DNA from: a virus
Virus record (IMG/VR): IMGVR_UViG_3300034072_000758
Coordinates: 248,001 to 312,000 of that record
Length of the DNA: 64,000 bases
Direction: 5' to 3' (one strand)
The stretch's first letter is position 1; each line of letters opens with the position of its first letter. The notes beneath the pieces are model-generated. The model did not search any database. It saw only the letters and a list, made by a program, of their open reading frames with translations, and had not been told where the DNA came from. Below, in pieces: positions 1-64,000 of this stretch. Position numbers and translations under genes: made by a program.

Positions 1-49
1 AACCGATTAGACCGATAGCGAGAATGAGTAGTGCGGTGGTACGAAACAT
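1..49 (-). CDS. N-terminus of a secreted or membrane protein (partial)
   Basis: The reverse strand reads MFRTTALLILAIGLIG from an ATG at 49 to the window edge. A ribosome binding site AGGAG lies about ten bases upstream. The basic residue followed by a hydrophobic run looks like a signal peptide or membrane anchor. The rest lies outside the window, so no function can be given. It is divergent from the gene at 104. Confidence 0.5.
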   Translation of the reverse strand, partial: MFRTTALLILAIGLIG

Positions 50-68
50 GATGTGGTCTCCTTTTAAA

Positions 69-98
69 TTGACTGTTCAGTAACAAAGCAAGTATCGT
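69..98 (+). promoter_or_regulatory. sigma70-type promoter, leaderless layout
   Basis: TTGACT at 69-74 and TATCGT at 93-98 are separated by 18 bases. The -10 box ends five bases before the ATG at 104, so transcription would start at or next to the start codon. No Shine-Dalgarno sequence is present. The -10 match is imperfect. Confidence 0.4.
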
Positions 99-103
99 GC
101 CGT

Positions 104-481
104 ATGGAAACTTTTACGCTTGACCTTCTTATCAAACTTATAACGAATGCTCCGAAGAAGTATCGCCGTTCACAACACAATGCTTACACGGCGGAGTTTG
201 TTTGCGGGACAAAAATTTCCTTTGAGTACAAAGCAAGCTTAAAGTACATGGACTTTCGTTGCTACAAAGCGAGATCATTCAGTATACGTGGTTCCGTGAG
301 CGCCAACACTAACCCACCACATTCAAATTATTCACAGTCTTTGAGCTTGGTTGGCTACCGCACATTTCCACTTACCCTACATTTTAGACCCTCTTCGTAT
401 TACTGTCACCTGATCGTCAATGGCAATCAAGAGAAATCCGAAGAAGACTTAGTTAAGTTCCTGTTGGTCAACTGTGGGTAG
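104..481 (+). CDS. hypothetical protein, C-terminal-helix paralog family
   Basis: A 125-residue protein of unknown function. The body is rich in aromatic and hydroxyl residues and likely beta-strand. The end, EKSEEDLVKFLLVNCG, fits the acidic-residue plus amphipathic-helix ending (roughly D/E-D-x-L-M/V-x-x-L-L-x-L) seen in more than ten other small proteins here, for example those ending at 22139, 24159, 33770 and 53555. There is no SD; the start is placed by the promoter spacing. It converges with the gene ending at 518. Confidence 0.6.
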   Translation: METFTLDLLIKLITNAPKKYRRSQHNAYTAEFVCGTKISFEYKASLKYMDFRCYKARSFSIRGSVSANTNPPHSNYSQSLSLVGYRTFPLTLHFRPSSYYCHLIVNGNQEKSEEDLVKFLLVNCG

Positions 482-517
482 CTTTGTAGAACTTGGGGGC
501 GATGCTCATGACCCCGA

Positions 518-751
518 TCAGTCCAGAAAGTTGTCGTTGCCATCGCCGATCCAGTCTGGGAGAACCCATTCCAGATGATGCTTGTTGGCGAGTTCGTACA
601 TGTATTCCAGAGCCGTAGGAATGGTCTCGAAGCCACGACGCGAAGCGACTGAATAATCATTCAGTTCATACGACGAACTGTCATATATTTTACAGATCGA
701 AAGCTTGGTGTGGTCCCCACCCGGAAAAATGATGTGATACATGACGGACAT
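518..751 (-). CDS. hypothetical protein, 77 aa
   Basis: Short protein of unknown function, last in a three-gene reverse-strand run (1370 to 518) with start and stop codons touching or overlapping. A second Met at residue 4 (MYHIIFPGG) is also possible. The C-terminus is acidic with a conserved-looking WVLPDWIGDG motif. No recognised domain. Confidence 0.6.
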   Translation of the reverse strand: MSVMYHIIFPGGDHTKLSICKIYDSSSYELNDYSVASRRGFETIPTALEYMYELANKHHLEWVLPDWIGDGNDNFLD

Positions 752-753
752 GG

Positions 754-1053
754 TTAGGGTTCCTCCACTTCATATTGGCCACGAATGACCTCTCGACTGA
801 TTTCATTCCAATGGCCACCAAAAAGCCAAGTGCTTGGCTTGGTCAATGACCGTGGGACTTTCACCCATTCGCGCACAATTTTGGTGACGACGACTTGATC
901 GTCCGAGTGTCTATACAGGGTCCGAGCACAGCCGGGGCAATGCTCGAAACGACTGGCGATGAAGAATCCTGTCAGGAACGTAGACTTGTCTGCCGAATCA
1001 AAACAGTGGCGACATACCGAACAGCGAGCGGTGTAATAGACGTTTAGGCTCAT
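754..1053 (-). CDS. zinc-ribbon hypothetical protein
   Basis: 99 residues. Cysteine pairs CSVC (residues 11-14, with a nearby His) and CPGC (about residues 39-42) would bind one zinc ion, forming a small zinc ribbon. The C-terminal half is basic and aromatic. Its start overlaps the stop of the upstream gene by four bases (ATGA), so it is translationally coupled. Zinc ribbons of this size are common in phage and usually of unknown function. Confidence 0.65.
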   Translation of the reverse strand: MSLNVYYTARCSVCRHCFDSADKSTFLTGFFIASRFEHCPGCARTLYRHSDDQVVVTKIVREWVKVPRSLTKPSTWLFGGHWNEISREVIRGQYEVEEP

Positions 1054-1370
1054 TGGTTCGGATACTTCGCTGCCAGAATTGCCAGTTGGGCGCGCTCATG
1101 CTTTTCCCGATCAGCAGCGATCTTTTCTTCACGAGCGATGCGTTGCGCCATCTGTTCGTCCGTTTCGGGGACGTAGTGATATATGGACAGCCCGTAACAC
1201 TCGTTAGGGTCATAGCTCCCAGCGATGTCTTCATAGGAGATCATGGCGTTCGGATAGTCGGACTGATACTTTTGGAGATACTTGATCGCATCACCGATGC
1301 TACCGTCAAGATCGCCGGTAATCGTGGTGATGACTTCCTTGACCTTGCCGCGCACACGATTAACAGTCAT
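1050..1370 (-). CDS. hypothetical protein with charged C-terminal helix
   Basis: 106 residues. The N-terminal part holds SYEDIAG and YGLSIYHYVPETDEQM; the rest is a long charged alpha-helix (QRIAREEKIAADREKHERAQ) likely to form a coiled coil. First gene of its operon, with an AGGAGA ribosome binding site at 1377-1382 and a promoter at 1402-1429. Function unknown. Confidence 0.6.
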   Translation of the reverse strand: MTVNRVRGKVKEVITTITGDLDGSIGDAIKYLQKYQSDYPNAMISYEDIAGSYDPNECYGLSIYHYVPETDEQMAQRIAREEKIAADREKHERAQLAILAAKYPNQ

Positions 1371-1401
1371 AATATATCTCCTAGAATATTGATATGCTCA
1401 C

Positions 1402-1429
1402 AACATAACATGAAGCGTGATATTGTCAA
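1402..1429 (-). promoter_or_regulatory. early-type sigma70 promoter
   Basis: On the reverse strand: CTTGACA (-35 at 1424-1429), 16 bases, TATGTT (-10 at 1402-1407). It is followed by an AGGAGA ribosome binding site and the ATG at 1370. It has the same layout as the promoters upstream of 3210, 6833, 34968 and 40022. Confidence 0.6.
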
Positions 1430-1440
1430 GTCATGCCAAG

Positions 1441-1471
1441 AAAAAAGCCCCGGTTATCCGGGGCTTTTATT
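1441..1471 (-). terminator. intrinsic terminator, possibly bidirectional
   Basis: AGCCCCGG and CCGGGGCT arms around a TTAT loop, with runs of A upstream and T downstream. It sits directly after the stop of the membrane-protein gene ending at 1472. Confidence 0.8.
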
Positions 1472-2041
1472 TTAGAGTTCGTTTTCGTATTTCGAGAACA
1501 TCTTTTTCGAAATACCGTCGAAGACGACCGCGAGACGATGATACAGCATGTTGTAGAGACGAGTGAGTGGATCATTCAGAACCCACCACAGAGCCGACAC
1601 CGGCCAATAGGCCATCCAAAAAACAACACGACCCTTGTGTTCTTTGATGTTGGGTGGGAAGTCGCCTTCATTGTATTGATAACCAGCCAGACGCTTGAAA
1701 GTTTCCTTGTTGAAAGGCTTACCTTCTTCGGTATAAAGCTTGCGCAAAGCTTCGTACTTGTCACGTTGCTTGAGGCAGTAGAAGAACCACTTGACGATAC
1801 CCCAGAGGATGCCGACGCCGATATAACCGGCGACATAGTAGAGGATGGTCAGTGGATTGTGTGTCACCCATGTGAGCCACTGTTTGTCACCGAAAGCCGC
1901 GAACGCAGCGAAAGTGGCGACCAAAGTAAACAGGGCCATTCCGCTCTTTTCGTTCTCAACGAACGCAATAAGAAGAAGGAAAGGAATGACGGTCGCGGCC
2001 CAGAACCAGATGGACCCAAAAACGATCAGTTCGTAAAACAT
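1472..2041 (-). CDS. multi-pass membrane protein
   Basis: 189 residues from the ATG at 2041, chosen because GGAG lies six bases before it; an upstream in-frame GTG lacks this. Hydrophobic stretches near residues 5-25, 35-50, 60-85 and 135-150 predict three to four membrane spans, with a charged segment (about 90-130) between them. Probably inner-membrane. No family recognised. Own promoter upstream (2071-2099) and terminator downstream. Confidence 0.65.
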   Translation of the reverse strand: MFYELIVFGSIWFWAATVIPFLLLIAFVENEKSGMALFTLVATFAAFAAFGDKQWLTWVTHNPLTILYYVAGYIGVGILWGIVKWFFYCLKQRDKYEALRKLYTEEGKPFNKETFKRLAGYQYNEGDFPPNIKEHKGRVVFWMAYWPVSALWWVLNDPLTRLYNMLYHRLAVVFDGISKKMFSKYENEL

Positions 2042-2070
2042 TGTGTTCTCCAACACATAAGATTATCTTA

Positions 2071-2099
2071 GTAATACATGTAAGACAATCGTAAGTCAA
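2071..2099 (-). promoter_or_regulatory. sigma70-type promoter
   Basis: Reverse strand: TTGACT (2094-2099), 17-base spacer, TATTAC (2071-2076), about 30 bases upstream of the ATG at 2041. Confidence 0.55.
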
Positions 2100-2118
2100 C
2101 TGTTAAAAGAACACCATT

Positions 2119-2310
2119 TCATCGGCGGAAAAGCCATGCGACATAAAAGACTGCCAGCGCAATCATAATGGCGATGTAGAACCCGCCTTGCGCAAGCTGG
2201 AATGTGCGGGGTTCGAGCTTGGAACCCGCGAAGAAGATGGTCATCACGCCGACAAACAGTACGGCTTCGATAGCGAAAAGAGCCAGTCCGGCCAGAATTT
2301 TCAGGATCAT
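2119..2310 (-). CDS. small two-span membrane protein
   Basis: 63 residues starting MILKILAGLALFAIEAV, with a second hydrophobic segment (FYIAIMIALAVFYVAWLF) and a basic C-terminus (RR). An AAGG ribosome binding site precedes the ATG. It follows the 24-codon reading frame at 2316-2390 by six bases. Function unknown; the size is compatible with a holin-like or inner-membrane accessory protein, but nothing proves that. Confidence 0.55.
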   Translation of the reverse strand: MILKILAGLALFAIEAVLFVGVMTIFFAGSKLEPRTFQLAQGGFYIAIMIALAVFYVAWLFRR

Positions 2311-2315
2311 TGTTT

Positions 2316-2390
2316 TTACCTTAATCGAAGAAATTGAACCTTTTCCCATGTCGTGATTTCATCTGCGTCGATGCGCTTTTCAGGAGGCAT
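2316..2390 (-). CDS. micro-ORF, 24 aa
   Basis: Starts MPPEKRIDADEITTWEK with the ATG sharing bases with the stop of the upstream gene (TAATG), and stops six bases before the next start. Its position as a filler in an otherwise coupled run suggests it is translated. No function can be suggested. Confidence 0.4.
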   Translation of the reverse strand: MPPEKRIDADEITTWEKVQFLRLR

Positions 2391-3013
2391 TAGTAAATCT
2401 CCGACAAGTTCTTATTCGGGATGAACGTGACGATCACGCGATCCTCTGGGTTGTACACGAGGCCGATGGTTTCACTGGCGACATTCAGGGTCACCGTGAT
2501 ACAATCGTCATTGGTGTTGTGAAGCGTGTAGCGTCCCGCGTCCATTTGCTTCACGATCTCGTCCACATAGTCCGAGTTGAGGTCGATACCCCAGCGTTGC
2601 TTGGCACGTTCGACCGCATGTTTCGTGACGTGTTCATAGGCGGCGCTGGTCACCTTGGCTACCTGACGCTTACCGACATGGACCGTCACGCGGTACTTGC
2701 TACCCTCGTAGTAAACAGTGGCCGAATAGAACCACTTACCGTCATAGCGCTTCGGAACATCCGTCTCGAACAGAGACAGGAAATCCTTGGCAATCTTTTC
2801 TTGATGGGTTTTGAAACCGAGCTTGGATAGATCGGCGAACGCTTGGGTAGAAGCGATCTCGAAATCGTATAGAGGAAGTTCTTCGCTTTCATGCGTATAA
2901 CGATTTACACGCACACGATGTTCGCCACCCTTATGGTCCTTGTAGATGACGGTCGAGACGCCGTTTATACCATCGTAACGGAACACTTCGGCCACGCTAA
3001 AGAGAAGAGACAT
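2390..3013 (-). CDS. hypothetical protein, 207 aa
   Basis: Unknown function. The middle and C-terminal region contains HAVERAKQRWGIDLN, then YVDEIVKQMDAG and a strand pair ending DRVIVTFIPN. This helix-then-strands layout recalls small RelE/BrnT-like toxin folds, but no catalytic signature is clear. Its start overlaps the stop of the gene at 3013. Confidence 0.6.
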   Translation of the reverse strand: MSLLFSVAEVFRYDGINGVSTVIYKDHKGGEHRVRVNRYTHESEELPLYDFEIASTQAFADLSKLGFKTHQEKIAKDFLSLFETDVPKRYDGKWFYSATVYYEGSKYRVTVHVGKRQVAKVTSAAYEHVTKHAVERAKQRWGIDLNSDYVDEIVKQMDAGRYTLHNTNDDCITVTLNVASETIGLVYNPEDRVIVTFIPNKNLSEIY

Positions 3014-3210
3014 TATTGCTCCTTCCCATCCAGAACAGCCTTGATCTTTGCCGACAGTTCTTCGGCTTGGCGCGCAAGGTCTTCACCCTTTGCTTTGAGT
3101 TCAGCTTCCTTGGCTAATTCTTCTGGGGTAGGATCGACCCAGACTTGCTCCGGTTCCATCCAGCTATTGACGCCATCCGTGAAGCGTTTCATGACAGTCT
3201 TATATGGCAT
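3013..3210 (-). CDS. small coiled-coil protein
   Basis: 65 residues. After an N-terminal MPYKTVMKRF segment and a WVDPTPEELAKEAEL motif, the rest is a charged helix. First gene of a reverse operon (3210 to about 2119), with a TAGGAGA ribosome binding site about ten bases from the ATG. Function unknown. Confidence 0.6.
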   Translation of the reverse strand: MPYKTVMKRFTDGVNSWMEPEQVWVDPTPEELAKEAELKAKGEDLARQAEELSAKIKAVLDGKEQ

Positions 3211-3240
3211 CAGATTCGATCTCCTATAAAATATTTGTCC

Positions 3241-3268
3241 ATATTATCATACATTGTGTTTATGTCAA
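3241..3268 (-). promoter_or_regulatory. early-type sigma70 promoter
   Basis: Reverse strand: TTGACA (3263-3268), 16 bases, TAATAT (3241-3246). The transcript would carry a 5' leader with a strong AGGAG site before the ATG at 3210. It is back to back with the arginyl-tRNA synthetase promoter. Confidence 0.65.
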
Positions 3269-3284
3269 TATACTCGGAAAATTA

Positions 3285-3313
3285 TTGACAGTATAACATC
3301 ATTAAAATATATT
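3285..3313 (+). promoter_or_regulatory. consensus sigma70 promoter of the ArgRS gene
   Basis: TTGACA (3285-3290), a 17-base spacer and TATATT (3308-3313) form a near-perfect promoter. The -10 box ends six bases before the ATG at 3320 and no SD is present, so the mRNA is predicted to be leaderless. Confidence 0.7.
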
Positions 3314-3319
3314 CCGACC

Positions 3320-5035
3320 ATGAACATTAAGAACCATATTGCCGGATTATTGCGTCGTTCGATTGGCGAACAATTCGATAAGTACGATGAAGTAGTCATA
3401 TCGACTTCGGATAAAGAAGGCGTAGATTTCCAATACAATGGCGCATTCAAACTCGCCAAAGAAGTTGGGACATCGCCAGAAAAAATTGTCGAAATACTTT
3501 GTGCTAACTTCCCAACCGAAGTTGCTTCCACGTCTTTAGGTGGCAAAGGGTTCATGAATTTTTCGGTGAGCCAAGACTATCTTAACAAAACAATCTCGTG
3601 GCTTGCTAACGATAAACGTCTTGGGTTTCGAGAAGGTGTTCCGGGGTTCAGGATTATTATGGATTTTGGTGGACCCAATGTCGCCAAAGCCCTTCATGTC
3701 GGTCACCTTCGTTCGGCAATCATTGGTGACACACTGGCGCGGATATTCCGTTTCGCCGGATGTGAAGTCATCACCGATTGTCATCTAGGTGATTGGGGTT
3801 TTCAGATGGGCCTCTTGATTGTGGCCATTCAGGATTTATATCCCGATCTCCCCTATTTCGATTCAACCTTTGCTGGGGAATATCCACAAACGTCTCCGGT
3901 AACGCTCGCCGATCTGGAAGCGCTTTATCCCATCGCCTCGAAGAAGGCTGAAACCGACGAAGCATTCAGATCACGTGCGCAAGAAGCCACAACCATCCTC
4001 CAAACGCCATCCGACCGAAATGGGTATAAGGAACTGTGGAAACACATCGTTTCTGTTTCGGTCGCACAAATCAAAATCGACTTTGAACGTCTGGACGTAT
4101 CCTTCAATCTGTGGAACGGCGAGAGCCATGTCAATGACATGATCCCGGCGATGATCACCGAGCTTGAGCCTTTCACTAAGGAAGACGATGGCGCAATCAT
4201 CATGCCGCTGGATGATCTTCCACCTCTGATCGTCAAGTCCAAGGCTGGTGCGGCTCTTTATGGTACGACCGATCTGGCGACGATCAAGCAACGTAGCGAA
4301 GAGTATAAACCTTCGGTAATGTTCTATTGCGTGGACTATAGACAGGCTACGCATTTTGAACAGGTCTTCGCCGCTGCCTATAAGGCTGAGTTTACGTATG
4401 CCTCTCTTGAACACCTCAAGAATGGCACAGTCAACGGTCAGGATGGAAAACCGTTCAAGACCAGAACTGGCGGCACTGCGAAGCTGGTTGATCTGATCGA
4501 CATGGCACGGGATGCTGCGCGGGATGCTTTATCTCAATCGGAATCAGCAAAGAAGCTTTCAGAAGACAGTTTTGAAAAAGCGGTCGATGCCATTTCGCTG
4601 GCCGCATTGCGCTTTGGTGAATTGATCAACAAGCGTACCGAATCCTATGTGTTCGACACCGACCGTTTTGGCTTCGAAGGGAAGACCGGACCATATATCA
4701 TCTATCAGTGTGTTCGGATCAAGTCTGCCCTCAGCAAGACGACCGAGCAACCCGGTTATATCGACATCGGTGATGATGAACGTGAAATTGCGATCCTGAT
4801 TGACGGCTTCCAAGAAGCTATTCAACAGACGATGGTGAATCGTATGCCGCACTATCTGGCCACTCATGCCTATGAACTGGCAAGCGCATTCTCGCGGTAT
4901 TACGGGAAGGTTAGCATCCTTCATGAAGCGGATGACGACAAGAGACGTTCACGCTTGGCGCTGTTGTCTCTTGTCTACTCGACGCTCGAATTGGAGCTTG
5001 AGTTGCTGGGGATCAAAATCCCCGACGCGATGTGA
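3320..5035 (+). CDS. argS: arginyl-tRNA synthetase
   Basis: 571 residues, near normal bacterial length. It charges tRNA-Arg with arginine using ATP. An N-terminal additional domain (1-110) is followed by the class I HIGH motif as ALHVGHLRSA (about residue 124), a KMSKS-equivalent loop as GKPFKTRTGG (about 375-385), and an all-alpha DALR anticodon-binding domain containing GPYIIYQCVRI and ending LGIKIPDAM. These are standard ArgRS features with no visible lesion. Start at 3320 was chosen by promoter spacing and by the MNIKNHI start typical of the family. A complete aminoacyl-tRNA synthetase is uncommon in phages; it may support a phage codon bias or replace an inactivated host enzyme. Confidence 0.95.
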   Translation: MNIKNHIAGLLRRSIGEQFDKYDEVVISTSDKEGVDFQYNGAFKLAKEVGTSPEKIVEILCANFPTEVASTSLGGKGFMNFSVSQDYLNKTISWLANDKRLGFREGVPGFRIIMDFGGPNVAKALHVGHLRSAIIGDTLARIFRFAGCEVITDCHLGDWGFQMGLLIVAIQDLYPDLPYFDSTFAGEYPQTSPVTLADLEALYPIASKKAETDEAFRSRAQEATTILQTPSDRNGYKELWKHIVSVSVAQIKIDFERLDVSFNLWNGESHVNDMIPAMITELEPFTKEDDGAIIMPLDDLPPLIVKSKAGAALYGTTDLATIKQRSEEYKPSVMFYCVDYRQATHFEQVFAAAYKAEFTYASLEHLKNGTVNGQDGKPFKTRTGGTAKLVDLIDMARDAARDALSQSESAKKLSEDSFEKAVDAISLAALRFGELINKRTESYVFDTDRFGFEGKTGPYIIYQCVRIKSALSKTTEQPGYIDIGDDEREIAILIDGFQEAIQQTMVNRMPHYLATHAYELASAFSRYYGKVSILHEADDDKRRSRLALLSLVYSTLELELELLGIKIPDAM

Positions 5036-5461
5036 TTATGTCGTTTGAACTACTTTGGCGTATTCTATAGTCAACGTTTGAGTACAAGGTTCAGTAAGTG
5101 AATATGATAATTCACTTCTTTCAATCGACACCACATTGCATTCAGATAGTTCCCAAGTTTCGAGCGGAAGGTGCTGTCCGCCATCAAGAACGCTGATAAC
5201 AATCTTGAAATCTTTACCCAGCAGTTTGATAGCGTTCTGCGCTTCCTGATTAACAAGCCAGCAAGGGGACGATTGGTTGCCGATCAAAGTCGTTTTCCGA
5301 GAAGATGGGCGAGATACCTTCGCCAAAGCTAATGACAGGTATTCAAGTTCTTCACCGGCACAAGTTGTGAAAACGACTTTGAACTTGTGCGAGACCATTG
5401 GTTGAATGATTCGACCGAGAGACGTTCCTAATGGAACGCCAAATGAAACTGTAGATGACAT
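5036..5461 (-). CDS. hypothetical, possible tail-tube-like protein
   Basis: 141 residues. The pattern FKVVF near residue 28, VLDGG followed by a W-x-L-x-x-C stretch, and repeated strands ending TQTLTIEYA resemble the beta-barrel tail-tube family (T4 gp19-like). The match is by shape only and weak. Its stop abuts the ArgRS stop. Its start lies just after a terminator-like hairpin whose descending arm contains the likely ribosome binding site AAGGGG. Confidence 0.5.
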   Translation of the reverse strand: MSSTVSFGVPLGTSLGRIIQPMVSHKFKVVFTTCAGEELEYLSLALAKVSRPSSRKTTLIGNQSSPCWLVNQEAQNAIKLLGKDFKIVISVLDGGQHLPLETWELSECNVVSIERSELSYSLTEPCTQTLTIEYAKVVQTT

Positions 5462-5464
5462 AAT

Positions 5465-5494
5465 AAAAACCCCTTAAAATATTATTTAAGGGGT
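5465..5494 (-). terminator. terminator hairpin overlapping a downstream SD
   Basis: On the reverse strand CCCCTTAAA pairs with TTTAAGGGG and is followed by TTTTTA. It would end transcripts from 5509-5706. The AAGGGG of the second arm is also the only SD candidate for the ATG at 5461, so read-through RNA could hide that site. Confidence 0.65.
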
Positions 5495-5508
5495 AATTAA
5501 CACCGGCT

Positions 5509-5706
5509 TTAATCTTTGTCTTTGTCAGTCCAGATCACATAGGGTTGTTTGCCTTTTTCCTTGATCTTTTTGGCATTGTGAATACACCATTTATGGTCAG
5601 CGTATCGGGAATCGTCCGCCCGACGCCATTGTGACCAGAAGGTAGGCTTCACCTCGATTACGTAGCGGTCATCGACCCACCATTCATGAACAACGCGAAC
5701 TCGCAT
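5509..5706 (-). CDS. hypothetical basic protein, 65 aa
   Basis: Short, Trp- and Lys-rich protein (MRVRVVHEWWVDDRYVIEV...). Follows the Nudix gene by nine bases, so likely co-transcribed with it. No recognised domain. Confidence 0.55.
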   Translation of the reverse strand: MRVRVVHEWWVDDRYVIEVKPTFWSQWRRADDSRYADHKWCIHNAKKIKEKGKQPYVIWTDKDKD

Positions 5707-5715
5707 GATGTTTCC

Positions 5716-6201
5716 TTAAATCTTATCCAGCATTGCTTGGTGGACGCCGAGCCAGTTGTGATGACGCTTGGCGACTTCATCTTTGTGAACGAACTCGCGC
5801 CCGGTACATTCGAAGCGAGCCTCGAACGGATGCGTCCGGTAGTCATCGATGGCGAAGAATAGTTGGTAACCGATAAGGGGATAGCCCTTCTCAACGCCCT
5901 TGGGGTTGTCGCGGTTGTCCACGCGGATCGCGCCCAGCAGATACATACCCAGAGCGTCGATACAGGCTTCCTCGAACACTTCCCGACGAATAGCCTCCGA
6001 GTGCGTCTCACCCGGCTCAACGTGACCCCCAATGATGTCCAGACCACGTGGATTGACGGTGAACATAACTTCGCCGCCATAGCCCAGCGGGAAGGCGTGG
6101 ACGGATGTTACAATCGGGTCTGTAATGCGCATGTATTCGACAACGGAAAGGGCGGTCAGATAGACCGCCGCATCACCGAACATGACCTTTTCTTCTGACA
6201 T
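5716..6201 (-). CDS. Nudix hydrolase
   Basis: 161 residues. The Nudix box is complete: GGHVEPGETHSEAIRREVFE followed by EACIDA, with the invariant Gly, Glu, Arg-Glu and Glu-Glu residues (about 78-103). Such enzymes cleave nucleoside diphosphates linked to another moiety, such as ADP-ribose, NADH, dinucleoside polyphosphates or damaged NTPs. The exact substrate cannot be read from the sequence. It overlaps the start region of the upstream gene (stop at 6201). Given the ADP-ribose theme of the window, ADP-ribose pyrophosphatase activity is worth testing. Confidence 0.9.
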   Translation of the reverse strand: MSEEKVMFGDAAVYLTALSVVEYMRITDPIVTSVHAFPLGYGGEVMFTVNPRGLDIIGGHVEPGETHSEAIRREVFEEACIDALGMYLLGAIRVDNRDNPKGVEKGYPLIGYQLFFAIDDYRTHPFEARFECTGREFVHKDEVAKRHHNWLGVHQAMLDKI

Positions 6202-6833
6202 TAAACGTTCACCTCAATGCGTTCTTTGCCACGACGAACGAAGCCACCGTTCTTGATCAGTTCGTTGTGCGGAACCATAGTGTATTCGGCGATGGTTCGA
6301 AAATGCTGAATGTCGTATTGAACCACGATGCCTTCGAAGCGCTTGATCTCGCGGACGACAGCCGTTTGGAGCTTGATTTCACCGAATATTTCGAACTCGA
6401 AATCGACTGTTTCGCCGACCTTCAACGGAGCTTCGGTGACGCGGGCCAGATCAACGAGCTTGAAACCCATCATAGTGACTTCATGAGCTTCCTTATCATC
6501 GATCACGAAGATGTCGCCGAACATAGACGAGCGCAGACCATAGATTTTCCCGTTGCGGCCATCATGCCATAGAGGACGCTTCACTTCGACATTCGGGAAA
6601 TAGTCGCCATTACGCTCATAGCCTTCGGGATTTTCCGACCACTTGCTTTCGGGAACATCAAAATATGGCCCCATAGACCAAGAGCCTTTGACATTGTTGG
6701 TTTGACGCCACGATTTGTTCAAAGCATCATTCACATCGGTGCCATCTTCAAAAGTGATTTCGGCGACCAGTTCCATACCTTCCTTGAGGCCGGTCAGTTC
6801 ATTGAACTTTGTATGATAAACCGAAACTTTCAT
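6201..6833 (-). CDS. hypothetical protein, two-part
   Basis: 210 residues. The N-terminal half has VYHTKFN, DALNKSWRQTNN, then RSSMFGDIFVIDDKE and MGFKLVDL. This resembles a domain frequent in phages and plasmids in which a dinucleotide TN, a conserved RSxxxGD and a terminal GF recur. The C-terminal half is a beta-rich segment after residue 140. Function unknown. Strong promoter (6867-6894) and a TATAGGAG leader lie upstream. Confidence 0.6.
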   Translation of the reverse strand: MKVSVYHTKFNELTGLKEGMELVAEITFEDGTDVNDALNKSWRQTNNVKGSWSMGPYFDVPESKWSENPEGYERNGDYFPNVEVKRPLWHDGRNGKIYGLRSSMFGDIFVIDDKEAHEVTMMGFKLVDLARVTEAPLKVGETVDFEFEIFGEIKLQTAVVREIKRFEGIVVQYDIQHFRTIAEYTMVPHNELIKNGGFVRRGKERIEVNV

Positions 6834-6866
6834 GTGATGTGCTCCTATATAATATTCGATATTATA

Positions 6867-6894
6867 TTTCTATCACAGATATAAAAGTTGTCAA
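6867..6894 (-). promoter_or_regulatory. early-type sigma70 promoter
   Basis: Reverse strand: GCTTGACA (-35 at 6889-6894), 16 bases, TAGAAA followed closely by TATAAT. The downstream leader contains TATAGGAG before the ATG at 6833. Confidence 0.55.
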
Positions 6895-6898
6895 GCTA

Positions 6899-7108
6899 TC
6901 AACTTAAAAAGTCTTTAGGGAATAATGCTATTCTACATTGACCATCACTGGTTTTAATCATACGTTCTACATGTTGATTGGATAATGTTTCTTCGGTGTG
7001 GCCGTCTGAGCAAACATCAAATGTTTTGAAACAAGAATCGCATATGACGGTGCCTTCCTCGAAGGAGGACATTTCAAACCCGCAATGTAAACACTCGAAC
7101 TTGATCAT
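6899..7108 (-). CDS. small double-CxxC zinc protein, late
   Basis: 69 residues beginning MIKFECLHCGFEM; CLHC and CDSC (about residues 6-9 and 24-27) form a zinc ribbon. The ATG at 7108 is preferred over one at 7123 because a late-type box (GTTAAATA) ends exactly five bases before it. Unlike its late neighbours it has no capsid-targeting leader. Function unknown. Confidence 0.6.
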   Translation of the reverse strand: MIKFECLHCGFEMSSFEEGTVICDSCFKTFDVCSDGHTEETLSNQHVERMIKTSDGQCRIALFPKDFLS

Positions 7109-7113
7109 ACTTC

Positions 7114-7121
7114 TATTTAAC
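7114..7121 (-). promoter_or_regulatory. T4-type late promoter box
   Basis: GTTAAATA on the reverse strand, five bases (GAAGT) before the ATG at 7108. One mismatch class away from TATAAATA. Confidence 0.5.
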
Positions 7122-7142
7122 ATATTTTGTAACTCGATGTGA

Positions 7143-7150
7143 AATAAATA
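7143..7150 (+). promoter_or_regulatory. T4-type late promoter box
   Basis: AATAAATA followed by TCCAC and the ATG at 7156; a five-base gap, predicting a leaderless late mRNA. Confidence 0.7.
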
Positions 7151-7155
7151 TCCAC

Positions 7156-7539
7156 ATGAGCAACTGGTATAGAAATTTGATCAACCTTCTCGAAGGCGCG
7201 GAACCATTGGTGCTTTATCACGGGACACACGCCAAGTTTGATGGTGTTCCGACCATTCCAGAAAGCGGTGCTGGTCTATATGGGCGCGGGGTTTATTTCT
7301 CGACCGATAAACGTGTTGCGCAAGGCCACGGTCCCACCATTGTCACTTGTACAGTGTCAGGAAAACTCGCCACCAATGCTCAATTGGATGCGGCTAGAGA
7401 ACAAGCATCAGAAGAAGGCTTTGTTAGATCGGAGAAGATGCATCGTGCCAGAGACATCCTTATCGATGCCGGGTATGTGGGTGTTCAGGATAAAGACCTT
7501 GTGGTGGTCTATGTTCAGGATGCTATGACGAGAGTTTAA
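7156..7539 (+). CDS. ADP-ribosyltransferase, candidate injected virion protein
   Basis: 127 residues. The leader MSNWYRNLINLLE ends in Leu-x-Glu followed by Gly, fitting the T4 prohead-protease rule (L/I-x-E then cut), so residues 1-13 are a candidate capsid-targeting sequence. The body is a minimal ART: LVLYHGTHAKF (NAD-binding His-Gly), then GAGLYGRGVYFSTDKRVA (the aromatic strand typical of H-Y-E/PARP-like or related ARTs), ending with a LVVVYVQD strand. By analogy with T4 Alt, it may be packaged in the head and modify host proteins after injection. The third catalytic residue is not obvious. Confidence 0.8.
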   Translation: MSNWYRNLINLLEGAEPLVLYHGTHAKFDGVPTIPESGAGLYGRGVYFSTDKRVAQGHGPTIVTCTVSGKLATNAQLDAAREQASEEGFVRSEKMHRARDILIDAGYVGVQDKDLVVVYVQDAMTRV

Positions 7540-7819
7540 GCGCATCTATCTTCGTTTGAAGCGTGGCAATCTCGTTTAGATCAATATCCACCGCTTCGAC
7601 CGAATAATACTGTTTCGATTGTTGAAATTTCGAAGCGAGGTCCAATGCTTCTCCTGCTACCAGTATAGCATCAGCTACCAAAGCGTCTGCTGCGTTTTGG
7701 ACGAAGTATTTGGATAGGATATGCGTAGTCGCATCAACCTCAGCCAGCCGGGTCGTATGATACGCCGTTAGGACTTGCTCTACGAGCTTGCGTAAATTGA
7801 GATTATTTTGATATGACAT
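7523..7819 (-). CDS. small helical hypothetical protein
   Basis: 98 residues from the ATG at 7819 (MSYQNNLNLRKLV), preferred because the -10 box TATAAG ends six bases before it. Almost entirely alpha-helical with a C-terminal coiled coil (LNEIATLQTKIDALKL). Its 3' end overlaps the convergent ART gene by 17 bases. Function unknown. Confidence 0.55.
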   Translation of the reverse strand: MSYQNNLNLRKLVEQVLTAYHTTRLAEVDATTHILSKYFVQNAADALVADAILVAGEALDLASKFQQSKQYYSVEAVDIDLNEIATLQTKIDALKLSS

Positions 7820-7825
7820 ACTATC

Positions 7826-7854
7826 CTTATATCGCATATTTAAAATGTGTCAAG
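7826..7854 (-). promoter_or_regulatory. sigma70 promoter, leaderless layout
   Basis: Reverse strand: CTTGACA (7849-7854), 17 bases, TATAAG (7826-7831), then GATAGT and the ATG at 7819. The AAGGAT formed across the box could alternatively serve as an SD. Confidence 0.55.
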
Positions 7855-8331
7855 CCAATAGGGGGCGCGACGATTTTTCCAAAAATGAATGTGTGCTTTT
7901 TCATGTCGATAGAAAAAACGATAGCTATCAACGAAATTATCACCTCTATATTTTTCAGGCATACAAAGCGTTACAGACGTAAATGGAATGTCCGGTAAGC
8001 TATCTATCCATAAAGGGTTTTGTTCTGAGAACTGATGCCATTTTAAGAATGATTTATGAAATTTTGTTTCTGGGTGATTATAGCGGTAGCGCCATTCGTG
8101 GTGTAACGCATGAAGTAAATCTTGTAACCAAAGAGCATTGTAGCGAGATTGTCCTACCCATAACCGCGAAGGGTGGTTCCAGTGTGTTGGCTTCATAGGC
8201 GTCTCATACCCAAGAACATTTGCTGTTGTACACAAAAGTTGCGCATACTCGGAAATCATTTTTACCACATGCTTATCGACATGGTATTCTGCGCAAATTA
8301 CGGGATCGAGGTCTAAGGCAAATATATTCAT
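7840..8331 (-). CDS. conserved phage protein, MNIF-LD-DP family
   Basis: 163 residues starting MNIFALDLDPVICAEYHVDK. The opening, DKHVVKMISEYAQLL, then THWNHPSRLWV, MPEKYRG and a final aromatic block (HFWKNRRAPYW) are the conserved pattern of a widespread phage family whose function is not established, as far as I know. His, Asp and Lys conservation suggests an enzyme. An ATG six codons upstream (8349) is also possible; neither has a good SD. Confidence 0.6.
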   Translation of the reverse strand: MNIFALDLDPVICAEYHVDKHVVKMISEYAQLLCTTANVLGYETPMKPTHWNHPSRLWVGQSRYNALWLQDLLHALHHEWRYRYNHPETKFHKSFLKWHQFSEQNPLWIDSLPDIPFTSVTLCMPEKYRGDNFVDSYRFFYRHEKAHIHFWKNRRAPYWLDTF

Positions 8332-8498
8332 AAAAAAACATTTAGCCATAGTGTTGGTTTAGTTCAATTTAAAACCGGATTGACCCATCGATGTTTTTCC
8401 ATATATTTTTTTAGCATTAAAAAAGACGCTGCCTACCATTTACTACTTTGTTCAATATGTTTCAAACCGCCGATGGGCTACGCCTAAGTAAAAAATAC

Positions 8499-8963
8499 TT
8501 AGTCGGGGCGAAAAACTTTCTCTCCCCAATATTTCTTAGCAGCTTCACAGTATGCGGCATAGGCTTGTTCGGGAGTGTCAAAGTCACCAAGATGTCTATG
8601 CCGATCCCTGTAGAACAATCTAGCTTGATATTTACCGCGACGTTTGGTTACGCCTTTATATCCAGTAGATGAATTTTTTTGAAGGCCGCGTTTTGCTCGA
8701 CTTTCTTCATCCGTTAGCGGTTGAAGATTATCGTGGCGATCATCACCTTTTACGTTGTTTATGTGATCAATATTGGGCCGATCATCTGGGATAGCGCCAT
8801 ATACGAGCACGTACATGAGTCTATGCCGCATATATGGTTCACCATCGACCGTAACGCGATAATATCCTTCTCCTTTACCTTTTTCGCACCCGGCGTTTAA
8901 AAGGGTTTCTGGGGTGAAAATTTCTCGAAGACGTTCTTGTGTGGGTAACGGTTTTCTATACAT
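8499..8963 (-). CDS. HNH homing endonuclease with AP2 domain
   Basis: 154 residues. Residues about 60-90 carry the HNH core: RHRLMYVLVYG, IDHINNVKGDDRHDNLQPL. The C-terminal third (STGYKGVTKRRGKYQARLF, then the GDFDTPEQAYAAYCEAA helix) is an AP2-type DNA-binding domain. This architecture is typical of free-standing phage homing endonucleases that spread into intergenic sites. A 150-base non-coding stretch follows its stop, with only a short CTAAGTA/TACTTAG hairpin. Start set at MYRKPLP; the longer version would need a TTG inside the promoter. Confidence 0.9.
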   Translation of the reverse strand: MYRKPLPTQERLREIFTPETLLNAGCEKGKGEGYYRVTVDGEPYMRHRLMYVLVYGAIPDDRPNIDHINNVKGDDRHDNLQPLTDEESRAKRGLQKNSSTGYKGVTKRRGKYQARLFYRDRHRHLGDFDTPEQAYAAYCEAAKKYWGEKVFRPD

Positions 8964-9007
8964 ACCGCTATGGTATCGTAACCTCACAAGTATAGTCAAA
9001 ATAAATT

Positions 9008-9259
9008 TTAATCGTTGACCACACCCGTCCAGACGACCTTGCTAGGTGTCGTTTGAATTTTCAGCCACCTCAGCGCTTCGTGTTCAGTATCGAACATGGC
9101 TGTCCCTTTGATCGGCAAGATGTAATACTTCCAGCATTTGTAGCGATTGATGAACCCTTTGAAAGGGTTGATAGAAAATTCACAATGTTCTGCTTCCCAC
9201 TGAGGGAAATAGTACATCGTGCCATTGCGCGGTTCACGAACGATGCGAACGTTGGTCAT
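9008..9259 (-). CDS. hypothetical protein, 83 aa
   Basis: Begins MTNVRIVREPRNGTMYYFPQ and contains FDTEHEALRWLK, an aromatic and basic protein of unknown role. Its ATG overlaps the stop of the upstream gene (9259), so it is coupled to it. Confidence 0.6.
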   Translation of the reverse strand: MTNVRIVREPRNGTMYYFPQWEAEHCEFSINPFKGFINRYKCWKYYILPIKGTAMFDTEHEALRWLKIQTTPSKVVWTGVVND

Positions 9260-9900
9260 TAGCGTTTATCCATTATAAGCTTAGACACGAGAAGAGAAAA
9301 CTCGACAGTGAAGCAATTGTCACGGATTTGATTGTCCGTGTCAACACAAGCATAGCTGATCGGCCCACGAAACTTGTTCAGTGCCTCCACACTATCAAGA
9401 CTTTCGGCGTAGGTAGAGATCGTCGCCCAGAGTTCATCCCGACGATGATAGACCGCTTGCTGCGCATCAGCGAAGGCAACCAGATCGGCCATCATTTTCT
9501 TTGTCAACTTGAGTGGCGTTGTTTCGGGAGTATGTGTGGTGTAGTTATACGGCGTATTGGACTCCGGGTCTTTGTAGAAGTCGCAGAGAACCGTAGCCCA
9601 TTCAACGCCGAAGCATCGGCGATACTTGATGTCGGCTTGGGTGATCATGTGGACCTGATGCATGGCATCCCGGCCCTTACGCAACGTGAGGTCCATAGCG
9701 TAGACCTTCTTACCGATCCGATTCCAGAGCTTTACCTGAATATCATAAACACGATCCAATTCATCGGCCAGATCAGTACACTGGTTGAGAAATGCTTCGG
9801 TAAGGATATGAGCATGTTCAGTCGGAACATACGCCATATAGCGCGAGAGATTTTGGGCGCGCTTTGTTTTCTTCTTGCTCGTGGTAGGATCAGCGCTCAT
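9259..9900 (-). CDS. hypothetical helical protein, 213 aa
   Basis: Starts MSADPTTSKKKTKRAQ at 9900, chosen because GTGGAG precedes it at a good distance. A basic N-terminus is followed by long helices (AFLNQCTDLADELDRVYDIQ; MMADLVAFADAQQAVYHRRD). No known domain. First gene of a two-gene operon with 9008-9259, promoter at 9934-9961. Confidence 0.6.
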   Translation of the reverse strand: MSADPTTSKKKTKRAQNLSRYMAYVPTEHAHILTEAFLNQCTDLADELDRVYDIQVKLWNRIGKKVYAMDLTLRKGRDAMHQVHMITQADIKYRRCFGVEWATVLCDFYKDPESNTPYNYTTHTPETTPLKLTKKMMADLVAFADAQQAVYHRRDELWATISTYAESLDSVEALNKFRGPISYACVDTDNQIRDNCFTVEFSLLVSKLIMDKR

Positions 9901-9933
9901 GATATTTTGTCTCCACAATATGATATACTTTCA

Positions 9934-9961
9934 CCTATAGCATATATCGACAGCAAGTCAA
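9934..9961 (-). promoter_or_regulatory. sigma70-type promoter
   Basis: Reverse strand: TTGACT (9956-9961), 16 bases, TATAGG (9934-9939), upstream of the ATG at 9900. Confidence 0.5.
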
Positions 9962-9975
9962 CATATAAACAATAA

Positions 9976-10005
9976 TTGACCCACTTCACCGAACGATGAT
10001 ATACA
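9976..10005 (+). promoter_or_regulatory. sigma70-type promoter
   Basis: TTGACC (9976-9981), 18 bases, TATACA (10000-10005), followed by an AAAGGACT ribosome binding site and the ATG at 10032. Confidence 0.5.
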
Positions 10006-10031
10006 TATTTACCAAATAAAAGGACTACTCA

Positions 10032-10586
10032 ATGGACGATTACGCCAAAGAAGCTCAAGAAAAAAGCGTATTCAAGTTATATCAACCCGTTCGTGTAAGA
10101 CGATCTGGTGGATTGTCGCTCGTTAATGGAATGCACGAGATACCGCGTCCCGAAGATGATCCCAATTTGTATTTCGATTCCAGAGTTGTTGGGTGGGACA
10201 TGTTCGGGCGGATCGAAGTCGCCACGATTATCACAGATAACGTCCACTGTACTGAATGGTGTTGGTCCGAAGATAAGCTTCAAGCCCAACCAGCCGGTAA
10301 ATGGGACTGGTATCAGGATCGTATGGCCGGTCTGGCGGCTGGCAAAGATGGATATTGGGATAAAAATCGTTTCTGGCAGGAAGTGGGTTCCGAAATCTAC
10401 TTTATGTGGGAACTCACCACTAAATTTTGCGGGGATGATAATTATACTCTTGGCGAAACGGTCAAAGCGGTCTTAGTCGGCCCGCATATCAATCATGGTG
10501 ACTGGATAGTTTCTTATGAAAAGAAACCCAAGGACATGTGGATTACACGAGTTCTGAATGAACGGCAGATGTGGCCGCGCGAATAG
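10032..10586 (+). CDS. hypothetical Trp-rich protein, 184 aa
   Basis: Acidic, Trp-rich (WDWYQDRMAG, CTEWCWSEDKL, WITRVLNERQMW) protein of unknown function. An AAAGGA SD lies upstream of the ATG. Convergent with 10661-10924. Confidence 0.6.
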   Translation: MDDYAKEAQEKSVFKLYQPVRVRRSGGLSLVNGMHEIPRPEDDPNLYFDSRVVGWDMFGRIEVATIITDNVHCTEWCWSEDKLQAQPAGKWDWYQDRMAGLAAGKDGYWDKNRFWQEVGSEIYFMWELTTKFCGDDNYTLGETVKAVLVGPHINHGDWIVSYEKKPKDMWITRVLNERQMWPRE

Positions 10587-10618
10587 CTTATATTTCAGAA
10601 GCAACTTTCCGAGACGAT

Positions 10619-10632
10619 GCCCTCATCAGGGC
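10619..10632. terminator. hairpin between convergent genes
   Basis: GCCCT-CATC-AGGGC stem-loop in the 74-base gap between convergent genes. It lacks a good T-run on either side, so it is a weak terminator or RNA 3'-end stabiliser candidate. Confidence 0.35.
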
Positions 10633-10660
10633 CACTGTTTAACAGAATAGAAGTCGGTGA

Positions 10661-10924
10661 TCATCGGTCGATGGTGATTACAGCGGGAATGATTTCGAAA
10701 TATTCTTTGTATTGTTCGTCCGTGAAATTACCAGCGGATACATCGGCTGATTTTTTCAAGAACGCACTCGCCTTCCCAATTGTCGGGAAAAGCTTTGATT
10801 TTTCTAATTCTTTTTGGAATCCTTTGTTGGCCAGATAATCTCCTGCGTCCCAACACCCATAATAGAAATATTCACTTGGGTGGTTTTTGATCGCCCGAAC
10901 GATATATTGCGTAAATGTCAGCAC
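10661..10924 (-). CDS. hypothetical protein, 87 aa
   Basis: GTG start with a GAGG ribosome binding site five bases upstream. Contains YFYYGCWDAGDYLANKGF and helix-rich KASAFLKKSADV. No known domain. A TTGACA box lies about 50 bases upstream. Confidence 0.5.
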   Translation of the reverse strand: MLTFTQYIVRAIKNHPSEYFYYGCWDAGDYLANKGFQKELEKSKLFPTIGKASAFLKKSADVSAGNFTDEQYKEYFEIIPAVITIDR

Positions 10925-10979
10925 AGGAACCTCACTAAGGATAGCTATCCTAAAACATATGGGAGGATCGTTGTCAATC

Positions 10980-10987
10980 TATAAATA
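10980..10987 (+). promoter_or_regulatory. T4-type late promoter box (perfect)
   Basis: TATAAATA, then TACGT, then the ATG at 10993. The exact T4 consensus with a five-base gap to the start codon. Confidence 0.8.
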
Positions 10988-10992
10988 TACGT

Positions 10993-11802
10993 ATGAGCAA
11001 TTGGTATCGAAATCTTGTAAATCTGATAGAAAGCGCTATAGACGAAGATGTATCTGACGGTTATTACCCGGCAACCGAACGTAACATAAAGCTTGCTAAA
11101 GCCTTTGTATTCGACAAATGGAAAGAGCGAGCCTATGAGCGCATGGGTGGTTTGGATAGCTATTCTCCGCCTACTGATTTAAGCAATTCCTGTAAATTCA
11201 CATCACAGTTTGTCAAGAATATTTTTGGCGGAACCATACAGGGAAACTTCGATCACCAGTATGTCGTCAAGGATGGTGCTATCATCGATTTGAATATCGA
11301 TGCTAAGGATGTCAAGACATTGGGCGATAAAGCTCATGTCCATGATCCTAAGTTCTTTGGAAAGCGTGACCACAAAGCTTCCATGAAAAGCTGCGAACCA
11401 AGAGTAGCCGCATGGACCCAAGAGTTTCTGTCCAAGTACGGTTCGAAGCTCGATAAAAAGCCTATTTACGAACAAGTTATAGAGCCTATTACGGTCTATC
11501 ATGTTACGCCAAAACGTAATTTGAAATCGATCAAATCCAACGGCTTAACTCCACAAATCGGAGATAATAGCACCCGTCTTGGAGAGACCGAAGAAGCCAT
11601 TCATGTATTTTATAATTTGGACGATCTTGAGGATGCGCTTTCGAATTGGGATTTGTTTGACGAAGATGAAGAACTTGTTTGCTTGAAGATAACAGTACCA
11701 AAAAACGAAGTAAAAGACGATCCGGCGTATCCTAATTCTGTAGGATTGATAAAAACGGTTGTTCCGCCACAGAATATAAAGAAGATGAATATAGAGCTAT
11801 GA
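10993..11802 (+). CDS. cysteine-peptidase-like plus ART-like fusion, candidate injected protein
   Basis: 269 residues. Residues 1-13 (MSNWYRNLVNLIE, then Ser) form a candidate capsid-targeting leader cut after Glu13. Residues about 70-110 hold SNSCKFTSQFVKN, FDHQYVVKDG and AIIDLN, a Cys...His...Asp order typical of papain-like or transglutaminase-like folds. The C-terminal part begins ITVYHVTPKRNLKSIKSNGL and continues with strands and GETEEAIHVF, resembling the ART/RNA 2'-phosphotransferase-like fold. Both catalytic assignments are inferences. It overlaps the next gene by four bases (ATGA), so the two are co-expressed from the late box at 10980. Confidence 0.7.
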   Translation: MSNWYRNLVNLIESAIDEDVSDGYYPATERNIKLAKAFVFDKWKERAYERMGGLDSYSPPTDLSNSCKFTSQFVKNIFGGTIQGNFDHQYVVKDGAIIDLNIDAKDVKTLGDKAHVHDPKFFGKRDHKASMKSCEPRVAAWTQEFLSKYGSKLDKKPIYEQVIEPITVYHVTPKRNLKSIKSNGLTPQIGDNSTRLGETEEAIHVFYNLDDLEDALSNWDLFDEDEELVCLKITVPKNEVKDDPAYPNSVGLIKTVVPPQNIKKMNIEL

Positions 11803-12914
11803 GTAATTGGTACAGAGAAATTGTAAATCTACTGGAAGGTATCGGAGATATTCGACCGCACATTGAAACGATTGAGAAACAATATGGGGTATCCATAAAA
11901 TACACTATAGACAACAACGTATTTCGTTTAGAAAACATAGATCGAACAACTGGCACCAAAGGCAATGGAAGTCTCGCTTTATCCAAGTTGATCGAACTTA
12001 CTAATGAATATGGATTTAATATTACGCTAACGGTGGATAAAGGTCATCCAAATCTTGTCAAATTTTATCTGGATCATGGGTTTGTCCCTGCCGATCATCC
12101 AACCGACATAAAAGCGTGGTTCAATAAACATCAAAGAGACTGGTATTATGCTGACGAATATGAGCCAGAAGATGAAGATGATGAGCGACCAGAATTACCT
12201 TGGGTGAATATGATACATTACGCCGGTCAAGGAATAAGGTCTCCAAACACCATAATATCAGAAGATTTTAACATAGATGACTATACGTCTCTTGGGTTGG
12301 ATGCGACCAAAGCCGAACCATTCATGAAGGCCGGGTTTTCTCCCAAGGCCGCTAGAATGTATCTTGAAGTCAATGCTACGGTTGATGACGCGATGAGAGA
12401 TCGAGAGTTCGGCGAAAGACGTAGAGCCAAAGAAGAAGCCGAACAAAAAATGCTCGCCAACATCGAAAAAGTTGCGAAGAAGAATACGCCTATCACTTAT
12501 AACGAGGCTTGTGCGATCATCGCAGCCGATGATGATTTGTTCGATTTGGTACGCGGTTGGACTTGGAATGCTGACTATGCTGAGTACGACCAACCGGAAG
12601 ACGCTGCCCGCTTTCTTGCGGTGTTGAAGCGTATGAAGCCGGTTAAGAAGCATCTGTTTCGTGGCCAGATGCCATTTGGTGACCATGATAGCCATACGCG
12701 CGGCTTTCACTCATGGTCGGCCAATCGTCAGACTGCTGAAATTTTCGCCGAACGTAATGGTGTAGTTCTGGAAATTAATCGTCCGATCCAAGGAGTCGCA
12801 TTGAGCGATGTCCTTGATCTGCGCATGAAGCTCAGACCGGGTGAAAGCCATTATGGCGGACCACAAGCTGAATGGTTTGTTGTGGACCAGCCTGAGCAAT
12901 TTAAAAAATATTGA
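11799..12914 (+). CDS. GNAT-like plus R-S-E ADP-ribosyltransferase, candidate injected protein
   Basis: 371 residues. Leader MSNWYREIVNLLE then Gly (candidate prohead-protease cut). Residues about 45-100 look like an acetyltransferase core: TTGTKGNGSLALSKLIEL (acetyl-CoA loop) and HPNLVKFYLDHGFVPA. An acidic linker (EPEDEDDERPE) follows, then a helical region, then a C-terminal ART: KHLFRGQMPF (catalytic Arg), GFHSWSANRQTAEIFA (S-x-S-type strand), VVLEI, and GGPQAEWFVV (the Q-x-E variant of the E-x-E loop). T4 Alt and ModA are R-S-E enzymes that modify host RNA polymerase; a similar role is plausible but unproven. It has no promoter of its own; start coupled to the upstream stop. Confidence 0.8.
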   Translation: MSNWYREIVNLLEGIGDIRPHIETIEKQYGVSIKYTIDNNVFRLENIDRTTGTKGNGSLALSKLIELTNEYGFNITLTVDKGHPNLVKFYLDHGFVPADHPTDIKAWFNKHQRDWYYADEYEPEDEDDERPELPWVNMIHYAGQGIRSPNTIISEDFNIDDYTSLGLDATKAEPFMKAGFSPKAARMYLEVNATVDDAMRDREFGERRRAKEEAEQKMLANIEKVAKKNTPITYNEACAIIAADDDLFDLVRGWTWNADYAEYDQPEDAARFLAVLKRMKPVKKHLFRGQMPFGDHDSHTRGFHSWSANRQTAEIFAERNGVVLEINRPIQGVALSDVLDLRMKLRPGESHYGGPQAEWFVVDQPEQFKKY

Positions 12915-13058
12915 CAGGCTTCAACATGATTTGTCTCCATCGCGGCCTTATGCCATAATGGCATCTTTGAAGAAATTGAAAACCTTTTTGGCTTTGTTTT
13001 TATCGGGTGACCAGCACGTTAGCAACCTCACGTAGCCCAAACGGACTGGATAAAAAAA

Positions 13059-13847
13059 TTACCAATCACCCTCATATGAAGGGTCGATGTAAAGCGGATC
13101 GATCATCACAATCTGTCCATTAGAACGCATCATTAGGTTATGTGGGGTAACATCTGCGTGTGGCTCCCAATTCGAAATGAATTTGGAGAGCTTGGCCAAA
13201 TCAGGATCACCGGCAATCGCGTCCTTATCCCTCCACGGTGCCGAATCAATCTGTTCCATCTTCTCACAAAATTCAACAGCCTTGTCAGTAGGGCAAGGAA
13301 CTAAGGTCTCAAGCCTAACCGCTTTAAAGATGCTATTAATTCGCAATGGGTTCCCTTTTATCTTCGGGACATACTTGTTACCCTTGTTGGATAACATGAA
13401 ATGAACAAACTCATCGTAACCCTGATCGTTGCGATACACTTTCAGAACATATGAATATGCCGGATGACTGAACACCGCTCCGTTGATACCCGATCCAATA
13501 AGGTCGAAGCCATAGTTCTTCATTGTCTTAACGAGGCTACGTTTCCATGCCGGGTTTTTTCTAGCCGCTTGTTGATGCACGTTTTTATCAATTTTAGGGT
13601 CATTAAACGATGATTTGAAATTTCGGTAATCATCGAGCGGACCTTCTTCAAGTTTAGAAATGCGTGGCTTGAAAAGCTTCTGGTCACCCTTATTGGTCTT
13701 CAATACTGGCTGGTTGTGTTCATCCTTATCGAACCCTTTGACAACAGCCTTGCGGTTCTTGAATTTACCCACGAGAACTTCATCGCCGACTTCGATGTCT
13801 GGTAATTCAAGTGTCTCTTTACTTTCAAGGATTTCACGATAGCGCAT
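13059..13847 (-). CDS. protein-kinase-like, candidate injected protein
   Basis: 262 residues. Leader MRYREILE then Ser. Residues about 15-65 form a small barrel (GDEVLVGKFKNRKAVVKGF). The kinase-like part has LIGSGINGAVFSH (Gly-rich loop), YVLKVYRND (the beta-3 Lys), a helix, and HADVTPHNLMM followed by GQIVMIDPL, equivalent to the HxDxxxxN catalytic loop and a metal-binding Asp (D-P instead of D-F-G). The whole is small for a eukaryotic-type kinase, closer to minimal phage or aminoglycoside-kinase-like folds. An injected kinase could phosphorylate host proteins early. Confidence 0.75.
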   Translation of the reverse strand: MRYREILESKETLELPDIEVGDEVLVGKFKNRKAVVKGFDKDEHNQPVLKTNKGDQKLFKPRISKLEEGPLDDYRNFKSSFNDPKIDKNVHQQAARKNPAWKRSLVKTMKNYGFDLIGSGINGAVFSHPAYSYVLKVYRNDQGYDEFVHFMLSNKGNKYVPKIKGNPLRINSIFKAVRLETLVPCPTDKAVEFCEKMEQIDSAPWRDKDAIAGDPDLAKLSKFISNWEPHADVTPHNLMMRSNGQIVMIDPLYIDPSYEGDW

Positions 13848-13852
13848 GTGTA

Positions 13853-13860
13853 TATTTTAC
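13853..13860 (-). promoter_or_regulatory. T4-type late promoter box variant
   Basis: GTAAAATA on the reverse strand, five bases (TACAC) before the ATG at 13847. It overlaps the stop region of the next upstream gene. Confidence 0.55.
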
Positions 13861-14234
13861 CAGTTCTTACAGGACCAGTAATTAGCCTTCCACTTTGGGC
13901 CGGGATCGGTATCGCAATGATGTCTTGCTCTATATGATTTTCTGTGTTCGGGATAACGCTTCTTGATCGTCATATCGGGGTCACCGAAATTGACTTTTAC
14001 AACATTATCCTTGTCGTTCTTCACATAGACAGAAAACTTCTTAGGGCCATCTGGGGTTCTGAATGGTTTGTTCAGTGTAACTTCGCGCCCTTGGTATTCA
14101 GCTTCGGTCAGAGTTTCAGACATTTCTACCCAGCCGTATTTTTCAAAGAAATCGTCACCGTGAAGGGTTTCTTCGCAATTTTCACGGTCGTGAGACTCGA
14201 TAAGATTGATTATATTTCGATACCAGTGTGTCAT
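13857..14234 (-). CDS. conserved phage C-terminal domain with capsid-targeting leader
   Basis: 125 residues from the ATG at 14234. Leader MTHWYRNIINLIE then Ser. The C-terminal half (PKKFSVYVKNDKDNVVKVNF, GDPDMTIKKR, HRKSYRARHHC, then W-x-x-x-Y-W-S-C) is a highly recognisable domain of unknown function found in many T4-like and marine phages, sometimes on head-maturation proteins. The Cys/His/Trp-rich end suggests metal binding. The late box at 14240 places the start. Confidence 0.75.
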   Translation of the reverse strand: MTHWYRNIINLIESHDRENCEETLHGDDFFEKYGWVEMSETLTEAEYQGREVTLNKPFRTPDGPKKFSVYVKNDKDNVVKVNFGDPDMTIKKRYPEHRKSYRARHHCDTDPGPKWKANYWSCKNW

Positions 14235-14239
14235 GATTA

Positions 14240-14247
14240 TATTTAAC
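14240..14247 (-). promoter_or_regulatory. T4-type late promoter box
   Basis: GTTAAATA on the reverse strand with a five-base gap (TAATC) to the ATG at 14234. Confidence 0.55.
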
Positions 14248-14251
14248 AACT

Positions 14252-14878
14252 TTAATAAGCTTCATCTTTGAATGTGTAATCAAGAAGATTTATATGAGCA
14301 TTTGGTTTCAGACGAACTTCTTGTTCTTCTTCGTATGCCGGATCAGCGTTCATACCCAATGTGGCGACCCAATCGACTTCGTTTTCATCAACCTCGCCTT
14401 TCAGAACTACAATAACCGGATCAGAGATATGCTCGCGGCCCTGCCAGTAAGCTTCTGCCGAATGTTCTTCCCATGTCCAATATATACCTAAGTGACGAGA
14501 GTTCGGCTTCCACCCGCGAGGGACGGCCATCGCGCGATAGAGAATAATCTTGCCATTTTTTATACGCGAGGCGAGTTCATATTCAACCTCCGCATATCGT
14601 CCACGAACGTATTCAGAAAACCAGTTTTTAAATTCCTCAGTGGTATGGTCTACTTCACTACCATTATTTTTTGTAAAGTCCTTGAAAAAATCATCTTCTA
14701 TATCTTCCGAATCGTCTTCGATACCCATGTCTTCGCGGTATTCATCTTCGACCCGTTCACCCGTACCACTACTCCAATCAATATGATCGTAAGTAAATTC
14801 TACGACAGCATCATGAATATCAGTTGGAATCGAAGCACGTTCCATAAGATTAACAAGATTTCTATACCAGTGTGTCAT
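14252..14878 (-). CDS. R-S-E ADP-ribosyltransferase, candidate injected protein
   Basis: 208 residues. Leader MTHWYRNLVNLME then Arg. An acidic helical region (residues about 40-90) precedes the ART core: KIILYRAMAVPRG (catalytic Arg), LGIYWTWEEHSAEAYW (middle strand), VIVVLKG, and YEEEQEVRLKP, which carries an E-x-E motif (Glu-Gln-Glu) as in arginine-specific ARTs. Of the ARTs here this one has the clearest three-part signature. It is transcribed divergently from 14901 through overlapping late boxes. Confidence 0.8.
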   Translation of the reverse strand: MTHWYRNLVNLMERASIPTDIHDAVVEFTYDHIDWSSGTGERVEDEYREDMGIEDDSEDIEDDFFKDFTKNNGSEVDHTTEEFKNWFSEYVRGRYAEVEYELASRIKNGKIILYRAMAVPRGWKPNSRHLGIYWTWEEHSAEAYWQGREHISDPVIVVLKGEVDENEVDWVATLGMNADPAYEEEQEVRLKPNAHINLLDYTFKDEAY

Positions 14879-14883
14879 GAGTA

Positions 14884-14895
14884 TATTTATAAATA
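14884..14895. promoter_or_regulatory. bidirectional overlapping late promoters
   Basis: The 12-base palindrome TATTTATAAATA contains TATAAATA on both strands (14888-14895 forward, 14884-14891 reverse). Each copy ends five bases before an ATG: 14901 forward and 14878 reverse. Only 22 bases separate the two start codons. Confidence 0.75.
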
Positions 14896-14900
14896 TTCAC

Positions 14901-15272
14901 ATGCGCGAATACATGACTATCCTAAACGAAATCTACCAAGAGCCGAAAGACTCTTCGTTCACACATGAGGGGGCGCAATATGATCTGAATGCCATCCTCA
15001 AAGCAACGAAGGATAATGAGACCGTTGATGTTGAGATCGCCGATTTGATCTGGGTATTCAAGTACGATCCGATGACCGAGGAAGATGCCGACCGAATATT
15101 CGGTTCCGACTTGGAAGCACCAATCCTGATCACCGTCGAAACCGAGGATGACCAAGAAAAAGTTGTTGTCTTGGATGGAGAGCACCGCCTAGCAAAAGCT
15201 GTGCTCTCAGGTCGAGCCACGTTACCAGCCGTCAAAGTTGATAGAGAATTTCTTTCGAAATTCAAAATTTAA
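14901..15272 (+). CDS. ParB-like domain protein with capsid-targeting leader
   Basis: 123 residues starting MREYMTILNEIYQE at 14901; an upstream ATG at 14877 lies before the late box. A cut after ILNE or IYQE would fit the prohead-protease pattern. The body ends VVLDGEHRLAKAVLSG and TLPAVKVD: the D-G-x-H-R motif of ParB/sulfiredoxin-fold domains, which can act as nucleases, CTPases or kinases. A similar motif occurs in the virion-type protein at 47815. Function unknown. Confidence 0.65.
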   Translation: MREYMTILNEIYQEPKDSSFTHEGAQYDLNAILKATKDNETVDVEIADLIWVFKYDPMTEEDADRIFGSDLEAPILITVETEDDQEKVVVLDGEHRLAKAVLSGRATLPAVKVDREFLSKFKI

Positions 15273-15275
15273 AAG

Positions 15276-15560
15276 TTATACGCGCTTGTGATTACGTTTA
15301 TCGACTGTGATAAACAAGTACCAAGTTTCGCCATTATCACCCTCGAACACTTTACATGTTTCCAGTTGATAATTTCCTACTTTGCTCTCGCTACCAGTCT
15401 GAATGAAATACTTGTTCCGGCGTGACTTATGAAGCTTGCGCGCATGGTTGCCAGCTTTCAACCGAACAAAGATACGACCATTCTCGGAGAATACCTTGTC
15501 CAGATATTCTTTAACCAGTGGGTGATCTGTCGGGTAATCGCCATATGCTATATCGACCAA
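15276..15560 (-). CDS. hypothetical basic protein, 94 aa
   Basis: TTG start with a very strong TTAGGAGG ribosome binding site. Contains VRLKAGNHARKLHKSRRNKY and WYLFITVDKRNHKRV, strongly basic and possibly nucleic-acid binding. A TTGACA box lies about 80 bases upstream (near 15640). Convergent with 14901-15272. Confidence 0.55.
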   Translation of the reverse strand: MVDIAYGDYPTDHPLVKEYLDKVFSENGRIFVRLKAGNHARKLHKSRRNKYFIQTGSESKVGNYQLETCKVFEGDNGETWYLFITVDKRNHKRV

Positions 15561-15652
15561 TGCTGCCTCCTAAGTTAACTCGAACGGGTTACCGTAAGTG
15601 TTAGGGTAATATTTTCAAACAGTATCAGGTGCTCGTGTTTTGTCAATGTAAT

Positions 15653-15660
15653 AATAAATA
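15653..15660 (+). promoter_or_regulatory. T4-type late promoter box
   Basis: AATAAATA followed by TCAT and the ATG at 15665; here the gap is four bases, one less than in the other cases. Confidence 0.6.
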
Positions 15661-15664
15661 TCAT

Positions 15665-16573
15665 ATGCGTTTATATGAAATAATGGCAAATTGGCAAATA
15701 GAAGAACAATACGCTTATGGTGATTGTGATATACTTGCTATAGGTTTACATATAAAATTGAAGTTACCACTCAGAGCCGTGGTCGATGGTGACAAGTATT
15801 CGCATGTTTGGGTATCCCCATCACCCAATACCGCACTTGATATATGGGGAGAGCGCCCAGAAAAAGAAATATATCAAGCTTGGATCGCAGAAGATGATCA
15901 AGGTGGCGAAATTAAAACCGTCTCCCTCGAATGGCTGATGGCACATTTACCAGCCAAACAAAAAGAAAATCTAAATCAGCGAGTGAAAAAATCGTTAGAA
16001 GATTTTAAAATAGTTCACCCGAACAGTAGGTTGATTGAATCTTTCGGAAAAGTATTTAACTTTGATCCACAATTAGGCGACAAAACCCTGTTCGATCTGG
16101 ATGTTAAGGCTCGAAATGGCAGCTTAACACAAGACGACTTGAAATCTTTCAGAGCATTATTGAACCGCGATAAAAACGCATTTGTTCGTATGTATCATGG
16201 CACATCAAGCTCACATGACGTTCTGGGAAAAGGATTACTACCAACCTCACCAAATCGCTCTAAAAGCCTCCAAAGTGCCGCAGGATATGTTTATGTAGCA
16301 TATGATCCGAGGATGGCGTTAGCGTTCGCACGACACGCTTACCCATCTGATAATGAATTTACCGTTTATGCCGTGGATGTGACGATAGCTCGTTTATTAC
16401 CAGACCACGATCAATTACGAAACAAACGACATTTCGCCGGTATAGAAGTGGGAGACAGTCTTGTCGATTCATTAATCTTTGGTGGTGGAGCAAGAGTTAA
16501 GGGAAAGATCAGTCCGATGCAAATTCATATCTACGGTAAATTTGATAAGAGCGGTAAAGAGATTGATTTTTGA
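15665..16573 (+). CDS. cysteine-peptidase-like plus PARP-like ART fusion, candidate injected protein
   Basis: 302 residues from MRLYEIMANWQIE at 15665. Residues about 10-55 show YGDCDILAIGLHI, YSHVWVSPS and TALDIWG, an ordered Cys, His and Asp as in papain-like folds. The C-terminal domain (from about 180) reads FVRMYHGTSSSHDVLGKGLL, then GYVYVAYDPRMALAFARHA and YAVDV strands, matching H-Y-type ARTs of the diphtheria-toxin/PARP class. The same two-domain order occurs in 10993-11802. Leader cut could follow LYE or QIE. Confidence 0.7.
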   Translation: MRLYEIMANWQIEEQYAYGDCDILAIGLHIKLKLPLRAVVDGDKYSHVWVSPSPNTALDIWGERPEKEIYQAWIAEDDQGGEIKTVSLEWLMAHLPAKQKENLNQRVKKSLEDFKIVHPNSRLIESFGKVFNFDPQLGDKTLFDLDVKARNGSLTQDDLKSFRALLNRDKNAFVRMYHGTSSSHDVLGKGLLPTSPNRSKSLQSAAGYVYVAYDPRMALAFARHAYPSDNEFTVYAVDVTIARLLPDHDQLRNKRHFAGIEVGDSLVDSLIFGGGARVKGKISPMQIHIYGKFDKSGKEIDF

Positions 16574-16605
16574 TGCGGCACGAAGATCGATAACTTGATC
16601 TTGAA

Positions 16606-16959
16606 TTAGGATAGCAATGCCAGCATGGTCATGAAATGGTCGCGGAAGGCGCGGCCATTTTTATTGAACGTGATCGAACGCACCGATTTAATCTTAGAGT
16701 TCTTGATAAAAATATTGAGACGCCACCCGTTACCAACGATGCGGTATCGAGTGTAATAGTCTTGCATTCCAATATCCAAGACGCTCCAATGGGCTACGAT
16801 AAATTTGAACTCGTAGCCTTGAAACGATGCTGGGGCCGTAAACCAATCTACAACAAATGGAATGAATGATTTACACGTCTTGAATTTGGTATCACCCAAA
16901 TGATTGAGATCAAACAGATAGTTGTAGATTGCATCTTTCTGATCTTCGGTGAATGTCAT
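16606..16959 (-). CDS. hypothetical protein, C-terminal-helix paralog family
   Basis: 117 residues from MTFTEDQKDAI at 16959, whose ATG overlaps the upstream TGA. Ends RAFRDHFMTMLALLS, matching the family ending. Last gene of a five-gene coupled run (17906 to 16606). Confidence 0.6.
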   Translation of the reverse strand: MTFTEDQKDAIYNYLFDLNHLGDTKFKTCKSFIPFVVDWFTAPASFQGYEFKFIVAHWSVLDIGMQDYYTRYRIVGNGWRLNIFIKNSKIKSVRSITFNKNGRAFRDHFMTMLALLS

Positions 16960-17168
16960 TGAGGAACACAAACCGCATCGAGCGTCGTTTCGGTGATCGT
17001 GGTGTTACAGTAATCATCTGTGCTTGGATTCGTGCGACGGTCGCGGTAACGCCCTTGCTCCATGACCGCTTCTTGTTCGGCTCGCTCCTGTGACGTGAAG
17101 ACACCCACAAGCCATTGTGACATGACATCGTAATCGTGGTTGTCGGCGTATACCACCCAGACCTTCAT
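16956..17168 (-). CDS. hypothetical protein, 70 aa
   Basis: Starts MKVWVVYADNHDYDVM; its ATG overlaps the TGA of the upstream gene. The opening strand and the SQERAEQEAVMEQGRYR helix recall small phage proteins of unknown role. Confidence 0.55.
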   Translation of the reverse strand: MKVWVVYADNHDYDVMSQWLVGVFTSQERAEQEAVMEQGRYRDRRTNPSTDDYCNTTITETTLDAVCVPQ

Positions 17169-17431
17169 GCTTGTAACACCCATTCCGAGATCATAAACAG
17201 ATTGTCATAGCCCTCGACGGATATGCCATACACCCAATGAACCTTTCGTCCGGCGCGCGCGTCGATCATCATAATCTCCCCGGTCGCAACGTCTTCCTCC
17301 GAAAACTTGAAATCATTAATGAAGTTCGCCGGAAAAGAAACCTTCTGATCCAGAGTAAATTTCGGCGGGTAATCCGGCAGAATCTTTTCTGGGATTGCCA
17401 TTCGTGAGGAATAAATCGGGTAGCTGGTCAC
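17165..17431 (-). CDS. hypothetical protein, 88 aa
   Basis: GTG start overlapping the stop of the upstream gene (GTGA). Beta-rich, with VATGEIMMIDARAGRKVHWV suggesting a small barrel. Function unknown. Confidence 0.5.
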   Translation of the reverse strand: MTSYPIYSSRMAIPEKILPDYPPKFTLDQKVSFPANFINDFKFSEEDVATGEIMMIDARAGRKVHWVYGISVEGYDNLFMISEWVLQA

Positions 17432-17844
17432 AGAGATAATCTTTCAAGTCCGGCGAGATAAATGATGGTTAAGGCTTGCTCGACCTCAGCATCAGGTACT
17501 TTATTGTACGCCCAATGTTTATCAATCTCAGGTTTTATGTTATAGGGGGATATGCCTTGAGACGCAAACGTTAAGACCGAGTTATCGGGTGTGGCTTCTT
17601 TATAGTGTATAACACGATACCAGAAGCGCAAATTTGTCAAATGCCGATCAGATTGATGGAGAGCGATTTCTTCGCTTAGCCAAAAATCGGCATTGGAGTC
17701 ATAACAAATGCTTGGATCGATCTTGAGCACATAATCTTGGAACTTCAACGGACGAAAGCGATTTCCGCCGATTGTCTTTTTGGATTCATCATTGGACTTG
17801 TTGATGACGCCAATCCAGAACTCATGATCAGTAAAAACGGTCAT
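17428..17844 (-). CDS. hypothetical protein, C-terminal-helix family (divergent)
   Basis: 138 residues from MTVFTDHEFWIGV at 17844. This start overlaps the TGA of the 21-residue membrane peptide upstream, which is why it is preferred over longer versions. The last helix (DAEVEQALTIIYLAGLERL) loosely fits the paralog family. Confidence 0.55.
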   Translation of the reverse strand: MTVFTDHEFWIGVINKSNDESKKTIGGNRFRPLKFQDYVLKIDPSICYDSNADFWLSEEIALHQSDRHLTNLRFWYRVIHYKEATPDNSVLTFASQGISPYNIKPEIDKHWAYNKVPDAEVEQALTIIYLAGLERLSL

Positions 17845-17906
17845 AATACCACCAAGGCTGCGATCAGAATGACCAAAAATAAAGTTAATAGTTTCTTGTT
17901 CGACAT
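17841..17906 (-). CDS. 21-residue single-span membrane peptide
   Basis: MSNKKLLTLFLVILIAALVV plus one Leu: three polar or basic residues and then a pure membrane span. The -10 box TAGTCT ends six bases before its ATG and its TGA overlaps the next ATG, so both ends are supported by context. It may be a membrane-active peptide or only a coupling leader. Confidence 0.5.
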   Translation of the reverse strand: MSNKKLLTLFLVILIAALVVL

Positions 17907-17912
17907 ACACCA

Positions 17913-17941
17913 AGACTATTAAAATTGACTTAACGTGTCAA
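17913..17941 (-). promoter_or_regulatory. sigma70 promoter, leaderless layout
   Basis: Reverse strand: TTGACA (17936-17941), 17 bases, TAGTCT (17913-17918), six bases, ATG at 17906. Confidence 0.6.
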
Positions 17942-17954
17942 CCTCAATTATGAT
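17925..17954 (+). promoter_or_regulatory. sigma70 promoter, leaderless layout
   Basis: TTGACT (17925-17930), 18 bases, TATGAT (17949-17954), then TAACGT and the ATG at 17961. Interleaved with the reverse promoter above, so the two are likely mutually exclusive. Confidence 0.6.
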
Positions 17955-17960
17955 TAACGT

Positions 17961-18443
17961 ATGCCATTTTCAGATGAAGAAATACATGATATTCAGCAAT
18001 GGGATACGATTGGTTATATGATAACCGATGAATGGGAAAAGTTTGCGTCGAGTAAAACGTTTACAAGAGACGTTCAGTTAAGAATAGTCAATTCGGCACC
18101 AGAAAATATAGTCCGACTCCACAATCCACACGAAGATGTAATTCAATATTGTAATGCTTTGTTCGTGAGTAGAATTGATAGGCTAAGACCCTATTCATTT
18201 GATGATTTTGCGATCTTCGCGTATTTTCATACTTTCTCAGCCGAAAGGATATTTGATTTCTTATATGAGAGTACGATAACGCATATCACCGAATTTGTTA
18301 TGGAGCGTCTTGATCGAATGATAATGTTCGTTCATAATTATTTCGAAGGGAACCGTATTCCAGAATACGTATCCGTCATCAACACAATCTCGCGCTTCAT
18401 CAATAACGACGAAGACCGCATCAAGTTCAGGCTCATGGTATGA
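17961..18443 (+). CDS. hypothetical helical protein (triplet member 1)
   Basis: 160 residues, mostly helical. Contains NIVRLHNPHEDVIQYCNALF and ends DEDRIKFRLMV. Weakly similar to the next gene (IVFLYNPCPAVIDLFNRYI; EEAVKFVLYG), so the pair probably arose by duplication. Coupled downstream by an ATGA overlap. Function unknown. Confidence 0.6.
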   Translation: MPFSDEEIHDIQQWDTIGYMITDEWEKFASSKTFTRDVQLRIVNSAPENIVRLHNPHEDVIQYCNALFVSRIDRLRPYSFDDFAIFAYFHTFSAERIFDFLYESTITHITEFVMERLDRMIMFVHNYFEGNRIPEYVSVINTISRFINNDEDRIKFRLMV

Positions 18444-18982
18444 TTACCGAAACCGACATTCAATTCATCAGTCTGTTTGACCAAGTTTCTAATACAAGGT
18501 ATTCCGATTCGGGTACACTTGAGTTCTATCAGATGATCCGTGAAACAGAACTGAGCGAAGTATGTCAGGTTGTATTCGTATCTCGATACATCCCGCATAT
18601 CGTTTTCCTATACAATCCCTGTCCAGCGGTCATAGATTTATTCAATCGATACATACAAAGAGATTTCCCATCTTGGCTATCTGAACTGGTTAATATGGAA
18701 TCGTCATATGATCACTACAATCTGGTTGCTAATCTGATCGACACATTTTCGAATGATGCGTTCAAGCTATTGACCGATCAAACTAAAGAACTAATCACAA
18801 GCACCATTCGAGGCAACTTTCAACAGAACGCCTACGACATTGGACACGCGGTCCAGAGGAATTATGGCGGGCGAGTCTTTGGGGGACCGGAGGTTACGAC
18901 AGAAGAAATGACAAAGAACATATTGTCCTTGCTTACTGATGAAGAAGCCGTCAAATTCGTTTTGTATGGCAGCACCCGATGA
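18440..18982 (+). CDS. hypothetical helical protein (triplet member 2)
   Basis: 180 residues, paralog-like to 17961-18443 through the N-P...V-I pattern and a C-terminal EEMTKNILSLLTDEEAVKF helix. Starts on an ATG overlapping the upstream TGA. Function unknown. Confidence 0.6.
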   Translation: MITETDIQFISLFDQVSNTRYSDSGTLEFYQMIRETELSEVCQVVFVSRYIPHIVFLYNPCPAVIDLFNRYIQRDFPSWLSELVNMESSYDHYNLVANLIDTFSNDAFKLLTDQTKELITSTIRGNFQQNAYDIGHAVQRNYGGRVFGGPEVTTEEMTKNILSLLTDEEAVKFVLYGSTR

Positions 18983-19917
18983 CAGAGCTAGAATGTATCC
19001 GATTACTCATTGAAGATCAGACATTTCTCGAACGTTATAATGGCAACGCGGGTAACCGGTGTGACGGTGGTATGAAAAGCCGTATGCCGCTCTATATGGA
19101 GCACAATCCGTCCTTCCAACAGCCATTGGTCCAGCTATACATTATCTCGAAGAACTATGGTTATCGCTATTGTATTAAAACAGATGATCCGATTTTCAAT
19201 GAGGTGGTAAACCAGCGGGTTTGCTCCATCCTTGATAGGATTGATGCGAAAATGCGCGCGAATTTGGATCGATCTGTGGTTTATTCCATGTTCGATGCTA
19301 CTAGCGTCATATTCCGCTACCTATACCCGGATGTGTTGAAACGGCTGTTTAATGTTTATAAACTTCTCGATGATCAGCCCGATAACATCGGGGCAAAGCA
19401 ATTGTACGCAGAGCATATTCGTGTGGCAGAACAAGCACTGATTGATTTTGAGAACGGTAACCTTCAAGGCGTCCCAGATTTAGCATCTGAAAACGACAAG
19501 CTTGTAGTCAAACAATTCGCGTTGATGACCAACACTTACTTCAACACAGAAAATTTTGATCTTGATGATTTCGATCCACGCGCACAAAATATGTTCATTT
19601 TTTACCTGCCCTTTGTGGCTGGAAAAGTGAAGAACATTAAACAGCTTCACCGGGATTATCTGAACATATATGCCCTCACGCAAGCCTCTGTGATAGGCAC
19701 AGCGGAAGAACTCATTTATTGGCAAATTGATAATTTCGCAGGTAACTTTACACACATCTTGACTGATGAAACTAAGAAAGCCATCGAGAAGATTTATGAC
19801 ACGCCGTCATTTTTCAAATTGTGGTGTGAATGCGACTTCTCACATTACAATGTCGATGGCTTTATTAGTGCGTTTTACTCGGACGAGTTCAAAATGAAAA
19901 TGAAGCTTACTGCTTAG
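18979..19917 (+). CDS. hypothetical helical protein (triplet member 3)
   Basis: 312 residues, about twice the size of the previous two and built from similar helical segments (HILTDETKKAIEKIYD; ISAFYSDEFKMKMKL). Coupled by ATGA. Possibly a fused duplication of the same helical unit. It overlaps the convergent gene at 19907 by 11 bases. Confidence 0.55.
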   Translation: MTELECIRLLIEDQTFLERYNGNAGNRCDGGMKSRMPLYMEHNPSFQQPLVQLYIISKNYGYRYCIKTDDPIFNEVVNQRVCSILDRIDAKMRANLDRSVVYSMFDATSVIFRYLYPDVLKRLFNVYKLLDDQPDNIGAKQLYAEHIRVAEQALIDFENGNLQGVPDLASENDKLVVKQFALMTNTYFNTENFDLDDFDPRAQNMFIFYLPFVAGKVKNIKQLHRDYLNIYALTQASVIGTAEELIYWQIDNFAGNFTHILTDETKKAIEKIYDTPSFFKLWCECDFSHYNVDGFISAFYSDEFKMKMKLTA

Positions 19918-20185
19918 AATTGTCAACTACTAATCGAAGACCGGCCTTGGTGAAGGTAAAATCGCTCCATCCTTCGACATCAGTTGCGACCACCTTGAAA
20001 TGGTAGCCGTGGAGCTTGGCCATATCGATGTACAGTTCGGTGTTTTTCGTATGGAGGCAAGCCACCAGTTCGGCGGGTTGTTCTTCCTTCATACGTCGAT
20101 AGATTTCCCCAGCCTCAAAGCCGAGGGCGAAGCTTTCGCTTTGATCGGGAAAACGAAGGACAAGGCCATAGGTTGTGTCGGTCAT
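19907..20185 (-). CDS. hypothetical protein, 92 aa
   Basis: Contains LVLRFPDQSESFALGFEAGE and two strands at the end. Its ATG overlaps the stop of the CYTH gene. The FALGFEAGEIY segment followed by a strand-rich half is seen in small phage proteins of unknown function. Confidence 0.55.
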   Translation of the reverse strand: MTDTTYGLVLRFPDQSESFALGFEAGEIYRRMKEEQPAELVACLHTKNTELYIDMAKLHGYHFKVVATDVEGWSDFTFTKAGLRLVVDNSKQ

Positions 20186-20667
20186 TCTGGTGTCTCATTT
20201 AGCGAGAGATAGGCGTTAGAATATCGGTAGTCGTTTGTGACATCTTTACCCAGCCAAGCGGGGAAATTGTTGAGCACCACATCGGCGCTGTTGACCTCGA
20301 TCTCAGCCACGACAAGTCCGCGATGCTTTCCGTCGAAAATATCGACTTCGATTGTATGTTCTCCATGCGGGACGTAAACGCGGGTTTTCAATATCACTCG
20401 GTCGCCACAAAGAGCCAGAAGCTCTTTCGCATCGGTAACCGGAATGTCGTATTCATATTCCGACTTAACCAGTCCGCTGCCACCCTTGACGGTGATGTTG
20501 GCTTTGGTGTCTTTGCTTGGTTCAGTCGAGAGACGAACGCGAATAGCAATTTCTTCGTTGTCTTTTGTGAGGTAGCCTTGTTGGATAACACAGTATCCAC
20601 TAGGCTTATATACGGAACGAAAATCCGGGTCCGTCACGAGAAATTTGTATTCGATTTCTTTGGCCAT
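20182..20667 (-). CDS. CYTH-domain phosphohydrolase
   Basis: 161 residues. The N-terminal MAKEIEYKFLV is the E-x-E-x-K signature of CYTH / triphosphate tunnel enzymes. Further charged strands line the tunnel: IRVRLSTE, KANITVKGG, KSEYEYDIP, KTRVYVP, IEVDIFDG, VVAEIEV. Bacterial relatives hydrolyse inorganic tripolyphosphate or form cyclic AMP. Length fits the bacterial tripolyphosphatase group. Promoter at 20689-20716 and a GAGGA ribosome binding site. Confidence 0.9.
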   Translation of the reverse strand: MAKEIEYKFLVTDPDFRSVYKPSGYCVIQQGYLTKDNEEIAIRVRLSTEPSKDTKANITVKGGSGLVKSEYEYDIPVTDAKELLALCGDRVILKTRVYVPHGEHTIEVDIFDGKHRGLVVAEIEVNSADVVLNNFPAWLGKDVTNDYRYSNAYLSLNETPE

Positions 20668-20688
20668 CGTGTCCTCACAATCAGATTA

Positions 20689-20716
20689 TTCATACCATAA
20701 ATCGACAGCTTATCAA
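20689..20716 (-). promoter_or_regulatory. sigma70-type promoter
   Basis: Reverse strand: TTGATA (20711-20716), 16 bases, TATGAA (20689-20694), upstream of the CYTH gene. Confidence 0.5.
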
Positions 20717-20724
20717 CTTTTTTA

Positions 20725-20753
20725 TTGATCATTGATCTCAAAGCAAATATTAT
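20725..20753 (+). promoter_or_regulatory. sigma70-type promoter
   Basis: TTGATC (20725-20730), 17 bases, TATTAT (20748-20753), followed by TAGGAGA and the ATG at 20772. It would drive the operon to 24159. Confidence 0.5.
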
Positions 20754-20771
20754 GCGGGTAGGAGAAATATT

Positions 20772-21215
20772 ATGTTAAAGATGTCTTATCTTCCAGCGCC
20801 AACAGCGCCAGTAGATGCCGACCTAGCAAGGCTCGGTTTCCTTTGGTATGGAGATTTGCTTTGTATTCGTGAGAAGTACATCGCGTATGTTGCCCCCACA
20901 ACTGTTGAGGATGAAGAAACGAAGGAAAAACACATCCTCTGGTTCGCTCAGTCTGAGCACAATGGTCGCATTACCAAGCGTAATACTTTCATTCCACGCG
21001 AATCCGCTGTGGATCAGGCCGAAGGCTGGGCGCGGCGCGAGCATAGCATCATGATTGGTCTTCTCGAAGAGATCAGGGCGTTGGAACGATTGGTCAAAGA
21101 AACGGAAGCGCAAGTCGCTCAACGTGACGAGACCATCAGCAAAATTCGCAGCGATGCGAGTTGGGAGGCGGAGTATAACCGCACCATGAACCCACCGGCT
21201 AGAGAAAGCTGGTAA
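20772..21215 (+). CDS. hypothetical protein with C-terminal coiled coil
   Basis: 147 residues. A beta-rich N-terminal half (FLWYGDLLCIREKYIAYV) is followed by a helix (EEIRALERLVKETEAQVAQR) likely to form a coiled coil. Good TAGGAGA ribosome binding site. First gene of a coupled forward operon. MSYLPAP at codon 4 is an alternative start. Confidence 0.6.
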   Translation: MLKMSYLPAPTAPVDADLARLGFLWYGDLLCIREKYIAYVAPTTVEDEETKEKHILWFAQSEHNGRITKRNTFIPRESAVDQAEGWARREHSIMIGLLEEIRALERLVKETEAQVAQRDETISKIRSDASWEAEYNRTMNPPARESW

Positions 21216-21500
21216 ATGAAAGTTTCTGGCCAAACGGTTGATAAGAAACCTACGATGGAGGATGTCTTTGTGCTCGTTGGCACCAAAGGAGTCCCCCTCG
21301 AATTTATCTTGGAGCAATTCAAGAAGAACGAATGGATCATGGATTGGCCAGCCTACGTTGATGATGCCATGAAGGACGGTGCGAAGCTCCGTACCGTCCG
21401 TGGCCGTATTCTGGCGGCTGTGGGTGAAGTCTATGGTCCCAAGTACGTCGATGGCTTTAAAGAGCGTTTCGACTCTTTTTATAATTTTGGTGATAAATGA
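21216..21500 (+). CDS. hypothetical protein, 94 aa
   Basis: Starts directly after the upstream stop. Helical (VPLEFILEQFKKNEWIMDW; VRGRILAAVGEVYG). Overlaps the next gene by four bases. Function unknown. Confidence 0.6.
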   Translation: MKVSGQTVDKKPTMEDVFVLVGTKGVPLEFILEQFKKNEWIMDWPAYVDDAMKDGAKLRTVRGRILAAVGEVYGPKYVDGFKERFDSFYNFGDK

Positions 21501-21781
21501 TGTCGCAAAAAGAACCAAAAATCGTTGTGATACCGGCATCGGATAAAGCACAAAAAGCATACCAGAAGCTCAAGGGCCTGTGGGAAGCAGCCATGCTAAC
21601 TGTACCGGGATTTGCCCGCCGTGGTTTGGATTGTCAGCACATAAATGAAATCCCAGAATATTCGATAGACGCTGACCAAGTGCTGCGCGCTCAAGCTGCC
21701 AAGCACGAGGTAAACGGGTGTACACATCGTATGGCTATAAAGGATGGGGTTCTTCAACATGTCATCGCCATCCCGAAATAA
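21497..21781 (+). CDS. hypothetical protein, 94 aa
   Basis: Contains KAYQKLKGLWEAAMLTVPGF and a C-terminal strand pair. ATGATG start; the second Met may be used. Coupled to neighbours on both sides. Function unknown. Confidence 0.55.
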   Translation: MMSQKEPKIVVIPASDKAQKAYQKLKGLWEAAMLTVPGFARRGLDCQHINEIPEYSIDADQVLRAQAAKHEVNGCTHRMAIKDGVLQHVIAIPK

Positions 21782-22139
21782 CATCACGGTCAATCGCACC
21801 CTGAGCGTAAGGTTTACCAGCAAACTGGTGAATCTGGTAAAGAAGTACATTGCTGCGAATGTAGATCGCCCATTATTGCTTCTTTCGACGGGGAAACAAA
21901 GTGTTATCTATTCGGTTGGTGATGATGGCAAAACATCTATAAAAGTTTATAGAAGTTCATTCGCTTCCGCTCAATCTAGTATAGTATATGAAGGGGGCTT
22001 TTTTCGCTGGCATTTAGGCCATGTCGAAGTGGCTAATCATTTTCGATTAGCTTTTATCGGCGGTCGTCTCCGTTACCTCTCTGACATCAACATGGGCGAA
22101 GACGAAATCCTGATGAAAGTTGTGTTATTTTTGTCATGA
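21759..22139 (+). CDS. hypothetical protein, C-terminal-helix paralog family
   Basis: 126 residues from MSSPSRNNITVNRTLS at 21759, overlapping the end of the previous gene by 23 bases. A central beta-rich part (SVIYSVGDDGKTSIKVYR) is followed by MGEDEILMKVVLFLS, almost the same ending as the protein ending at 24159 (LSEDEILVKVGLYLN). Clear paralogs. Confidence 0.6.
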   Translation: MSSPSRNNITVNRTLSVRFTSKLVNLVKKYIAANVDRPLLLLSTGKQSVIYSVGDDGKTSIKVYRSSFASAQSSIVYEGGFFRWHLGHVEVANHFRLAFIGGRLRYLSDINMGEDEILMKVVLFLS

Positions 22140-22471
22140 GTGGTCAAGCATCAACCGAAGCAATGACACGCTTTTTGAACGCCTATTTAAAGGCGTTTGA
22201 GGATCGTCGTGAGTGGAACAATGAGAGCGGCTTTTACGATCTGGGTAAAACCCAAATCGTAGTCAGGCGCAGTAAGCATTTGGAGAAACATAATGATTAT
22301 GTGAAAGTAGGGCGCATGATCGACACCAAAACGTATACCAAATACATATTGTATATAAATGTAATATGGTCACAACATATTATGGTTCATTTCTTCCACG
22401 ATGGAAGCCATGTGGTCACTAGCCAAGATGAACCCGATGACGCTTTAGTTTCTCTTTTATTATTGATATAA
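22136..22471 (+). CDS. hypothetical protein, C-terminal-helix paralog family
   Basis: 111 residues; starts on an ATGA overlap. N-terminal helix (MTRFLNAYLKAFEDRREW), four strands, and the ending DEPDDALVSLLLLI. Same layout as its two neighbours. Confidence 0.6.
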   Translation: MSGQASTEAMTRFLNAYLKAFEDRREWNNESGFYDLGKTQIVVRRSKHLEKHNDYVKVGRMIDTKTYTKYILYINVIWSQHIMVHFFHDGSHVVTSQDEPDDALVSLLLLI

Positions 22472-22791
22472 TGACGCCAGAAGTTCAGACATTTAGTAAA
22501 CAAGCCGTGAAGAGTATATTGTCAGTTTTGACGATAGACGCTATTACCAGCCAGATTTCGCAAAAATATTGTTCGGTTTTTCAGGTAGGTAAAACTTTTG
22601 TCCGCATATCGAGAACTGTCCAATTCGTATCGCCGGACATTGTATTGTATGGACCAACCCCGTATTATTACATCATGTATATAATGTACGAAAAAGATTT
22701 TATACACTTTGAACGTGACGGAACGTATGCTATATTTTGTGAGTACGATCATGATGAATTTCTCATGACAACTCTATTGGCTATGGCGTGA
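22471..22791 (+). CDS. hypothetical protein, C-terminal-helix paralog family
   Basis: 106 residues; ATG overlaps the upstream TAA (TAATG). Strand-rich middle (YYYIMYIMYEKDFIHFERDG) and the ending DHDEFLMTTLLAMA. Confidence 0.6.
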   Translation: MTPEVQTFSKQAVKSILSVLTIDAITSQISQKYCSVFQVGKTFVRISRTVQFVSPDIVLYGPTPYYYIMYIMYEKDFIHFERDGTYAIFCEYDHDEFLMTTLLAMA

Positions 22792-23472
22792 ATGGGATAC
22801 TGTTCAAAATTCTACGGATCAATCAAAATCACTCCTGCGGTCGAACTGACCCCGGAGTTTTTGGCGCGATATAATACTCTGGACATTACTGAGCGTTGGC
22901 AGAAATGTCAAAGTCAAAACGGGATGTTGTCTGGTAACTATTGGAAGATTTCGGATGACGGTCAACGTCTCGTATGGATGACTGGTTATGAAAAATTCTA
23001 CTTATCAAACCTGTGGCTCGAAGAAGTCATGGATTTTCTTACCGGACTCGGCCACAAGATGAATGGTCGTTTTCGTGTGAGTGGCGAGGAACGTCCCGAT
23101 TTTTGGGGCATGATGGTTGTGGATGGTGTCGTCTTCACCATTGGTCAAGAACATCTTTATTTTGAAGAGGCTGAACGGTCTTTAGTACGTTTTGCGTCGG
23201 CGACGGTGGGGATGGGTCAACCATATAGGCGGACAGATCGCGTCCCATCGGCAGTTGATGAAAAGCTCGTTCAGTATATCGTTCGAGGCAAAGTCAACGA
23301 TCCATTTCCTATAGAAATTCTCGAAACAGAATACCACGAGATCACTAATCCACCACTCGCCAGATTGGTCGCCAAGATCGCCGAACGCGAAGGCAAAGAC
23401 GATGTTGCCGTGGGATTGATCACCAAATTCGGTCGCAACAGTCATAGGCATTATTCCATTTATGCTCCGTAG
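22792..23472 (+). CDS. hypothetical protein, MGY/MGW family
   Basis: 226 residues starting MGYCSKFYGSIKITP directly after the previous stop. Contains YWKISDDGQRLVWM, EKFYLSNLWLEEVMDFL and GRFRVSGEERPDFWGMMVV. The protein at 53820-54431 has a parallel layout (MGWYINLV..., ISYEGDKLVFL, EVLKILL, GEIWFSS), so the two are probably related. Function unknown. Confidence 0.6.
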   Translation: MGYCSKFYGSIKITPAVELTPEFLARYNTLDITERWQKCQSQNGMLSGNYWKISDDGQRLVWMTGYEKFYLSNLWLEEVMDFLTGLGHKMNGRFRVSGEERPDFWGMMVVDGVVFTIGQEHLYFEEAERSLVRFASATVGMGQPYRRTDRVPSAVDEKLVQYIVRGKVNDPFPIEILETEYHEITNPPLARLVAKIAEREGKDDVAVGLITKFGRNSHRHYSIYAP

Positions 23473-23785
23473 ATCACAACTCCCCACCGCTGTTCCCCCA
23501 GATCAAATGTTCAAGATCGTAAAAATGATCTGGGACAAGCGCGCTCCTCTGGCTATCCATGCTGGTAAAATGAAGGTGGCTGGGTTGGAGGTTTTCGTTT
23601 GGGAAGAAAAGCCTACGAACGATGACGAAAAAGCCTCTGTGTTCCAAGTCAAGTCAATCACTTGGGATGACCTTCATATCGACTTGGAATATACATCGAA
23701 TAAGGTGTATGGCTATCTTGCTGCCCGTTATCCGGGGAGCCTTGACGACGCATTGATCACACTCAACCTGAAACTGGCCGCATGA
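23462..23785 (+). CDS. hypothetical protein, C-terminal-helix paralog family
   Basis: 107 residues, overlapping the previous gene by 11 bases. N-terminal helix (DQMFKIVKMIWDK), strands, and the ending GSLDDALITLNLKLAA. Coupled by ATGA to the next gene. Confidence 0.55.
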   Translation: MLRRSQLPTAVPPDQMFKIVKMIWDKRAPLAIHAGKMKVAGLEVFVWEEKPTNDDEKASVFQVKSITWDDLHIDLEYTSNKVYGYLAARYPGSLDDALITLNLKLAA

Positions 23786-24159
23786 CGACCCGAAAATATA
23801 TATCCTACAAGTCTCAGCAAGAAATCGTTCAATACGCCCGAAAGCTGTTAAGAAATAAAACGACAAAGGATGCTAGTTACACCGGAGTTGCTGGCCAGAT
23901 TGTATACGATTATGGAAAAGCAATCTTGACAATAGGCTATTCCTTTGACGGTAGCACTCATGGTACTATTGGTGATGTCAGTAGCTTGCTATTAATGAAG
24001 TCTGCTACCGATGACATAGCGCATTGGTTTCTGGTTTGTATTGAAATAGAAGAAGAGTTTAATTTAGTTTCTTATCGTAGCAAGATGCTATACTACTCTG
24101 AACACCAAGACTTAAGTGAAGACGAAATATTGGTCAAGGTTGGTCTTTATTTAAATTGA
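23782..24159 (+). CDS. hypothetical protein, C-terminal-helix paralog family
   Basis: 125 residues. N-terminal helix (QEIVQYARKLLRNKT), VYDYGKAILTIGYSFDG strands, and the ending LSEDEILVKVGLYLN. End of the forward operon that begins at 20772. Confidence 0.6.
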   Translation: MTTRKYISYKSQQEIVQYARKLLRNKTTKDASYTGVAGQIVYDYGKAILTIGYSFDGSTHGTIGDVSSLLLMKSATDDIAHWFLVCIEIEEEFNLVSYRSKMLYYSEHQDLSEDEILVKVGLYLN

Positions 24160-24185
24160 TGAATACTTATTCAATACTGTATAAT
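24156..24185 (+). promoter_or_regulatory. sigma70 promoter of galE, leaderless layout
   Basis: TTGATG (24156-24161) overlaps the upstream stop codon; 18 bases; TATAAT (24180-24185), a consensus -10, then seven bases and the ATG at 24193. No SD is present. Confidence 0.55.
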
Positions 24186-24192
24186 ATACGGT

Positions 24193-25170
24193 ATGAAGAA
24201 TATTCTCGTGACTGGCGGAGCCGGATATATTGGCTCCCATACTTGTAAAGCATTATCGAAAGCTGGCTATAAGCCAATCGTCATAGACAACCTCTCTACC
24301 GGCTTTGAGAAGGCCGTACAGTGGGGTCCGCTGATTGTCGCGGACATCCAAGACAAAGAGGTTGTCTCAACGATCCTGACCGATCACAACATCGACAGCG
24401 TAATTCATTTCGCGGCGTCCAGTCAGGTGGCGGAGTCCATCGATAACCCGGACAAATATTTTACGAACAATGTTGAGAACGCCTGTCTCTTCTTGAAGAC
24501 CTGTATCGATAATGGTGTGAAGAATTTCATCTTCTCTTCGACCGCCGCTGTCTATGGTAATCCTCTGACCGACATCATCACCGAAGATCATCAGACCAAG
24601 CCTATCAATCCGTATGGCGATAGCAAGCTGGCCTTCGAGACGATCCTGCGCGAGGAAGCACCCAAGTACGCTGGGGGAGATTTCAATTCAATTGTGCTGA
24701 GATACTTCAATGCGTGTGGGGCGGATGTGGATGGGGAGATTGGCGAAGACCATGACCCGGAGACGCACCTTATCCCGCTGATCTGTAAAGCTTGGCTTAA
24801 GGGCGATCACATCCGTATCTTCGGGACCGATTACAAGACCGTAGACGGCACAGCGGTGCGAGACTATGTGGACGTGGCCGATCTTGCTGACGCCCATGTA
24901 CGGGCCTTGGAGAGCCTTCTAGGGGGTGGTTCGTCTCAGGTGTTCAATGTAGGCACCGGAGCGGGCTACAGTGTCCTACAGGTCTGTCAGATGGCATCGG
25001 GGATGATGGAGGGGTTGCGGGGTGAGAACTTGGATCGCAGACCGGGTGATCCGCGTATTCTGGTAGCGTCGAACCAAAAGATAAAAGACGCCCTCGGTTG
25101 GGAACCGAAGACGCCTTTGGAAGAGAGTATCAGGCGGACGCTTGCTTGGGAGAGGAAGAAACTCGATTAA
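24193..25170 (+). CDS. galE: UDP-glucose 4-epimerase
   Basis: 325 residues, normal length. It interconverts UDP-glucose and UDP-galactose using bound NAD. Motifs: Rossmann loop VTGGAGYIGSHT (residues 6-17), Ser in FSSTAAVYG, the catalytic Y-x-x-x-K as PYGDSK, then RYFNACGAD and the substrate region ETHLIPLI...YGTDYKTVDGT-like (here IFGTDYKTVDGTAVRDYV). In a phage it may alter host surface sugars or supply precursors for DNA or capsid glycosylation. Its last 41 bases overlap the convergent gene at 25130. Confidence 0.95.
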   Translation: MKNILVTGGAGYIGSHTCKALSKAGYKPIVIDNLSTGFEKAVQWGPLIVADIQDKEVVSTILTDHNIDSVIHFAASSQVAESIDNPDKYFTNNVENACLFLKTCIDNGVKNFIFSSTAAVYGNPLTDIITEDHQTKPINPYGDSKLAFETILREEAPKYAGGDFNSIVLRYFNACGADVDGEIGEDHDPETHLIPLICKAWLKGDHIRIFGTDYKTVDGTAVRDYVDVADLADAHVRALESLLGGGSSQVFNVGTGAGYSVLQVCQMASGMMEGLRGENLDRRPGDPRILVASNQKIKDALGWEPKTPLEESIRRTLAWERKKLD

Positions 25171-26506
25171 TTCTTATTATCTCACTCTGTTCTCTATACC
25201 ACTTATTAAATGAGCCACTTGTTCGTGATCTCATACTATGATGCCTATTATATTCGTAACTCCCCACTACAAAATTTCCCAACTTATATTCTTCTAAAAG
25301 TTCTTCCGCACTTTTAGTTGAGTTGCGCTGATTATAAATTTCATCTGTTGCTTTTCGATAAGCTTCATTTTTTGCGCGCAACCTAATATGTCGATTGTGC
25401 TCATAAGTATTTGTAACAAAAGGGCCTTTGCGAAATAATTCAATCATGGCTTCGGGCGTGATTGTTTTATTTCTTGCTTTGGAAATTTGATCAGTTTCTC
25501 TTTTATAAGCTGAATTTTTTTTACGCAATGTGTAATGGCGCTCACTCAATTTTGACCCATTTTCAAACGTGCTCACTTTAAATAGTTCCAGCATTTCCTC
25601 AGCGCTTTTAGATTTAGGGCGTGTGGCAAGAATGGCTTCGGTTTCCGCCCTGTACCACTCGTTTTTTCTACGCTGGTAGTGATGGCGGATTAATTGAGAT
25701 TTGTTAAGAAGTCCTTCTTTAAACAATTTCAGCAATTCATTTAGTTCTTCTTGAGTTGTAGCTGACCTAAATTTCCATTTAGGGTTAATACGTATAAGTT
25801 CATCGATGAACGCCGGATCGGATTTATGTAGTCGAACCACCCCAGCCCCCAGCTTACCGCTCTTTGGGCGATCTCTTCCTTGTTTTGCCAAAGACAATAA
25901 TGATGTTTTCAGTTTCTCTATATTTCTGGTTTCAAACCATTCTGGACGCAAGTTATGTATTTCGGCAGATAGCGCAGCATCATACGTTTTTGATTTTGGA
26001 TTCCAACAATATCTCATAAAAGCCATGTTTATTTTCGGATCATCCTTTCTGTTGGAGCCATCCTTCGCAAATTGTAATATCATTTGTTTAGTTCTATCTA
26101 CAGACCGTAGCCACTCTGGGTGAAGGCTAAGAACCAAAGGTCTTAAGCTAATAGGCCCACTTTGGTTTAAATAAACATATGAGCTATATCCGCTATGAAG
26201 TGGATGCCCTTGTTTAGGAGGTATTTTCTCTTCTCTGATATACTTTTCTACACGATCTCTGAGTGTAAGTAACCAATCGGGATGATGCTTCTTCACTAGA
26301 TCAATAATGTATTGTCGATGATTTTTATTTGAGGGAGAAGCATATGCCACATATGCTGGATATAAGTCATGACCTTTCTCTGGTTTTTTGCTATCAGCAT
26401 TAATAATATATTCCACCAACTGTTCCACGCGATTGCGCTTATTCTCTAACCAAGAGGGGGCTTTAGTCCTTATTTCTTTTAGTAATCTCAACTGTTGATT
26501 TAACAT
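25130..26506 (-). CDS. two-type tandem-repeat protein
   Basis: 458 residues, AT-rich gene. The N-terminal half repeats a unit of about 45-50 residues ending in P-x-W-L and a charged helix (APSWLENKRNRVEQLV; HPDWLLTLRDRVEKYI; HPEWLRSVDRTKQMIL; RPEWFETRNIEKLKTS). The C-terminal half repeats a 40-50 residue unit around SAEEMLEL-x5-G-F...-R-H-x-x-R (four copies, for example TPEAMIELFRKGPF and SAEELLEEYKLGNF). No known family was recognised; the repeats could bind nucleic acid or protein. Last gene of a four-gene operon. Starts TAACATT-adjacent to the upstream stop. Confidence 0.6.
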   Translation of the reverse strand: MLNQQLRLLKEIRTKAPSWLENKRNRVEQLVEYIINADSKKPEKGHDLYPAYVAYASPSNKNHRQYIIDLVKKHHPDWLLTLRDRVEKYIREEKIPPKQGHPLHSGYSSYVYLNQSGPISLRPLVLSLHPEWLRSVDRTKQMILQFAKDGSNRKDDPKINMAFMRYCWNPKSKTYDAALSAEIHNLRPEWFETRNIEKLKTSLLSLAKQGRDRPKSGKLGAGVVRLHKSDPAFIDELIRINPKWKFRSATTQEELNELLKLFKEGLLNKSQLIRHHYQRRKNEWYRAETEAILATRPKSKSAEEMLELFKVSTFENGSKLSERHYTLRKKNSAYKRETDQISKARNKTITPEAMIELFRKGPFVTNTYEHNRHIRLRAKNEAYRKATDEIYNQRNSTKSAEELLEEYKLGNFVVGSYEYNRHHSMRSRTSGSFNKWYREQSEIIRINRVSSSPKQASA

Positions 26507-27120
26507 TACTTAACGCCTTGTTGAATTATTTTCATACCGTCTGGTCTAATATCACCATCTGGTGATACTATGCGATATAATGTGTTTCGAGTTATTTTCA
26601 TTTTCTTACAAAAATCTTCAATAGACATATCTCTATTAGAAGATTTCAGAAAATCAACTGCTTCGTACAATTCATTTGTTGTCCAAACAAATTTACGACC
26701 TCCGGGGTTACCGATCTCTATGCCGGAAAACGTTTTATATGCTTTATACAATCTATCCAACTCACTCTTCAAGTACAAAATCGCATATATTGAAATTTTA
26801 TATTTTGAACTTATTTGTTTATCAGGACAGCCATCCAATATATCTCTACAGATTGCGTCGGTTTTTTTATCAAACAGCCCAGCAAATAATTTTTCTTTCA
26901 TGTATTTCGGCTTCTTCTCAAGCATACACTCATACGCCTGTTTGTTTGTGATGCGTTTATAGGTATCACACTCGTTTCTATATTTCTGATGTGTATCCAA
27001 ATCGGAACCAGTGAAACGCTCACCACTCAAGGTTCTTTCTAAAAAAAGTTCTTTTTTATCTTTTAGTAGGTTAGGAGCATGCATTCTGAGCATAGAAAGT
27101 AACTGTTTCTCGGTCGCCAT
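26506..27120 (-). CDS. helix-turn-helix protein sharing the repeat unit
   Basis: 204 residues. The N-terminus (LLSMLRMHAPNLLKDKKELF) resembles one copy of the P-x-W-L repeat of the next gene. Two helix-turn-helix-like segments follow: DKQISSKYKISIYAILYLKS and SIEDFCKKMKITRNTLYRIV near the C-terminus. It is likely a DNA-binding protein or regulator of the module. Three bases separate it from the upstream gene. Confidence 0.6.
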   Translation of the reverse strand: MATEKQLLSMLRMHAPNLLKDKKELFLERTLSGERFTGSDLDTHQKYRNECDTYKRITNKQAYECMLEKKPKYMKEKLFAGLFDKKTDAICRDILDGCPDKQISSKYKISIYAILYLKSELDRLYKAYKTFSGIEIGNPGGRKFVWTTNELYEAVDFLKSSNRDMSIEDFCKKMKITRNTLYRIVSPDGDIRPDGMKIIQQGVK

Positions 27121-27123
27121 TAT

Positions 27124-27843
27124 TTAATACCTCGATATATTGAAAAGAATGAAATACATCGGGGAAGAAGTAGTAGTCGCCCGATATAATTTGCTATCTA
27201 TTACATTCAAAATCTTCATATCCGTTATTTCCTCTAATAGCAATGAATAAATGGCAGAGGTAACAACTTCTAAAGTATTAAGTTTTAACACACGCTCGTC
27301 TACATCATGTGTGAAAACTTCTTTCGAGATATTGTCCGTTTGGCTATACATTTCTTCTTCGGAAAGATAAGCGTTATCGGACAAGAAGCGATAGAACCAA
27401 TCGGCAGTACCTCTTGGTGTTCTTTGGAATGTTACTCCAAGAATTAAATTTTTCTGGGAAGCATATTTAACAAAATCACAAATATCGGACATTATACTTT
27501 CTGATGGCGCTCCCATATAATCTAAAAAGGCAGCGTCGTGTTTTATCTTATCCGTTTCTGGATTATTGATATATTGGTGATTTATGTACTTATTCACCGA
27601 GCAATTGTACATGTGAATAAATGGATGCGCCGTCATAATACTATGATATATAGTCGTATCTATTTCACAGCCAACCAAGCGAATATTAGGCCATTTTGAT
27701 CGAAGTAATTTGGCATCATGAGCTTCCGCACTAGGAAGCAAGAATGTGTATTTCGGCTCTATTAAATGATTACTAAGAGCCGTAATAAAAGATTCTCTAC
27801 ATTCTTGCTTATGGCCTTCTGATGTATCGAACGGCATGTTCAT
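27124..27843 (-). CDS. Rossmann / methyltransferase-like protein
   Basis: 239 residues from MNMPFDTSEG at 27843, whose ATG overlaps the helicase TGA. The pattern FLLPSAEAHDAKLL, IRLVGCEIDTTIY (strand ending in an acidic residue that could bind ribose), HDAAFLDYMGAPSE and NLILGVTFQRTP resembles class I SAM-dependent methyltransferases. There is no clear D/N-PP-Y motif, so DNA methylation cannot be claimed. Function within the module unknown. Confidence 0.5.
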   Translation of the reverse strand: MNMPFDTSEGHKQECRESFITALSNHLIEPKYTFLLPSAEAHDAKLLRSKWPNIRLVGCEIDTTIYHSIMTAHPFIHMYNCSVNKYINHQYINNPETDKIKHDAAFLDYMGAPSESIMSDICDFVKYASQKNLILGVTFQRTPRGTADWFYRFLSDNAYLSEEEMYSQTDNISKEVFTHDVDERVLKLNTLEVVTSAIYSLLLEEITDMKILNVIDSKLYRATTTSSPMYFILFNISRY

Positions 27844-29441
27844 CCGATCCACTCCATGTTTTCATCATACTTTTCATTCAGGGCGCGCATCTGTTTTAAC
27901 AGGGGGCGGAACTCCACCGGACAGCTTTTAGCAGTCCCATCAAAAGAATCGCTATGTAAGAAATCCATGAATTTTTGGATAGTTAATGTTTCGGTATATT
28001 GTTTTGGATCACCGAATACGCGAAGGAAGGGAACGGCATTTGTGATCTTGCTTTTACGTGCCTCTCGAACAAAAAACAACGAGTTCTTTCTAAGTGTCAC
28101 TTGCGTGGAAACAATGCCAAGTTTTTCACAAATTTTCGAAAGAGCTTCATCATTCAGAGTTACTTGTTCGCATTGATTCTCATTAATTTCTATATTAGTA
28201 TCTGTGTCAGAAATACCATCGGCTTGAGTTCTAACAGCAGCGGTAAAAACCGAAGAACGATCATCGTCAGACAATTCTTCGTGCATATGAACAAAATTTT
28301 GAATGTCGCGTGAATAGAAATATTGACTGATGGGCTTGTTATCACATACTCGCGCAATTCGTCCGATACGTTGAATCAGACGAGAAATAGATTGCGTTGT
28401 AAAACGACTCAAAGTTCGACAATCGAACGCTAGTTCTAAGTCCGGTAAGTCGAAACCTTCTTGTAGCATACCAACTACGAAAATAGCATCCAGCGTTTTG
28501 TTCTTGAAATCGGCAATCCGATTTAAGGCGTGTGAAGTCTTACCGTGCGCGGCTCCCCCAAATTTTTTAATTCCGTACCGTTGAGCATACTTATTGAACT
28601 CGCGCGCAGCAAACTCGGCATCAGCGATCTGAGGGCAAAAGAAAATAGCTTGCTTGTTAGTATGACTAAATAGCTTAAAATACAGAGCGATCATTTCCAT
28701 ATGTCGAGCTTTGACAATGGCGTTCCGAGACTCGACTAAATTTACGCCAATCCCGTCTCTTTTACAAATCTTTGCCAGTTCCTCTAAGCTGTCGGCCTCG
28801 CGCGTTTCGATTTCTTGAAAATTTTGCCCCGTGGTATTTTGAAACTCTTCAATTTTCAAACGAAGTCCAGTCTCAACTTCGAGCATCATAACATCATTGA
28901 TAATACCATCATGGTAAGCATCGGTGAGGCTATAAGTGTAGGTGTGTCCTTCCTTCTGGCCAAGAAGTTTTTCCTCAGCAGCTTGAATCGTCGCTGACAC
29001 GTTGATGATTTCCATCGGGCGATAAAAATTCAAAATAGCCGGAATGCTGACGCTATCCTCGTGCGCGGCCCCTAAATGGCATTCGTCAAACATCAATCGA
29101 TTTAATACGTAGGATGGGTTATGTTTAATTTCAGAGTACAAAGTTTGCCATGTGGTGATACGCACTTTGCGACCAGTTGGGGACACGTAAATGTCAGGGT
29201 CTATCGGATCAACGGTGTATCCAAATTCCACAAACTTATCTTGGTGTTGCTCAACGATTTGGTTCATACCAACAATGATTATGTTGATGCCATCGCCAAT
29301 TGCTTGCTCAGAAGCATGATGTAAAAAAAAGGTCTTACCCGAACCTGTGGGCGCACTTACGTACACATGAGGTTTTTGTTCGATACGTAAAATACGATCA
29401 ACTGCCTCAAGTGCTTCTTTTTGCCACTTTCTCAATTCCAT
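27840..29441 (-). CDS. SF2 DEAD/H-type helicase
   Basis: 533 residues. Walker A APTGSGKTF (about residues 30-38), motif Ib-like ITTWQTL, DECHLGAA (motif II, DECH), SATI (motif III), then the second RecA lobe with KQAIFFCPQ, VVGMLQEGFDLPDLE (motif V) and SRLIQRIGRIAR (motif VI). Layout is like type III restriction or RecQ/RadD-type helicases rather than T4 UvsW. It heads the AT-rich four-gene module; SD GTGGAG, promoter at 29477-29505. Confidence 0.85.
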   Translation of the reverse strand: MELRKWQKEALEAVDRILRIEQKPHVYVSAPTGSGKTFFLHHASEQAIGDGINIIIVGMNQIVEQHQDKFVEFGYTVDPIDPDIYVSPTGRKVRITTWQTLYSEIKHNPSYVLNRLMFDECHLGAAHEDSVSIPAILNFYRPMEIINVSATIQAAEEKLLGQKEGHTYTYSLTDAYHDGIINDVMMLEVETGLRLKIEEFQNTTGQNFQEIETREADSLEELAKICKRDGIGVNLVESRNAIVKARHMEMIALYFKLFSHTNKQAIFFCPQIADAEFAAREFNKYAQRYGIKKFGGAAHGKTSHALNRIADFKNKTLDAIFVVGMLQEGFDLPDLELAFDCRTLSRFTTQSISRLIQRIGRIARVCDNKPISQYFYSRDIQNFVHMHEELSDDDRSSVFTAAVRTQADGISDTDTNIEINENQCEQVTLNDEALSKICEKLGIVSTQVTLRKNSLFFVREARKSKITNAVPFLRVFGDPKQYTETLTIQKFMDFLHSDSFDGTAKSCPVEFRPLLKQMRALNEKYDENMEWIG

Positions 29442-29476
29442 GAGTCAATACTCCACATCAAATTATATATGCCTGA

Positions 29477-29505
29477 ACATTAGAAAGATTTATTTTGATA
29501 GTCAA
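29477..29505 (-). promoter_or_regulatory. sigma70 promoter of the helicase module
   Basis: Reverse strand: TTGACT (29500-29505), 17 bases, TAATGT (29477-29482). The surrounding 184-base gap (29442-29625) is very AT-rich and contains a second possible -10 (TATAAT on the reverse strand) but no gene that I can support. Confidence 0.5.
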
Positions 29506-29625
29506 TAAAAAAATGAATTAAGACAAATACATATAATCTAATTATAACAAAATCGCATATTCTGGTTTCAAGAAGAATCAATAAGAGACAGCGTTTTTTG
29601 AAGAATAATATGCTAAAATGGAATA

Positions 29626-29808
29626 TTACTTTTTCTTACTAAACAATCCAGCGATCCCGCCAATCAACCCAACCACGGCCAGAACGATCAGTGTAGCAAG
29701 TCCGAGGAAGCCAACGACCACCAACCCAATCGAGAAAATGATCATGTTCTCGATACGGTAGCCGTCGAAGTTGTTCTCAGCCTTGTCCAAAAAATAATCA
29801 ACCAGCAT
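29626..29808 (-). CDS. small membrane protein
   Basis: 60 residues. A charged N-terminus is followed by a long hydrophobic region (about residues 22-55, FSIGLVVVGFLGLATLIVLA and VVGLIGGIAGLF) and a SKKK tail, giving one or two membrane spans. It is holin-like in appearance only. Start codon lies right after the upstream stop. Confidence 0.55.
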   Translation of the reverse strand: MLVDYFLDKAENNFDGYRIENMIIFSIGLVVVGFLGLATLIVLAVVGLIGGIAGLFSKKK

Positions 29809-29809
29809 C

Positions 29810-30346
29810 CTATGTCCTCACCTTTAAAGGTATGTATCTAGCTTCTTCGTTGGTTAGGCCGAAATAATACTTCAACAACGACTGTATTGCCGACTTTTCT
29901 TTAGAGCCAACCACGTAGAAAATATGGAAAAGAGATCGCAAAATTACAACATATACACTTTCTCCACTTTGAGGAAGGCGCGGATCACTTAGTACCTTAT
30001 TATAAAGCTTGTGTAACGAAGTTGCTTGAAGCAAAACCGTTGTGAATTGATTATCATCCGGCATGCATTTTTGTCTGAATAAAAGTACCTTACCAAGATG
30101 TATCATGAGTTCATCTGCGGTTATGTTCTCAAAATCCATGACAGTCAGGTTGTTAAACTGGATACTATCTTCCAGATTCACAATGGAATATGTTCCGATC
30201 AGATTTAGTAATACCCATGCCAGCTTAATCAAAGACTCTGGATCGGTCGTCATTTGATGATTGGGATCGAAGTACCCATAAACTATGGACTGATAGATGA
30301 CCAACCCATCATTGGTATCGAACGTTATGTTACTATGTGGTGACAT
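29810..30346 (-). CDS. hypothetical protein, 178 aa
   Basis: Starts MSPHSNITFDTNDG; helical with several conserved-looking hydrophobic stretches (ESLIKLAWVLLNLIGTYSIV). Overlaps the zinc protein upstream by 22 bases. Function unknown. Confidence 0.55.
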   Translation of the reverse strand: MSPHSNITFDTNDGLVIYQSIVYGYFDPNHQMTTDPESLIKLAWVLLNLIGTYSIVNLEDSIQFNNLTVMDFENITADELMIHLGKVLLFRQKCMPDDNQFTTVLLQATSLHKLYNKVLSDPRLPQSGESVYVVILRSLFHIFYVVGSKEKSAIQSLLKYYFGLTNEEARYIPLKVRT

Positions 30347-30531
30347 GGACACTTCGAGTTATAGCAAACATAACCCATCGGGACGGTCCAGTCGAGATTA
30401 CAGACCGGGCAGTTGGAAGGAGGTGGAATATACGGGTCACCCGTAGTCCGATGCGGTAACGGGGTGGGAGGATTACCCGTGGGTTCCTCATATTCCTGTG
30501 ATAGAAGCTCGTCTAATTTCTTCTGGTTCAT
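30325..30531 (-). CDS. small zinc-finger-like protein
   Basis: 68 residues from MNQKKLDELLSQ at 30531. A Pro-rich linker (GNPPTPLPHRTTGDPYIPPP) leads to CPVC...CYNSKCPCHH, enough Cys/His for one zinc site. Start supported by a TATCAT -10 box six bases upstream. Function unknown. Confidence 0.5.
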   Translation of the reverse strand: MNQKKLDELLSQEYEEPTGNPPTPLPHRTTGDPYIPPPSNCPVCNLDWTVPMGYVCYNSKCPCHHIVT

Positions 30532-30537
30532 GGAAAG

Positions 30538-30567
30538 ATGATACATTAACCATGAAGCAAAAAGCAA
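30538..30567 (-). promoter_or_regulatory. possible sigma70 promoter, leaderless layout
   Basis: Reverse strand: TTGCTT (30562-30567), 18 bases, TATCAT (30538-30543), six bases, ATG at 30531. It overlaps the forward late box at 30566. Confidence 0.35.
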
Positions 30568-30573
30568 TAAATA
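30566..30573 (+). promoter_or_regulatory. T4-type late promoter box
   Basis: AATAAATA, then AATTC, then ATG at 30579; five-base gap. Confidence 0.7.
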
Positions 30574-30578
30574 AATTC

Positions 30579-31724
30579 ATGCGTTTACTTGAGTTAAAAC
30601 ATTCCGAACAAACTGTTGTACTGTATAGAGGCGACAATAAGCGTATCGATGTGTTTGATATTGAACAAACCGATATTAAGGCTCTGTTCGGAAAAGGTAT
30701 CTATTTGACTGATAGCAAAGTAGTCGCAAAGGATTACGCAAAGAAAGGCATTAATGTATTCTTCGAGGGTGATTACCCTTCTAAGAGTAAGAAAAGTCTA
30801 CTTAACAAATACTTGTTCAAAGTCATGATGGAAGAACTTAACCTTAAAGAAAAGGTCTACATGGCGACAAACAAAAAATATGAGCCGGAATTTCCGCGAT
30901 CTGGTCCTGAGCGGGTTCAAGCCATTGCTATGCTTAAGCTGGCAGTGAAGCACGTTGTTGCCGAGACGTTAGCTAAGGCCGTCACACTTTGGAATCAGCG
31001 TCGAAAGAATGTCAAGTTCCACACTGATACAACCGGGGCAGTCGTCATGATCGACAAGTCTGTTAAGGGGAGCGTATCTGAGTTCCACATTCCGACCGAT
31101 TATATGGCGCGTGTATTGGATGGCGAAGCACCCCTCCCAGACAAAGCTTTGAAGGTCGTTCGAGACACATTCGATGCCTTCCGTAGAAGCAAAGGTGGAT
31201 CAATCGAAGATGCTTTAGATTTTAGAAGTGTTGCGCACAAAGATAGCTTGGTCACTAAACATCTGAACTTCGATCAGTTCATAAAATACTATAAATCGCA
31301 TGGTTCCGAATATGCTTGGAGTGATGATGATGTGCGTGGTGGTGATAATCAGAACCCATCATTTGACTTCATCTTCAATGGTCAACACGCCGGGGAAATT
31401 TTAAAGATCAAAGAATTTCAGGATCATTTGATCGCGGGTCTCATGACTATTGGATATGTCGGTTTCAAATATGATGGTGGTATCCGCGCTGGGGGTGCTC
31501 TGGCTCGTGGCGGTGGTGGTTTGCGTCACACAGCGTATTCATTCTGGAACGCAGAATATATCAACGCACATCGCGTCAATGATGAAGAACCAGAAGACGC
31601 AAGAAACTATAATCCAAAGGTTACCGTTGACGATTATGAATTTGCGATTAACAGTGCTGTGGGCGAATCTGTCGAGATCGCCGAGACGTTCGATACGTCG
31701 CTTGATGTAAAATACAGAGGGTAA
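30579..31724 (+). CDS. ADP-ribosyltransferase-type late protein, 5' part
   Basis: 381 residues to the zero-frame stop. Starts MRLLELKHSE by the late-box rule; leader cut could follow LLE. An ART-like segment comes first: TVVLYRGDNKRIDVFD, then LFGKGIYLTDSKVVAKDYA. The middle (residues about 100-250) is helical and unknown; LMTIGYVGFKYDGG and SFWNAEYINAHRV appear to be the last ART strands, so the domain may be circularly extended by an insertion. The frame ends TSLDVKYRG-stop, exactly where a domain that continues in the +1 frame begins (next feature). Confidence 0.7.
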   Translation: MRLLELKHSEQTVVLYRGDNKRIDVFDIEQTDIKALFGKGIYLTDSKVVAKDYAKKGINVFFEGDYPSKSKKSLLNKYLFKVMMEELNLKEKVYMATNKKYEPEFPRSGPERVQAIAMLKLAVKHVVAETLAKAVTLWNQRRKNVKFHTDTTGAVVMIDKSVKGSVSEFHIPTDYMARVLDGEAPLPDKALKVVRDTFDAFRRSKGGSIEDALDFRSVAHKDSLVTKHLNFDQFIKYYKSHGSEYAWSDDDVRGGDNQNPSFDFIFNGQHAGEILKIKEFQDHLIAGLMTIGYVGFKYDGGIRAGGALARGGGGLRHTAYSFWNAEYINAHRVNDEEPEDARNYNPKVTVDDYEFAINSAVGESVEIAETFDTSLDVKYRG

Positions 31725-32061
31725 GAATGGTGGATATGTTACCAAGATCGACATTGAGGGTCATCCATTTTTTGTCACGTTCTCTCCAAATGATAGCAAC
31801 GAATACCACGTCAGCTTTTATGATAAGAACTTCAACTTAGGAACAACCAATTCTGGCGAAGTTTCGGCCATGAAAGTTTTGAGTTCTATCGTAGATGTAA
31901 CCAAAAAGTTCGTGGATACTTATTCGCCCAACGCCTTGATCTTCGGCACGAGCGATGTAAAGAAGAACGCTTTATATGGCAAGATCGCTAAAAAGATTGG
32001 GGTACAATTACAAGCTCAATCCGGCCCTCACGGCGATTATTATAAGATTGAGCTTAACTGA
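31723..32061 (+). CDS. +1-frame continuation: conserved phage C-terminal domain
   Basis: The frame from 31723 is open for 112 codons but has no ATG, GTG or TTG start before 31870. It reads KNGGYVTKIDIEGHPFFVTF, then SGEVSAMKVLSSIVDVTKKF, SPNALIFGTS and ALYGKIAKKIGV. This is a domain often found at the C-terminus of large phage proteins, usually preceded by a short segment like the TSLDVKYRG just upstream. A +1 slip at GGG-TAA-G (Gly tRNA moving from GGG to GGT) would make one 493-residue protein. A recent indel or sequencing error is the alternative. Confidence 0.6.
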   Translation, partial: KNGGYVTKIDIEGHPFFVTFSPNDSNEYHVSFYDKNFNLGTTNSGEVSAMKVLSSIVDVTKKFVDTYSPNALIFGTSDVKKNALYGKIAKKIGVQLQAQSGPHGDYYKIELN

Positions 32062-32072
32062 CCAGCGCGCAA

Positions 32073-32477
32073 CTAACAATATTCGGGGCGCTCTGGCTGA
32101 ACTCCAAAGCAAACCATGAGACAGAGATCGTCTTGGAATTTTTCAACGTCCCCAGAGAAATACCAGCGAGCGCCGCCACCATGAATGATATTCCCGGTTT
32201 GCCAGTCGCGGTTCGAGATCGCTTCGTAGAACATCCCCGCACCTTGGGTCTCGATCCGCCATTCTTCGCAGAACATTGCGGATAAGCTGTCGCCGAAATA
32301 CAGGACGGTGAATGGCTTGCCTATAAATTCGATCACACACTCGCGGTAATTTTTCGCACAAATGATCAGGTTGCGCGGTTGAGGGATAATCTTTTCGGAC
32401 AACTTCTCACCGGTCTCCACAACATAGATAGCGTCAAGATCGATGTTGACAGGCTTATTTTTTTCAAACTTTAACAT
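32073..32477 (-). CDS. hypothetical protein, C-terminal-helix family (divergent)
   Basis: 134 residues. Strands with VLYFGDSLSAMFCEEW and ARWYFSGDVEKFQDDLCLMV, the last segment resembling the paralog-family helix. Its start overlaps the CoaB-like gene. Function unknown. Confidence 0.55.
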   Translation of the reverse strand: MLKFEKNKPVNIDLDAIYVVETGEKLSEKIIPQPRNLIICAKNYRECVIEFIGKPFTVLYFGDSLSAMFCEEWRIETQGAGMFYEAISNRDWQTGNIIHGGGARWYFSGDVEKFQDDLCLMVCFGVQPERPEYC

Positions 32478-33108
32478 GGTCTATCAACTCGTCACAGGCT
32501 TTGTTCAAGACCTCTTCGCGGGTGCCAGCGAAGGTATTCTCATGGCTCATTGGAGCATAGTAATCTCTGACCAGAATATTTTGTCTGGTCCCTATATCAT
32601 TGGCGACAACTATATCGGCCCCGGACTCACTGATTTGGCGGCGAGCCTTGGCTATTTGTGTGGTAGCGTCGTCATTGGAGGTCGTCTTGAAGCCGATCAC
32701 AAAGATGTCGGGCCGACGAAGCTTGATGTTGCTGATGATCTTCTTCGATGGTGTCAGGACCATAGTGTGTGGACCATCGCGGGATTGTAGGCGGGGCGCG
32801 GTCTTCCCGCTGGGGACTTCATCGATCTCGCCCGTAAAGTCACAGAGAGCCACGTTGAAAATCAGGGCCGATACGCCGGGATCGGTCAGGAGAGTGTTGA
32901 CGTAGATTTCCACATCCAGATTAGTGATCAATCCTGAATGATGATCCGCCATCTTGGTGAGAACCAGTTCCGGGTTACAGTGTTCCCGAAAATAGCTCAT
33001 GTAGTCGTACATATAGCGCGCTGTTCCACCGAACGCGCGTGTACACAAAGAAAGGTGGGCGCGAACGTCATTGAACGTTCCGCCACCCATGATTACGACT
33101 TTACTCAC
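32464..33108 (-). CDS. CoaB-like (phosphopantothenoylcysteine synthetase) domain protein
   Basis: 214 residues from a GTG at 33108 that overlaps the upstream stop. N-terminus SKVVIMGGGTFNDVRAHLSL is the nucleotide-binding loop of the DNA/pantothenate-metabolism (DFP/CoaB) family; FNVALCDFTG, RPDIFVIGFKTTSNDD, and ESGADIVVANDIG are its other hallmarks. CoaB joins cysteine to 4'-phosphopantothenate in coenzyme A synthesis. There is no CoaA-C decarboxylase half. An unrelated ligase of the same fold is possible. It follows a phosphoribosyltransferase-like gene. Confidence 0.7.
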   Translation of the reverse strand: MSKVVIMGGGTFNDVRAHLSLCTRAFGGTARYMYDYMSYFREHCNPELVLTKMADHHSGLITNLDVEIYVNTLLTDPGVSALIFNVALCDFTGEIDEVPSGKTAPRLQSRDGPHTMVLTPSKKIISNIKLRRPDIFVIGFKTTSNDDATTQIAKARRQISESGADIVVANDIGTRQNILVRDYYAPMSHENTFAGTREEVLNKACDELIDHVKV

Positions 33109-33706
33109 CGATGATCCTTTGGAAAACTTCGTAGAGTTCTTCGGGCAGGGAGGTCCGGCGAGCGAAGAACGTTTTATTGAGCATGTAGCTACAACGCTTC
33201 GGATGATAGCGAGGTGTAGCCACCTTCGTTTCACCATGTCTGTTGACATAGGTTTCGATTTCGAGAAGTGAATTGTTCGTGATCAGGTCTTCAACGTCGA
33301 TCAGGTCTTGGTGTGTATCAAGGCGCAAAGGGGCGCTATACTTTTCAGTCTTGAAGATTTCACAAGCGGTCTTGATCGTCTCACCAAAGACAATATCCGT
33401 ATCGAGGATGCGAACGTTTGAGCCACGATAATTGATGTTGCCACACTTATGGCGTCGGCTTACCGAACCATCAGAGCGGAACACCCGCGATAGTTGGAAG
33501 TAAGGGATTTGGAGCTTGCTCGCTATGTGGCGGTCAATAGAGATCAATACTTCACCAAGTTGAACATCAAAGTCCTTGAGACTGATGTTGGTGTGATCGA
33601 TCAGGACCACGTTCATATTCGTGTGTTGCTCAATAGCTTGCTTGAGCTTTTCTTGGAGAGCAACACCTTCTGCGGTGAAAGCCCTCAAGAGGATTTCGGT
33701 TTTCAT
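33101..33706 (-). CDS. phosphoribosyltransferase-like protein
   Basis: 201 residues. The segment NVRILDTDIVFGETIKTACE resembles the type I PRTase PRPP loop (hydrophobic strand, acidic residues, then T-G-x-T; here F-G-E-T), and AIEQHTNMNVVLIDH plus LGEVLISIDRHIASKL fit the core fold. The loop is not canonical, so activity is uncertain. Coupled with the CoaB-like gene. Confidence 0.55.
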   Translation of the reverse strand: MKTEILLRAFTAEGVALQEKLKQAIEQHTNMNVVLIDHTNISLKDFDVQLGEVLISIDRHIASKLQIPYFQLSRVFRSDGSVSRRHKCGNINYRGSNVRILDTDIVFGETIKTACEIFKTEKYSAPLRLDTHQDLIDVEDLITNNSLLEIETYVNRHGETKVATPRYHPKRCSYMLNKTFFARRTSLPEELYEVFQRIIGE

Positions 33707-33769
33707 GCGTCATGACCTCCATGCGCTATATATCAGATATTTATAACACCGGTTGATCAATTTGGCAAG

Positions 33770-34207
33770 TTATTTTAATAACAAAGCCGTCATCAAAATA
33801 TCTCCGATACGTTTCTCGGAAATGAACCGATTATCTTCTGGCCATCTACGATCATAATCCCAGCGGTCAAAGAGATAAGCATGTGAATCTACAGCCTTCG
33901 TAGTATCGAATACATAATTTGCCACGTTGTCATATCGCGGAAGGCCATCATACAGATGAATTTCCTTTTGTTGTTCTGGGGTAATCGTACCCTCGAACAT
34001 GTATTCAACTTGAAAGTGTGGCCAAACGTTAAACTTGATCGTCAGATATACTTTGCCTTTGGGACCGAAACCCAAGTGCTCACGCTTGATGTCAATCCCG
34101 TAGGAACCACCTTCAAAATCAAATTTGATTCGTCTTGCCCCACTACCTAAAAAGATAGGTTCGGCCAGCGTGGCGAACGGTGCGACGTTATCAAATATTT
34201 TGTACAT
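33770..34207 (-). CDS. hypothetical protein, C-terminal-helix paralog family
   Basis: 145 residues. Mostly beta (GSYGIDIKREHLGFGPKGKV, YLTIKFNVWPHFQVEYMF) and ending ISEKRIGDILMTALLLK. Overlaps the upstream stop (TAATG). Confidence 0.6.
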   Translation of the reverse strand: MYKIFDNVAPFATLAEPIFLGSGARRIKFDFEGGSYGIDIKREHLGFGPKGKVYLTIKFNVWPHFQVEYMFEGTITPEQQKEIHLYDGLPRYDNVANYVFDTTKAVDSHAYLFDRWDYDRRWPEDNRFISEKRIGDILMTALLLK

Positions 34208-34968
34208 TAGACCTTCAAATTCCTCGCGGCTTTTTCTTTCAGCATTTCCGCAATGAGCTTGGACATGTTGTCGTGCTCCGCAAGAAACCCTTCGACCATA
34301 TCGAAGAGGCGCTGGCCGCGTTCGCCATATGCCGACTTGTACTGATACAGATGCGAGCGCAACACCCGCATAAACTCTACTGTTCCATCCATGAAGTCGG
34401 GGTGAACGTTAGACGGCATCTTGAACAGCGTCCAGTTCTCGAATGTTTGCCAGATGCGGCTCAACAGTGCGGACGCGAGTTCCTTGGTGCTACCGTTATA
34501 GGTGGCGCGGTCAGTATAAAGATCAATGTTGTCGTAACGCAGCGCAAATTCCAGCGCTTCACGTTGGTCGAACGCCTTCTCGATAAACTCTTCGCGTGTC
34601 AGGGGCTTGTACGGGTCTTCGCGGACCATCACGCCGTTTGCGTCATAACCCCAAGTGTCCATAAACATGCCGATCATGGCAGACAGACGATTCGGATACA
34701 GTGTCGGATACGCCAGCAGCATATCCTTGATGTGATTCTCGAACAGATTACCGGGAAGAGGTTCTTGTTCCGGCATTGTGTCGGTTTCTTTAAGCGTGAA
34801 CGCCGAAATATAGAAGTCGCGGATCGCGCCTTCGTCATCGGTGATACGGACGGTTTCGCGGTCGAGCTTATTGCCGAACATGTCCTCGAAACCACGGCTA
34901 TGGACTTCATACGCACGACCGTGAGTCATAGCTCCCATTGTGCTACCGGTATATGTGGCAATAAGCAT
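34207..34968 (-). CDS. hypothetical protein, 253 aa
   Basis: Contains an N-terminal strand pair (VRITDDEGAIRDFYISAF) and a long helical remainder with coiled-coil-like ends (HDNMSKLIAEMLKEKAARNL). A TATAGGAGA ribosome binding site and strong promoter (34996-35023) suggest early, high expression. No recognised domain. Confidence 0.6.
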   Translation of the reverse strand: MLIATYTGSTMGAMTHGRAYEVHSRGFEDMFGNKLDRETVRITDDEGAIRDFYISAFTLKETDTMPEQEPLPGNLFENHIKDMLLAYPTLYPNRLSAMIGMFMDTWGYDANGVMVREDPYKPLTREEFIEKAFDQREALEFALRYDNIDLYTDRATYNGSTKELASALLSRIWQTFENWTLFKMPSNVHPDFMDGTVEFMRVLRSHLYQYKSAYGERGQRLFDMVEGFLAEHDNMSKLIAEMLKEKAARNLKV

Positions 34969-34995
34969 GTGGTGGTCTCCTATATTGTATATCTC

Positions 34996-35023
34996 ACAAT
35001 ATCACAGAAGACTAGATTGTCAA
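34996..35023 (-). promoter_or_regulatory. early-type sigma70 promoter
   Basis: Reverse strand: ACTTGACA (-35 at 35018-35023), 16 bases, TATTGT (34996-35001), then ATATAGGAGA before the ATG at 34968. The -35 lies inside the end of the upstream gene. Confidence 0.6.
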
Positions 35024-35247
35024 GTCTTCGGCTTCTTCTTATTTTTCTTATAGTCTTTGAAGAATTTGTCTATAGCTGGTTTGTGTTTGGTTTCGTGTAG
35101 ATAACCGTAACCACCGCGCCCACTATATCCACCCGTTCCCCTGATCGGGAAAACTTGGTTAGTAAGCGTCCAATCCAAAAAGGCGACGACCAAATCATGA
35201 TCGTCTTTTATACGGACATATACGGCATCGATTATTTTTACAGACAT
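35020..35247 (-). CDS. hypothetical basic protein, 75 aa
   Basis: From MSVKIIDAVYV at 35247; ends with a Lys-rich helix (FFKDYKKNKKKPKT). Its SD (TAGGAT) lies inside the hairpin at 35247-35266. Function unknown. Confidence 0.5.
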   Translation of the reverse strand: MSVKIIDAVYVRIKDDHDLVVAFLDWTLTNQVFPIRGTGGYSGRGGYGYLHETKHKPAIDKFFKDYKKNKKKPKT

Positions 35248-35266
35248 AATCCTATTATTAGGATTA
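35247..35266 (-). promoter_or_regulatory. hairpin sequestering an SD
   Basis: TAATCCTA and TAGGATTA arms (8 bp) around a four-base loop, ending on the start codon at 35247. The TAGGA of one arm is the likely ribosome binding site. The same AATCCTA/TAGGATT core is used in the larger stem before the macrodomain gene (50746-50792). Confidence 0.5.
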
Positions 35267-35482
35267 CGCCTCTTCGATGTCAATATTTACTTTGACGACC
35301 GACTGACCATGATCGATTTCGTTGAAGATACCGTCGATTTCGGCATCCGTTTCCTTGGACAGATTTTGGGCGGTCAGACGAGAGAAGTTTTCGATAAAAC
35401 GAATCTTGGCGACACGCGCAGAGCCAGCCACGGTGTAGAGAAAGATACCGCCCGACTTCTTTTTGATAGCATATGCTTTCAT
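35264..35482 (-). CDS. hypothetical protein, 72 aa
   Basis: MKAYAIKKKSGGIFLYTVAG then ARVAKIRFIEN; a small alpha/beta protein with a GGGAG ribosome binding site. Function unknown. Confidence 0.6.
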   Translation of the reverse strand: MKAYAIKKKSGGIFLYTVAGSARVAKIRFIENFSRLTAQNLSKETDAEIDGIFNEIDHGQSVVKVNIDIEEA

Positions 35483-35541
35483 ATTTTATACTCCCGATAT
35501 AAATGATATAGTTTCACCTTACCACATGTTTTCTGGTTGTC

Positions 35542-35549
35542 AATAAATA
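35542..35549 (+). promoter_or_regulatory. T4-type late promoter box
   Basis: AATAAATA, CACCT, ATG at 35555; five-base gap. Confidence 0.7.
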
Positions 35550-35554
35550 CACCT

Positions 35555-36202
35555 ATGCGTTATCACGAAATACTTAGAGAAAGCCGAGAAGCATCTTTGT
35601 ATCATGGCTATAAGAAGCCGGAACATGCTCGCATGGCTCTTGAGGCTAACGAAATGTTGGGGACAACTACTCAGCGCTGGTGGCCTAACGGGGTTGAACT
35701 CGTCCCCGAAGATGACCCTAAGTACCGCGAATCATACTGGATGAAGGGTATCTCGTTGACCCGCGATCTTAGCTACGCAGCGCATTGGGGAGACATTATT
35801 TTTGAACTCGATCAGCGCGCATTGTCTTACAATTATAAGATCATACCATTCAACTGGATGCGAGGTCGAGCACAGAAATATTCAGTCAATGATACGCAAA
35901 GCGACGTAGCTCACTTTAGAAAGGGTGAGCGCGAAGAGTTTCTGATCCTTGAAAAGGGACCAAATAATTACATGTTTCCGAAAGACCCTGAGTTCGATGA
36001 TTACCCGGAGTATGAACCGCGTTTAGACCTCAAGGCTTTTAAGACCCCAGCTAACAAAAAGCTGGCTCCATTGTCTCGCTACTTAAAAGCAATTTATGTC
36101 GAGCCGTATTTCATGAACAAATATCCCGAAACATATGACTATCAGTATTTTATTGATCATCCTAAATTCGGTGGATTTAAGTCTTTCCCGCGCAGAAAAT
36201 AA
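35555..36202 (+). CDS. ADP-ribosyltransferase-like late protein, candidate injected
   Basis: 215 residues from MRYHEILRE (then Ser), a leader fitting the prohead-protease pattern (LRE). An ART-like order follows: EASLYHGYKKPEHAR, MKGISLTRDLSYAAHWGDII (S-L-T strand), FELDQRALSY, and GEREEFLILEKG, where the Glu pair could be the catalytic Glu. The C-terminal SRYLKAIYVEPYF strand is typical of small ART toxins. Long linker regions make the fold assignment moderate. Confidence 0.65.
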   Translation: MRYHEILRESREASLYHGYKKPEHARMALEANEMLGTTTQRWWPNGVELVPEDDPKYRESYWMKGISLTRDLSYAAHWGDIIFELDQRALSYNYKIIPFNWMRGRAQKYSVNDTQSDVAHFRKGEREEFLILEKGPNNYMFPKDPEFDDYPEYEPRLDLKAFKTPANKKLAPLSRYLKAIYVEPYFMNKYPETYDYQYFIDHPKFGGFKSFPRRK

Positions 36203-36235
36203 TATGCTATGGTCACTCGAAAATAGGAGTGTGTC

Positions 36236-36457
36236 ATGAAGTCTTGGAAAGACAGCAACAAAGAGTTTACGGATTACCTGAACGTTTATAACAAGGCTTC
36301 CGCCGAACTCAGCAGAAAGCAAAAGCGTTTCCTCGAAAACGTATTCGATGCCGGGGCGCTGGCTGATCTTCAAAACGAACAGCGCAAGTTCGACGCGGTG
36401 AACGAGGTCTATCTTCGTATGACCGAAGAACGCAAGCAGATGATGCTACATGGTTAG
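36236..36457 (+). CDS. small helical protein, 73 aa
   Basis: Almost all helix (FTDYLNVYNKASAELSRKQ; NEQRKFDAVNEVYLRM). A TAGGAG ribosome binding site lies upstream. It overlaps the convergent gene by 12 bases. Function unknown. Confidence 0.6.
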   Translation: MKSWKDSNKEFTDYLNVYNKASAELSRKQKRFLENVFDAGALADLQNEQRKFDAVNEVYLRMTEERKQMMLHG

Positions 36458-36898
36458 GAAGTAAGTGAAGAGGTCTTCTTCATAGTCCTCTTCCAATACT
36501 CCATCAAAACGCTTGACTTCAAAATCATACAAATTGTTGCTATGGATACTTGCCAATATATCGGTTTGTTGGTTCGAAGAAAAGTTTTGTATCGAACATT
36601 TCAAGGTCAGCATTTCTTCGACTTTGGTTCCATCATATCGATAGTTGGGTTCGATTGATGATGAAGGTTTCGGTATGATGTTTGCCTTATACCCAAACAG
36701 AAACTTATCCGGGGCATAGAACCAGAACTGATAATGGCGTTTATGGTGAAAGTAGGTCACTGACATGCGGAAAGGTCGTGGGTGACCATGAACCACACGC
36801 CGCGCCGAATATGCGGTGAAGGTCGAATTTCGAGCGGCATGGAACGTATTCCGCTCCAATAGATGCCGCCAGATGTCATCATTCTTAAAAACGCTCAT
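36446..36898 (-). CDS. hypothetical protein, C-terminal-helix paralog family
   Basis: 150 residues, beta-rich (RPFRMSVTYFHHKRHYQFWF) and ending LEEDYEEDLFTYFLTM. Start overlaps the stop of the upstream paralog. Confidence 0.6.
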   Translation of the reverse strand: MSVFKNDDIWRHLLERNTFHAARNSTFTAYSARRVVHGHPRPFRMSVTYFHHKRHYQFWFYAPDKFLFGYKANIIPKPSSSIEPNYRYDGTKVEEMLTLKCSIQNFSSNQQTDILASIHSNNLYDFEVKRFDGVLEEDYEEDLFTYFLTM

Positions 36899-37383
36899 GA
36901 GAGCAAAGATAGCATAAACACATGATCTATCAAAGACTCTTCGGTCTTATCGACACATAATTTTGAATACATCGATTCAATTTCGAGACCATTATAATCT
37001 ACTTGTCTTGGAACTATACGGTTCTCGTCACTGACGACTCGCAAATGAAATGTTACCTTCGGCCCCGGCGTCTTGCTCATTCGGAATTTTATTACGAACC
37101 GCCCAAGTTGATGTACATGAGCGATGGCCACGATCCGGTGACCTTCATAAAACATTCTGACCTTGGCGCGGATACATTGTTCTATGTGTAGTTCCCCGGC
37201 AATTTCCGAGATAGTTGTCACACTATAGCGAGTGCCTAAGAGTGATCTACAGTAAGTAACCTTCCCGCGCATATCGATAAAATCGCTAAATCGATTGAAA
37301 AATCGAAGCCAAAGCTCCGCATCTTTCAGGGGAGAACCGTCAAGAACTTCGACGCTATTTAGCGGTATAGTCCACTTAGCCAT
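36895..37383 (-). CDS. hypothetical protein, C-terminal-helix paralog family
   Basis: 162 residues from MAKWTIPLNSVEVL at 37383, overlapping the adenylyltransferase stop. A longer in-frame reading exists but lies antiparallel within the upstream gene. Strands (GRFVIKFRMSKTPGPKVTFH) and the ending TEESLIDHVFMLSLLS. Confidence 0.55.
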   Translation of the reverse strand: MAKWTIPLNSVEVLDGSPLKDAELWLRFFNRFSDFIDMRGKVTYCRSLLGTRYSVTTISEIAGELHIEQCIRAKVRMFYEGHRIVAIAHVHQLGRFVIKFRMSKTPGPKVTFHLRVVSDENRIVPRQVDYNGLEIESMYSKLCVDKTEESLIDHVFMLSLLS

Positions 37384-38086
37384 TATGCGCTTTGCGGATC
37401 GCGGTCGAAGACATAGGGTTGTCGCCACCCACGAAATTAATATGCCGCGAGCACCAAGGAAGATAGCTATACAGCTTATACATTTCCGAGTTCTCACGAC
37501 CGACGATGGTACATGCGCCAGAATCACGAAAAGCGAGAGCATAGTTAGCTCGGTCGCCACCAGACACAAAAATAGTTTTATATGAGGGGCGATTTTTCCG
37601 AAGTTCAGCGTAAAGACGAGTAAAATTGCGCGAACAACCGTTCGGCATAGCGTCTTCAAATACCGGAAATACGTTGAGAGAATGCCCGCGCCACTTAGCC
37701 TCTTTGATAAGGCGCAGGGCGTCAACAACCTTCTCTTCGGGATACTCACCCTTAGAATTACGGTATTCGCTGTGATCGACGTGAATGACTATGGCGACTG
37801 TACCACCAGCCACAAACGATTCAAAGCGCCCATCAACGACAGCGTTTTCGATTTCAGCTTGCGCATCCAACGCACCCATAATGACGCTCAGGTGACCTTC
37901 GTGGAAGGGATGGAATGCCCCTGAGAACTGGAAGACCCAATAGTAATCGTCGGAGGGAAGAACGTTGTGATCAGCGTAGCGTACCGAATCATCCCACGGC
38001 TTCGTTTCTTCGAAGTATCCGGCGCGGTCGCAGTATTCCATCCCATAGCGCTTGTAGAGTGTTTTGTACCAAGGATCGTTGATCAT
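37376..38086 (-). CDS. cytidylyltransferase-fold nucleotidyltransferase (NMN adenylyltransferase-like)
   Basis: 236 residues from MINDPWYKTLYKRYG at 38086, with a GGGAAGGG ribosome binding site. The HxGH-type nucleotide motif appears as FSGAFHPFHEGHLSVIMGAL (about residues 53-72), and the partner motif ISSTxxR as NPMSSTAIRKAHNG at the C-terminus. TIFVSGGDRANYAL and HINFVGG fit the core. NMN/NaMN adenylyltransferases use this pair of motifs, but pantetheine-phosphate or other adenylyltransferases of this superfamily cannot be excluded. It would give the window a second NaMN adenylyltransferase. Confidence 0.75.
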   Translation of the reverse strand: MINDPWYKTLYKRYGMEYCDRAGYFEETKPWDDSVRYADHNVLPSDDYYWVFQFSGAFHPFHEGHLSVIMGALDAQAEIENAVVDGRFESFVAGGTVAIVIHVDHSEYRNSKGEYPEEKVVDALRLIKEAKWRGHSLNVFPVFEDAMPNGCSRNFTRLYAELRKNRPSYKTIFVSGGDRANYALAFRDSGACTIVGRENSEMYKLYSYLPWCSRHINFVGGDNPMSSTAIRKAHNG

Positions 38087-38097
38087 GTTACCCTTCC

Positions 38098-38427
38098 CTA
38101 TGGTGTGTGACGGAAACCCGCTGATGGAAAACATTTCCTCTTTATTTCAGCGGTGATTTTATTCACACGCTTCATCTTCCGAGGATGGGTGTCAATATTG
38201 ACGTAGTACCACTTTTTCATATCAGGAAGTTCGAAAAGATCACGGAGGAAACCGTCACCGTTTATATAGCGGTCGTATTGCCCCTTGGTCATTTCAGCGC
38301 CGAAGAAATCGTATTCATCTTCGGCGTTGAAAGCTATCGCCACGATCTTGGTCCCACGCTTGGTATCGAATGCTACCAATTGCGGCCCATCGTAGTAATA
38401 TAGTATTTCGACTTCCTGATTATTCAT
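38098..38427 (-). CDS. hypothetical protein, 109 aa
   Basis: Strand-rich N-terminus (VEILYYYDGPQLVAFDTKRG, TKIVAIAF) followed by helices and a basic end. Coupled by overlap to the vWA-like gene. Function unknown. Confidence 0.6.
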   Translation of the reverse strand: MNNQEVEILYYYDGPQLVAFDTKRGTKIVAIAFNAEDEYDFFGAEMTKGQYDRYINGDGFLRDLFELPDMKKWYYVNIDTHPRKMKRVNKITAEIKRKCFPSAGFRHTP

Positions 38428-38807
38428 GAAATCAGTGTATACTTCACTTCGGTATTAGAGTCAAAGAAGCCGTCGCTTAAAACGAAAATTTTCTTTGTCT
38501 TGAGTACGGTAAAGCGCGTTAGAGCTTTCTCGATGTCAGACCCACCGCAGAACTTTGTAGGTGCGCGAATGTCGGAAAATTTTGTTGTCACGATTTCCTT
38601 GATTATGTCGTTATCGAAGTAAACAACGTGATAGATGTTATTCAGACCGAAGCAGCCTTTTCGCAACGTTTTGAACGCCGGGTCGAACTCGAAATTGAAT
38701 TGGCTTCCCGACACGTCAATGGCGATGCCATAGCAACGAGTTGTGTACAGCCACGAGATCGCCACAGAGGCCAGTGCGGCGATGACTATGATTAGGCTAG
38801 AAGCCAT
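38424..38807 (-). CDS. membrane-anchored vWA-like protein
   Basis: 127 residues from MASSLIIVIAALASVAISWL, an N-terminal membrane anchor. Then CYGIAIDVSGSQFNF (the D-x-S-x-S metal site), a strand YHVVYFDND, a GGSDIEKAL helix and KKIFVLSDGFFD (the final Asp). This is a small vWA/DUF2201-type fold, usually a protein-interaction module. Start overlaps the oxygenase stop. Confidence 0.65.
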   Translation of the reverse strand: MASSLIIVIAALASVAISWLYTTRCYGIAIDVSGSQFNFEFDPAFKTLRKGCFGLNNIYHVVYFDNDIIKEIVTTKFSDIRAPTKFCGGSDIEKALTRFTVLKTKKIFVLSDGFFDSNTEVKYTLIS

Positions 38808-39618
38808 AAGCCACGTCTCCCCGAATGATGTAGCGATGGCCATTGCCGACGAACTCTTGGACCTGATGGCAGAGCCAGTGCGGGAAGATCAGGAGACGAC
38901 CGGCCTTCGGCTGGATGCTGTGAATGATTTCGTCGGCGGTCGCTTGGCGCGTCCAATCATCACGCTTCCAGTCAGCCGGGGCCAGATGCTCTTGTCCGTC
39001 CTTGACGAATTGGAAATGACCGCCTTCGCCATCGAGATCGTTCAGATACAGAACCCACGAATAGAGGGTGATATATTTTTCCGATTCGTTGATAAATGGC
39101 GCGTCATAGTGCGGAACGTGCTTGCCACCCGACGAATATTTCATGAAGCGCATCCACGGCGTTGAGCCAAGAAGTTCATACTTCTGTTCCGGGGAGAATG
39201 GCAGCATGAAATCGAGCGGTTCATCTGAGCGTCCCCACGAAGCCGACATAGAGCCATCGCGTTCCAGCGTCAGATAGCGATAGTCCGCGAGACAGCCATC
39301 GAGAATGGTGGACATATAGGCGTCGAACCCATCCGCCCATGCCATTGCGCGCCATGAGCCGATATTGGCCGAAGGATCGCCGTAGCCATCAACGCCGACC
39401 GGGTACTTGGACGGTTGGGCTTCGAAGTCGGAGATCAGAGCTTGGCACTGTTCCGGCGACAGAACATCGTCACAGCACAGGGCCTTGTAGTCGATGTATT
39501 TTGTCTTGATGACGTGATCTGTCACTTCAACAGACTTGTTGTTTGCGTCATAGAAGTTGACGCAATTCCATGTCGGCTTTGCGGCCAGCGGACCAGTGTA
39601 TTTCTTGAGGTTCCACAT
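38797..39618 (-). CDS. 2-oxoglutarate/Fe(II) dioxygenase family protein
   Basis: 273 residues from MWNLKKYTGPLAAKP at 39618, just after the upstream stop. Iron ligands: H-x-D in KHVPHYDAPF and the distal His with Arg in GRLLIFPHWLCHQVQEF and GHRYIIRGDVAYG. YITLYSWVLYLNDLDGEGG supplies the core strands. Prolyl-hydroxylase-like phage enzymes of this class are common; the substrate (protein, base or sugar) is unknown. Confidence 0.85.
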   Translation of the reverse strand: MWNLKKYTGPLAAKPTWNCVNFYDANNKSVEVTDHVIKTKYIDYKALCCDDVLSPEQCQALISDFEAQPSKYPVGVDGYGDPSANIGSWRAMAWADGFDAYMSTILDGCLADYRYLTLERDGSMSASWGRSDEPLDFMLPFSPEQKYELLGSTPWMRFMKYSSGGKHVPHYDAPFINESEKYITLYSWVLYLNDLDGEGGHFQFVKDGQEHLAPADWKRDDWTRQATADEIIHSIQPKAGRLLIFPHWLCHQVQEFVGNGHRYIIRGDVAYGF

Positions 39619-39620
39619 GG

Positions 39621-40022
39621 TTAGGCGTCCAGCTTCGACCAGAATTGAGCGCGCGAAGTCACGCCTTCTTCGCTGTTGCCGAAAAATTCGGGAAACAGTT
39701 GAGCCATCTGTCCGACAGCGCGTTCGTGTGCTGAAATCGTTTGACCCAAGCAAAGATTGGTAAGAACACCGCTGATAGTCCGATTGACGAAATCGGCCAC
39801 AGTTTGTTCACCGCCGACCACGGCACGGCGAAGACGTTCCAGAAGATCGCGCAGAGCGACACAGGTGTTATAGCTATCCACCGCCGATTGTGAGATATGA
39901 AGCATATCATCGGTGAAGGTCAGATTGATCACGCCGCCCATTTGCTTTTCAGTGGCTCGCGCATATTGAATGCGCTGGTCGATCTTCATCAGAAGTTCTT
40001 CTTTTAGAGAAAATTCGGACAT
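39621..40022 (-). CDS. hypothetical helical protein, 133 aa
   Basis: MSEFSLKEELLMKIDQRIQY at 40022 with a GGAG site. Mainly helical with GVINLTFTDDMLHISQSAVD. Function unknown. Heads the operon through the oxygenase and adenylyltransferase. Confidence 0.6.
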   Translation of the reverse strand: MSEFSLKEELLMKIDQRIQYARATEKQMGGVINLTFTDDMLHISQSAVDSYNTCVALRDLLERLRRAVVGGEQTVADFVNRTISGVLTNLCLGQTISAHERAVGQMAQLFPEFFGNSEEGVTSRAQFWSKLDA

Positions 40023-40056
40023 AGATATATGCTCCATATTTTGTTGATATGGTGCC

Positions 40057-40084
40057 AATATATCCCAAACAAAGATATTGTCAA
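40057..40084 (-). promoter_or_regulatory. early-type sigma70 promoter
   Basis: Reverse strand: AGCTTGACA (-35 at 40079-40084), 16 bases, TATATT (40057-40062); drives the run from 40022 to about 36446. Confidence 0.65.
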
Positions 40085-40090
40085 GCTATC

Positions 40091-40528
40091 TCAGTCGAAA
40101 TAAAGTTGAAAAAGTAATTCGTCATCATGGCTGAAAGAAATCCGAAGTGGATTTATGTCACCAATGATATGCTGAAATATTGGGAAGCGCTCAGATATAT
40201 CAGCAATGATCTTGTCAGTCTTCGTTTGGTGATAAACCGATAGACGATTTCCATACCAAATACGATATAAGTTATCACCGCATCGCCACATAACAATTCG
40301 ATCAGATTCTCGAATTGTTACGCCGTTAATTTCTAACACACATGTAATTGGAAGCGTGTTGTTGGTAATTAAGTGTATTGTCTGATCAGCGAAAATGGCA
40401 GTCTTATAGTCAAGCGTCATCCCACCCGATGATATGATTGGCGGTCCCGGCGGAGAAGATTTTATTCCACCTCCGCCTCCACCGTGGCCAAAACCAATAA
40501 AATCACTAACGCTCAATTTTAAACCCAA
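40091..40528 (-). CDS. hypothetical protein, C-terminal-helix paralog family, Gly/Pro-rich start
   Basis: Up to 145 residues from a TTG. The N-terminal GFGHGGGGGGIKSSPPGPP is low-complexity; an ATG at 40420 (MTLDYKTAIFADQ) is an alternative start and begins the folded part. Ends SFSHDDELLFQLYFD, the family-type ending. Start uncertain. Confidence 0.45.
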   Translation of the reverse strand: MGLKLSVSDFIGFGHGGGGGGIKSSPPGPPIISSGGMTLDYKTAIFADQTIHLITNNTLPITCVLEINGVTIRESDRIVMWRCGDNLYRIWYGNRLSVYHQTKTDKIIADISERFPIFQHIIGDINPLRISFSHDDELLFQLYFD

Positions 40529-40561
40529 TCTGGTTGCTCGCTGCCATAGCCTTCGGCATAC

Positions 40562-41659
40562 TTAAACGGGAAATGATAACTTGTTTTCGTCGTACTCTTC
40601 GTCTCCATCACCCCATTCGGCGTGACGTTCTTTCTGTGACTTCCTCGATTCAACAACAACGCGCTTGACCAATTCGCCATACATATGGCCGCAGTCATTG
40701 CCGTAATCTTGACCTGTGTAGACCATCGGTGAAAGTCGAATACCGATTGTCTCTAAACCACTGATAAAATTGGCGTATTTCAGATAATAATAAAATGATA
40801 CCTGAGACTCTTGGAGACCTTGGATACGAGAGAGCGAGAGAAGGAGTTCGCCCAATTGGCGGCGCGAGAAGACTGGATTATGAAAACTGCCGTAATCACC
40901 GAAGAAAAATTTCAGCTTGTCGCTATTATCAAAGAAACGGCGTTCCGCCTTCAATTCGGCAATCTCTTGCGTTATCTCAGTCGCAGACAATTCCGGGTCG
41001 TTGGCGATCTCAGCAATTTCAGCTTCGAGTTTTTCGAATGCCTTTACATATTCGGACCAATAAAGCTCTTTCAGCCGGGGATTCTTACCATTCCAATCCG
41101 GGGTATTCTCGTAGATGTCGGCCAGAGCGTCATATGCTGTCTCGCTTACTACAAAGCGCGTGAGCAAGGCTGGTTGATTGTGGTGATTGATGAACATACG
41201 ATTGTCGTGGAAGTGTTCTTCTAACTCTTCCCATATGGAGTGAAGAACATCCCATGTGGGCGCAATTTCGGATGAAGGCACAAAACCCCGATCTTTAATC
41301 AATGCCTGAACATCAACCGCTTTCTGATGAACGGGATTGTTGCCCGCAACTACTTTAAGCGCGTAATAGTCCAATCCCGCCAAAAAATACATCATGGCTG
41401 TCATATTGTGAGCGTCTTCGGTCAGGACGAACGTGCCATAGTCGTTATACTTACCACGGAGGGGTAACCCGAACTCGTTCCAGAATGCGTTGTAATAGCA
41501 CGTAGAGTCGAAAGGCGCGCGAACCTTCACTTCATCCTTGCCGATAATGACGGTCGTTAAGCTATAATCGTTGTTTTGAAAAATGGGGATGATTACACAA
41601 GGCTGTTGCTCTTGGATCGATTGGTGTGTGACCGCGCATTGTGTAAGGAACGAACCCAT
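40562..41659 (-). CDS. large-phage hypothetical protein, 365 aa
   Basis: Not recognised by motif. Beta-rich start (QPCVIIPIFQNNDYSLTTVI), then a helical region with a coiled coil (KAFEKLEAEIAEIANDPELS). Acidic C-terminus. GGGG-type SD before the ATG and its own promoter with an internal palindrome (41685-41713). Some jumbo phages carry proteins of similar layout and unknown role. Confidence 0.55.
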   Translation of the reverse strand: MGSFLTQCAVTHQSIQEQQPCVIIPIFQNNDYSLTTVIIGKDEVKVRAPFDSTCYYNAFWNEFGLPLRGKYNDYGTFVLTEDAHNMTAMMYFLAGLDYYALKVVAGNNPVHQKAVDVQALIKDRGFVPSSEIAPTWDVLHSIWEELEEHFHDNRMFINHHNQPALLTRFVVSETAYDALADIYENTPDWNGKNPRLKELYWSEYVKAFEKLEAEIAEIANDPELSATEITQEIAELKAERRFFDNSDKLKFFFGDYGSFHNPVFSRRQLGELLLSLSRIQGLQESQVSFYYYLKYANFISGLETIGIRLSPMVYTGQDYGNDCGHMYGELVKRVVVESRKSQKERHAEWGDGDEEYDENKLSFPV

Positions 41660-41684
41660 TTGTAACCCCAGCTTGTTAAGAAAT

Positions 41685-41713
41685 TGTTAACCGAATTGCG
41701 TTCGGTTGTCAAA
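41685..41713 (-). promoter_or_regulatory. promoter with operator-like inverted repeat
   Basis: Reverse strand: TTTGACA (-35 at 41708-41713), about 17 bases, TTAACA (-10 at 41685-41690). The whole spacer is an inverted repeat: AACCGAA-CGCAA-TTCGGTT (41689-41707), a likely regulator site. Confidence 0.5.
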
Positions 41714-41732
41714 TCTCATTTCAAACATAAAA

Positions 41733-42107
41733 TCATTTGTAAGTCAACAATAGGTAAGAAAGAAAATCCCAAGCGGATTCGTCATCTGCCTCCGTATTAT
41801 AAATGTATGTTAATTTATCCATTCGTAGAAAAACAGAATTTCCACCCAACACTGTATATTGTGGATTGAAACCAGAGACATCCCACCCAATTACTATATA
41901 GGCGAACTGTTTCCCGTTTATGATGATGTGTAGCGAAAGGCTATCCGCGCGCTGGAACTGGTATACAAGTATGGGATGTCCGTGATAATTGACATCCCAT
42001 ACATTTTGTTTGACCTCGACAAGGTTTTCCTTACTCAAGCGCCATAGGTCTTGAACAAAAAATACCCAAGCCTCTTGGAGATTATAATTTTTGCTGACTT
42101 GTAACAT
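41733..42107 (-). CDS. hypothetical protein, C-terminal-helix paralog family
   Basis: 124 residues from MLQVSKNYNLQEAW at 42107, inside the end of nadE. Strands (VNYHGHPILVYQFQRADSLS) and the ending DDESAWDFLSYLLLTYK. Confidence 0.55.
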   Translation of the reverse strand: MLQVSKNYNLQEAWVFFVQDLWRLSKENLVEVKQNVWDVNYHGHPILVYQFQRADSLSLHIIINGKQFAYIVIGWDVSGFNPQYTVLGGNSVFLRMDKLTYIYNTEADDESAWDFLSYLLLTYK

Positions 42108-42966
42108 ATACACGGCACCCCATGATGATGCTATCGTAGTAACGTTGGCGGAAATCTTCGAGTTTTTTGTTCAGATGGAATCCACCGAACGGAAGCTCGT
42201 ATTTGAAACGGTTACGAAAGATGTTGTCCATGAACAGTTGCGGGTCGCCCAGCTTGCCGATAGTTTCACCGATTTTCATAATTTCGGGGATCGTCGGCTC
42301 ATATGCCAACCGAGCGATAAGTTCGATCTGATCATAATTGGCACCGATCATGGTATAATCGTTCACTTCCCCGGAAAACAGGAGGTCACCAGATGGAACG
42401 GCTTCTATGATCGATTGTGGCACACCGAGTTCCCGTGCCATTTGATAAACTTCGGACTTGTGAAGATGGCTGATCAGATAGAGGTCTTGAGCGGCGTCCG
42501 ACGCTTTGCCCCAGAAACCGAGGTAGGCGGCTTCATCGAAATTGGCCGTACCGACCACGACCGGTTTAAGGCCGTAGCAACGATATTCGGCAGCGACACC
42601 ATAGAAGATGGCGTTACGGATGATCGGAAGGGCGGCTTCGTTCATCGCACCTTCGGTCATGTCACAGTTCAGACGACCATCGGAAAGAACCGTGCCGAAG
42701 GGGAACTGGAAATTGACCGTCTTGGGCGTGGCGTTGCGGAAGATTTCGCAGAACTCGCGCGTATTGTTCCCGGCCTTGCTGGAATAGGTTTGGTTTGGAG
42801 CATTGGCGCAGACGAGAATGACGCGGATGCCAGCTTCGGACAGGATAGCCGCTGTGACGGCGCTGTCGATACCGCCTGAAAAGCCGACGATGGCCGTGTT
42901 CAGATCGCGGTCTTTGAACCATTGCTTTGTGAGACCTATGATATTTTCGCGCACTAGAATGCTCAT
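42082..42966 (-). CDS. nadE: ammonia-dependent NAD synthetase
   Basis: 294 residues, the size of the NH3-dependent single-domain type. It amidates nicotinic acid adenine dinucleotide to NAD with ATP. ATP-pyrophosphatase P-loop: VGFSGGIDSAVTAAIL (about residues 27-42). Further family features: GTANFDEAAYLGFWGKASDA (NaAD binding), DLYLISHLHKSEVYQMA and PSGDLLF. No glutaminase domain. This is the last step of the Preiss-Handler route whose other enzymes lie at 61322-64000. Confidence 0.95.
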   Translation of the reverse strand: MSILVRENIIGLTKQWFKDRDLNTAIVGFSGGIDSAVTAAILSEAGIRVILVCANAPNQTYSSKAGNNTREFCEIFRNATPKTVNFQFPFGTVLSDGRLNCDMTEGAMNEAALPIIRNAIFYGVAAEYRCYGLKPVVVGTANFDEAAYLGFWGKASDAAQDLYLISHLHKSEVYQMARELGVPQSIIEAVPSGDLLFSGEVNDYTMIGANYDQIELIARLAYEPTIPEIMKIGETIGKLGDPQLFMDNIFRNRFKYELPFGGFHLNKKLEDFRQRYYDSIIMGCRVYVTSQQKL

Positions 42967-42998
42967 AGAAAATGCTCCTATATTATTTCGATCTTTCT

Positions 42999-43026
42999 TT
43001 CATAGCATAGATTTCAAAAATGTAAA
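42999..43026 (-). promoter_or_regulatory. sigma70-type promoter of nadE
   Basis: Reverse strand: TTTACA (43021-43026), 16 bases, TATGAA (42999-43004), then a TATAGGAG leader before the ATG at 42966. Confidence 0.45.
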
Positions 43027-43032
43027 GTCATC

Positions 43033-43061
43033 TTGATTTACTTAATGATGTTTTGTATAAT
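43033..43061 (+). promoter_or_regulatory. sigma70 promoter
   Basis: TTGATT (43033-43038), 17 bases, TATAAT (43056-43061), followed by TGGAGA and the ATG at 43082. Confidence 0.6.
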
Positions 43062-43081
43062 AGGTTAATGGAGAATTAAAT

Positions 43082-43540
43082 ATGTTTGATCTGAATGGTA
43101 TATTGCCTGAGAGCTATCCCAATATATTGATAAAACTTACCGATCTTATGGATATTCCTGTATTAGTTGACGCTATTGAAAATATAGATAATGATTCAAA
43201 AACTATTCCAATGATGCTTCATTTGAGAGTGGGTGGGGCCTATGATCGCATGATTGCTTATTATTTCGACGCGATCAGAAATCTTCAAAAAACGGACAAA
43301 GAAATAGCATCTATGTTCGCTATCTCTTTAAAAGACGTATATTCTATGCGAGCGGGTATTTTTGAAGCGTGTCTGAAACGAGCGATACCCATGCTCTACC
43401 ATGACTATTTCCAACACAATAGGAGTGGTTGCGAATGGAGCTTCGAAACTTCCTACAGAAGGAAACTTATCGATACAAACTTGCGCAACCCTCACGCATT
43501 GTATATAAATAGCTTCATTCGTTTCCACAGGTACGCCTAA
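43082..43540 (+). CDS. helix-turn-helix-like protein
   Basis: 152 residues. TDKEIASMFAISLKDVYSMR (about residues 68-87) reads as a helix-turn-helix; flanks are helical and the C-terminus is basic and aromatic. Could be a phage regulator. GGAG site upstream. Confidence 0.55.
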   Translation: MFDLNGILPESYPNILIKLTDLMDIPVLVDAIENIDNDSKTIPMMLHLRVGGAYDRMIAYYFDAIRNLQKTDKEIASMFAISLKDVYSMRAGIFEACLKRAIPMLYHDYFQHNRSGCEWSFETSYRRKLIDTNLRNPHALYINSFIRFHRYA

Positions 43541-43543
43541 ATA
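43536..43543 (+). promoter_or_regulatory. T4-type late promoter box variant
   Basis: CCTAAATA, then TTCCC, then the ATG at 43549; five-base gap. A perfect TATAAATA also lies at 43504-43511 within the end of the previous gene and could give a longer transcript. Confidence 0.55.
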
Positions 43544-43548
43544 TTCCC

Positions 43549-43839
43549 ATGAGAGACATCCTAAACAAACTGAGCGGCTTAACCGAAAGTGAATCCTTGA
43601 CGCACGAGGATAAGAAATACGTATGCTATACGGAAGATAGCAACGGCAATCAGCTATCTCAATTTTATGGCGATGCTATCAACGATCTTCTCAAAGAAGC
43701 CCTTCGTTCGGATGACTCTGTTCATGTTGTGACTATATTCCGCAATGAGAATAACGAACACGTTGCTACTTATACTCGCACGGACGCGCCAACTCTTCGT
43801 GGTGATGGCTGGGAACTGATTAAACAAAATATTGGTTGA
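43549..43839 (+). CDS. small late protein with leader
   Basis: 96 residues: MRDILNKLSGLTE then Ser, compatible with a capsid-targeting leader (L-T-E cut). The body (KKYVCYTEDSNGNQLSQFYG; SVHVVTIFRNENNEHVATYT) is alpha/beta and unknown. No ART motif seen. Confidence 0.6.
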   Translation: MRDILNKLSGLTESESLTHEDKKYVCYTEDSNGNQLSQFYGDAINDLLKEALRSDDSVHVVTIFRNENNEHVATYTRTDAPTLRGDGWELIKQNIG

Positions 43840-43864
43840 TTTCGTAGACTAAGCTTTCTATAGT
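43836..43864 (+). promoter_or_regulatory. sigma70 promoter
   Basis: TTGATT (43836-43841), 17 bases, TATAGT (43859-43864). Downstream CTATAG repeats flank TCTTCCCA and the second joins TAGGAG, the SD of 43887, making a small hairpin. Confidence 0.55.
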
Positions 43865-43886
43865 CTTCCCACTATAGGAGTTCAGA

Positions 43887-44615
43887 ATGTCAGATACCGA
43901 GGTTAGCCCATCGCATTGGATGCTTGAGCCAGATGCTCGCATTTTCAAGCACATAGGCTATGATCTCAATCCTTCCAAAATGCGAATGATGATGGAGTTT
44001 GCCGAGAACTTCAACCAATCAAAATTCAATGATGGTAAGCATGTATCTGGGCGCGATCTGATCTTTAATTTTTTCAGCATACCCGATAAAAGCGTTCGTG
44101 CCGAGATTGGTGATGAATTGCTCAACTTTATCATTGGGCCGTGTGCCGAACGCTATAAGGTCAACAATGACCTGAAACTGTTCACCGATCTTGTCAAATT
44201 TCCTCTTCTATACACACTCGTGGAAGTCTTGTCTCTTGGGCTTCTTCCAACAAGTGCTCGTAAAGACTTCTATCCAAAATTCCTCGATCTGGGAGATACG
44301 TTCTCCCCGGAGATTCCCAATATCGAAATGGGGCCGTTGGGGCTTGTCGTCAATCCCGATCCGCTATGGGAAGCGCGAACACAGGTCTTCGGGCTTCTCG
44401 CCGAGGTATGCGCACCGATCTTTGATGAAGCTGGGTCCGGGGAGATTGCTGAGATCGCCCGCAAGATCATCGCTGATAACCCGGCGCAAGCGGACAAGGC
44501 CAGAGAGGATCAAAAGCTGGTGGGATGGTTCATGGGCCAAGTCATGAAACAGCTTAAGACCAAGACCGATCCTAACGCTGTTCGAGCGGTCGTAATCGAA
44601 GAGTTGTCCAAATGA
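43887..44615 (+). CDS. protein with GatB/YqeY-like C-terminal domain
   Basis: 242 residues. Residues 1-180 are unrecognised. The end (ARKIIADNPAQADKAREDQK, then GWFMGQVMKQLKTKTDPNAV and a final helix) matches the GatB/YqeY tail (N-P...G-x-x-x-x-G-F-x-x-G-Q-V-M-K...P), which contacts tRNA in the amidotransferase GatB. In a phage with ArgRS, TilS-like and release-factor genes it may act on tRNA, but this is inference. TAGGAG site; overlaps the next gene. Confidence 0.65.
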   Translation: MSDTEVSPSHWMLEPDARIFKHIGYDLNPSKMRMMMEFAENFNQSKFNDGKHVSGRDLIFNFFSIPDKSVRAEIGDELLNFIIGPCAERYKVNNDLKLFTDLVKFPLLYTLVEVLSLGLLPTSARKDFYPKFLDLGDTFSPEIPNIEMGPLGLVVNPDPLWEARTQVFGLLAEVCAPIFDEAGSGEIAEIARKIIADNPAQADKAREDQKLVGWFMGQVMKQLKTKTDPNAVRAVVIEELSK

Positions 44616-44986
44616 AGATAGGCGATGTGGAAGCCGATACGGCGTTCTGGGTAAGATTTTGGAACGTTACTCCGACAGAGGGATACCTAAAACACTGGAA
44701 TGGTAGAACGATCCGCCTGATAAAAGCGCGTCACCAGATGCGAGACAGCATAGGGATGTATTCTTTCTATTATCGTCTCGATCTCCATATTTACGGGATG
44801 ATGCGTTGCTATGTATCTTGGAATACAAGGCGCGTGTTGCCCGGTGTTGATCATCCGTCAATTGAGTTTTATGGCCCGACGCCCATTGAGAAAAATTTCA
44901 AGAAATCTTGGATAAAATTCTACAAGGACTGTAATGTCAACGAAGTTCAAGACATCATGGTTATGGCTATGATGGGTATACTTTAA
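44612..44986 (+). CDS. hypothetical protein, C-terminal-helix paralog family
   Basis: 124 residues; ATGA-coupled. Strands in the middle (YSFYYRLDLHIYGMMRCYVS) and the ending NEVQDIMVMAMMGIL. Confidence 0.6.
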   Translation: MKIGDVEADTAFWVRFWNVTPTEGYLKHWNGRTIRLIKARHQMRDSIGMYSFYYRLDLHIYGMMRCYVSWNTRRVLPGVDHPSIEFYGPTPIEKNFKKSWIKFYKDCNVNEVQDIMVMAMMGIL

Positions 44987-45032
44987 CCCTTGCTTAATTC
45001 CAAAACGCTTGATTTAACAGAGGGTCTTGTGG

Positions 45033-45040
45033 TATAAATA
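45033..45040 (+). promoter_or_regulatory. T4-type late promoter box with leader
   Basis: Perfect TATAAATA. Unlike the leaderless cases, about 38 bases lie between it and the start codon. TTGATT 18 bases upstream (from 45009) could also make it a sigma70 promoter. Confidence 0.55.
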
Positions 45041-45044
45041 CTGT

Positions 45045-45065
45045 ACGGCCCTTAAGGCCGTTTTT
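45045..45065 (+). terminator. 5' stem-loop or attenuator of the release factor gene
   Basis: ACGGCC-CTTAA-GGCCGT followed by TTTT. The predicted start of transcription falls at the base of the stem. It may end upstream transcripts or cap the release factor mRNA with a stable 5' hairpin. Confidence 0.55.
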
Positions 45066-45078
45066 ATGGAGTATCACG

Positions 45079-45762
45079 ATGAAGTATAATATCGAGATTC
45101 GCTCCGCCGAAGGTGGGAGCGATAGTCAGCTTTTCGTAGCTGATCTGGCCAATGCTTATGCCAAACTCTTCAACTCGAAGGGTTGAAAGCACCGTGTCGT
45201 AAAAGAGAGACCGAGCGACACAGGTTTCTTCGAAATCACCATAGAGGTCAATGGTGAAAATCTCAAACAATTAAAGAATGAAGCTGGTGGACACCGTATC
45301 CAACGTGTTCCACCAACGGAAAAACGTGGCCGGGTACATACCAGTACCGTAACGGTCGCGGTGATCGATGCTGACCAGACGCAGGATACTGCCGACGAAC
45401 AGTTCGAATACCGTTGGTTCTCAGGCACCGGGGCTGGTGGTCAACACCGTAACAAGCACCAGAACTGCCTAGAGCTTACACACGTCGCCACAGGCATCAA
45501 ACAGAGCGCCCACGGGCGTTGTCGAGAAAGCAACAAGCGTGAGGCTCTGGACGCCATCAGGGCGAAGCTACAGAGCCATTATGCGGGTCAGTTTGGTGTC
45601 AAGAAGAATACGGATCGTTCCAGTCAGATCGGATCGGGAATGCGCGGGGACAAGCGCCGCACATATCGTTTCCAAGATGATTCGGTGGTCGATCATGAAA
45701 CCAATAAAGCCACGTCCTGCCGGTCTCTAATGAAGGGGAAGTTTGACGAGCTTTGGTCCTAA
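45079..45762 (+). CDS. RF1-like peptide chain release factor with in-frame UGA
   Basis: ATG at 45079 with GGAG upstream. Codons 1-35 read MKYNIEIRSAEGGSD...; codon 36 (45184-45186) is TGA in the same frame, and the frame then stays open to 45762. Read through, the protein is 227 residues. It has E-I-R-S-A-E-G-G-S-D (class I factor core), GGHRIQRVPPTEKRGRVHTS with the P-x-T tripeptide of RF1 (UAA/UAG readers), and GTGAGGQHRNK with the catalytic GGQ. The usual N-terminal domain 1 is absent. The UGA sits where relatives have a conserved Trp (A-x-x-x-G-W-K/R). Alternatives: pseudogene, or expression gated by UGA decoding. Confidence 0.8.
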
Positions 45763-46076
45763 GCGACACCCGGAGCGGGGTTCTTATCCCGCTCCATATT
45801 CGTTCGGATGCGCCCACGTAGAATGTTTTTGGCGTGAGTGAAATATATGGTTTCGTTCTCAGTAAAGAAGTCGAAAGAGACAATCTCTTTTATGAGAGAA
45901 TGGTACGCCCATTTCCGCACCAAATCGTCTTCGATCTTAGATATACCGACGATCATGTTACTGTAGTGGTTCACGAAGCTGGCGATTTTTCGCACCCGTA
46001 CATCATCGGGCGCTTTTACCAGCATGTCGGCCAGATTGATCGCGGCTTGAGAATTTCCGAAAGTCGTGGGGTTCAT
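45759..46076 (-). CDS. hypothetical helical protein, 105 aa
   Basis: Contains AAINLADMLVKAPDDVRVRK and a basic C-terminus. Overlaps the release factor stop by four bases and the upstream gene by four. Function unknown. Confidence 0.55.
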   Translation of the reverse strand: MNPTTFGNSQAAINLADMLVKAPDDVRVRKIASFVNHYSNMIVGISKIEDDLVRKWAYHSLIKEIVSFDFFTENETIYFTHAKNILRGRIRTNMERDKNPAPGVA

Positions 46077-46675
46077 ACGTGTAACATTACCTTCATTAGG
46101 TCTTCTTCTAGTTTGGTCATGTCACCACAAACAATCAAGGGTGTGTTGACAATAATACCATGCGGGGGTGATTTGCCCCAGCGCCCGATGCTTCCGTTTT
46201 CGGTCTCAACATATAGAACTTTGATCGGGATTTTAGAACGATTTGATGTTTGATAATGACTATAACCGGAATCGCGGAAATGCCTATCCCATTCATTCTC
46301 GCGTTGTCTTTGCTTATATTCTTCGTCCACATAATGAGTACGAAAAGACGGTCCCTTAAAGCTAGGGCGTGTTTCTATCACCGCATTTCCTTCGCGGTCA
46401 TATGTATGTTTAATTGCGAAATCTGGGTAATCTTTGATATGGTCTTCGATCCGGCGCAGAAAAGTTTCAAATGTGGTGAAATCGAAAGAGATTTTCTTCG
46501 CATCGATCCACTGACCAAAACTTATGTACGAGTCCTCGTCAGATAAGGATTTGTGTCTATTATATTTGGCTTCTTCGGCCTCAAACCAGACGCTCGAACG
46601 TTCTTCTTCACGATCAATGCTGGCCGTGAACCAGATAGTCAATAAGACAGCAACAACCCCTAGTGCGATCCACAT
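46073..46675 (-). CDS. membrane-anchored C-terminal-helix family protein
   Basis: 200 residues. MWIALGVVAVLLTIWFTA is a membrane anchor. The body is charged, then beta-rich, and ends DMTKLEEDLMKVMLHV, the family ending. It abuts the upstream gene (stop 46676). Confidence 0.6.
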   Translation of the reverse strand: MWIALGVVAVLLTIWFTASIDREEERSSVWFEAEEAKYNRHKSLSDEDSYISFGQWIDAKKISFDFTTFETFLRRIEDHIKDYPDFAIKHTYDREGNAVIETRPSFKGPSFRTHYVDEEYKQRQRENEWDRHFRDSGYSHYQTSNRSKIPIKVLYVETENGSIGRWGKSPPHGIIVNTPLIVCGDMTKLEEDLMKVMLHV

Positions 46676-47125
46676 TTACTTCAAAGCCGCTATTTCTCTG
46701 TAAACCAGTTCGATAGAACGAATATTTTCAAGAATTTCGTTCGTTGGCTTAAGCGCATGGGCGATACGGGCGGCTGTCTGAAAGATCATTTCTTCATTAG
46801 CCAGATCACCAGTACCATTCTCCTTACGAAGCAATTCACGAATTTCAGCCCAATCCGCGTCATAGCGGGATTGAATGGCATTCTTGGATGCTTCGTAAGT
46901 CGCCACTTCGGCGCGATAATTTAACAATTCCGTCTTGGCGTTTTCGAGTTCTTCGTCCGTGAAATTGGCGAGGCTCTTTGCCAGCAGTGGCGACGGGATA
47001 GGGGCAATCGGATTTGCCATGCGGGGGAAGAAATGGCCCGCATTCAGCTTGGCCCTCAGTGTCGTAGGTTCGGTGCGATCTTTGTGGTCGATCTCTACTT
47101 CGAAATTGAGGTAATCAGGATTCAT
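46676..47125 (-). CDS. hypothetical coiled-coil protein, 149 aa
   Basis: N-terminal strands (MNPDYLNFEVEIDHKDR) and a long helix with coiled-coil character (DEELENAKTELLNYRAEVAT). Heads an operon with a structured 5' leader (47126-47228). The SD is AGGGGCGAG. Function unknown. Confidence 0.6.
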   Translation of the reverse strand: MNPDYLNFEVEIDHKDRTEPTTLRAKLNAGHFFPRMANPIAPIPSPLLAKSLANFTDEELENAKTELLNYRAEVATYEASKNAIQSRYDADWAEIRELLRKENGTGDLANEEMIFQTAARIAHALKPTNEILENIRSIELVYREIAALK

Positions 47126-47146
47126 TACTCGCCCCTAAAATGACTT

Positions 47147-47194
47147 GTCCCGACTACATGGCTTTGGGGGGGGGGTGGACCATGTAGCCGGGAC
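47147..47194 (-). promoter_or_regulatory. structured leader: 15-bp hairpin with C-tract loop
   Basis: Arms at 47147-47161 and 47180-47194 pair over 15 bp (one G-U in the reverse-strand RNA). The 18-base loop carries ten consecutive C. The SD of 47125 (AGGGGCG) lies 16 bases downstream, so C-loop/G-SD pairing could form a pseudoknot. A second weaker hairpin (GGCTT...AAGCGCC, 47205-47232) precedes it. Confidence 0.55.
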
Positions 47195-47234
47195 TTGCTC
47201 AACCAGAAAGGCGCTTACCCTCTGGGAGAAGCCT

Positions 47235-47263
47235 ACTATGATAGATGGATGACTCCGTGTCAA
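47235..47263 (-). promoter_or_regulatory. sigma70-type promoter
   Basis: Reverse strand: GTTGACA (-35 at 47258-47263), then a weak -10 near 47235-47240 (CATAGT). It gives a leader of about 100 bases before the ATG at 47125. Confidence 0.4.
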
Positions 47264-47290
47264 CACTTATTTTCAAACTTTTTGTGTTTG

Positions 47291-47298
47291 AATAAATA
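47291..47298 (+). promoter_or_regulatory. T4-type late promoter box
   Basis: AATAAATA, TGTGT, ATG at 47304. The alternative ATG at 47298 overlaps the box. Confidence 0.65.
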
Positions 47299-47303
47299 TG
47301 TGT

Positions 47304-47837
47304 ATGATCGATTTAGAAAAGATACAGGAATCCCAACACCTTTTGGATGTTCTTCTACAGATGGAAGACGTTCTCGACTCGTTGGATTTGTACGTTTTTG
47401 AGAACTGGTATAATGGCGAGATCATTGATGGTCCGAACATCAAGAGATACTGGCTCGATTTCACGTTAAAATACGCATGGGACAAGCAACCAGACGATAA
47501 AGCTGCTTATCGTCTTATGAAACATGGTATTCGTGTATCCTTTGATAAGATGAGATATTCTAAGGGTAAGGAAGAACCGGAGATCGTTGAAGATGAAGAC
47601 GATGAAGAAAAGGTATTTCTTGCTGTAAAGATCAGTATACCTCGTATGCTTTGCGTACAAATTGCCGACGAAGAACTTGACTTCTACGATGAAGAAATTG
47701 ATGCGGAGGACGTTTCTGACGCTAAGGACTCTGACATCGAGAGTGAAGACGAATATTATGGAGACCAAGAAGGCGACGATGATATGAACGCCGACGCAGA
47801 AGGAGAGGCCCCAGATGACCAAGAAAAACCTCAGTGA
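47304..47837 (+). CDS. acidic virion-type protein with leader
   Basis: 177 residues: MIDLEKIQE then Ser (I-Q-E cut). Then LYVFENWYNGEIIDGPNIKR, RLMKHGIRVSFDKM and AVKISIPRML, a pattern seen in structural or accessory proteins of T4-like and marine phages. The C-terminal 50 residues are very acidic (DEEIDAEDVSDAKDSDIESE). It overlaps the next gene by 23 bases; the three genes to 49935 form a late operon. Confidence 0.65.
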   Translation: MIDLEKIQESQHLLDVLLQMEDVLDSLDLYVFENWYNGEIIDGPNIKRYWLDFTLKYAWDKQPDDKAAYRLMKHGIRVSFDKMRYSKGKEEPEIVEDEDDEEKVFLAVKISIPRMLCVQIADEELDFYDEEIDAEDVSDAKDSDIESEDEYYGDQEGDDDMNADAEGEAPDDQEKPQ

Positions 47838-49383
47838 GGGCCTAAGACGTGGTGATCTGGAAGACCAAGTTCTTCCTATGATCTCCTTCGATGAATATGA
47901 AAGCAACTTCGGCGACACCGCCCTGACTATCGCTTTTTATATTCATGGTAAGGACGCCGCGACCGACTTCAACAAATTTCTCCAAAAGTCTCACGTAAAC
48001 TTCCTCACGACCGATATTTCGCCATCGCAGGATAAGGACGGTTACTACGCTGTATTTGTCGAGTTCAAGATCGATGACAAGCTTATCGCCAACTTCTTTG
48101 ACATCATCGAAGAGGTAAATAACCTCACCCTGATCGAAGAATGGCAAATCCACTTGAATAACCGCGAACTCATGGCTCTCTCAAAAAAAGCCTTGGAGTT
48201 CTATATCCACGCCAAGTACGAGCGCGTGATCATGAAGGAAGATGTTCAAGAAGATACCAGCGTCGAACAAAAGGCCAAGGCATTCATTGTTAAAAATTTA
48301 GAACACCTCAGCAAGTATTATTCCCTACGTGATTTCAAGAGTGAAGACGCCGCGCGCGAGTTCTATTTTAACTCCTTGGAAAAGGACGATAAATCACCTT
48401 GGGTTCAAGCCATGCCAAGTAGTTTCCACGGTACTGAACTGAATAAGGCAATTAGTCTACTTGTGCCAATCTACAAGGCTGGTAAGAATTTCCGTATCGG
48501 CAAAGCTCCAAAGAAAGTTGCTAGAGACCCTTGGGCCGAAATTGATGTCACCACACCAAGCCTCGCGCCATTACAGTCTGTAGGCATTCTGAACCCATTC
48601 GACGGCTATAAAGTGAAGGGTGTGAAGATGCTCTCGATCAACGATATTAATATGACAGAAGACCATAGTTATACTACTGGTGGAGTCAAAAAAGTCGAAT
48701 GGTTGGCCGAGAAGATTAAAGAGAATGGGAAATTTACGGCCATTATCGTGAACCAAGATTATTCTATTTTGGACGGGCATCACCGTTTTAGAGCCATTCG
48801 TGATTATCTGCGTTACAAGACCATTCCCGCGCTGGTAATCGAAATCAATGACGGAACCAACGAAAGCTATCTGATCGAAGGCTCTGGGGAAGAAGTGACT
48901 TTTGAAAATGTTCACATTGATTTTCATCACGATCAACATGATTATGAATTACGTGCCATCATTCTGGGTAAAGTTGTTGGCTATATACGCTATGTCGTTT
49001 ATCAGGACGAAGTTCACCTCAGCATGATCAAGGTCCACGAGGATTACCGTCGCAAGGGAATAGCTACACAACTGGTGAAGCATCTACAAAAGATGTTCCC
49101 CAATACTGAAATACAAAAGGGTTCAATGACCGATGATGGTTCAAAGCTGTTTGGTGTCTTGCCAACTCATACTGTCGTTGATCCTAATTATGCGCCCAAG
49201 TTCAAGCGCCACGAAGAAGTCAAGAATATGTTAAAGAAATATTCCGATGACTTTGAGGCAATGTCGGATAAGTCAACCTTTATGGATACTCACTCGGATT
49301 GGAATGATCTCCACGACGAAAACGACAAGTTAGATCAAGAGCTTTACGGTAAAAAACCAACAAAAACAATATTTAAGGTGTAA
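47815..49383 (+). CDS. multidomain virion-type protein: ParB-like and GNAT domains
   Basis: 522 residues. The start MTKKNLSEGLRRGDLEDQVL is typical of a family of phage structural proteins. The middle has KKVEWLAEKIKENGKFTAII and SILDGHHRFRAIRDYL, a ParB-like domain with the D-G-x-H-R motif. Near residue 380-440, HLSMIKVHEDYRRKGIATQL is the acetyl-CoA-binding strand-loop-helix of a GNAT acetyltransferase. Charged C-terminus. Expressed late with its neighbours; enzyme domains carried in the virion are a reasonable guess. Confidence 0.7.
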   Translation: MTKKNLSEGLRRGDLEDQVLPMISFDEYESNFGDTALTIAFYIHGKDAATDFNKFLQKSHVNFLTTDISPSQDKDGYYAVFVEFKIDDKLIANFFDIIEEVNNLTLIEEWQIHLNNRELMALSKKALEFYIHAKYERVIMKEDVQEDTSVEQKAKAFIVKNLEHLSKYYSLRDFKSEDAAREFYFNSLEKDDKSPWVQAMPSSFHGTELNKAISLLVPIYKAGKNFRIGKAPKKVARDPWAEIDVTTPSLAPLQSVGILNPFDGYKVKGVKMLSINDINMTEDHSYTTGGVKKVEWLAEKIKENGKFTAIIVNQDYSILDGHHRFRAIRDYLRYKTIPALVIEINDGTNESYLIEGSGEEVTFENVHIDFHHDQHDYELRAIILGKVVGYIRYVVYQDEVHLSMIKVHEDYRRKGIATQLVKHLQKMFPNTEIQKGSMTDDGSKLFGVLPTHTVVDPNYAPKFKRHEEVKNMLKKYSDDFEAMSDKSTFMDTHSDWNDLHDENDKLDQELYGKKPTKTIFKV

Positions 49384-49386
49384 GAT

Positions 49387-49935
49387 ATGCGTTTATTTGA
49401 AATGTGCGGAGCATTCCATCAACCAGTTATCGATGAACTTAATCAAGTTCTGAGCGATACATTTGCGCTATATTTCAAGACGCATACTTATCACTGGAAT
49501 GTGGAAGGTATGTTCTTCCACTCTCTTCACGATCTTTTCGGTAAACAATATACCGAAATGTGGGAATCAATTGACGAGATTGCTGAACAAATTCGCCAAC
49601 TAGGTGCCAAGCCAGCTACCGCGATGAAAGACATGATGCCTACCGTTATCACGAACGGTCGTCCAGACATGAGCGCCAAGGATATGATCATCGATTTGCG
49701 AAATGGCCATAGCTTGATCATTGATCGTTTAAGAGAAGCTATACGCATTGCTCAAAACAACGGTGACGAAGGCACAGCCGATCTCTTCATTCAACGCATC
49801 AAGGCCCATCAAAAGCATATGTGGATGCTGGCTTCCAGTGCCAAGGAGATTATTGATTCCCCGGCTCCGGTAGAAGATGCCGTTCGATCCGACATCAGCG
49901 TTGCTTCCGTGCTTATTTCGGTTTCACGAGATTAA
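49387..49935 (+). CDS. Dps-like ferritin with MRLFE leader
   Basis: 182 residues. Residues about 22-150 are a Dps/ferritin four-helix bundle: FALYFKTHTYHWNVEGMFFH, SLHDLFGKQYTEMWESIDEI, AEQIRQLGAKPAT, with the His/Asp/Glu ferroxidase ligands. Such proteins bind iron, detoxify peroxide and coat DNA. The start MRLFEMCGAFHQPV resembles the late leaders (L-F-E) of this phage, so it may be packaged with DNA. AAGGTG site; three bases after the previous stop. Confidence 0.85.
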   Translation: MRLFEMCGAFHQPVIDELNQVLSDTFALYFKTHTYHWNVEGMFFHSLHDLFGKQYTEMWESIDEIAEQIRQLGAKPATAMKDMMPTVITNGRPDMSAKDMIIDLRNGHSLIIDRLREAIRIAQNNGDEGTADLFIQRIKAHQKHMWMLASSAKEIIDSPAPVEDAVRSDISVASVLISVSRD

Positions 49936-50239
49936 GAGAACGTTTATTCACAATTCGCACTGTGGTGTAGATTGGGATAGTAAATATCCCAACAATAATT
50001 CCAATCGCAAGGACCGCTGGGGCGAGCATTCCGAACAAGAACGCACCGAGAGTGGTTACCAGAGAGCATAAAATAGAATCTCCAATAGGAGTTTTTTTAA
50101 GACATTTCTTTTGATCTACGTAAAACAAGTAGAAGAAAATATTGAATGCTATAAACACGAGAATAAGGACCAAGGGCATATTACCGAAGAATAGACCCAA
50201 CCATTTAATCATGATAGCGAAGGGGTTCTCCATATACAT
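49913..50239 (-). CDS. membrane protein, about four spans
   Basis: 108 residues. Hydrophobic stretches at about 8-40 and 60-95 with a Lys-rich loop (DQKKCLKK). Start overlaps the macrodomain stop (TAATG). A second start (MENPFAIM) is two codons in. Function unknown. Confidence 0.6.
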   Translation of the reverse strand: MYMENPFAIMIKWLGLFFGNMPLVLILVFIAFNIFFYLFYVDQKKCLKKTPIGDSILCSLVTTLGAFLFGMLAPAVLAIGIIVGIFTIPIYTTVRIVNKRSLNLVKPK

Positions 50240-50745
50240 TAAATAGCCTCACCAGCAATCAACTTATCATAGAGCTTTTGTTCGAGTACGAATACCTCTA
50301 CTTGGGTCTTACACCCGACTTCACAATCCTTGATGATCTCGGAAATGACTTTCCAATCGCCGCCACCCAGACCCGCGCCGATTAATGGGATGCGAACTAC
50401 CAATTCGGCAGCATTGGCAAACTGGCAGACATCGCTCATAGCTTTAGCAACAGCAACGTAATTGACCTGACGACGATTCGTGCCCGTATTTTGTTGGGTA
50501 ATACAGTTGGCAATTAGGACTTCATTTTCAGGGTTGCCATCATTGTGATGGTAGTACACCACCTCGCCAAGTTTCAAGCCGTTCTTTTGGTGCCAGCGGG
50601 AATATTCCGAAAAACATGCGGGAAATTGATCCTTGATCGCCTTAGCGATCCCCGAACCCATCACACCTAGAGCATTACACCCGTGCGCGATCAAACCGCC
50701 TCTGATGTTTTCGGGAGCAAGAAGATTGCCGTGGTAATAGAGCAT
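50239..50745 (-). CDS. macrodomain (ADP-ribose-binding) protein
   Basis: 168 residues, one complete macrodomain. Ligand loops: LIAHGCNALGVMGSGIAKAI (about residues 18-37, the Asn and Gly-rich loop) and VVRIPLIGAGLGGGDWKVIS (about 115-134, the phosphate loop). Macrodomains bind ADP-ribose and many remove it from proteins or nucleic acid, or cleave ADP-ribose-1''-phosphate. Given the ARTs here, it may protect the phage from ADP-ribosylating host defences or reverse its own modifications. A 13-bp stem overlaps its SD. Confidence 0.92.
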   Translation of the reverse strand: MLYYHGNLLAPENIRGGLIAHGCNALGVMGSGIAKAIKDQFPACFSEYSRWHQKNGLKLGEVVYYHHNDGNPENEVLIANCITQQNTGTNRRQVNYVAVAKAMSDVCQFANAAELVVRIPLIGAGLGGGDWKVISEIIKDCEVGCKTQVEVFVLEQKLYDKLIAGEAI

Positions 50746-50792
50746 GATACAAATCCTATAACTCGGATTAACTTTGTCTTAGGATTTGTATC
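50746..50792 (-). promoter_or_regulatory. 13-bp stem sequestering the macrodomain SD
   Basis: Arms 50746-50758 and 50780-50792 are perfectly complementary (GATACAAATCCTA / TAGGATTTGTATC) with a 21-base loop. The arm nearest the gene contains the TAGGA SD and ends at the ATG. It lacks a T-run, so a terminator is unlikely. A protein operator at DNA level is an alternative. Confidence 0.6.
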
Positions 50793-50797
50793 AGATT

Positions 50798-51523
50798 TTA
50801 TCGGACATCCGCAATATCTAATTTGCGCTCGACTGACCAATTTTCTGGCATGAACTTAGGTGACATAACTTCTAGGAAATGCTTGCGCCAAAGAATGACG
50901 AACTCGTGGAGCTTTTCTGGGGTGTCAAGCTTTTCAACCACACGCTTGGCCCAATCGAAATACTTGATCTCCATCGTATCTTTGTAGCTCGCAAATTGTT
51001 GAAGGCGCTCTCTACGCTCCGGGGGAATTAGATGACCATAACGCTCCAAAGTCAAATGCGCTTTAATCGCAGATCGACTTTGGTTGGCTTCGTTTTGAAG
51101 CTCATTAAATGGACGACCGAGATAGCGTTCACACAGTTCTTCTCGATAGCGATCTCCCACACGCTCGTAAGTCTCATGACATTCGCCACAGACAAATAGA
51201 ACATCGTGGAACGAATGCGCCTTGTTCTCGACCGGAAAGTATCGACGGAAAGCCGAAGGGACAACATGATGCCGAGTCAGAAGGTCTTTACTCCCACAAC
51301 ACACACATTGATTTTGGAAATTTTGGAGGTAATAGTCGTCATCATGCTTCCCCTTACCGTTCGGAACAAACAGTAAGCGATAGGACTGTTGATCGTCATC
51401 CATCCATTCAGCAAGACCACGATTGATATACCACAAAGCTTTATCCTTGGTGGTACTACACATCAATGTCCCGTCCATATGGAACATTTTGTATGAGTCG
51501 TAGAAACGCTTAGTGCCTTGCAT
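50798..51523 (-). CDS. HNH endonuclease, zinc-containing
   Basis: 241 residues. CVCCGSKDLLTRHHVVPSAF (HNH first part with a Cys pair), then HSFHDVLFVCGECHETYERV (second Cys pair and catalytic His). The C-terminal half is helical and unrecognised. AAAGGG site; promoter at 51544-51572. Unlike the gene at 8499 it has no AP2 domain. Confidence 0.85.
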   Translation of the reverse strand: MQGTKRFYDSYKMFHMDGTLMCSTTKDKALWYINRGLAEWMDDDQQSYRLLFVPNGKGKHDDDYYLQNFQNQCVCCGSKDLLTRHHVVPSAFRRYFPVENKAHSFHDVLFVCGECHETYERVGDRYREELCERYLGRPFNELQNEANQSRSAIKAHLTLERYGHLIPPERRERLQQFASYKDTMEIKYFDWAKRVVEKLDTPEKLHEFVILWRKHFLEVMSPKFMPENWSVERKLDIADVR

Positions 51524-51543
51524 GACATATCCCTTTCCCTTTT

Positions 51544-51572
51544 AATATAGAGGGTAGCCGCTCAGGCGTCAA
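51544..51572 (-). promoter_or_regulatory. sigma70 promoter
   Basis: Reverse strand: TTGACG (51567-51572), 17 bases, TATATT (51544-51549), overlapping the stop of the upstream gene. Confidence 0.55.
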
Positions 51573-52029
51573 CCTTTGTGAAATAGAAATCCAACATATT
51601 GAATTGAAATGCGTTGGCTTGCGGTATTGTCATATTTGGTGATTGTAATAAAATAATATTTGTTACTTTATAAATGATAGTTCTTACTCGATCATCCTCA
51701 CTCATTGTGGGGTTAGAATAAACACCCGCCTGTTGCTCTGCTAAAAAATTCCAAGCATCTATAATATGTTTCATACAAGAGAACGAATAGTATCTGAGTA
51801 AGTTTGGTTCAGATTCTAAATTGTTATGCCAGACGAAAAACGATCCTTTTTGATAAAAATCGACATCACCCGTGGGTATAGACTTATATCCGCTGGTAAT
51901 AGAAGTCAAAGCTTTTGTATGAATATTATCGGGATAGCTGTCGTACACCAGACCCAGAATATCGAGATACAGAAGGAGAAACCTTTGTAAATTGATCTCG
52001 TATTTTCGGTCCATTATGGCAACTAACAT
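51562..52029 (-). CDS. hypothetical helical protein, 155 aa
   Basis: ATG at 52029 inside the tilS stop region with GGGAG upstream; a second Met lies five codons in. Helical (INLQRFLLLYLDILGLVYD). Ends in a TIPQANAFQFNMLDFYF segment distantly like the paralog family. Function unknown. Confidence 0.55.
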   Translation of the reverse strand: MLVAIMDRKYEINLQRFLLLYLDILGLVYDSYPDNIHTKALTSITSGYKSIPTGDVDFYQKGSFFVWHNNLESEPNLLRYYSFSCMKHIIDAWNFLAEQQAGVYSNPTMSEDDRVRTIIYKVTNIILLQSPNMTIPQANAFQFNMLDFYFTKVDA

Positions 52030-52676
52030 TCAACTCCCGACAACGAAGGCTTCATGGCCTTCACCAGATTTACTCTAGTATTTAATTGCGAAATCATTCC
52101 ACGCACCATATTTCGGGTATATTTTTCGTCGGTATTGCTTTCGTCTTCAACCCACCAGAGATCGCGCGTATAAGACATGCGGTAAATCTCTTCTTTCTCG
52201 AATGACAGAAGAGGCTTATAGCGCACCATGTTGCGATGATAAGAAAAGGTTTTCATGTTCAGCGAATCATGTGGTTTTCCACGCATGAGAGACATGAATA
52301 CCTGTTCCACGTTGTCATTAAGATTATGAGCGGTGATAACCAGATTGGAACTCCCGCTAATCACACTCTCGACATACTTCCAGCGCTGATCATGCGCTTG
52401 GGCCTCAGTATTTGTTTTGGAGATATTACGCCCATGTCCGTGGTGAAATGTGATTCCGTGTTGTTCACAGAGCGTTTTAATACCCTGAGCTTCAACGTCA
52501 TCCGTATCTCGGATATGGTGTTGAAAATGAATTACTTCAAATGAAAATCCATTTCTTACCATCAAATCGAAGAGGAACATCGAGTCCACGCCGCCCGACA
52601 CCATCAGGTAAGTATGATCATACTTCTTGACGGTTTCCAACATATGTTGGATGACTTTGCGGATAGATGCTTGCAT
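52023..52676 (-). CDS. tilS: TilS-like tRNA-Ile lysidine synthetase, short form
   Basis: 217 residues. PP-loop LMVSGGVDSMFLFDLM (residues 23-38), VIHFQHHIRD, LVITAHNLNDNVEQVFMSLM, YKPLLSFEKEEIYRM and DESNTDEKYTRNMVRGMI, all diagnostic of TilS. TilS converts C34 of the CAU-anticodon tRNA-Ile to lysidine so that it reads AUA. Only the catalytic N-terminal domain is present; the usual C-terminal domains are absent. TAATG overlap with the NADAR gene. Confidence 0.9.
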   Translation of the reverse strand: MQASIRKVIQHMLETVKKYDHTYLMVSGGVDSMFLFDLMVRNGFSFEVIHFQHHIRDTDDVEAQGIKTLCEQHGITFHHGHGRNISKTNTEAQAHDQRWKYVESVISGSSNLVITAHNLNDNVEQVFMSLMRGKPHDSLNMKTFSYHRNMVRYKPLLSFEKEEIYRMSYTRDLWWVEDESNTDEKYTRNMVRGMISQLNTRVNLVKAMKPSLSGVEC

Positions 52677-53161
52677 TATTCCTCCTTAAGCGCTTCCTGA
52701 AAAGCTCTCGCTCGTAAGCGATACATATTATACAAGTATTCGGAAACGGTCAACAAAGTATCTTGTTGATCATGTTTGCCGATATAGTGTGTAAATAAGC
52801 TGAACTCCGACTCCAACAAAGCTTCGCGGAAGGCCGGGTTTTGTTCATAGCATTCGTTGTAGGCGCGCTCCATTAGGTCTTTGTACTGCTTGGAGTTTCG
52901 CTTGATGGGGTCTTCCAACCAATAGACCGTTTGATCCTCTTTCCAGACGTTTCCGCGCTCTTGTCCGACCTTGAAGGCTTCGAACGACTTCTCCATCGTG
53001 GCGATCTCGAATTGTTCCTCCAACGTCTTGAACTTCAAGCACTGAATAAACGTTTCCATCGACGTACATGGCATGTCATCCATAACGAAGGGATAGTTGT
53101 AAAGATTGGACAGTCTCTTACCGAGACCTTGCTGTTTAATGCCTAATTCTATAGATTTCAT
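52676..53161 (-). CDS. NADAR-family protein
   Basis: 161 residues. LGKRLSNLYNYPF, CTSMETFIQCLKF, YKDLMERAYNECYEQNPAFR and ALLES follow the YbiA/NADAR pattern. NADAR proteins act on N-glycosides of ADP-ribose; some remove ADP-ribose from guanine and counter DarT-type toxins. It starts an operon with tilS; GAGGTGAG site. Confidence 0.75.
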   Translation of the reverse strand: MKSIELGIKQQGLGKRLSNLYNYPFVMDDMPCTSMETFIQCLKFKTLEEQFEIATMEKSFEAFKVGQERGNVWKEDQTVYWLEDPIKRNSKQYKDLMERAYNECYEQNPAFREALLESEFSLFTHYIGKHDQQDTLLTVSEYLYNMYRLRARAFQEALKEE

Positions 53162-53205
53162 GACTCACCTCATTTTCTTTTCAAAGATAATAGCACATTT
53201 GAGAC

Positions 53206-53234
53206 TTGAAGGCGAAATAGAAATCAATTAGGCT
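53206..53234 (+). promoter_or_regulatory. sigma70-type promoter, leaderless layout
   Basis: TTGAAG (53206-53211), 17 bases, TAGGCT (53229-53234), six bases, ATG at 53241. Confidence 0.4.
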
Positions 53235-53240
53235 AGAAGT

Positions 53241-53555
53241 ATGATCAGCTATCACTATACCCATGCGCGGAACGCCGAAGCCATCTATGATGCGCTCTTG
53301 AAGAAGATCGAGTGGATTCCCCAACAGAATTTTGAAATGGAGCTTTTTGGGTATCCGAGCAAACTCAAAACATCACTCTGTAAAGAAATCATGATGATGT
53401 ATATCAGCCATGTCGAAACCGAAGACTTGGAAATTGTCTTCGGCGTCAAGTGGGCGGGGCTGGATAAAGTGAAATGTTACGCCATTTACATGTCGGCCAG
53501 ATCGGAGAAAGCCGCCGAAGACTGGCTAATGGACATCATGCTTTATTTAAATTGA
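53241..53555 (+). CDS. hypothetical protein, C-terminal-helix paralog family
   Basis: 104 residues; helix (NAEAIYDALLKKIEWIPQ), strands, and the ending KAAEDWLMDIMLYLN. Overlaps the convergent gene by 20 bases. Confidence 0.6.
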   Translation: MISYHYTHARNAEAIYDALLKKIEWIPQQNFEMELFGYPSKLKTSLCKEIMMMYISHVETEDLEIVFGVKWAGLDKVKCYAIYMSARSEKAAEDWLMDIMLYLN

Positions 53556-53823
53556 CCGATTGCTCGATCCGAAGCATGAACATCATCAGGTCATCGTCAT
53601 CGAAGGTCACAACCAGTCCCTTGATAGAAGATGATGGGAAGTTCGTTTTTAACATTTCATCGAACGCCGGGTTCGATTTGAAGAGAGTGAAATTTTCACC
53701 GTTCCGTATAAGAACGTTGTCATACGCAAAATCGTAAGTGCTCGCGGTGTATGGTTTGGAGGACTTGACTTCCTCCATAACCATAATTTTCACACCGTCG
53801 ATTTCCATATAGGATTTTTTCAT
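53536..53823 (-). CDS. hypothetical protein, C-terminal-helix paralog family
   Basis: 95 residues, strands (MEIDGVKIMVMEEV) and FDDDDLMMFMLRIEQ near the end. Start overlaps the upstream stop. Confidence 0.55.
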   Translation of the reverse strand: MKKSYMEIDGVKIMVMEEVKSSKPYTASTYDFAYDNVLIRNGENFTLFKSNPAFDEMLKTNFPSSSIKGLVVTFDDDDLMMFMLRIEQSVNLNKA

Positions 53824-54431
53824 AGTTCAACCGAAGGGTCCGATAGGACTTTCAGGACGCGAGTGGCACCTTCTCCGCTATGGCGATAGTTGGGAGCCAT
53901 GAACTCATAGCCTTCGACCACGAGTACACCATCGGGCAAAACATCACCCACTACGACTTTCTCGTAGCTTGTCAGACCGAACGCAATGAAGCCCATAGCC
54001 ACATAGTCACCACGCTTCGCCTCGGCCAGATCGGTAACTTTCTTGCCTCTGCGCTTTTTAGGTGGAGTTTTGGGGACATCAGCGGCGAGGATATATTCGC
54101 CATCGTAGCGGGTAAGTTCAGACATAACACCGTCAACGAAACGATAGCCCCAGCCGGTCCCGGCGTTGTCGCCGTCGCTGCTGCTGAACCAGATTTCGCC
54201 GTTGACCTTGTTGTCCAAAAGGATTTTCAGAACCTCCTTATTCCAGACATAATCCATCCATTCCTTATGGCGTCTCAGGAAGACGAGCTTGTCACCTTCG
54301 TAAGAAATGCCTATACCGTTGATGGGTTTGCTGAAACGGGGATCGACCCAATGCTCAAGAGCGTTGATGCCAGCTTTGACCCCATCATTGATAATGAGGT
54401 CGTTTTTTACGAGATTGATATACCACCCCAT
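53820..54431 (-). CDS. hypothetical protein, MGY/MGW family
   Basis: 203 residues from MGWYINLVKNDLIIND at 54431. GIGISYEGDKLVFLRRHKEW, EVLKILLDNKVNGEIWFSSS and GWGYRFVDGVM parallel the protein at 22792. A basic linker (KTPPKKRRGKK) leads to a second beta-rich domain. Function unknown. Confidence 0.55.
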   Translation of the reverse strand: MGWYINLVKNDLIINDGVKAGINALEHWVDPRFSKPINGIGISYEGDKLVFLRRHKEWMDYVWNKEVLKILLDNKVNGEIWFSSSDGDNAGTGWGYRFVDGVMSELTRYDGEYILAADVPKTPPKKRRGKKVTDLAEAKRGDYVAMGFIAFGLTSYEKVVVGDVLPDGVLVVEGYEFMAPNYRHSGEGATRVLKVLSDPSVEL

Positions 54432-54432
54432 T

Positions 54433-54702
54433 TTACACCGGATCATAAGTTGCGAGGAAGATGCCTTCCTTACAAGGATAAAACTCACCCTTCACGCCTT
54501 TGATGATGTAATCTGACGGAATGGCAGTCATCGAGCCTTCCAAAGTTTCGATGATGATAATTGTTTGGGAGTGATCCGTTGGATTAAGATCACCCTCTAA
54601 CACGGCAGACTCGCCGATAAAGTCCAAAACTTCTTGGACATTATCAAGTCTGAACTGTAAAGCGTCGATCTGGACGGGTTTCTTGGTGTACTGTCTTACC
54701 AT
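54433..54702 (-). CDS. conserved phage protein, PCKEGIF family
   Basis: 89 residues: VRQYTKKPVQIDALQF at the start and DYIIKGVKGEFYPCKEGIF at the end. This pair of motifs marks a small protein common in tailed phages and plasmids, whose role I do not know. Confidence 0.75.
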   Translation of the reverse strand: MVRQYTKKPVQIDALQFRLDNVQEVLDFIGESAVLEGDLNPTDHSQTIIIIETLEGSMTAIPSDYIIKGVKGEFYPCKEGIFLATYDPV

Positions 54703-54958
54703 TGAGTTTTTCCGTTTTTATGTAGAATAGGTCATCCGAGGTAACCCAAGGTAATCTGGTCTTTGCCTTGGTCATATGCCATCCACGGCAATTTTCGCAC
54801 TGATAAACACCCATTACGCGAGGTGCGTTCTCTTGAGTATTGATAACATGCTGCGCCGAAATTCTTGCCGTAAACTCGTCAGAATAGCGACGTTTGTTTC
54901 GACAATGCTTATCCCATGCGTCTTGAGTTCGACCATGAGATTTATTCGGGGCAGTCAT
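54644..54958 (-). CDS. small zinc-ribbon phage protein
   Basis: 104 residues. HCRNKRRYSDEFTARISAQH and VYQCENCRGWHMTKAK: a His/Cys and C-x-x-C zinc site with the G-W-H-x-T motif found in many phages. Its end overlaps the next gene's start by 59 bases. Confidence 0.7.
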   Translation of the reverse strand: MTAPNKSHGRTQDAWDKHCRNKRRYSDEFTARISAQHVINTQENAPRVMGVYQCENCRGWHMTKAKTRLPWVTSDDLFYIKTEKLNGKTVHQETRPDRRFTVQT

Positions 54959-54971
54959 GTTATGTCCTTTC

Positions 54972-57026
54972 TTATGATAGACCTTCTTCGTAAGTGGTAA
55001 AGTCGTTCTCTTTGCGGACCATTAGGACATTGTTGATACGCGCTGTCAAGTCGTCTTTGTGGCTGATCAAGAAAATAGATTTACCGCCTTCTCTTGACAT
55101 TGTTTTCAAAATAGCCAGCGCCGCTTCGACACCACTTGTATCCGTACCTTGATCCAAGATTTCGTCCACAAACATCAAGTTGACTTTTTCATTCATAGCT
55201 TCCCAAACATCGCGGAACGCCCAAGATGTAGCCATGATTACACGATTCATTTCACCTCTGGACAATTGCTCAAAGTCGTAATCACGACCTACTTGAGAAA
55301 TCTCGACAGTGAGATCGGACATGAAACGCACTTGGTGTGGAAGGCCCAGCTTTTCCAAGTAGTGAGACATACGATAGTTGAGGTGGTGAATGTTCTGATC
55401 GATGATCTTCTTACGGATAAAGCTGTCCTTGTTGGTTAATAACTTCAACAGGAACTCTTGATGCTTCAAGAGCAATTCCGCATCATTCAAGCCCTCATAA
55501 TCGATCTCTTGAAGCGTAGCGGTCAAGGTCTCGATCTGGTAGGTATTCGGATTGTCTTTCGCGCTTTCGGTCTCGTAATCCTTAACTAGATTATCTACAG
55601 TCTGTTTAGTCTGGTAGATTTCATCCTTGGACGAGAAAATGAGTTGTGGCTTATCACCCAGACCAGCAAGTCGATCATTCAAGATTTGAATACCCGCATT
55701 CAGATCAGCAAGTTCGGTTATTTTTTCGATCAGCGATTGCTCGACCATAACTCGATTAGCTTCTTGCTCAGAAGCCTTCGTGGCAGCTTCTTCCGTGATT
55801 TGCTTGATTTCCGCTTGGATGTTGACGATTTCGTTTTCAAAAGCAGTTTTCTTACCTTCTAGCGAAACAAGGTCTTTTTCTAAAGCGACCAGACTTGCGG
55901 ACATATTCTCGATAACGGATGCTAAGTGATCCGTACCTTCAAGGTTCTGGCCGCAACAAACGCATACCTGATCATCCGCATTTTCGATGTCGGCAGCAAC
56001 CTTGGCGAACTCAACAGCTTTGTTTTCCATTGCCGTTTCGGTAGCGGCGATGTCACGCTTCTTACGAGCAATTTCATTCTCAAGACGGGTGATCTGCGGA
56101 TCGGAACCCCCAGAGGTCACGGTTTTGATCTGAGAGTTCAGGAGAGCAATTTCACGCTGGGTGACTTGGATCGACTTTTGCAGGTTGACCTTTTCCTGTT
56201 CAATAGTCGCGGCGGCAGAAACCCATGCCTGATAATCGTCGTATTTCTTAAGTTCGCCATCAAAATCGATTTCCGAGAAGGCAGCAATATCCTGTTCAAG
56301 TTGTGTCAGGCGGGAGGCATGTGTGCGGTCCCATTGATCGCGGCTTATTTCGAGAGCCTTGATAGATGTGCTAATATGAGCATTCGATTCTGTCTTGGCG
56401 CGAATGACAGCCTGTATATTTTTGATGTCGTCCTTTGTAGCCGTGATTTCTGTTTTCAATGACGCGGCGCGGGTTGAAATTTGAGAAATGGCGATCAGTT
56501 CTTCAATCACTTCACGTTGTTCAGCGGCCTTCATTTGAAGAAATGGCGTGGTATGAGTATTCAACGCAATCAGATGACGGAAGAGATTATAACTCATACC
56601 AACGGCGCGCTCAATCTCTTCTTGAGTATGACGGTTTTCACCTAAAGCGTTGTCTTCTTCGGTATCGTAGTCTTGTTTCTGATCGTTGATAAAGAAACGC
56701 AGAACATTCGGCTTGCGGCCTCGCTCAATACGGTACACGACATCACCCTTTTCAAACTCAAGAGTGACAATCATGTTTTTCGTATTGATATTGTTGATCA
56801 GGTTGTCTTTCTTGATGTTCGAGATCGGCGAGCCGTACAGAGCATAAGAAATTGCCTGAATGATAACCGACTTACCCACGCCGTTGCGCGAGATACCCGA
56901 ACCATTGGAAGTGTCCTTGTTTTCTCCCAGAACAAGCGTAAGACCTTTTTTGTCCAAGGTAATCGCCGTGGTGACGTTACCGACAGACAAGAAGTTTTTC
57001 ATGGAAATGTTGAGAATATTAAGCAT
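54972..57026 (-). CDS. gp46-type recombination nuclease ATPase (SbcC/Rad50-like)
   Basis: 684 residues. Walker A ISRNGVGKSVIIQAIS near residue 45; two long coiled coils around a zinc hook DDQVCVCCGQNL (about 350-360); C-terminal signature QLSRGEMNRVIMATSWA and Walker B LMFVDEILDQGTD. With the next gene it makes the T4 gp46/gp47 complex, which resects DNA ends for recombination-dependent replication and host DNA breakdown. Confidence 0.95.
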   Translation of the reverse strand: MLNILNISMKNFLSVGNVTTAITLDKKGLTLVLGENKDTSNGSGISRNGVGKSVIIQAISYALYGSPISNIKKDNLINNINTKNMIVTLEFEKGDVVYRIERGRKPNVLRFFINDQKQDYDTEEDNALGENRHTQEEIERAVGMSYNLFRHLIALNTHTTPFLQMKAAEQREVIEELIAISQISTRAASLKTEITATKDDIKNIQAVIRAKTESNAHISTSIKALEISRDQWDRTHASRLTQLEQDIAAFSEIDFDGELKKYDDYQAWVSAAATIEQEKVNLQKSIQVTQREIALLNSQIKTVTSGGSDPQITRLENEIARKKRDIAATETAMENKAVEFAKVAADIENADDQVCVCCGQNLEGTDHLASVIENMSASLVALEKDLVSLEGKKTAFENEIVNIQAEIKQITEEAATKASEQEANRVMVEQSLIEKITELADLNAGIQILNDRLAGLGDKPQLIFSSKDEIYQTKQTVDNLVKDYETESAKDNPNTYQIETLTATLQEIDYEGLNDAELLLKHQEFLLKLLTNKDSFIRKKIIDQNIHHLNYRMSHYLEKLGLPHQVRFMSDLTVEISQVGRDYDFEQLSRGEMNRVIMATSWAFRDVWEAMNEKVNLMFVDEILDQGTDTSGVEAALAILKTMSREGGKSIFLISHKDDLTARINNVLMVRKENDFTTYEEGLS

Positions 57027-57031
57027 GGGTC

Positions 57032-58048
57032 TTACATATTTTTCAGAGTGTTGTAGATAGCAATAAGCTTCTGGCTTTGAATGTCTTTGCTAGTGATACT
57101 ATTCAGACCTTCAATTACGATCTGATCAATCGACTGATAATCGACGTTTTCTTCAAACTCAGCGGCTTCAACCGATACCGCTTGCGGAACCAATTCCAGC
57201 TTACGAAGCCCATAGTTTTTGATGAACTCTTCCTTGATGACCTGAGACTCTTCATATGTAATGTCAAAGTCTATGGCGACCCGTGCCGACATCTTTTGCT
57301 TGAGCATTTCATTAGGCTTATTGATCATGTCGCTAAGACGCATGGTTCGGAACAACGGTTGTTCATCCCAAGCCTTAAAGATGGGGTCTTTACCCCATTC
57401 CAACATCATAATCCCACGGTCCTGATCCCAAGCATCCGAATAGTTGAATGGAAAAGTATTACCAATATAGACCACGTTCTTCTTTTGCTGGCGGATGTGG
57501 AAGTGTCCAGAGAATACATATTCTTGGTTCACAAACGAACTATGAGTAACCGAGTGACCAGTCTCAGGCATGACGACTTTCGCGTTCATCATAAAGCCAC
57601 CCATTTCCAAATGACCAAATGCATAGCGTGTCTTGATATTCGGAAGCTTCTTGTGTTCGTCCCCGACCAGCCAAGGCAACAAAAGAACATCGTCCATGAC
57701 TGTGGGTTCGGTAATTACCTTGATGTTGGGAAGAAGCTTGGCGAACTCGACCGACGACAGGTCGCGCTTATCACGATAGAACAGATCGTGGTTGCCGGGA
57801 AGCCAGATTACATTGAAGGCTTCGTTGAGCTTTTCCATACCACGAAGGCCGTAGTGGAGCGTCGAAACGGCAACAGAGTGGCGATTATCAAAGTAATCAC
57901 CACAGAAGATCATGGTTTCAGCGCCCCACGTTTTCCCCTGTTCAATAGCCCAATCGATAAACTCTAAGTTATCAAGATTAGCTTGGGGCGAATTACCCGT
58001 TCTACCAAAGTGAATATCAGTAAAAGAAATGGCTTTCTTAAAGAGCAT
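57032..58048 (-). CDS. gp47-type recombination nuclease (SbcD/Mre11-like)
   Basis: 338 residues. Metallophosphoesterase motifs: FTDIHFGRTG (8-17), FCGDYFDNRH, VIWLPGNHDLFYRD, AFGHLEMGG and FSGHFHIRQ. The C-terminal region binds the ATPase partner. Six bases separate it from the gp46-type gene. Confidence 0.95.
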   Translation of the reverse strand: MLFKKAISFTDIHFGRTGNSPQANLDNLEFIDWAIEQGKTWGAETMIFCGDYFDNRHSVAVSTLHYGLRGMEKLNEAFNVIWLPGNHDLFYRDKRDLSSVEFAKLLPNIKVITEPTVMDDVLLLPWLVGDEHKKLPNIKTRYAFGHLEMGGFMMNAKVVMPETGHSVTHSSFVNQEYVFSGHFHIRQQKKNVVYIGNTFPFNYSDAWDQDRGIMMLEWGKDPIFKAWDEQPLFRTMRLSDMINKPNEMLKQKMSARVAIDFDITYEESQVIKEEFIKNYGLRKLELVPQAVSVEAAEFEENVDYQSIDQIVIEGLNSITSKDIQSQKLIAIYNTLKNM

Positions 58049-58147
58049 CGTATTACCTTCTTTCCTATAAAAGGTATATCATGGTTAACAATGCTGTTAC
58101 AATTTAAATGAGTCAAATCAAACAATAAAAAAGGTAAGCCGAATCGC

Positions 58148-58175
58148 TTGACAAACAAAGTTTTTGATATATTGT
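58148..58175 (+). promoter_or_regulatory. early-type sigma70 promoter
   Basis: CTTGACA (-35 at 58148-58153), 16 bases, TATTGT (58170-58175), then a CGGAGAT site before the ATG at 58213. Confidence 0.6.
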
Positions 58176-58212
58176 CTATCTATCAATATATAAAATATTC
58201 GGAGATACAAAT

Positions 58213-58926
58213 ATGCTGAACTCTATGGTTTTTGAAGGTGATATGAATGTCGCTGGTTCGTTTTGCGATGCTGACCTTCGAGCTATTCGTAATCCGAAAT
58301 GGCAAGCGAAAGTAGAACGCTATCTTTCGCGCCTTCCCTTTAAGTTTGATTTGATCATCCGTAATCAAACACCAGAAGATCATTTCAAAATTCTAACAAA
58401 AGTCATTCTGGGTGGTCATACACACCAACCAGAATCCAATATTTTGTCCGAAGATGATCTCAAACGAAATAAGGACGACACAATCACCATTATTCTTGGT
58501 GGTAATCGAGAACTTGGAACATCCGCTAATAAAATAAATGGCGAAGCTTTTACTCCGTGGATTTTAGTTCATAGGATGGCTCATGCTATGGATTTTGCTA
58601 TGGCCATAAAGGATGGCGCTGGTTGGAAGATGGGGACGGCTGAATACAAAGCATGGCATACTGCCTATAGCAACCTCACCAATCATCTTCCGGTTACATA
58701 CGAAAACTATGGTATTAAAACTGCTATACCGGGAACTAAAGTTAATGATTTCCATATCGAAGTCATGACTAAGTATATGATCAACAATAAACTACGTCCG
58801 CACGAGGACGGTTTTGTTGGACCTCTGAGACAACATTATCTTAGGCCATCGGATCATATTCTTCATTTTGAGCAATGTGCTCATGCTTTCATCGAATCTT
58901 GTGTCGGGAAGGTCTTTTATTTCTGA
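58213..58926 (+). CDS. conserved phage protein, HRMAHA family
   Basis: 237 residues. GNRELGTSANKINGEAFTPW, ILVHRMAHAMDFA, and VMTKYMINNKLRP. The 'T-P-W-I...H-R-x-x-H-A' motif recurs in phage proteins of unknown function; the spaced His pair could be a metal site. Strong early promoter and GGAG site. Confidence 0.6.
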   Translation: MLNSMVFEGDMNVAGSFCDADLRAIRNPKWQAKVERYLSRLPFKFDLIIRNQTPEDHFKILTKVILGGHTHQPESNILSEDDLKRNKDDTITIILGGNRELGTSANKINGEAFTPWILVHRMAHAMDFAMAIKDGAGWKMGTAEYKAWHTAYSNLTNHLPVTYENYGIKTAIPGTKVNDFHIEVMTKYMINNKLRPHEDGFVGPLRQHYLRPSDHILHFEQCAHAFIESCVGKVFYF

Positions 58927-58930
58927 TAGC

Positions 58931-58958
58931 TTGACAAGCCCATGTTTTATGTTAAACT
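58931..58958 (+). promoter_or_regulatory. early-type sigma70 promoter
   Basis: AGCTTGACA (-35 at 58931-58936), 16 bases, TAAACT (58953-58958), then CAGGAG and the ATG at 58991. Confidence 0.6.
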
Positions 58959-58990
58959 GTAAGTATATCAAATATACAGGAGTACAAAAT

Positions 58991-59146
58991 ATGGGCTTAT
59001 TTCTTTGGACTATCGTTTTGCTCTCTGCGCTGGTACTCATTTGGGTATTCCTCGGCGCTGTGTATATTTTCATGGGAACCGCTGCTGGCCTGTTCATAGT
59101 CTGGCTCGGTCGTCTCTTCGGCTTTTGGGGTAGCCCCGTACTATGA
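58991..59146 (+). CDS. small membrane protein, 51 aa
   Basis: MGLFLWTIVLLSALVLIWVF, then a second hydrophobic stretch; two membrane spans. Overlaps the next ATG by four bases. Could be a holin-like or superinfection protein; unproven. Confidence 0.6.
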   Translation: MGLFLWTIVLLSALVLIWVFLGAVYIFMGTAAGLFIVWLGRLFGFWGSPVL

Positions 59147-59547
59147 GTGACATCGGCATTAAATTCATCCAAGACTATCATGAGGGAAAGTACGGTTACG
59201 CGGTGCGTGACGAAATGAAAGCTCTCATGTTCTATCGCGCTACCTTTCTGGAAACAGAAGATCAGCGGCGTAGTATGCTGTGGGCTTTCGAGAACAGCAT
59301 CGGTGGCGACGGTCGTTGTGCTTGGGTTGGTCCAGATGGTGACATCATATATGTTCAACACGGCCATCATCTAGCCGTCGCGGAACATATATTCATGACT
59401 TCCGAAGGGGAGTTTGAAAAAATCTGGGCGAAAATTACTCGATCTACCAAGTCGCCAGAAGACGCACTCAAGTACGTCGAAAACCCCACACGCCGCCAAA
59501 AGCGCTTTGTGGAAGAAACCTTTTACAATCATCGTAAGGAGTCCTAA
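59143..59547 (+). CDS. hypothetical protein, 134 aa
   Basis: Contains ALMFYRATFLETEDQRRSML and GPDGDIIYVQHGHHLAVAEH; a His-rich central strand and a basic C-terminus. Coupled between two membrane-protein genes. Function unknown. Confidence 0.6.
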   Translation: MSDIGIKFIQDYHEGKYGYAVRDEMKALMFYRATFLETEDQRRSMLWAFENSIGGDGRCAWVGPDGDIIYVQHGHHLAVAEHIFMTSEGEFEKIWAKITRSTKSPEDALKYVENPTRRQKRFVEETFYNHRKES

Positions 59548-59817
59548 ATGTCTATTCTCGCAATTCTCATGGCAATCATTCTACTGGTCGTCATGTACGC
59601 TGTTCTCCAATTCATCTTCTTTTTTGTCGGCGGCTTCGTCGGCGGTATCTGGACAATCCTGTCCAAAAGCATGAAGGGTCTCGCTATCAAGGGCGTCATT
59701 ACTGCGTGTGTGATGTTCGGTGGACCCTTCGTCACCACGCTCCTGCTGTACCCGCCGATCTTCGAGTTCTTATTTCACCGAAACTTCTGGGCGCTCTTGA
59801 GCACACCGGTCATCTAA
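59548..59817 (+). CDS. membrane protein, 89 aa
   Basis: Starts directly after the previous stop; AAGGAG site. Hydrophobic spans at about 2-35 and 50-70 with a Gly-rich turn (GGFVGGIW). Two to three membrane helices. Function unknown. A terminator follows. Confidence 0.6.
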   Translation: MSILAILMAIILLVVMYAVLQFIFFFVGGFVGGIWTILSKSMKGLAIKGVITACVMFGGPFVTTLLLYPPIFEFLFHRNFWALLSTPVI

Positions 59818-59822
59818 AAAAG

Positions 59823-59851
59823 AAAAAGCCTCCCAACCGGGAGGCTTTTTT
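59823..59851. terminator. bidirectional intrinsic terminator
   Basis: GCCTCCC-AACC-GGGAGGC stem with A5 before and T6 after; serves both the operon ending at 59817 and the gp55 gene ending at 59850. Confidence 0.9.
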
Positions 59852-60638
59852 AATCGTTTGTTCCGACTGCTGCGGCCTTGGCTGCTGCGGCGGCTTCTTG
59901 TTGTTTCTTCATTTCCATTTCGTGTTCGATCTGGCGAGTATGAGACGGGCTGCTACCATACATCATGAGCAAATCGTCACGCAAGTGCTGGTGTTGTTTC
60001 TCAATGTTCAGGATACGAGTGAAGCACATCTTCATACAAGTGGTCAGATAACTGAACGGGTTAGATGATTTGCTTTCGTCAAATTGAAGACCAACCTGAG
60101 ACATCTGAACTAACGCTTGCCCTTTCATTTCCTCGGCGTAGGTGTAGCCTCGCCAGTTCGACTTCTCAGCATAACGAGTGACCATGATTAGCATCATACG
60201 GGCCAGACGACGATTGATCGTCCCGTGCGTGATACAGAAGTGGCCATTATCGAAGCCACCCACCCAATGTGATCTCAGAACTTCTTTGGGGCCTTCGGGT
60301 GTCATAATGTAATGCTTGAAAGGTGGGAAAGGAGTCTTCTTCCAAGGGGTCGAGTTCTTCTTTTGTTTGTCGGTCGCGTCTTTGAGCGGAATATGCTCGG
60401 CAGTCATGACACGCAAGACGATGTTCTCAGGTGTCAATTTCTTCTCTTGTTTCTTCTTGGTAAGACTTTCGGCGATAATTTGTTCAATCAATTCGTCATT
60501 AAACTTATTGACATCATCAACGATATAATCATATTGAATATACTTTTCATCAAGATAAGAACAATATGAAGCTTTACTTAAATTAATCTCACGTAGAAGG
60601 TCTTTGTTTCGAACAAATTCTACTGGTTTCTTAATCAT
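59850..60638 (-). CDS. gp55-type late-transcription sigma factor
   Basis: 262 residues, longer than T4 gp55 (about 185). FVRNKDLLREINLSKA matches the gp55 start (YVNNKELL). The core WRGYTYAEEMKGQALVQMSQ, then FDESKSSNPFSYLTTCMKMC and FTRILNIEKQ, matches the gp55 sigma region 2 (FSGYT...FDETKYKNPHAYIT...RIKKE). A mid-protein insertion (about residues 60-120) and a Gln/Ala-rich tail are extra. In T4 gp55 directs RNA polymerase to TATAAATA boxes, the same boxes seen before the late genes here. Promoter overlaps a large palindrome. Confidence 0.93.
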   Translation of the reverse strand: MIKKPVEFVRNKDLLREINLSKASYCSYLDEKYIQYDYIVDDVNKFNDELIEQIIAESLTKKKQEKKLTPENIVLRVMTAEHIPLKDATDKQKKNSTPWKKTPFPPFKHYIMTPEGPKEVLRSHWVGGFDNGHFCITHGTINRRLARMMLIMVTRYAEKSNWRGYTYAEEMKGQALVQMSQVGLQFDESKSSNPFSYLTTCMKMCFTRILNIEKQHQHLRDDLLMMYGSSPSHTRQIEHEMEMKKQQEAAAAAKAAAVGTND

Positions 60639-60661
60639 TACAATTCCTCGGCAAGAATCTA

Positions 60662-60706
60662 TAGTATAGTTAATTAACTATACTAAATCAATATTTTTAT
60701 TGATTT
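60662..60706 (-). promoter_or_regulatory. gp55 promoter overlaid by two inverted repeats
   Basis: A perfect 24-base palindrome (60662-60685, centre TTAATTAA) adjoins a second inverted repeat, AAATCAATA-TTTT-TATTGATTT (60685-60706). On the reverse strand TTGATT (60686-60691), 17 bases and TATACT (60663-60668) form a promoter for gp55, with the palindrome over the spacer and -10. On the forward strand TTGATT at 60701 may serve dfrA-type gene 60752. Confidence 0.6.
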
Positions 60707-60751
60707 AAAATGGAAGTGTGTTATTTATTAATCATACGTTGAGGAGGATTC

Positions 60752-61294
60752 ATGCGCGAGCCATTGATCAGCATTATTTTAGCCACCGATCTGAAATTGG
60801 GTATCGGTAAGGACGGTAAGTTGCCGTGGCATATTCCAGAGGACATGAAATGGTTCAGGACCATGACGAAAGACAAAATCGTCATCATGGGTTGGAAGAC
60901 TTGGGAAAGCCTCGCATTTCAGCCTCTTAAGGGACGGTTGAATGTTATCGTCACCTCTCGCAAAGAAACACCACAAGAAGAGTGGCTGACCGCTATCACA
61001 ATCTTTGTGAAGTCGATTGCCGATGCTCTAGCCGTAACCAAAATGAACGGTCATCCAGAAGCGGTCTTCATTGGTGGCGCTGTGTTGTGGGAGAGCTTAT
61101 TCGCAGACTATGTGGTAGACCGTATGTATATCACCGAAGTTCAAGGCGAATATGATTGTGATACGTTCTTCGACTACGTTGGTCGGGGAACCAAGCTCAC
61201 CAAATTCCAGTATGTCGCCAAGACAGATCGTTGTACATTTGCGATTGTGACGGACCCGGATAAGTTCGACAGGTTTCCGTCTATTCAGTATTAA
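60752..61294 (+). CDS. dihydrofolate reductase
   Basis: 180 residues. ISIILATDLKLGIGKDGKLP, WHIPEDMKWFRTMT (catalytic acidic residue and Trp), KIVIMGWKTWESL, LNVIVTSRK, and AVFIGGAVLWESLF are the standard motifs. It reduces dihydrofolate with NADPH, sustaining thymidylate synthesis. GAGGAGG ribosome binding site and a strong terminator downstream. Confidence 0.95.
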   Translation: MREPLISIILATDLKLGIGKDGKLPWHIPEDMKWFRTMTKDKIVIMGWKTWESLAFQPLKGRLNVIVTSRKETPQEEWLTAITIFVKSIADALAVTKMNGHPEAVFIGGAVLWESLFADYVVDRMYITEVQGEYDCDTFFDYVGRGTKLTKFQYVAKTDRCTFAIVTDPDKFDRFPSIQY

Positions 61295-61323
61295 AAAAGC
61301 CGCCCCGAAGGGCGGCTTTTTTT
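61293..61323. terminator. bidirectional intrinsic terminator
   Basis: GCCGCCC-CGAA-GGGCGGC stem with A-run and T-run on either side; between convergent dihydrofolate reductase and nicotinamidase genes. Confidence 0.92.
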
Positions 61324-61945
61324 AAATTATCTTGACGTTTGGTACGCCAGCATATTCCTCGGCGAGAACCTGATCGATGTCGCGGACGATACCCTTGACC
61401 AGATCGCGCTTGATGGTGACGTTAAAGCCGCGCTTGACGAAGCCTTCGACCGCCCAATGGACGCAGAAGTCAGCCGCCACGCCGACGATTTCGATGTCGG
61501 TAACACCGCTTTGTTTCAGACGGTCGAACATGGTTTCTGCCAGTTCAATACCATTATTCGCCAGCGTAAGGTCTGGGTCGGTCGGGTCTTCATTGAAATC
61601 CGACACCATGAATTGCTTCCACCACATACCGAAGACATCTTTTTCCAGACGATACATCGGAAGATCGGTATTCAGCGCAGTCGGATTGTCGATGACCAGT
61701 TGCCAGCCCCAAGTCGGCTTGACGCAGTGAATGCCGAATTGTTTGGCTTCTTCCGAGTCGGCATATTCTTCGGGATCATGTGTGTCGAAAGTCCAGAGGA
61801 CGCCTTGCGTTGTCTCTGGACGCAGGGCCTTAATATAGTTGGCCAGAGGCGCGATCAGCGAATCAGCACCAGCCACGGCCAGTGCGCCGGTTTGCGCGAT
61901 GAAGTCATTTTGTGCGTCGATGACTACGACGAATTTCTTACCCAT
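61322..61945 (-). CDS. pncA: nicotinamidase
   Basis: 207 residues from MGKKFVVVIDAQNDFI at 61945 with a GAGGGG site. Catalytic triad: Asp in DAQNDF, Lys in YRLEKDVFGMWW, Cys in IVGVAADFCVHWAVEGF. It deamidates nicotinamide to nicotinate, the first step of Preiss-Handler NAD salvage. Third gene of the NAD operon. Confidence 0.92.
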   Translation of the reverse strand: MGKKFVVVIDAQNDFIAQTGALAVAGADSLIAPLANYIKALRPETTQGVLWTFDTHDPEEYADSEEAKQFGIHCVKPTWGWQLVIDNPTALNTDLPMYRLEKDVFGMWWKQFMVSDFNEDPTDPDLTLANNGIELAETMFDRLKQSGVTDIEIVGVAADFCVHWAVEGFVKRGFNVTIKRDLVKGIVRDIDQVLAEEYAGVPNVKII

Positions 61946-61956
61946 TGTCTTTCCCC

Positions 61957-63201
61957 TCATACTTTCACAGGAATGTTTGTTTGGCCTTCGGTTCCGAAGA
62001 CACGGCGATAGCGGTCAATTTCCGAAGGCTGACCGATGGCCTTTAAATAGTTGTCCGACAGCTTCACCGCGCTGCGGCCATTGACCGTCTTGAGTTTACA
62101 AACGATACTCATGGCCTTCTTGCCAGCGGCACGGAAGTCGTTGGTGAAGTTGGTTCCCCAGCCGAAACCGAGGTTGACACGTTCCGCGAAATAGTCACGA
62201 AGTTCAACCATATCCGTTCCGTTCAAAACGTAGGTGTCGTTGTTGTCCGAAACGTCCACGTCCAGCCCATCGGCGAAAATGACAGTCTTTTCCTGCGGAT
62301 TGCGGTCATTTTCCAACCACCACTTAATTAATTCTTCGCCAGCCACATAGGCGTCCTTGGAGTCTGGACGAATTGATGGCCAATCCAGAAGATATTCTGG
62401 CGCATCCTTGAGGAACTGGCTGGTTCCGTAAGTATCGGGAAGAATGGTACGGCGATCCGGGTACATTTCGCCCCAGAGTTCAGTAACCTTGTAAGGCGAA
62501 TGTTTGAGGTCTTCGTCCGTTTCGGCTAATGCGGCTTGCGCCATCGGAAGCTCATGGGCGTTGGTGCCAACGGCTTTCAGGTTATATTTCATGGCAAAAT
62601 AAACGTTCGATGTGCCGACGATGACGCCGTAATCCACCGCCATGCGGATCGCGCGGTCTTGCCAAGCGAACGAATGGCGGCGGCGGGTGCCCATATCAGC
62701 AAAGACCACCTTGTTTTCTTGAAGGCGTTGAAGCTTCTGATGAAGAATGAACGCCGCGACTTCTTGATCATCATCTTCCTTCGATGGATCGGGATCGACC
62801 GAGGCCATTTCATTGATGATAGCAAGAACGTAGATTTCCCAAAGGGTCGTCTGTTCGATAGGACCGGTGAACGTAATTTCGTACTGGCCTTCTTCGGTCT
62901 TCGACGGGACAATGGCGAAGCTGACCTTATCAAAGTTGAAGGTCTTGAGCCATTTCAGAAAGTCCTTGTCGAAGTTGCCCTGCGAACCAATGTAGGCGAT
63001 TTCAGCCGGTGTGAACCGGAGATCGTAGAGTGAATTGATTTCGAGGCTCAAATGCTCTATATCGACCAGATCAGCCAGCTTGATTCCTTTGGAACGATTA
63101 GTAACCGCCCAAGTCGAAACCGTGCCACGAAGATGCTTCCAGTGATATTGGAGCATGGTGAACTTGTACAAATCATTGTCTGCGAGTGTCGTGATAATCA
63201 T
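61957..63201 (-). CDS. pncB: nicotinate phosphoribosyltransferase
   Basis: 414 residues, normal length. ADNDLYKFTMLQYHW at the start, FADMGTRRRHSFAWQ (active site His region), VGTNAHELPMAQAAL, and GFGWGTNFTND near the end, where phosphate is bound. Converts nicotinate and PRPP to nicotinate mononucleotide. The GTN-A-HE motif favours a nicotinate rather than nicotinamide enzyme. Four bases from the upstream gene. Confidence 0.93.
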   Translation of the reverse strand: MIITTLADNDLYKFTMLQYHWKHLRGTVSTWAVTNRSKGIKLADLVDIEHLSLEINSLYDLRFTPAEIAYIGSQGNFDKDFLKWLKTFNFDKVSFAIVPSKTEEGQYEITFTGPIEQTTLWEIYVLAIINEMASVDPDPSKEDDDQEVAAFILHQKLQRLQENKVVFADMGTRRRHSFAWQDRAIRMAVDYGVIVGTSNVYFAMKYNLKAVGTNAHELPMAQAALAETDEDLKHSPYKVTELWGEMYPDRRTILPDTYGTSQFLKDAPEYLLDWPSIRPDSKDAYVAGEELIKWWLENDRNPQEKTVIFADGLDVDVSDNNDTYVLNGTDMVELRDYFAERVNLGFGWGTNFTNDFRAAGKKAMSIVCKLKTVNGRSAVKLSDNYLKAIGQPSEIDRYRRVFGTEGQTNIPVKV

Positions 63202-63205
63202 GGCC

Positions 63206-64000
63206 TTAGTCCCTCGCCAGATGCTTGTTTTTTTGGATCATCAGATAATGATCCTCGAACATGATGCGGGGATCGACTTCATCCAGAGGAACCCACTTTG
63301 CTTTTTTGGCGTCGTCAGCCGCCTTGATTTTCGGGAGACCGAACGCCTTAATAAGACGCTTGTTGAACGAAGCGTTACTTTCGCCGCGTTCGGGCTTGGG
63401 AGCCGTAGGAACGAGGTGATAGATCGTCGCTTGTGTGATGGTGCGCAGACGGGTAGAGCGATAAGGATTGTCTTCCAGAGACACGCCCTTGATCGCGCCA
63501 CGAAGAACAGCGGTCGGCACGTCGATCTTGGTTTCTTCGATCAGTTCACGCATAGAACCGTCAATGAACGTTTCATTGCGGTTCAAGTGGCCACCCGGAA
63601 GCGCCCACAAATTTTTGCCGGGAAACGATTTACGTTGAACCAGAAGGATATGGCCGGACTGAATGACGATGTTATCCACAGTCACGAAGTTTGGCGGATA
63701 CGGAGACGAATCCCATTGTGCCAGATAGTTCTTCATGAACACGAACTCTTCGTGTTGTTCCTTGTACGCAGCCGTGGACAAAAAGTCCGCCATGTACTGC
63801 GCCGCGCCATCACCGATATGCTCCGCATCGATAAAGCCCGTTTCCAGATACTTGTCGCGCAAGGGCGTGGCGCTCAGACCAATGTTGTTGAGTGGAGAGG
63901 TCCAGCATTCCGCATTGATGCTTTCCCATTGCGGGAACAGTTTCAGATAGAAACTGGTATTGTCCTTCGAGTGGCCGATCAAGGTCACACGCTCGGCGCT
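63206..64000 (-). CDS. NadM-type adenylyltransferase / Nudix bifunctional protein (partial)
   Basis: The frame runs off the window edge; 264 residues are visible. ERVTLIGHSKDNTSFYLKLF and GLSATPLRDKYLETG (the ISAT-x-x-R motif) belong to the adenylyltransferase half. The Nudix half has WALPGGHLNRNETFIDGSMR and ELIEETKIDV (G-x5-E-x7-R-E-x2-E-E with some change). Fusions of this kind make NAD or NaAD from the mononucleotide and hydrolyse ADP-ribose. First visible gene of the NAD operon. Confidence 0.92.
   Translation of the reverse strand, partial: SAERVTLIGHSKDNTSFYLKLFPQWESINAECWTSPLNNIGLSATPLRDKYLETGFIDAEHIGDGAAQYMADFLSTAAYKEQHEEFVFMKNYLAQWDSSPYPPNFVTVDNIVIQSGHILLVQRKSFPGKNLWALPGGHLNRNETFIDGSMRELIEETKIDVPTAVLRGAIKGVSLEDNPYRSTRLRTITQATIYHLVPTAPKPERGESNASFNKRLIKAFGLPKIKAADDAKKAKWVPLDEVDPRIMFEDHYLMIQKNKHLARD

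Follow-up and report, generated by a model that had tools for sequence, protein, structure and literature searches.

The virus record studied here carries a short release factor gene with an in-frame TGA at codon 36, and we propose, with a probability of roughly 0.7, that expression of the gene is gated by programmed UGA readthrough at this codon, with the full factor being made when UGA termination is slow. The window analyzed is a stretch of 64,000 nucleotides, bases 248001 to 312000 of a 516,805-base record, and the gene at 45079-45762 (Table 1) is the sole RF-1-domain match of that record. It starts with ATG, ends with TAA, and translates as MKYNIEIRSAEGGSD...NSKG*KHRVVKE...RVPPTEKRGRVHTS...GGQHRNKHQN..., while a plain list of open reading frames (ORFs) holds at this place only a GTG-initiated ORF of 133 residues (45361-45762). 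An earlier note on this DNA had described the in-frame TGA and offered two explanations for it, an expression gate or a pseudogene. The TGA is confirmed, and the gate is now strongly supported by conservation of the TGA, purifying selection on both sides of it, a clade-wide stem-loop, and other stop gates in relatives.

Table 1. Features of the release factor locus, in window coordinates
Feature	Position	Strand	Remarks
Putative terminator-like hairpin	45045..45065	+	ACGGCC-CTTAA-GGCCGT then Ts; directly upstream of gene; read from sequence
GGAG, probable ribosome-binding site	45068..45071	+	7 nt before ATG; read from sequence
Release factor gene	45079..45762	+	227 codons plus stop; readable only with TGA at codon 36 decoded
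In-frame TGA gate	45184..45186	+	Codon 36; Trp in homologous host RF1
Predicted stem-loop	45191..45225	+	Arms 45191-45200 and 45215-45225, 1-nt bulge; starts about 5 nt after UGA
Pro-Pro-Thr, RF1-type codon-recognition motif	45310..45318	+	Codons 78-80; invariant in 81/81
Gly-Gly-Gln catalytic motif	45436..45444	+	Codons 120-122; invariant in 81/81

With the TGA read as Trp, the product matches the Pfam PCRF (1.8e-28) and RF-1 (1.8e-15) domains, the latter with its GGQ motif, and prfA models match it at about 1e-55. The prfA equivalog cutoff is not reached (191 bits versus 400), and because the match begins only at model position 108, the product lacks domain I. Judged by its sequence, it is a short, RF1-like class I release factor consisting of domains 2 to 4. 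The Pro-Pro-Thr motif from which RF1-type specificity had been proposed is indeed present, and all of the aligned RF1-type determinants (Gln before Arg, PxT, and His-Thr) are found in the window clade, which predicts a factor specific for UAA and UAG only. An AlphaFold2 model of the product with Trp at residue 36 has a mean pLDDT of 91.9, and its best PDB matches in Foldseek are ribosome-bound RF1; as modeled, the readthrough product is a complete RF1-like fold. PrfH is likewise a short release factor homologue without domain I, but the window factor scores 50.3 bits against the TIGR03072 cutoff of 166.65, and its family keeps the PxT recognition loop.

To assess conservation of the TGA, we searched IMG/VR with peptides that excluded codon 36, which returned 239 relatives on viral contigs. 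The best 80 of these (50-57% identity) were kept, and all 80 have TGA at aligned codon 36, with no other internal stop and with the frame continuing unchanged past it, an agreement that greatly exceeds chance. A second search, seeded with a member from a Gemmobacter isolate, again gave TGA in 80/80; the two sets overlap, were seeded by similarity, and were each limited to the best 80, more distant members lying outside them. The same-site TGA also occurs in contigs of Thalassospira, Jiella, and Gemmobacter isolates, in a Sphingomonas metagenome-assembled genome (MAG), and in the closed replicons of Rhizobium leguminosarum TP16 and Bosea RAC05. Its presence in isolate contigs and closed replicons shows that it is not an assembly artifact. 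In Gemmobacter caeni DSM 21823, a possible culturable carrier, the gated gene lies within a dense tRNA array on a 447-kb isolate contig (L149).

Among 61 representatives chosen at a 90% nucleotide identity cutoff, the median dN/dS was 0.20 before the TGA, 0.17 just after it, and 0.13 towards the end of the gene. The part beyond the TGA is therefore under selection as protein in all lineages, which excludes gene decay. Stops inside genes usually do signal decay, and the earlier note had left a pseudogene open; a broken gene or a sequencing error is nonetheless hardly credible here, given that all 80 nearest relatives share the TGA without any other lesion and under strong purifying selection (dN/dS 0.13-0.20), and that independently sequenced isolate replicons carry it too. 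We accordingly discarded both. The in-frame stop is conserved and the coding sequence is constrained before and after it, as expected of programmed readthrough, and a built-in stop common to all the close relatives found has the look of a purposeful on-off switch and not of a damaged gene.

Genes of this kind are split by annotation pipelines, as in Variovorax, where replicons of about 800 kb hold a member that is more distantly related, has its UGA at codon 47 of the stretch matched, and is annotated as two genes (L349:1471-2175 and L350:1471-2175). This could be taken to mean that two separate proteins are made by restart after the stop, but relatives differ widely in where the first in-frame start after the TGA lies and in its type, with no common restart codon, and in the AlphaFold2 model the second piece would miss the first strand and helix of domain 2. 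We regard translation as two proteins as very unlikely.

We next considered which amino acid is inserted at codon 36. The earlier statement that relatives carry Trp at this position holds for an Acinetobacter RF1 and an enterobacterial-type RF1, but not for one other host RF1, which has Phe, or for gate-free phage relatives, which have Leu or Phe. A comparison of TGG and TGA among relatives, suggested in the same note, gave TGA in the 80 nearest and TGG in one member of the window clade, L148. Trp in host RF1 together with TGG in L148 makes insertion of Trp by a near-cognate tRNA-Trp the likely reading, one that is supported by homology. A UGA followed by a hairpin might also specify selenocysteine, with the hairpin as the SECIS element. 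That reading is scarcely tenable, as the aligned homologues have Trp, Phe, or Leu at site 36, with no Cys seen among them, and Rfam gave no match at E<=1.

Recoding of the whole genome does not account for the gate. Of 83 ORFs of 100 amino acids or more picked greedily in the window, 28 terminate in TGA, in agreement with the earlier note, so genome-wide use of UGA as a sense codon (code 4) is ruled out for this phage. It is likewise ruled out, over 40-kb stretches, for four phages of 630-735 kb in which TGA ends ordinary genes. A narrower possibility is that the phage itself encodes a tRNA that reads UGA and thereby switches on the gene late in infection. One phage of the same family (523,836 bp; record of L172) does have a UCA-anticodon tRNA (L321:1468-1544) and no CCA-pattern hit, and about 7 of 10 tRNA-Trp(CCA) genes of family phages (L323, L327, L328, L330, L332, and L333 among them) have A at position 24 in our numbering. 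Position 24 of tRNA-Trp is the site of the Escherichia coli Hirsh UGA suppressor. The window phage, however, has no UCA-anticodon tRNA among the 57 tRNAs called by ARAGORN in its RF00005-hit regions, which answers negatively the check for such a tRNA proposed earlier; its tRNA-Trp(CCA) has C11-G24 at positions 11-24; and TGA is a normal stop in the window. A late switch by tRNA is thus quite unlikely, and a Hirsh-type tRNA-Trp fails as a general answer, although A24 is present in many relatives. The 517-kb window phage record has 59 tRNA matches in several clusters. Genes for CUA-anticodon (amber-reading) tRNAs occur beside an RF1-like factor in the window phage (L010:2792-2865, with acceptor-stem mismatches by eye) and in a second phage (L313:2638-2712).

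The sequence 3' of the UGA was then examined for a stimulatory structure. The window hairpin by itself has a folding z of only -1.03; the window gene is a longer-insert form with a shorter hairpin, and its kin L018, L019, L023, L061, and L145 reach z values of -2.4 to -5.6. Across the 61 representatives, the mean folding z was -2.3 over positions +4 to +70, compared to -0.1 upstream and -0.2 mid-gene. In 31 of these representatives, the stretch starting at offset 8 after the UGA had a mean z of -3.5, with 77% below -2, and stretches outside the hairpin had mean z values between about -0.1 and -1.1. In the short form of the helix, alignment columns 11-30 pair with columns 53-72, with 64.6% of cells paired and changes on both sides in 15 of 19 helix pairs. 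The covariation score of the helix was 0.273 against 0.177 ± 0.013 for shuffled alignments, in a test that relatedness inflates. Sliding the helix by +1 also gave a high score (0.252), which probably means that the pairing register differs in some members; RNAalifold returned no consensus pairs from the mixed alignment. Codon 37 is biased relative to the background of the same genes, with Lys encoded by AAG in 12/12 cases and Thr by ACT in 22/25. Taken clade-wide, these predictions point to a 3' stimulatory structure of the kind associated with programmed readthrough, although the window sequence alone is not significant. Several readthrough clades other than the window clade are without a clear hairpin. 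In readthrough members outside the clade (L297, L304, L311, L349, L100, and L098), CU often follows the UGA and a clear hairpin is missing; there the UGA-CU context may replace the stem-loop.

From these observations we infer the following course of events at the window gene. A ribosome arriving at the UGA would normally be released by host RF2, leaving a fragment of 35 residues. If termination at UGA is slow, near-cognate Trp-tRNA(CCA) of host or phage would read the UGA, assisted in most clade members by the stem-loop that begins about 8 nt further on, and the complete factor of 227 residues would be made. The predicted targets of this factor are UAA and UAG, so it would take over part of the UAA termination and leave more RF2 available for UGA. 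With RF2 relieved of UAA, readthrough at the UGA would fall, and the loop would be closed even without the factor acting on UGA. That the gate senses RF2 in this way is plausible.

To place the window clade in the wider phage family, we carried out a search seeded from kin of L103, a gene of a 485-kb phage, which gave 80 loci (L233-L312). Sorting by script, with the duplicates L139-L144 excluded, assigned 54 of these to CUU-UGA +1 frameshift sites, 15 to CUU-UAG, and 2 to CUU-UAA; a further 5 have an in-frame UGA and 4 are stopless. One of the CUU-UAG genes has an additional frame change downstream. The CUU of the frameshift gates aligns to residue 36, and a Shine-Dalgarno (SD)-like sequence lies just upstream in 56 of the 71 frameshift genes. 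The contrast with the readthrough clade is thus a double one: the clade has the stem-loop, whereas its +1-frameshift relatives have the SD-like sequence without the stem-loop signal (mean z of -0.30, n = 71). Frameshift sites of the prfB type were found in the sister clade and in L148 (L148:3001-3664, from a Hahella MAG), but the window gene and its clade run in one frame. L148 lies inside the readthrough clade, yet it has a CUU-UAG +1 frameshift site at codons 41-42. In the 630-735 kb phages (L098, L099, L100, and L102), in-frame UGAs, one or two per gene, lie at other codons, and a small clade (L101, L111, and L113-L115) is gate free.

A 120-row tree built from the post-gate part of the genes united the phage factors in a single group (97), separate from the RF1 and RF2 of hosts. 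Nine of the 120 rows are gate free, five of them in one clade, and there the gate is evidently dispensable. Mapped on the tree, the gate states changed about 21 times, with UGA readthrough accounting for at least 4, counts that are approximate because this is a quick tree with many open forks. Since a gate is kept while both the device and the stop codon change, the simplest interpretation is that selection maintains a stop gate as such. An SP[T/L] motif seemed to track UAG and UAA gates (Fisher p of 0.004), but this came down to five independent pairs on supported branches, and we dropped it.

The gate turnover bears on what the gate is for. The UAG- and UAA-gated sisters have the same PPT motif as the window clade, so the family as a whole is not accounted for by sensing of RF2 alone. 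One way to cover all gates by a single rule would be a factor that reads all three stops and at high levels shuts the gate in its own gene, in the manner of RF2 and prfB. The interchange of UGA, UAG, and UAA gates among close relatives with PPT unchanged fits this logic; the RF1-type recognition residues of the window clade, which predict UAA and UAG only, argue against it, and we hold it as a minority possibility. If the factors do read all three stops, each gate would report the level of its own factor, and the family might have rebuilt its gates repeatedly because omnipotent factors limit themselves, a scenario we consider somewhat more doubtful still. Alternatively, the gate may sense nothing, with a leaky stop simply holding a factor that is toxic in excess at a low and constant dose. 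Any stop codon would serve for this, as the family shows, and ungated RF2 overexpression is harmful in Bacillus subtilis (Prince et al., PMC12421855). But a weak start site would be simpler, and the upkeep and position of the stimulators (a hairpin, or an SD plus CUU) would be left unexplained; we find a dose limiter rather unlikely. For the window clade, UGA readthrough responsive to slow termination is the reading we prefer.

The window gene can be compared with several known systems. Like the window gene, bacterial prfB has an early stop that must be bypassed, and the sister phage genes share its CUU-stop site, with an upstream SD-like sequence at the equivalent place. It differs from the window clade in encoding RF2 rather than an RF1-like factor and in shifting frame; the two halves of the window-clade genes share a frame and would be joined by readthrough. 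In a 2025 survey of 8,164 genomes, prfB gates were CUU-UGA in 98.6% and CUU-UAA in 1.4%, with UAG in none, and prfA had no such regulation (PMC12421855); sister phage genes also use UAG (0/8,164 prfB motifs). In-frame UGA readthrough for RF2 is an idea that predates the RF2 gene sequence and was never found, and the UAG/RF1 counterpart was unknown, according to a 2016 review (Atkins et al., PMC5009743). That hypothetical gene shares with the window gene an early in-frame UGA after which the frame continues; according to the review the arrangement is not found in any bacterial RF2 gene, and here it is present in phage RF1-like genes. Atkins et al. also noted an amoebal giant-virus case (PMC5009743). 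The eRF1 genes of Mimivirus, with stop readthrough and frameshifting (cited in PMC5009743 and PMC6582330), are, like the window gene, viral release factor genes whose stops are bypassed, but they involve a eukaryotic factor and virus and an unrelated protein family. The RF1 of code-4 phages (mentioned in PMC10746230) is also a phage-borne RF1-type factor linked with UGA as Trp; in the window phage, by contrast, TGA is a stop and no UCA-anticodon tRNA was found among the called tRNAs. Genes for RF1 and RF2 are already known from huge phages (PMC7162821). A search of open-access papers turned up no account of phage release factors that are gated.

An in-frame UGA readthrough architecture that was once hypothetical is thus conserved across many phages, beside sisters gated by frameshifting at UGA, UAG, or UAA. 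This suggests that termination capacity is monitored and tuned by large phages in the course of infection, and the family offers a natural comparison of two recoding devices that do one job. The carriers include culturable environmental bacteria, with Thalassospira xianhensis among the carrier isolates, which makes the proposal testable. The family is also a set of hidden genes, overlooked or divided by pipelines, and its members are possibly compact factors of unusual codon specificity.
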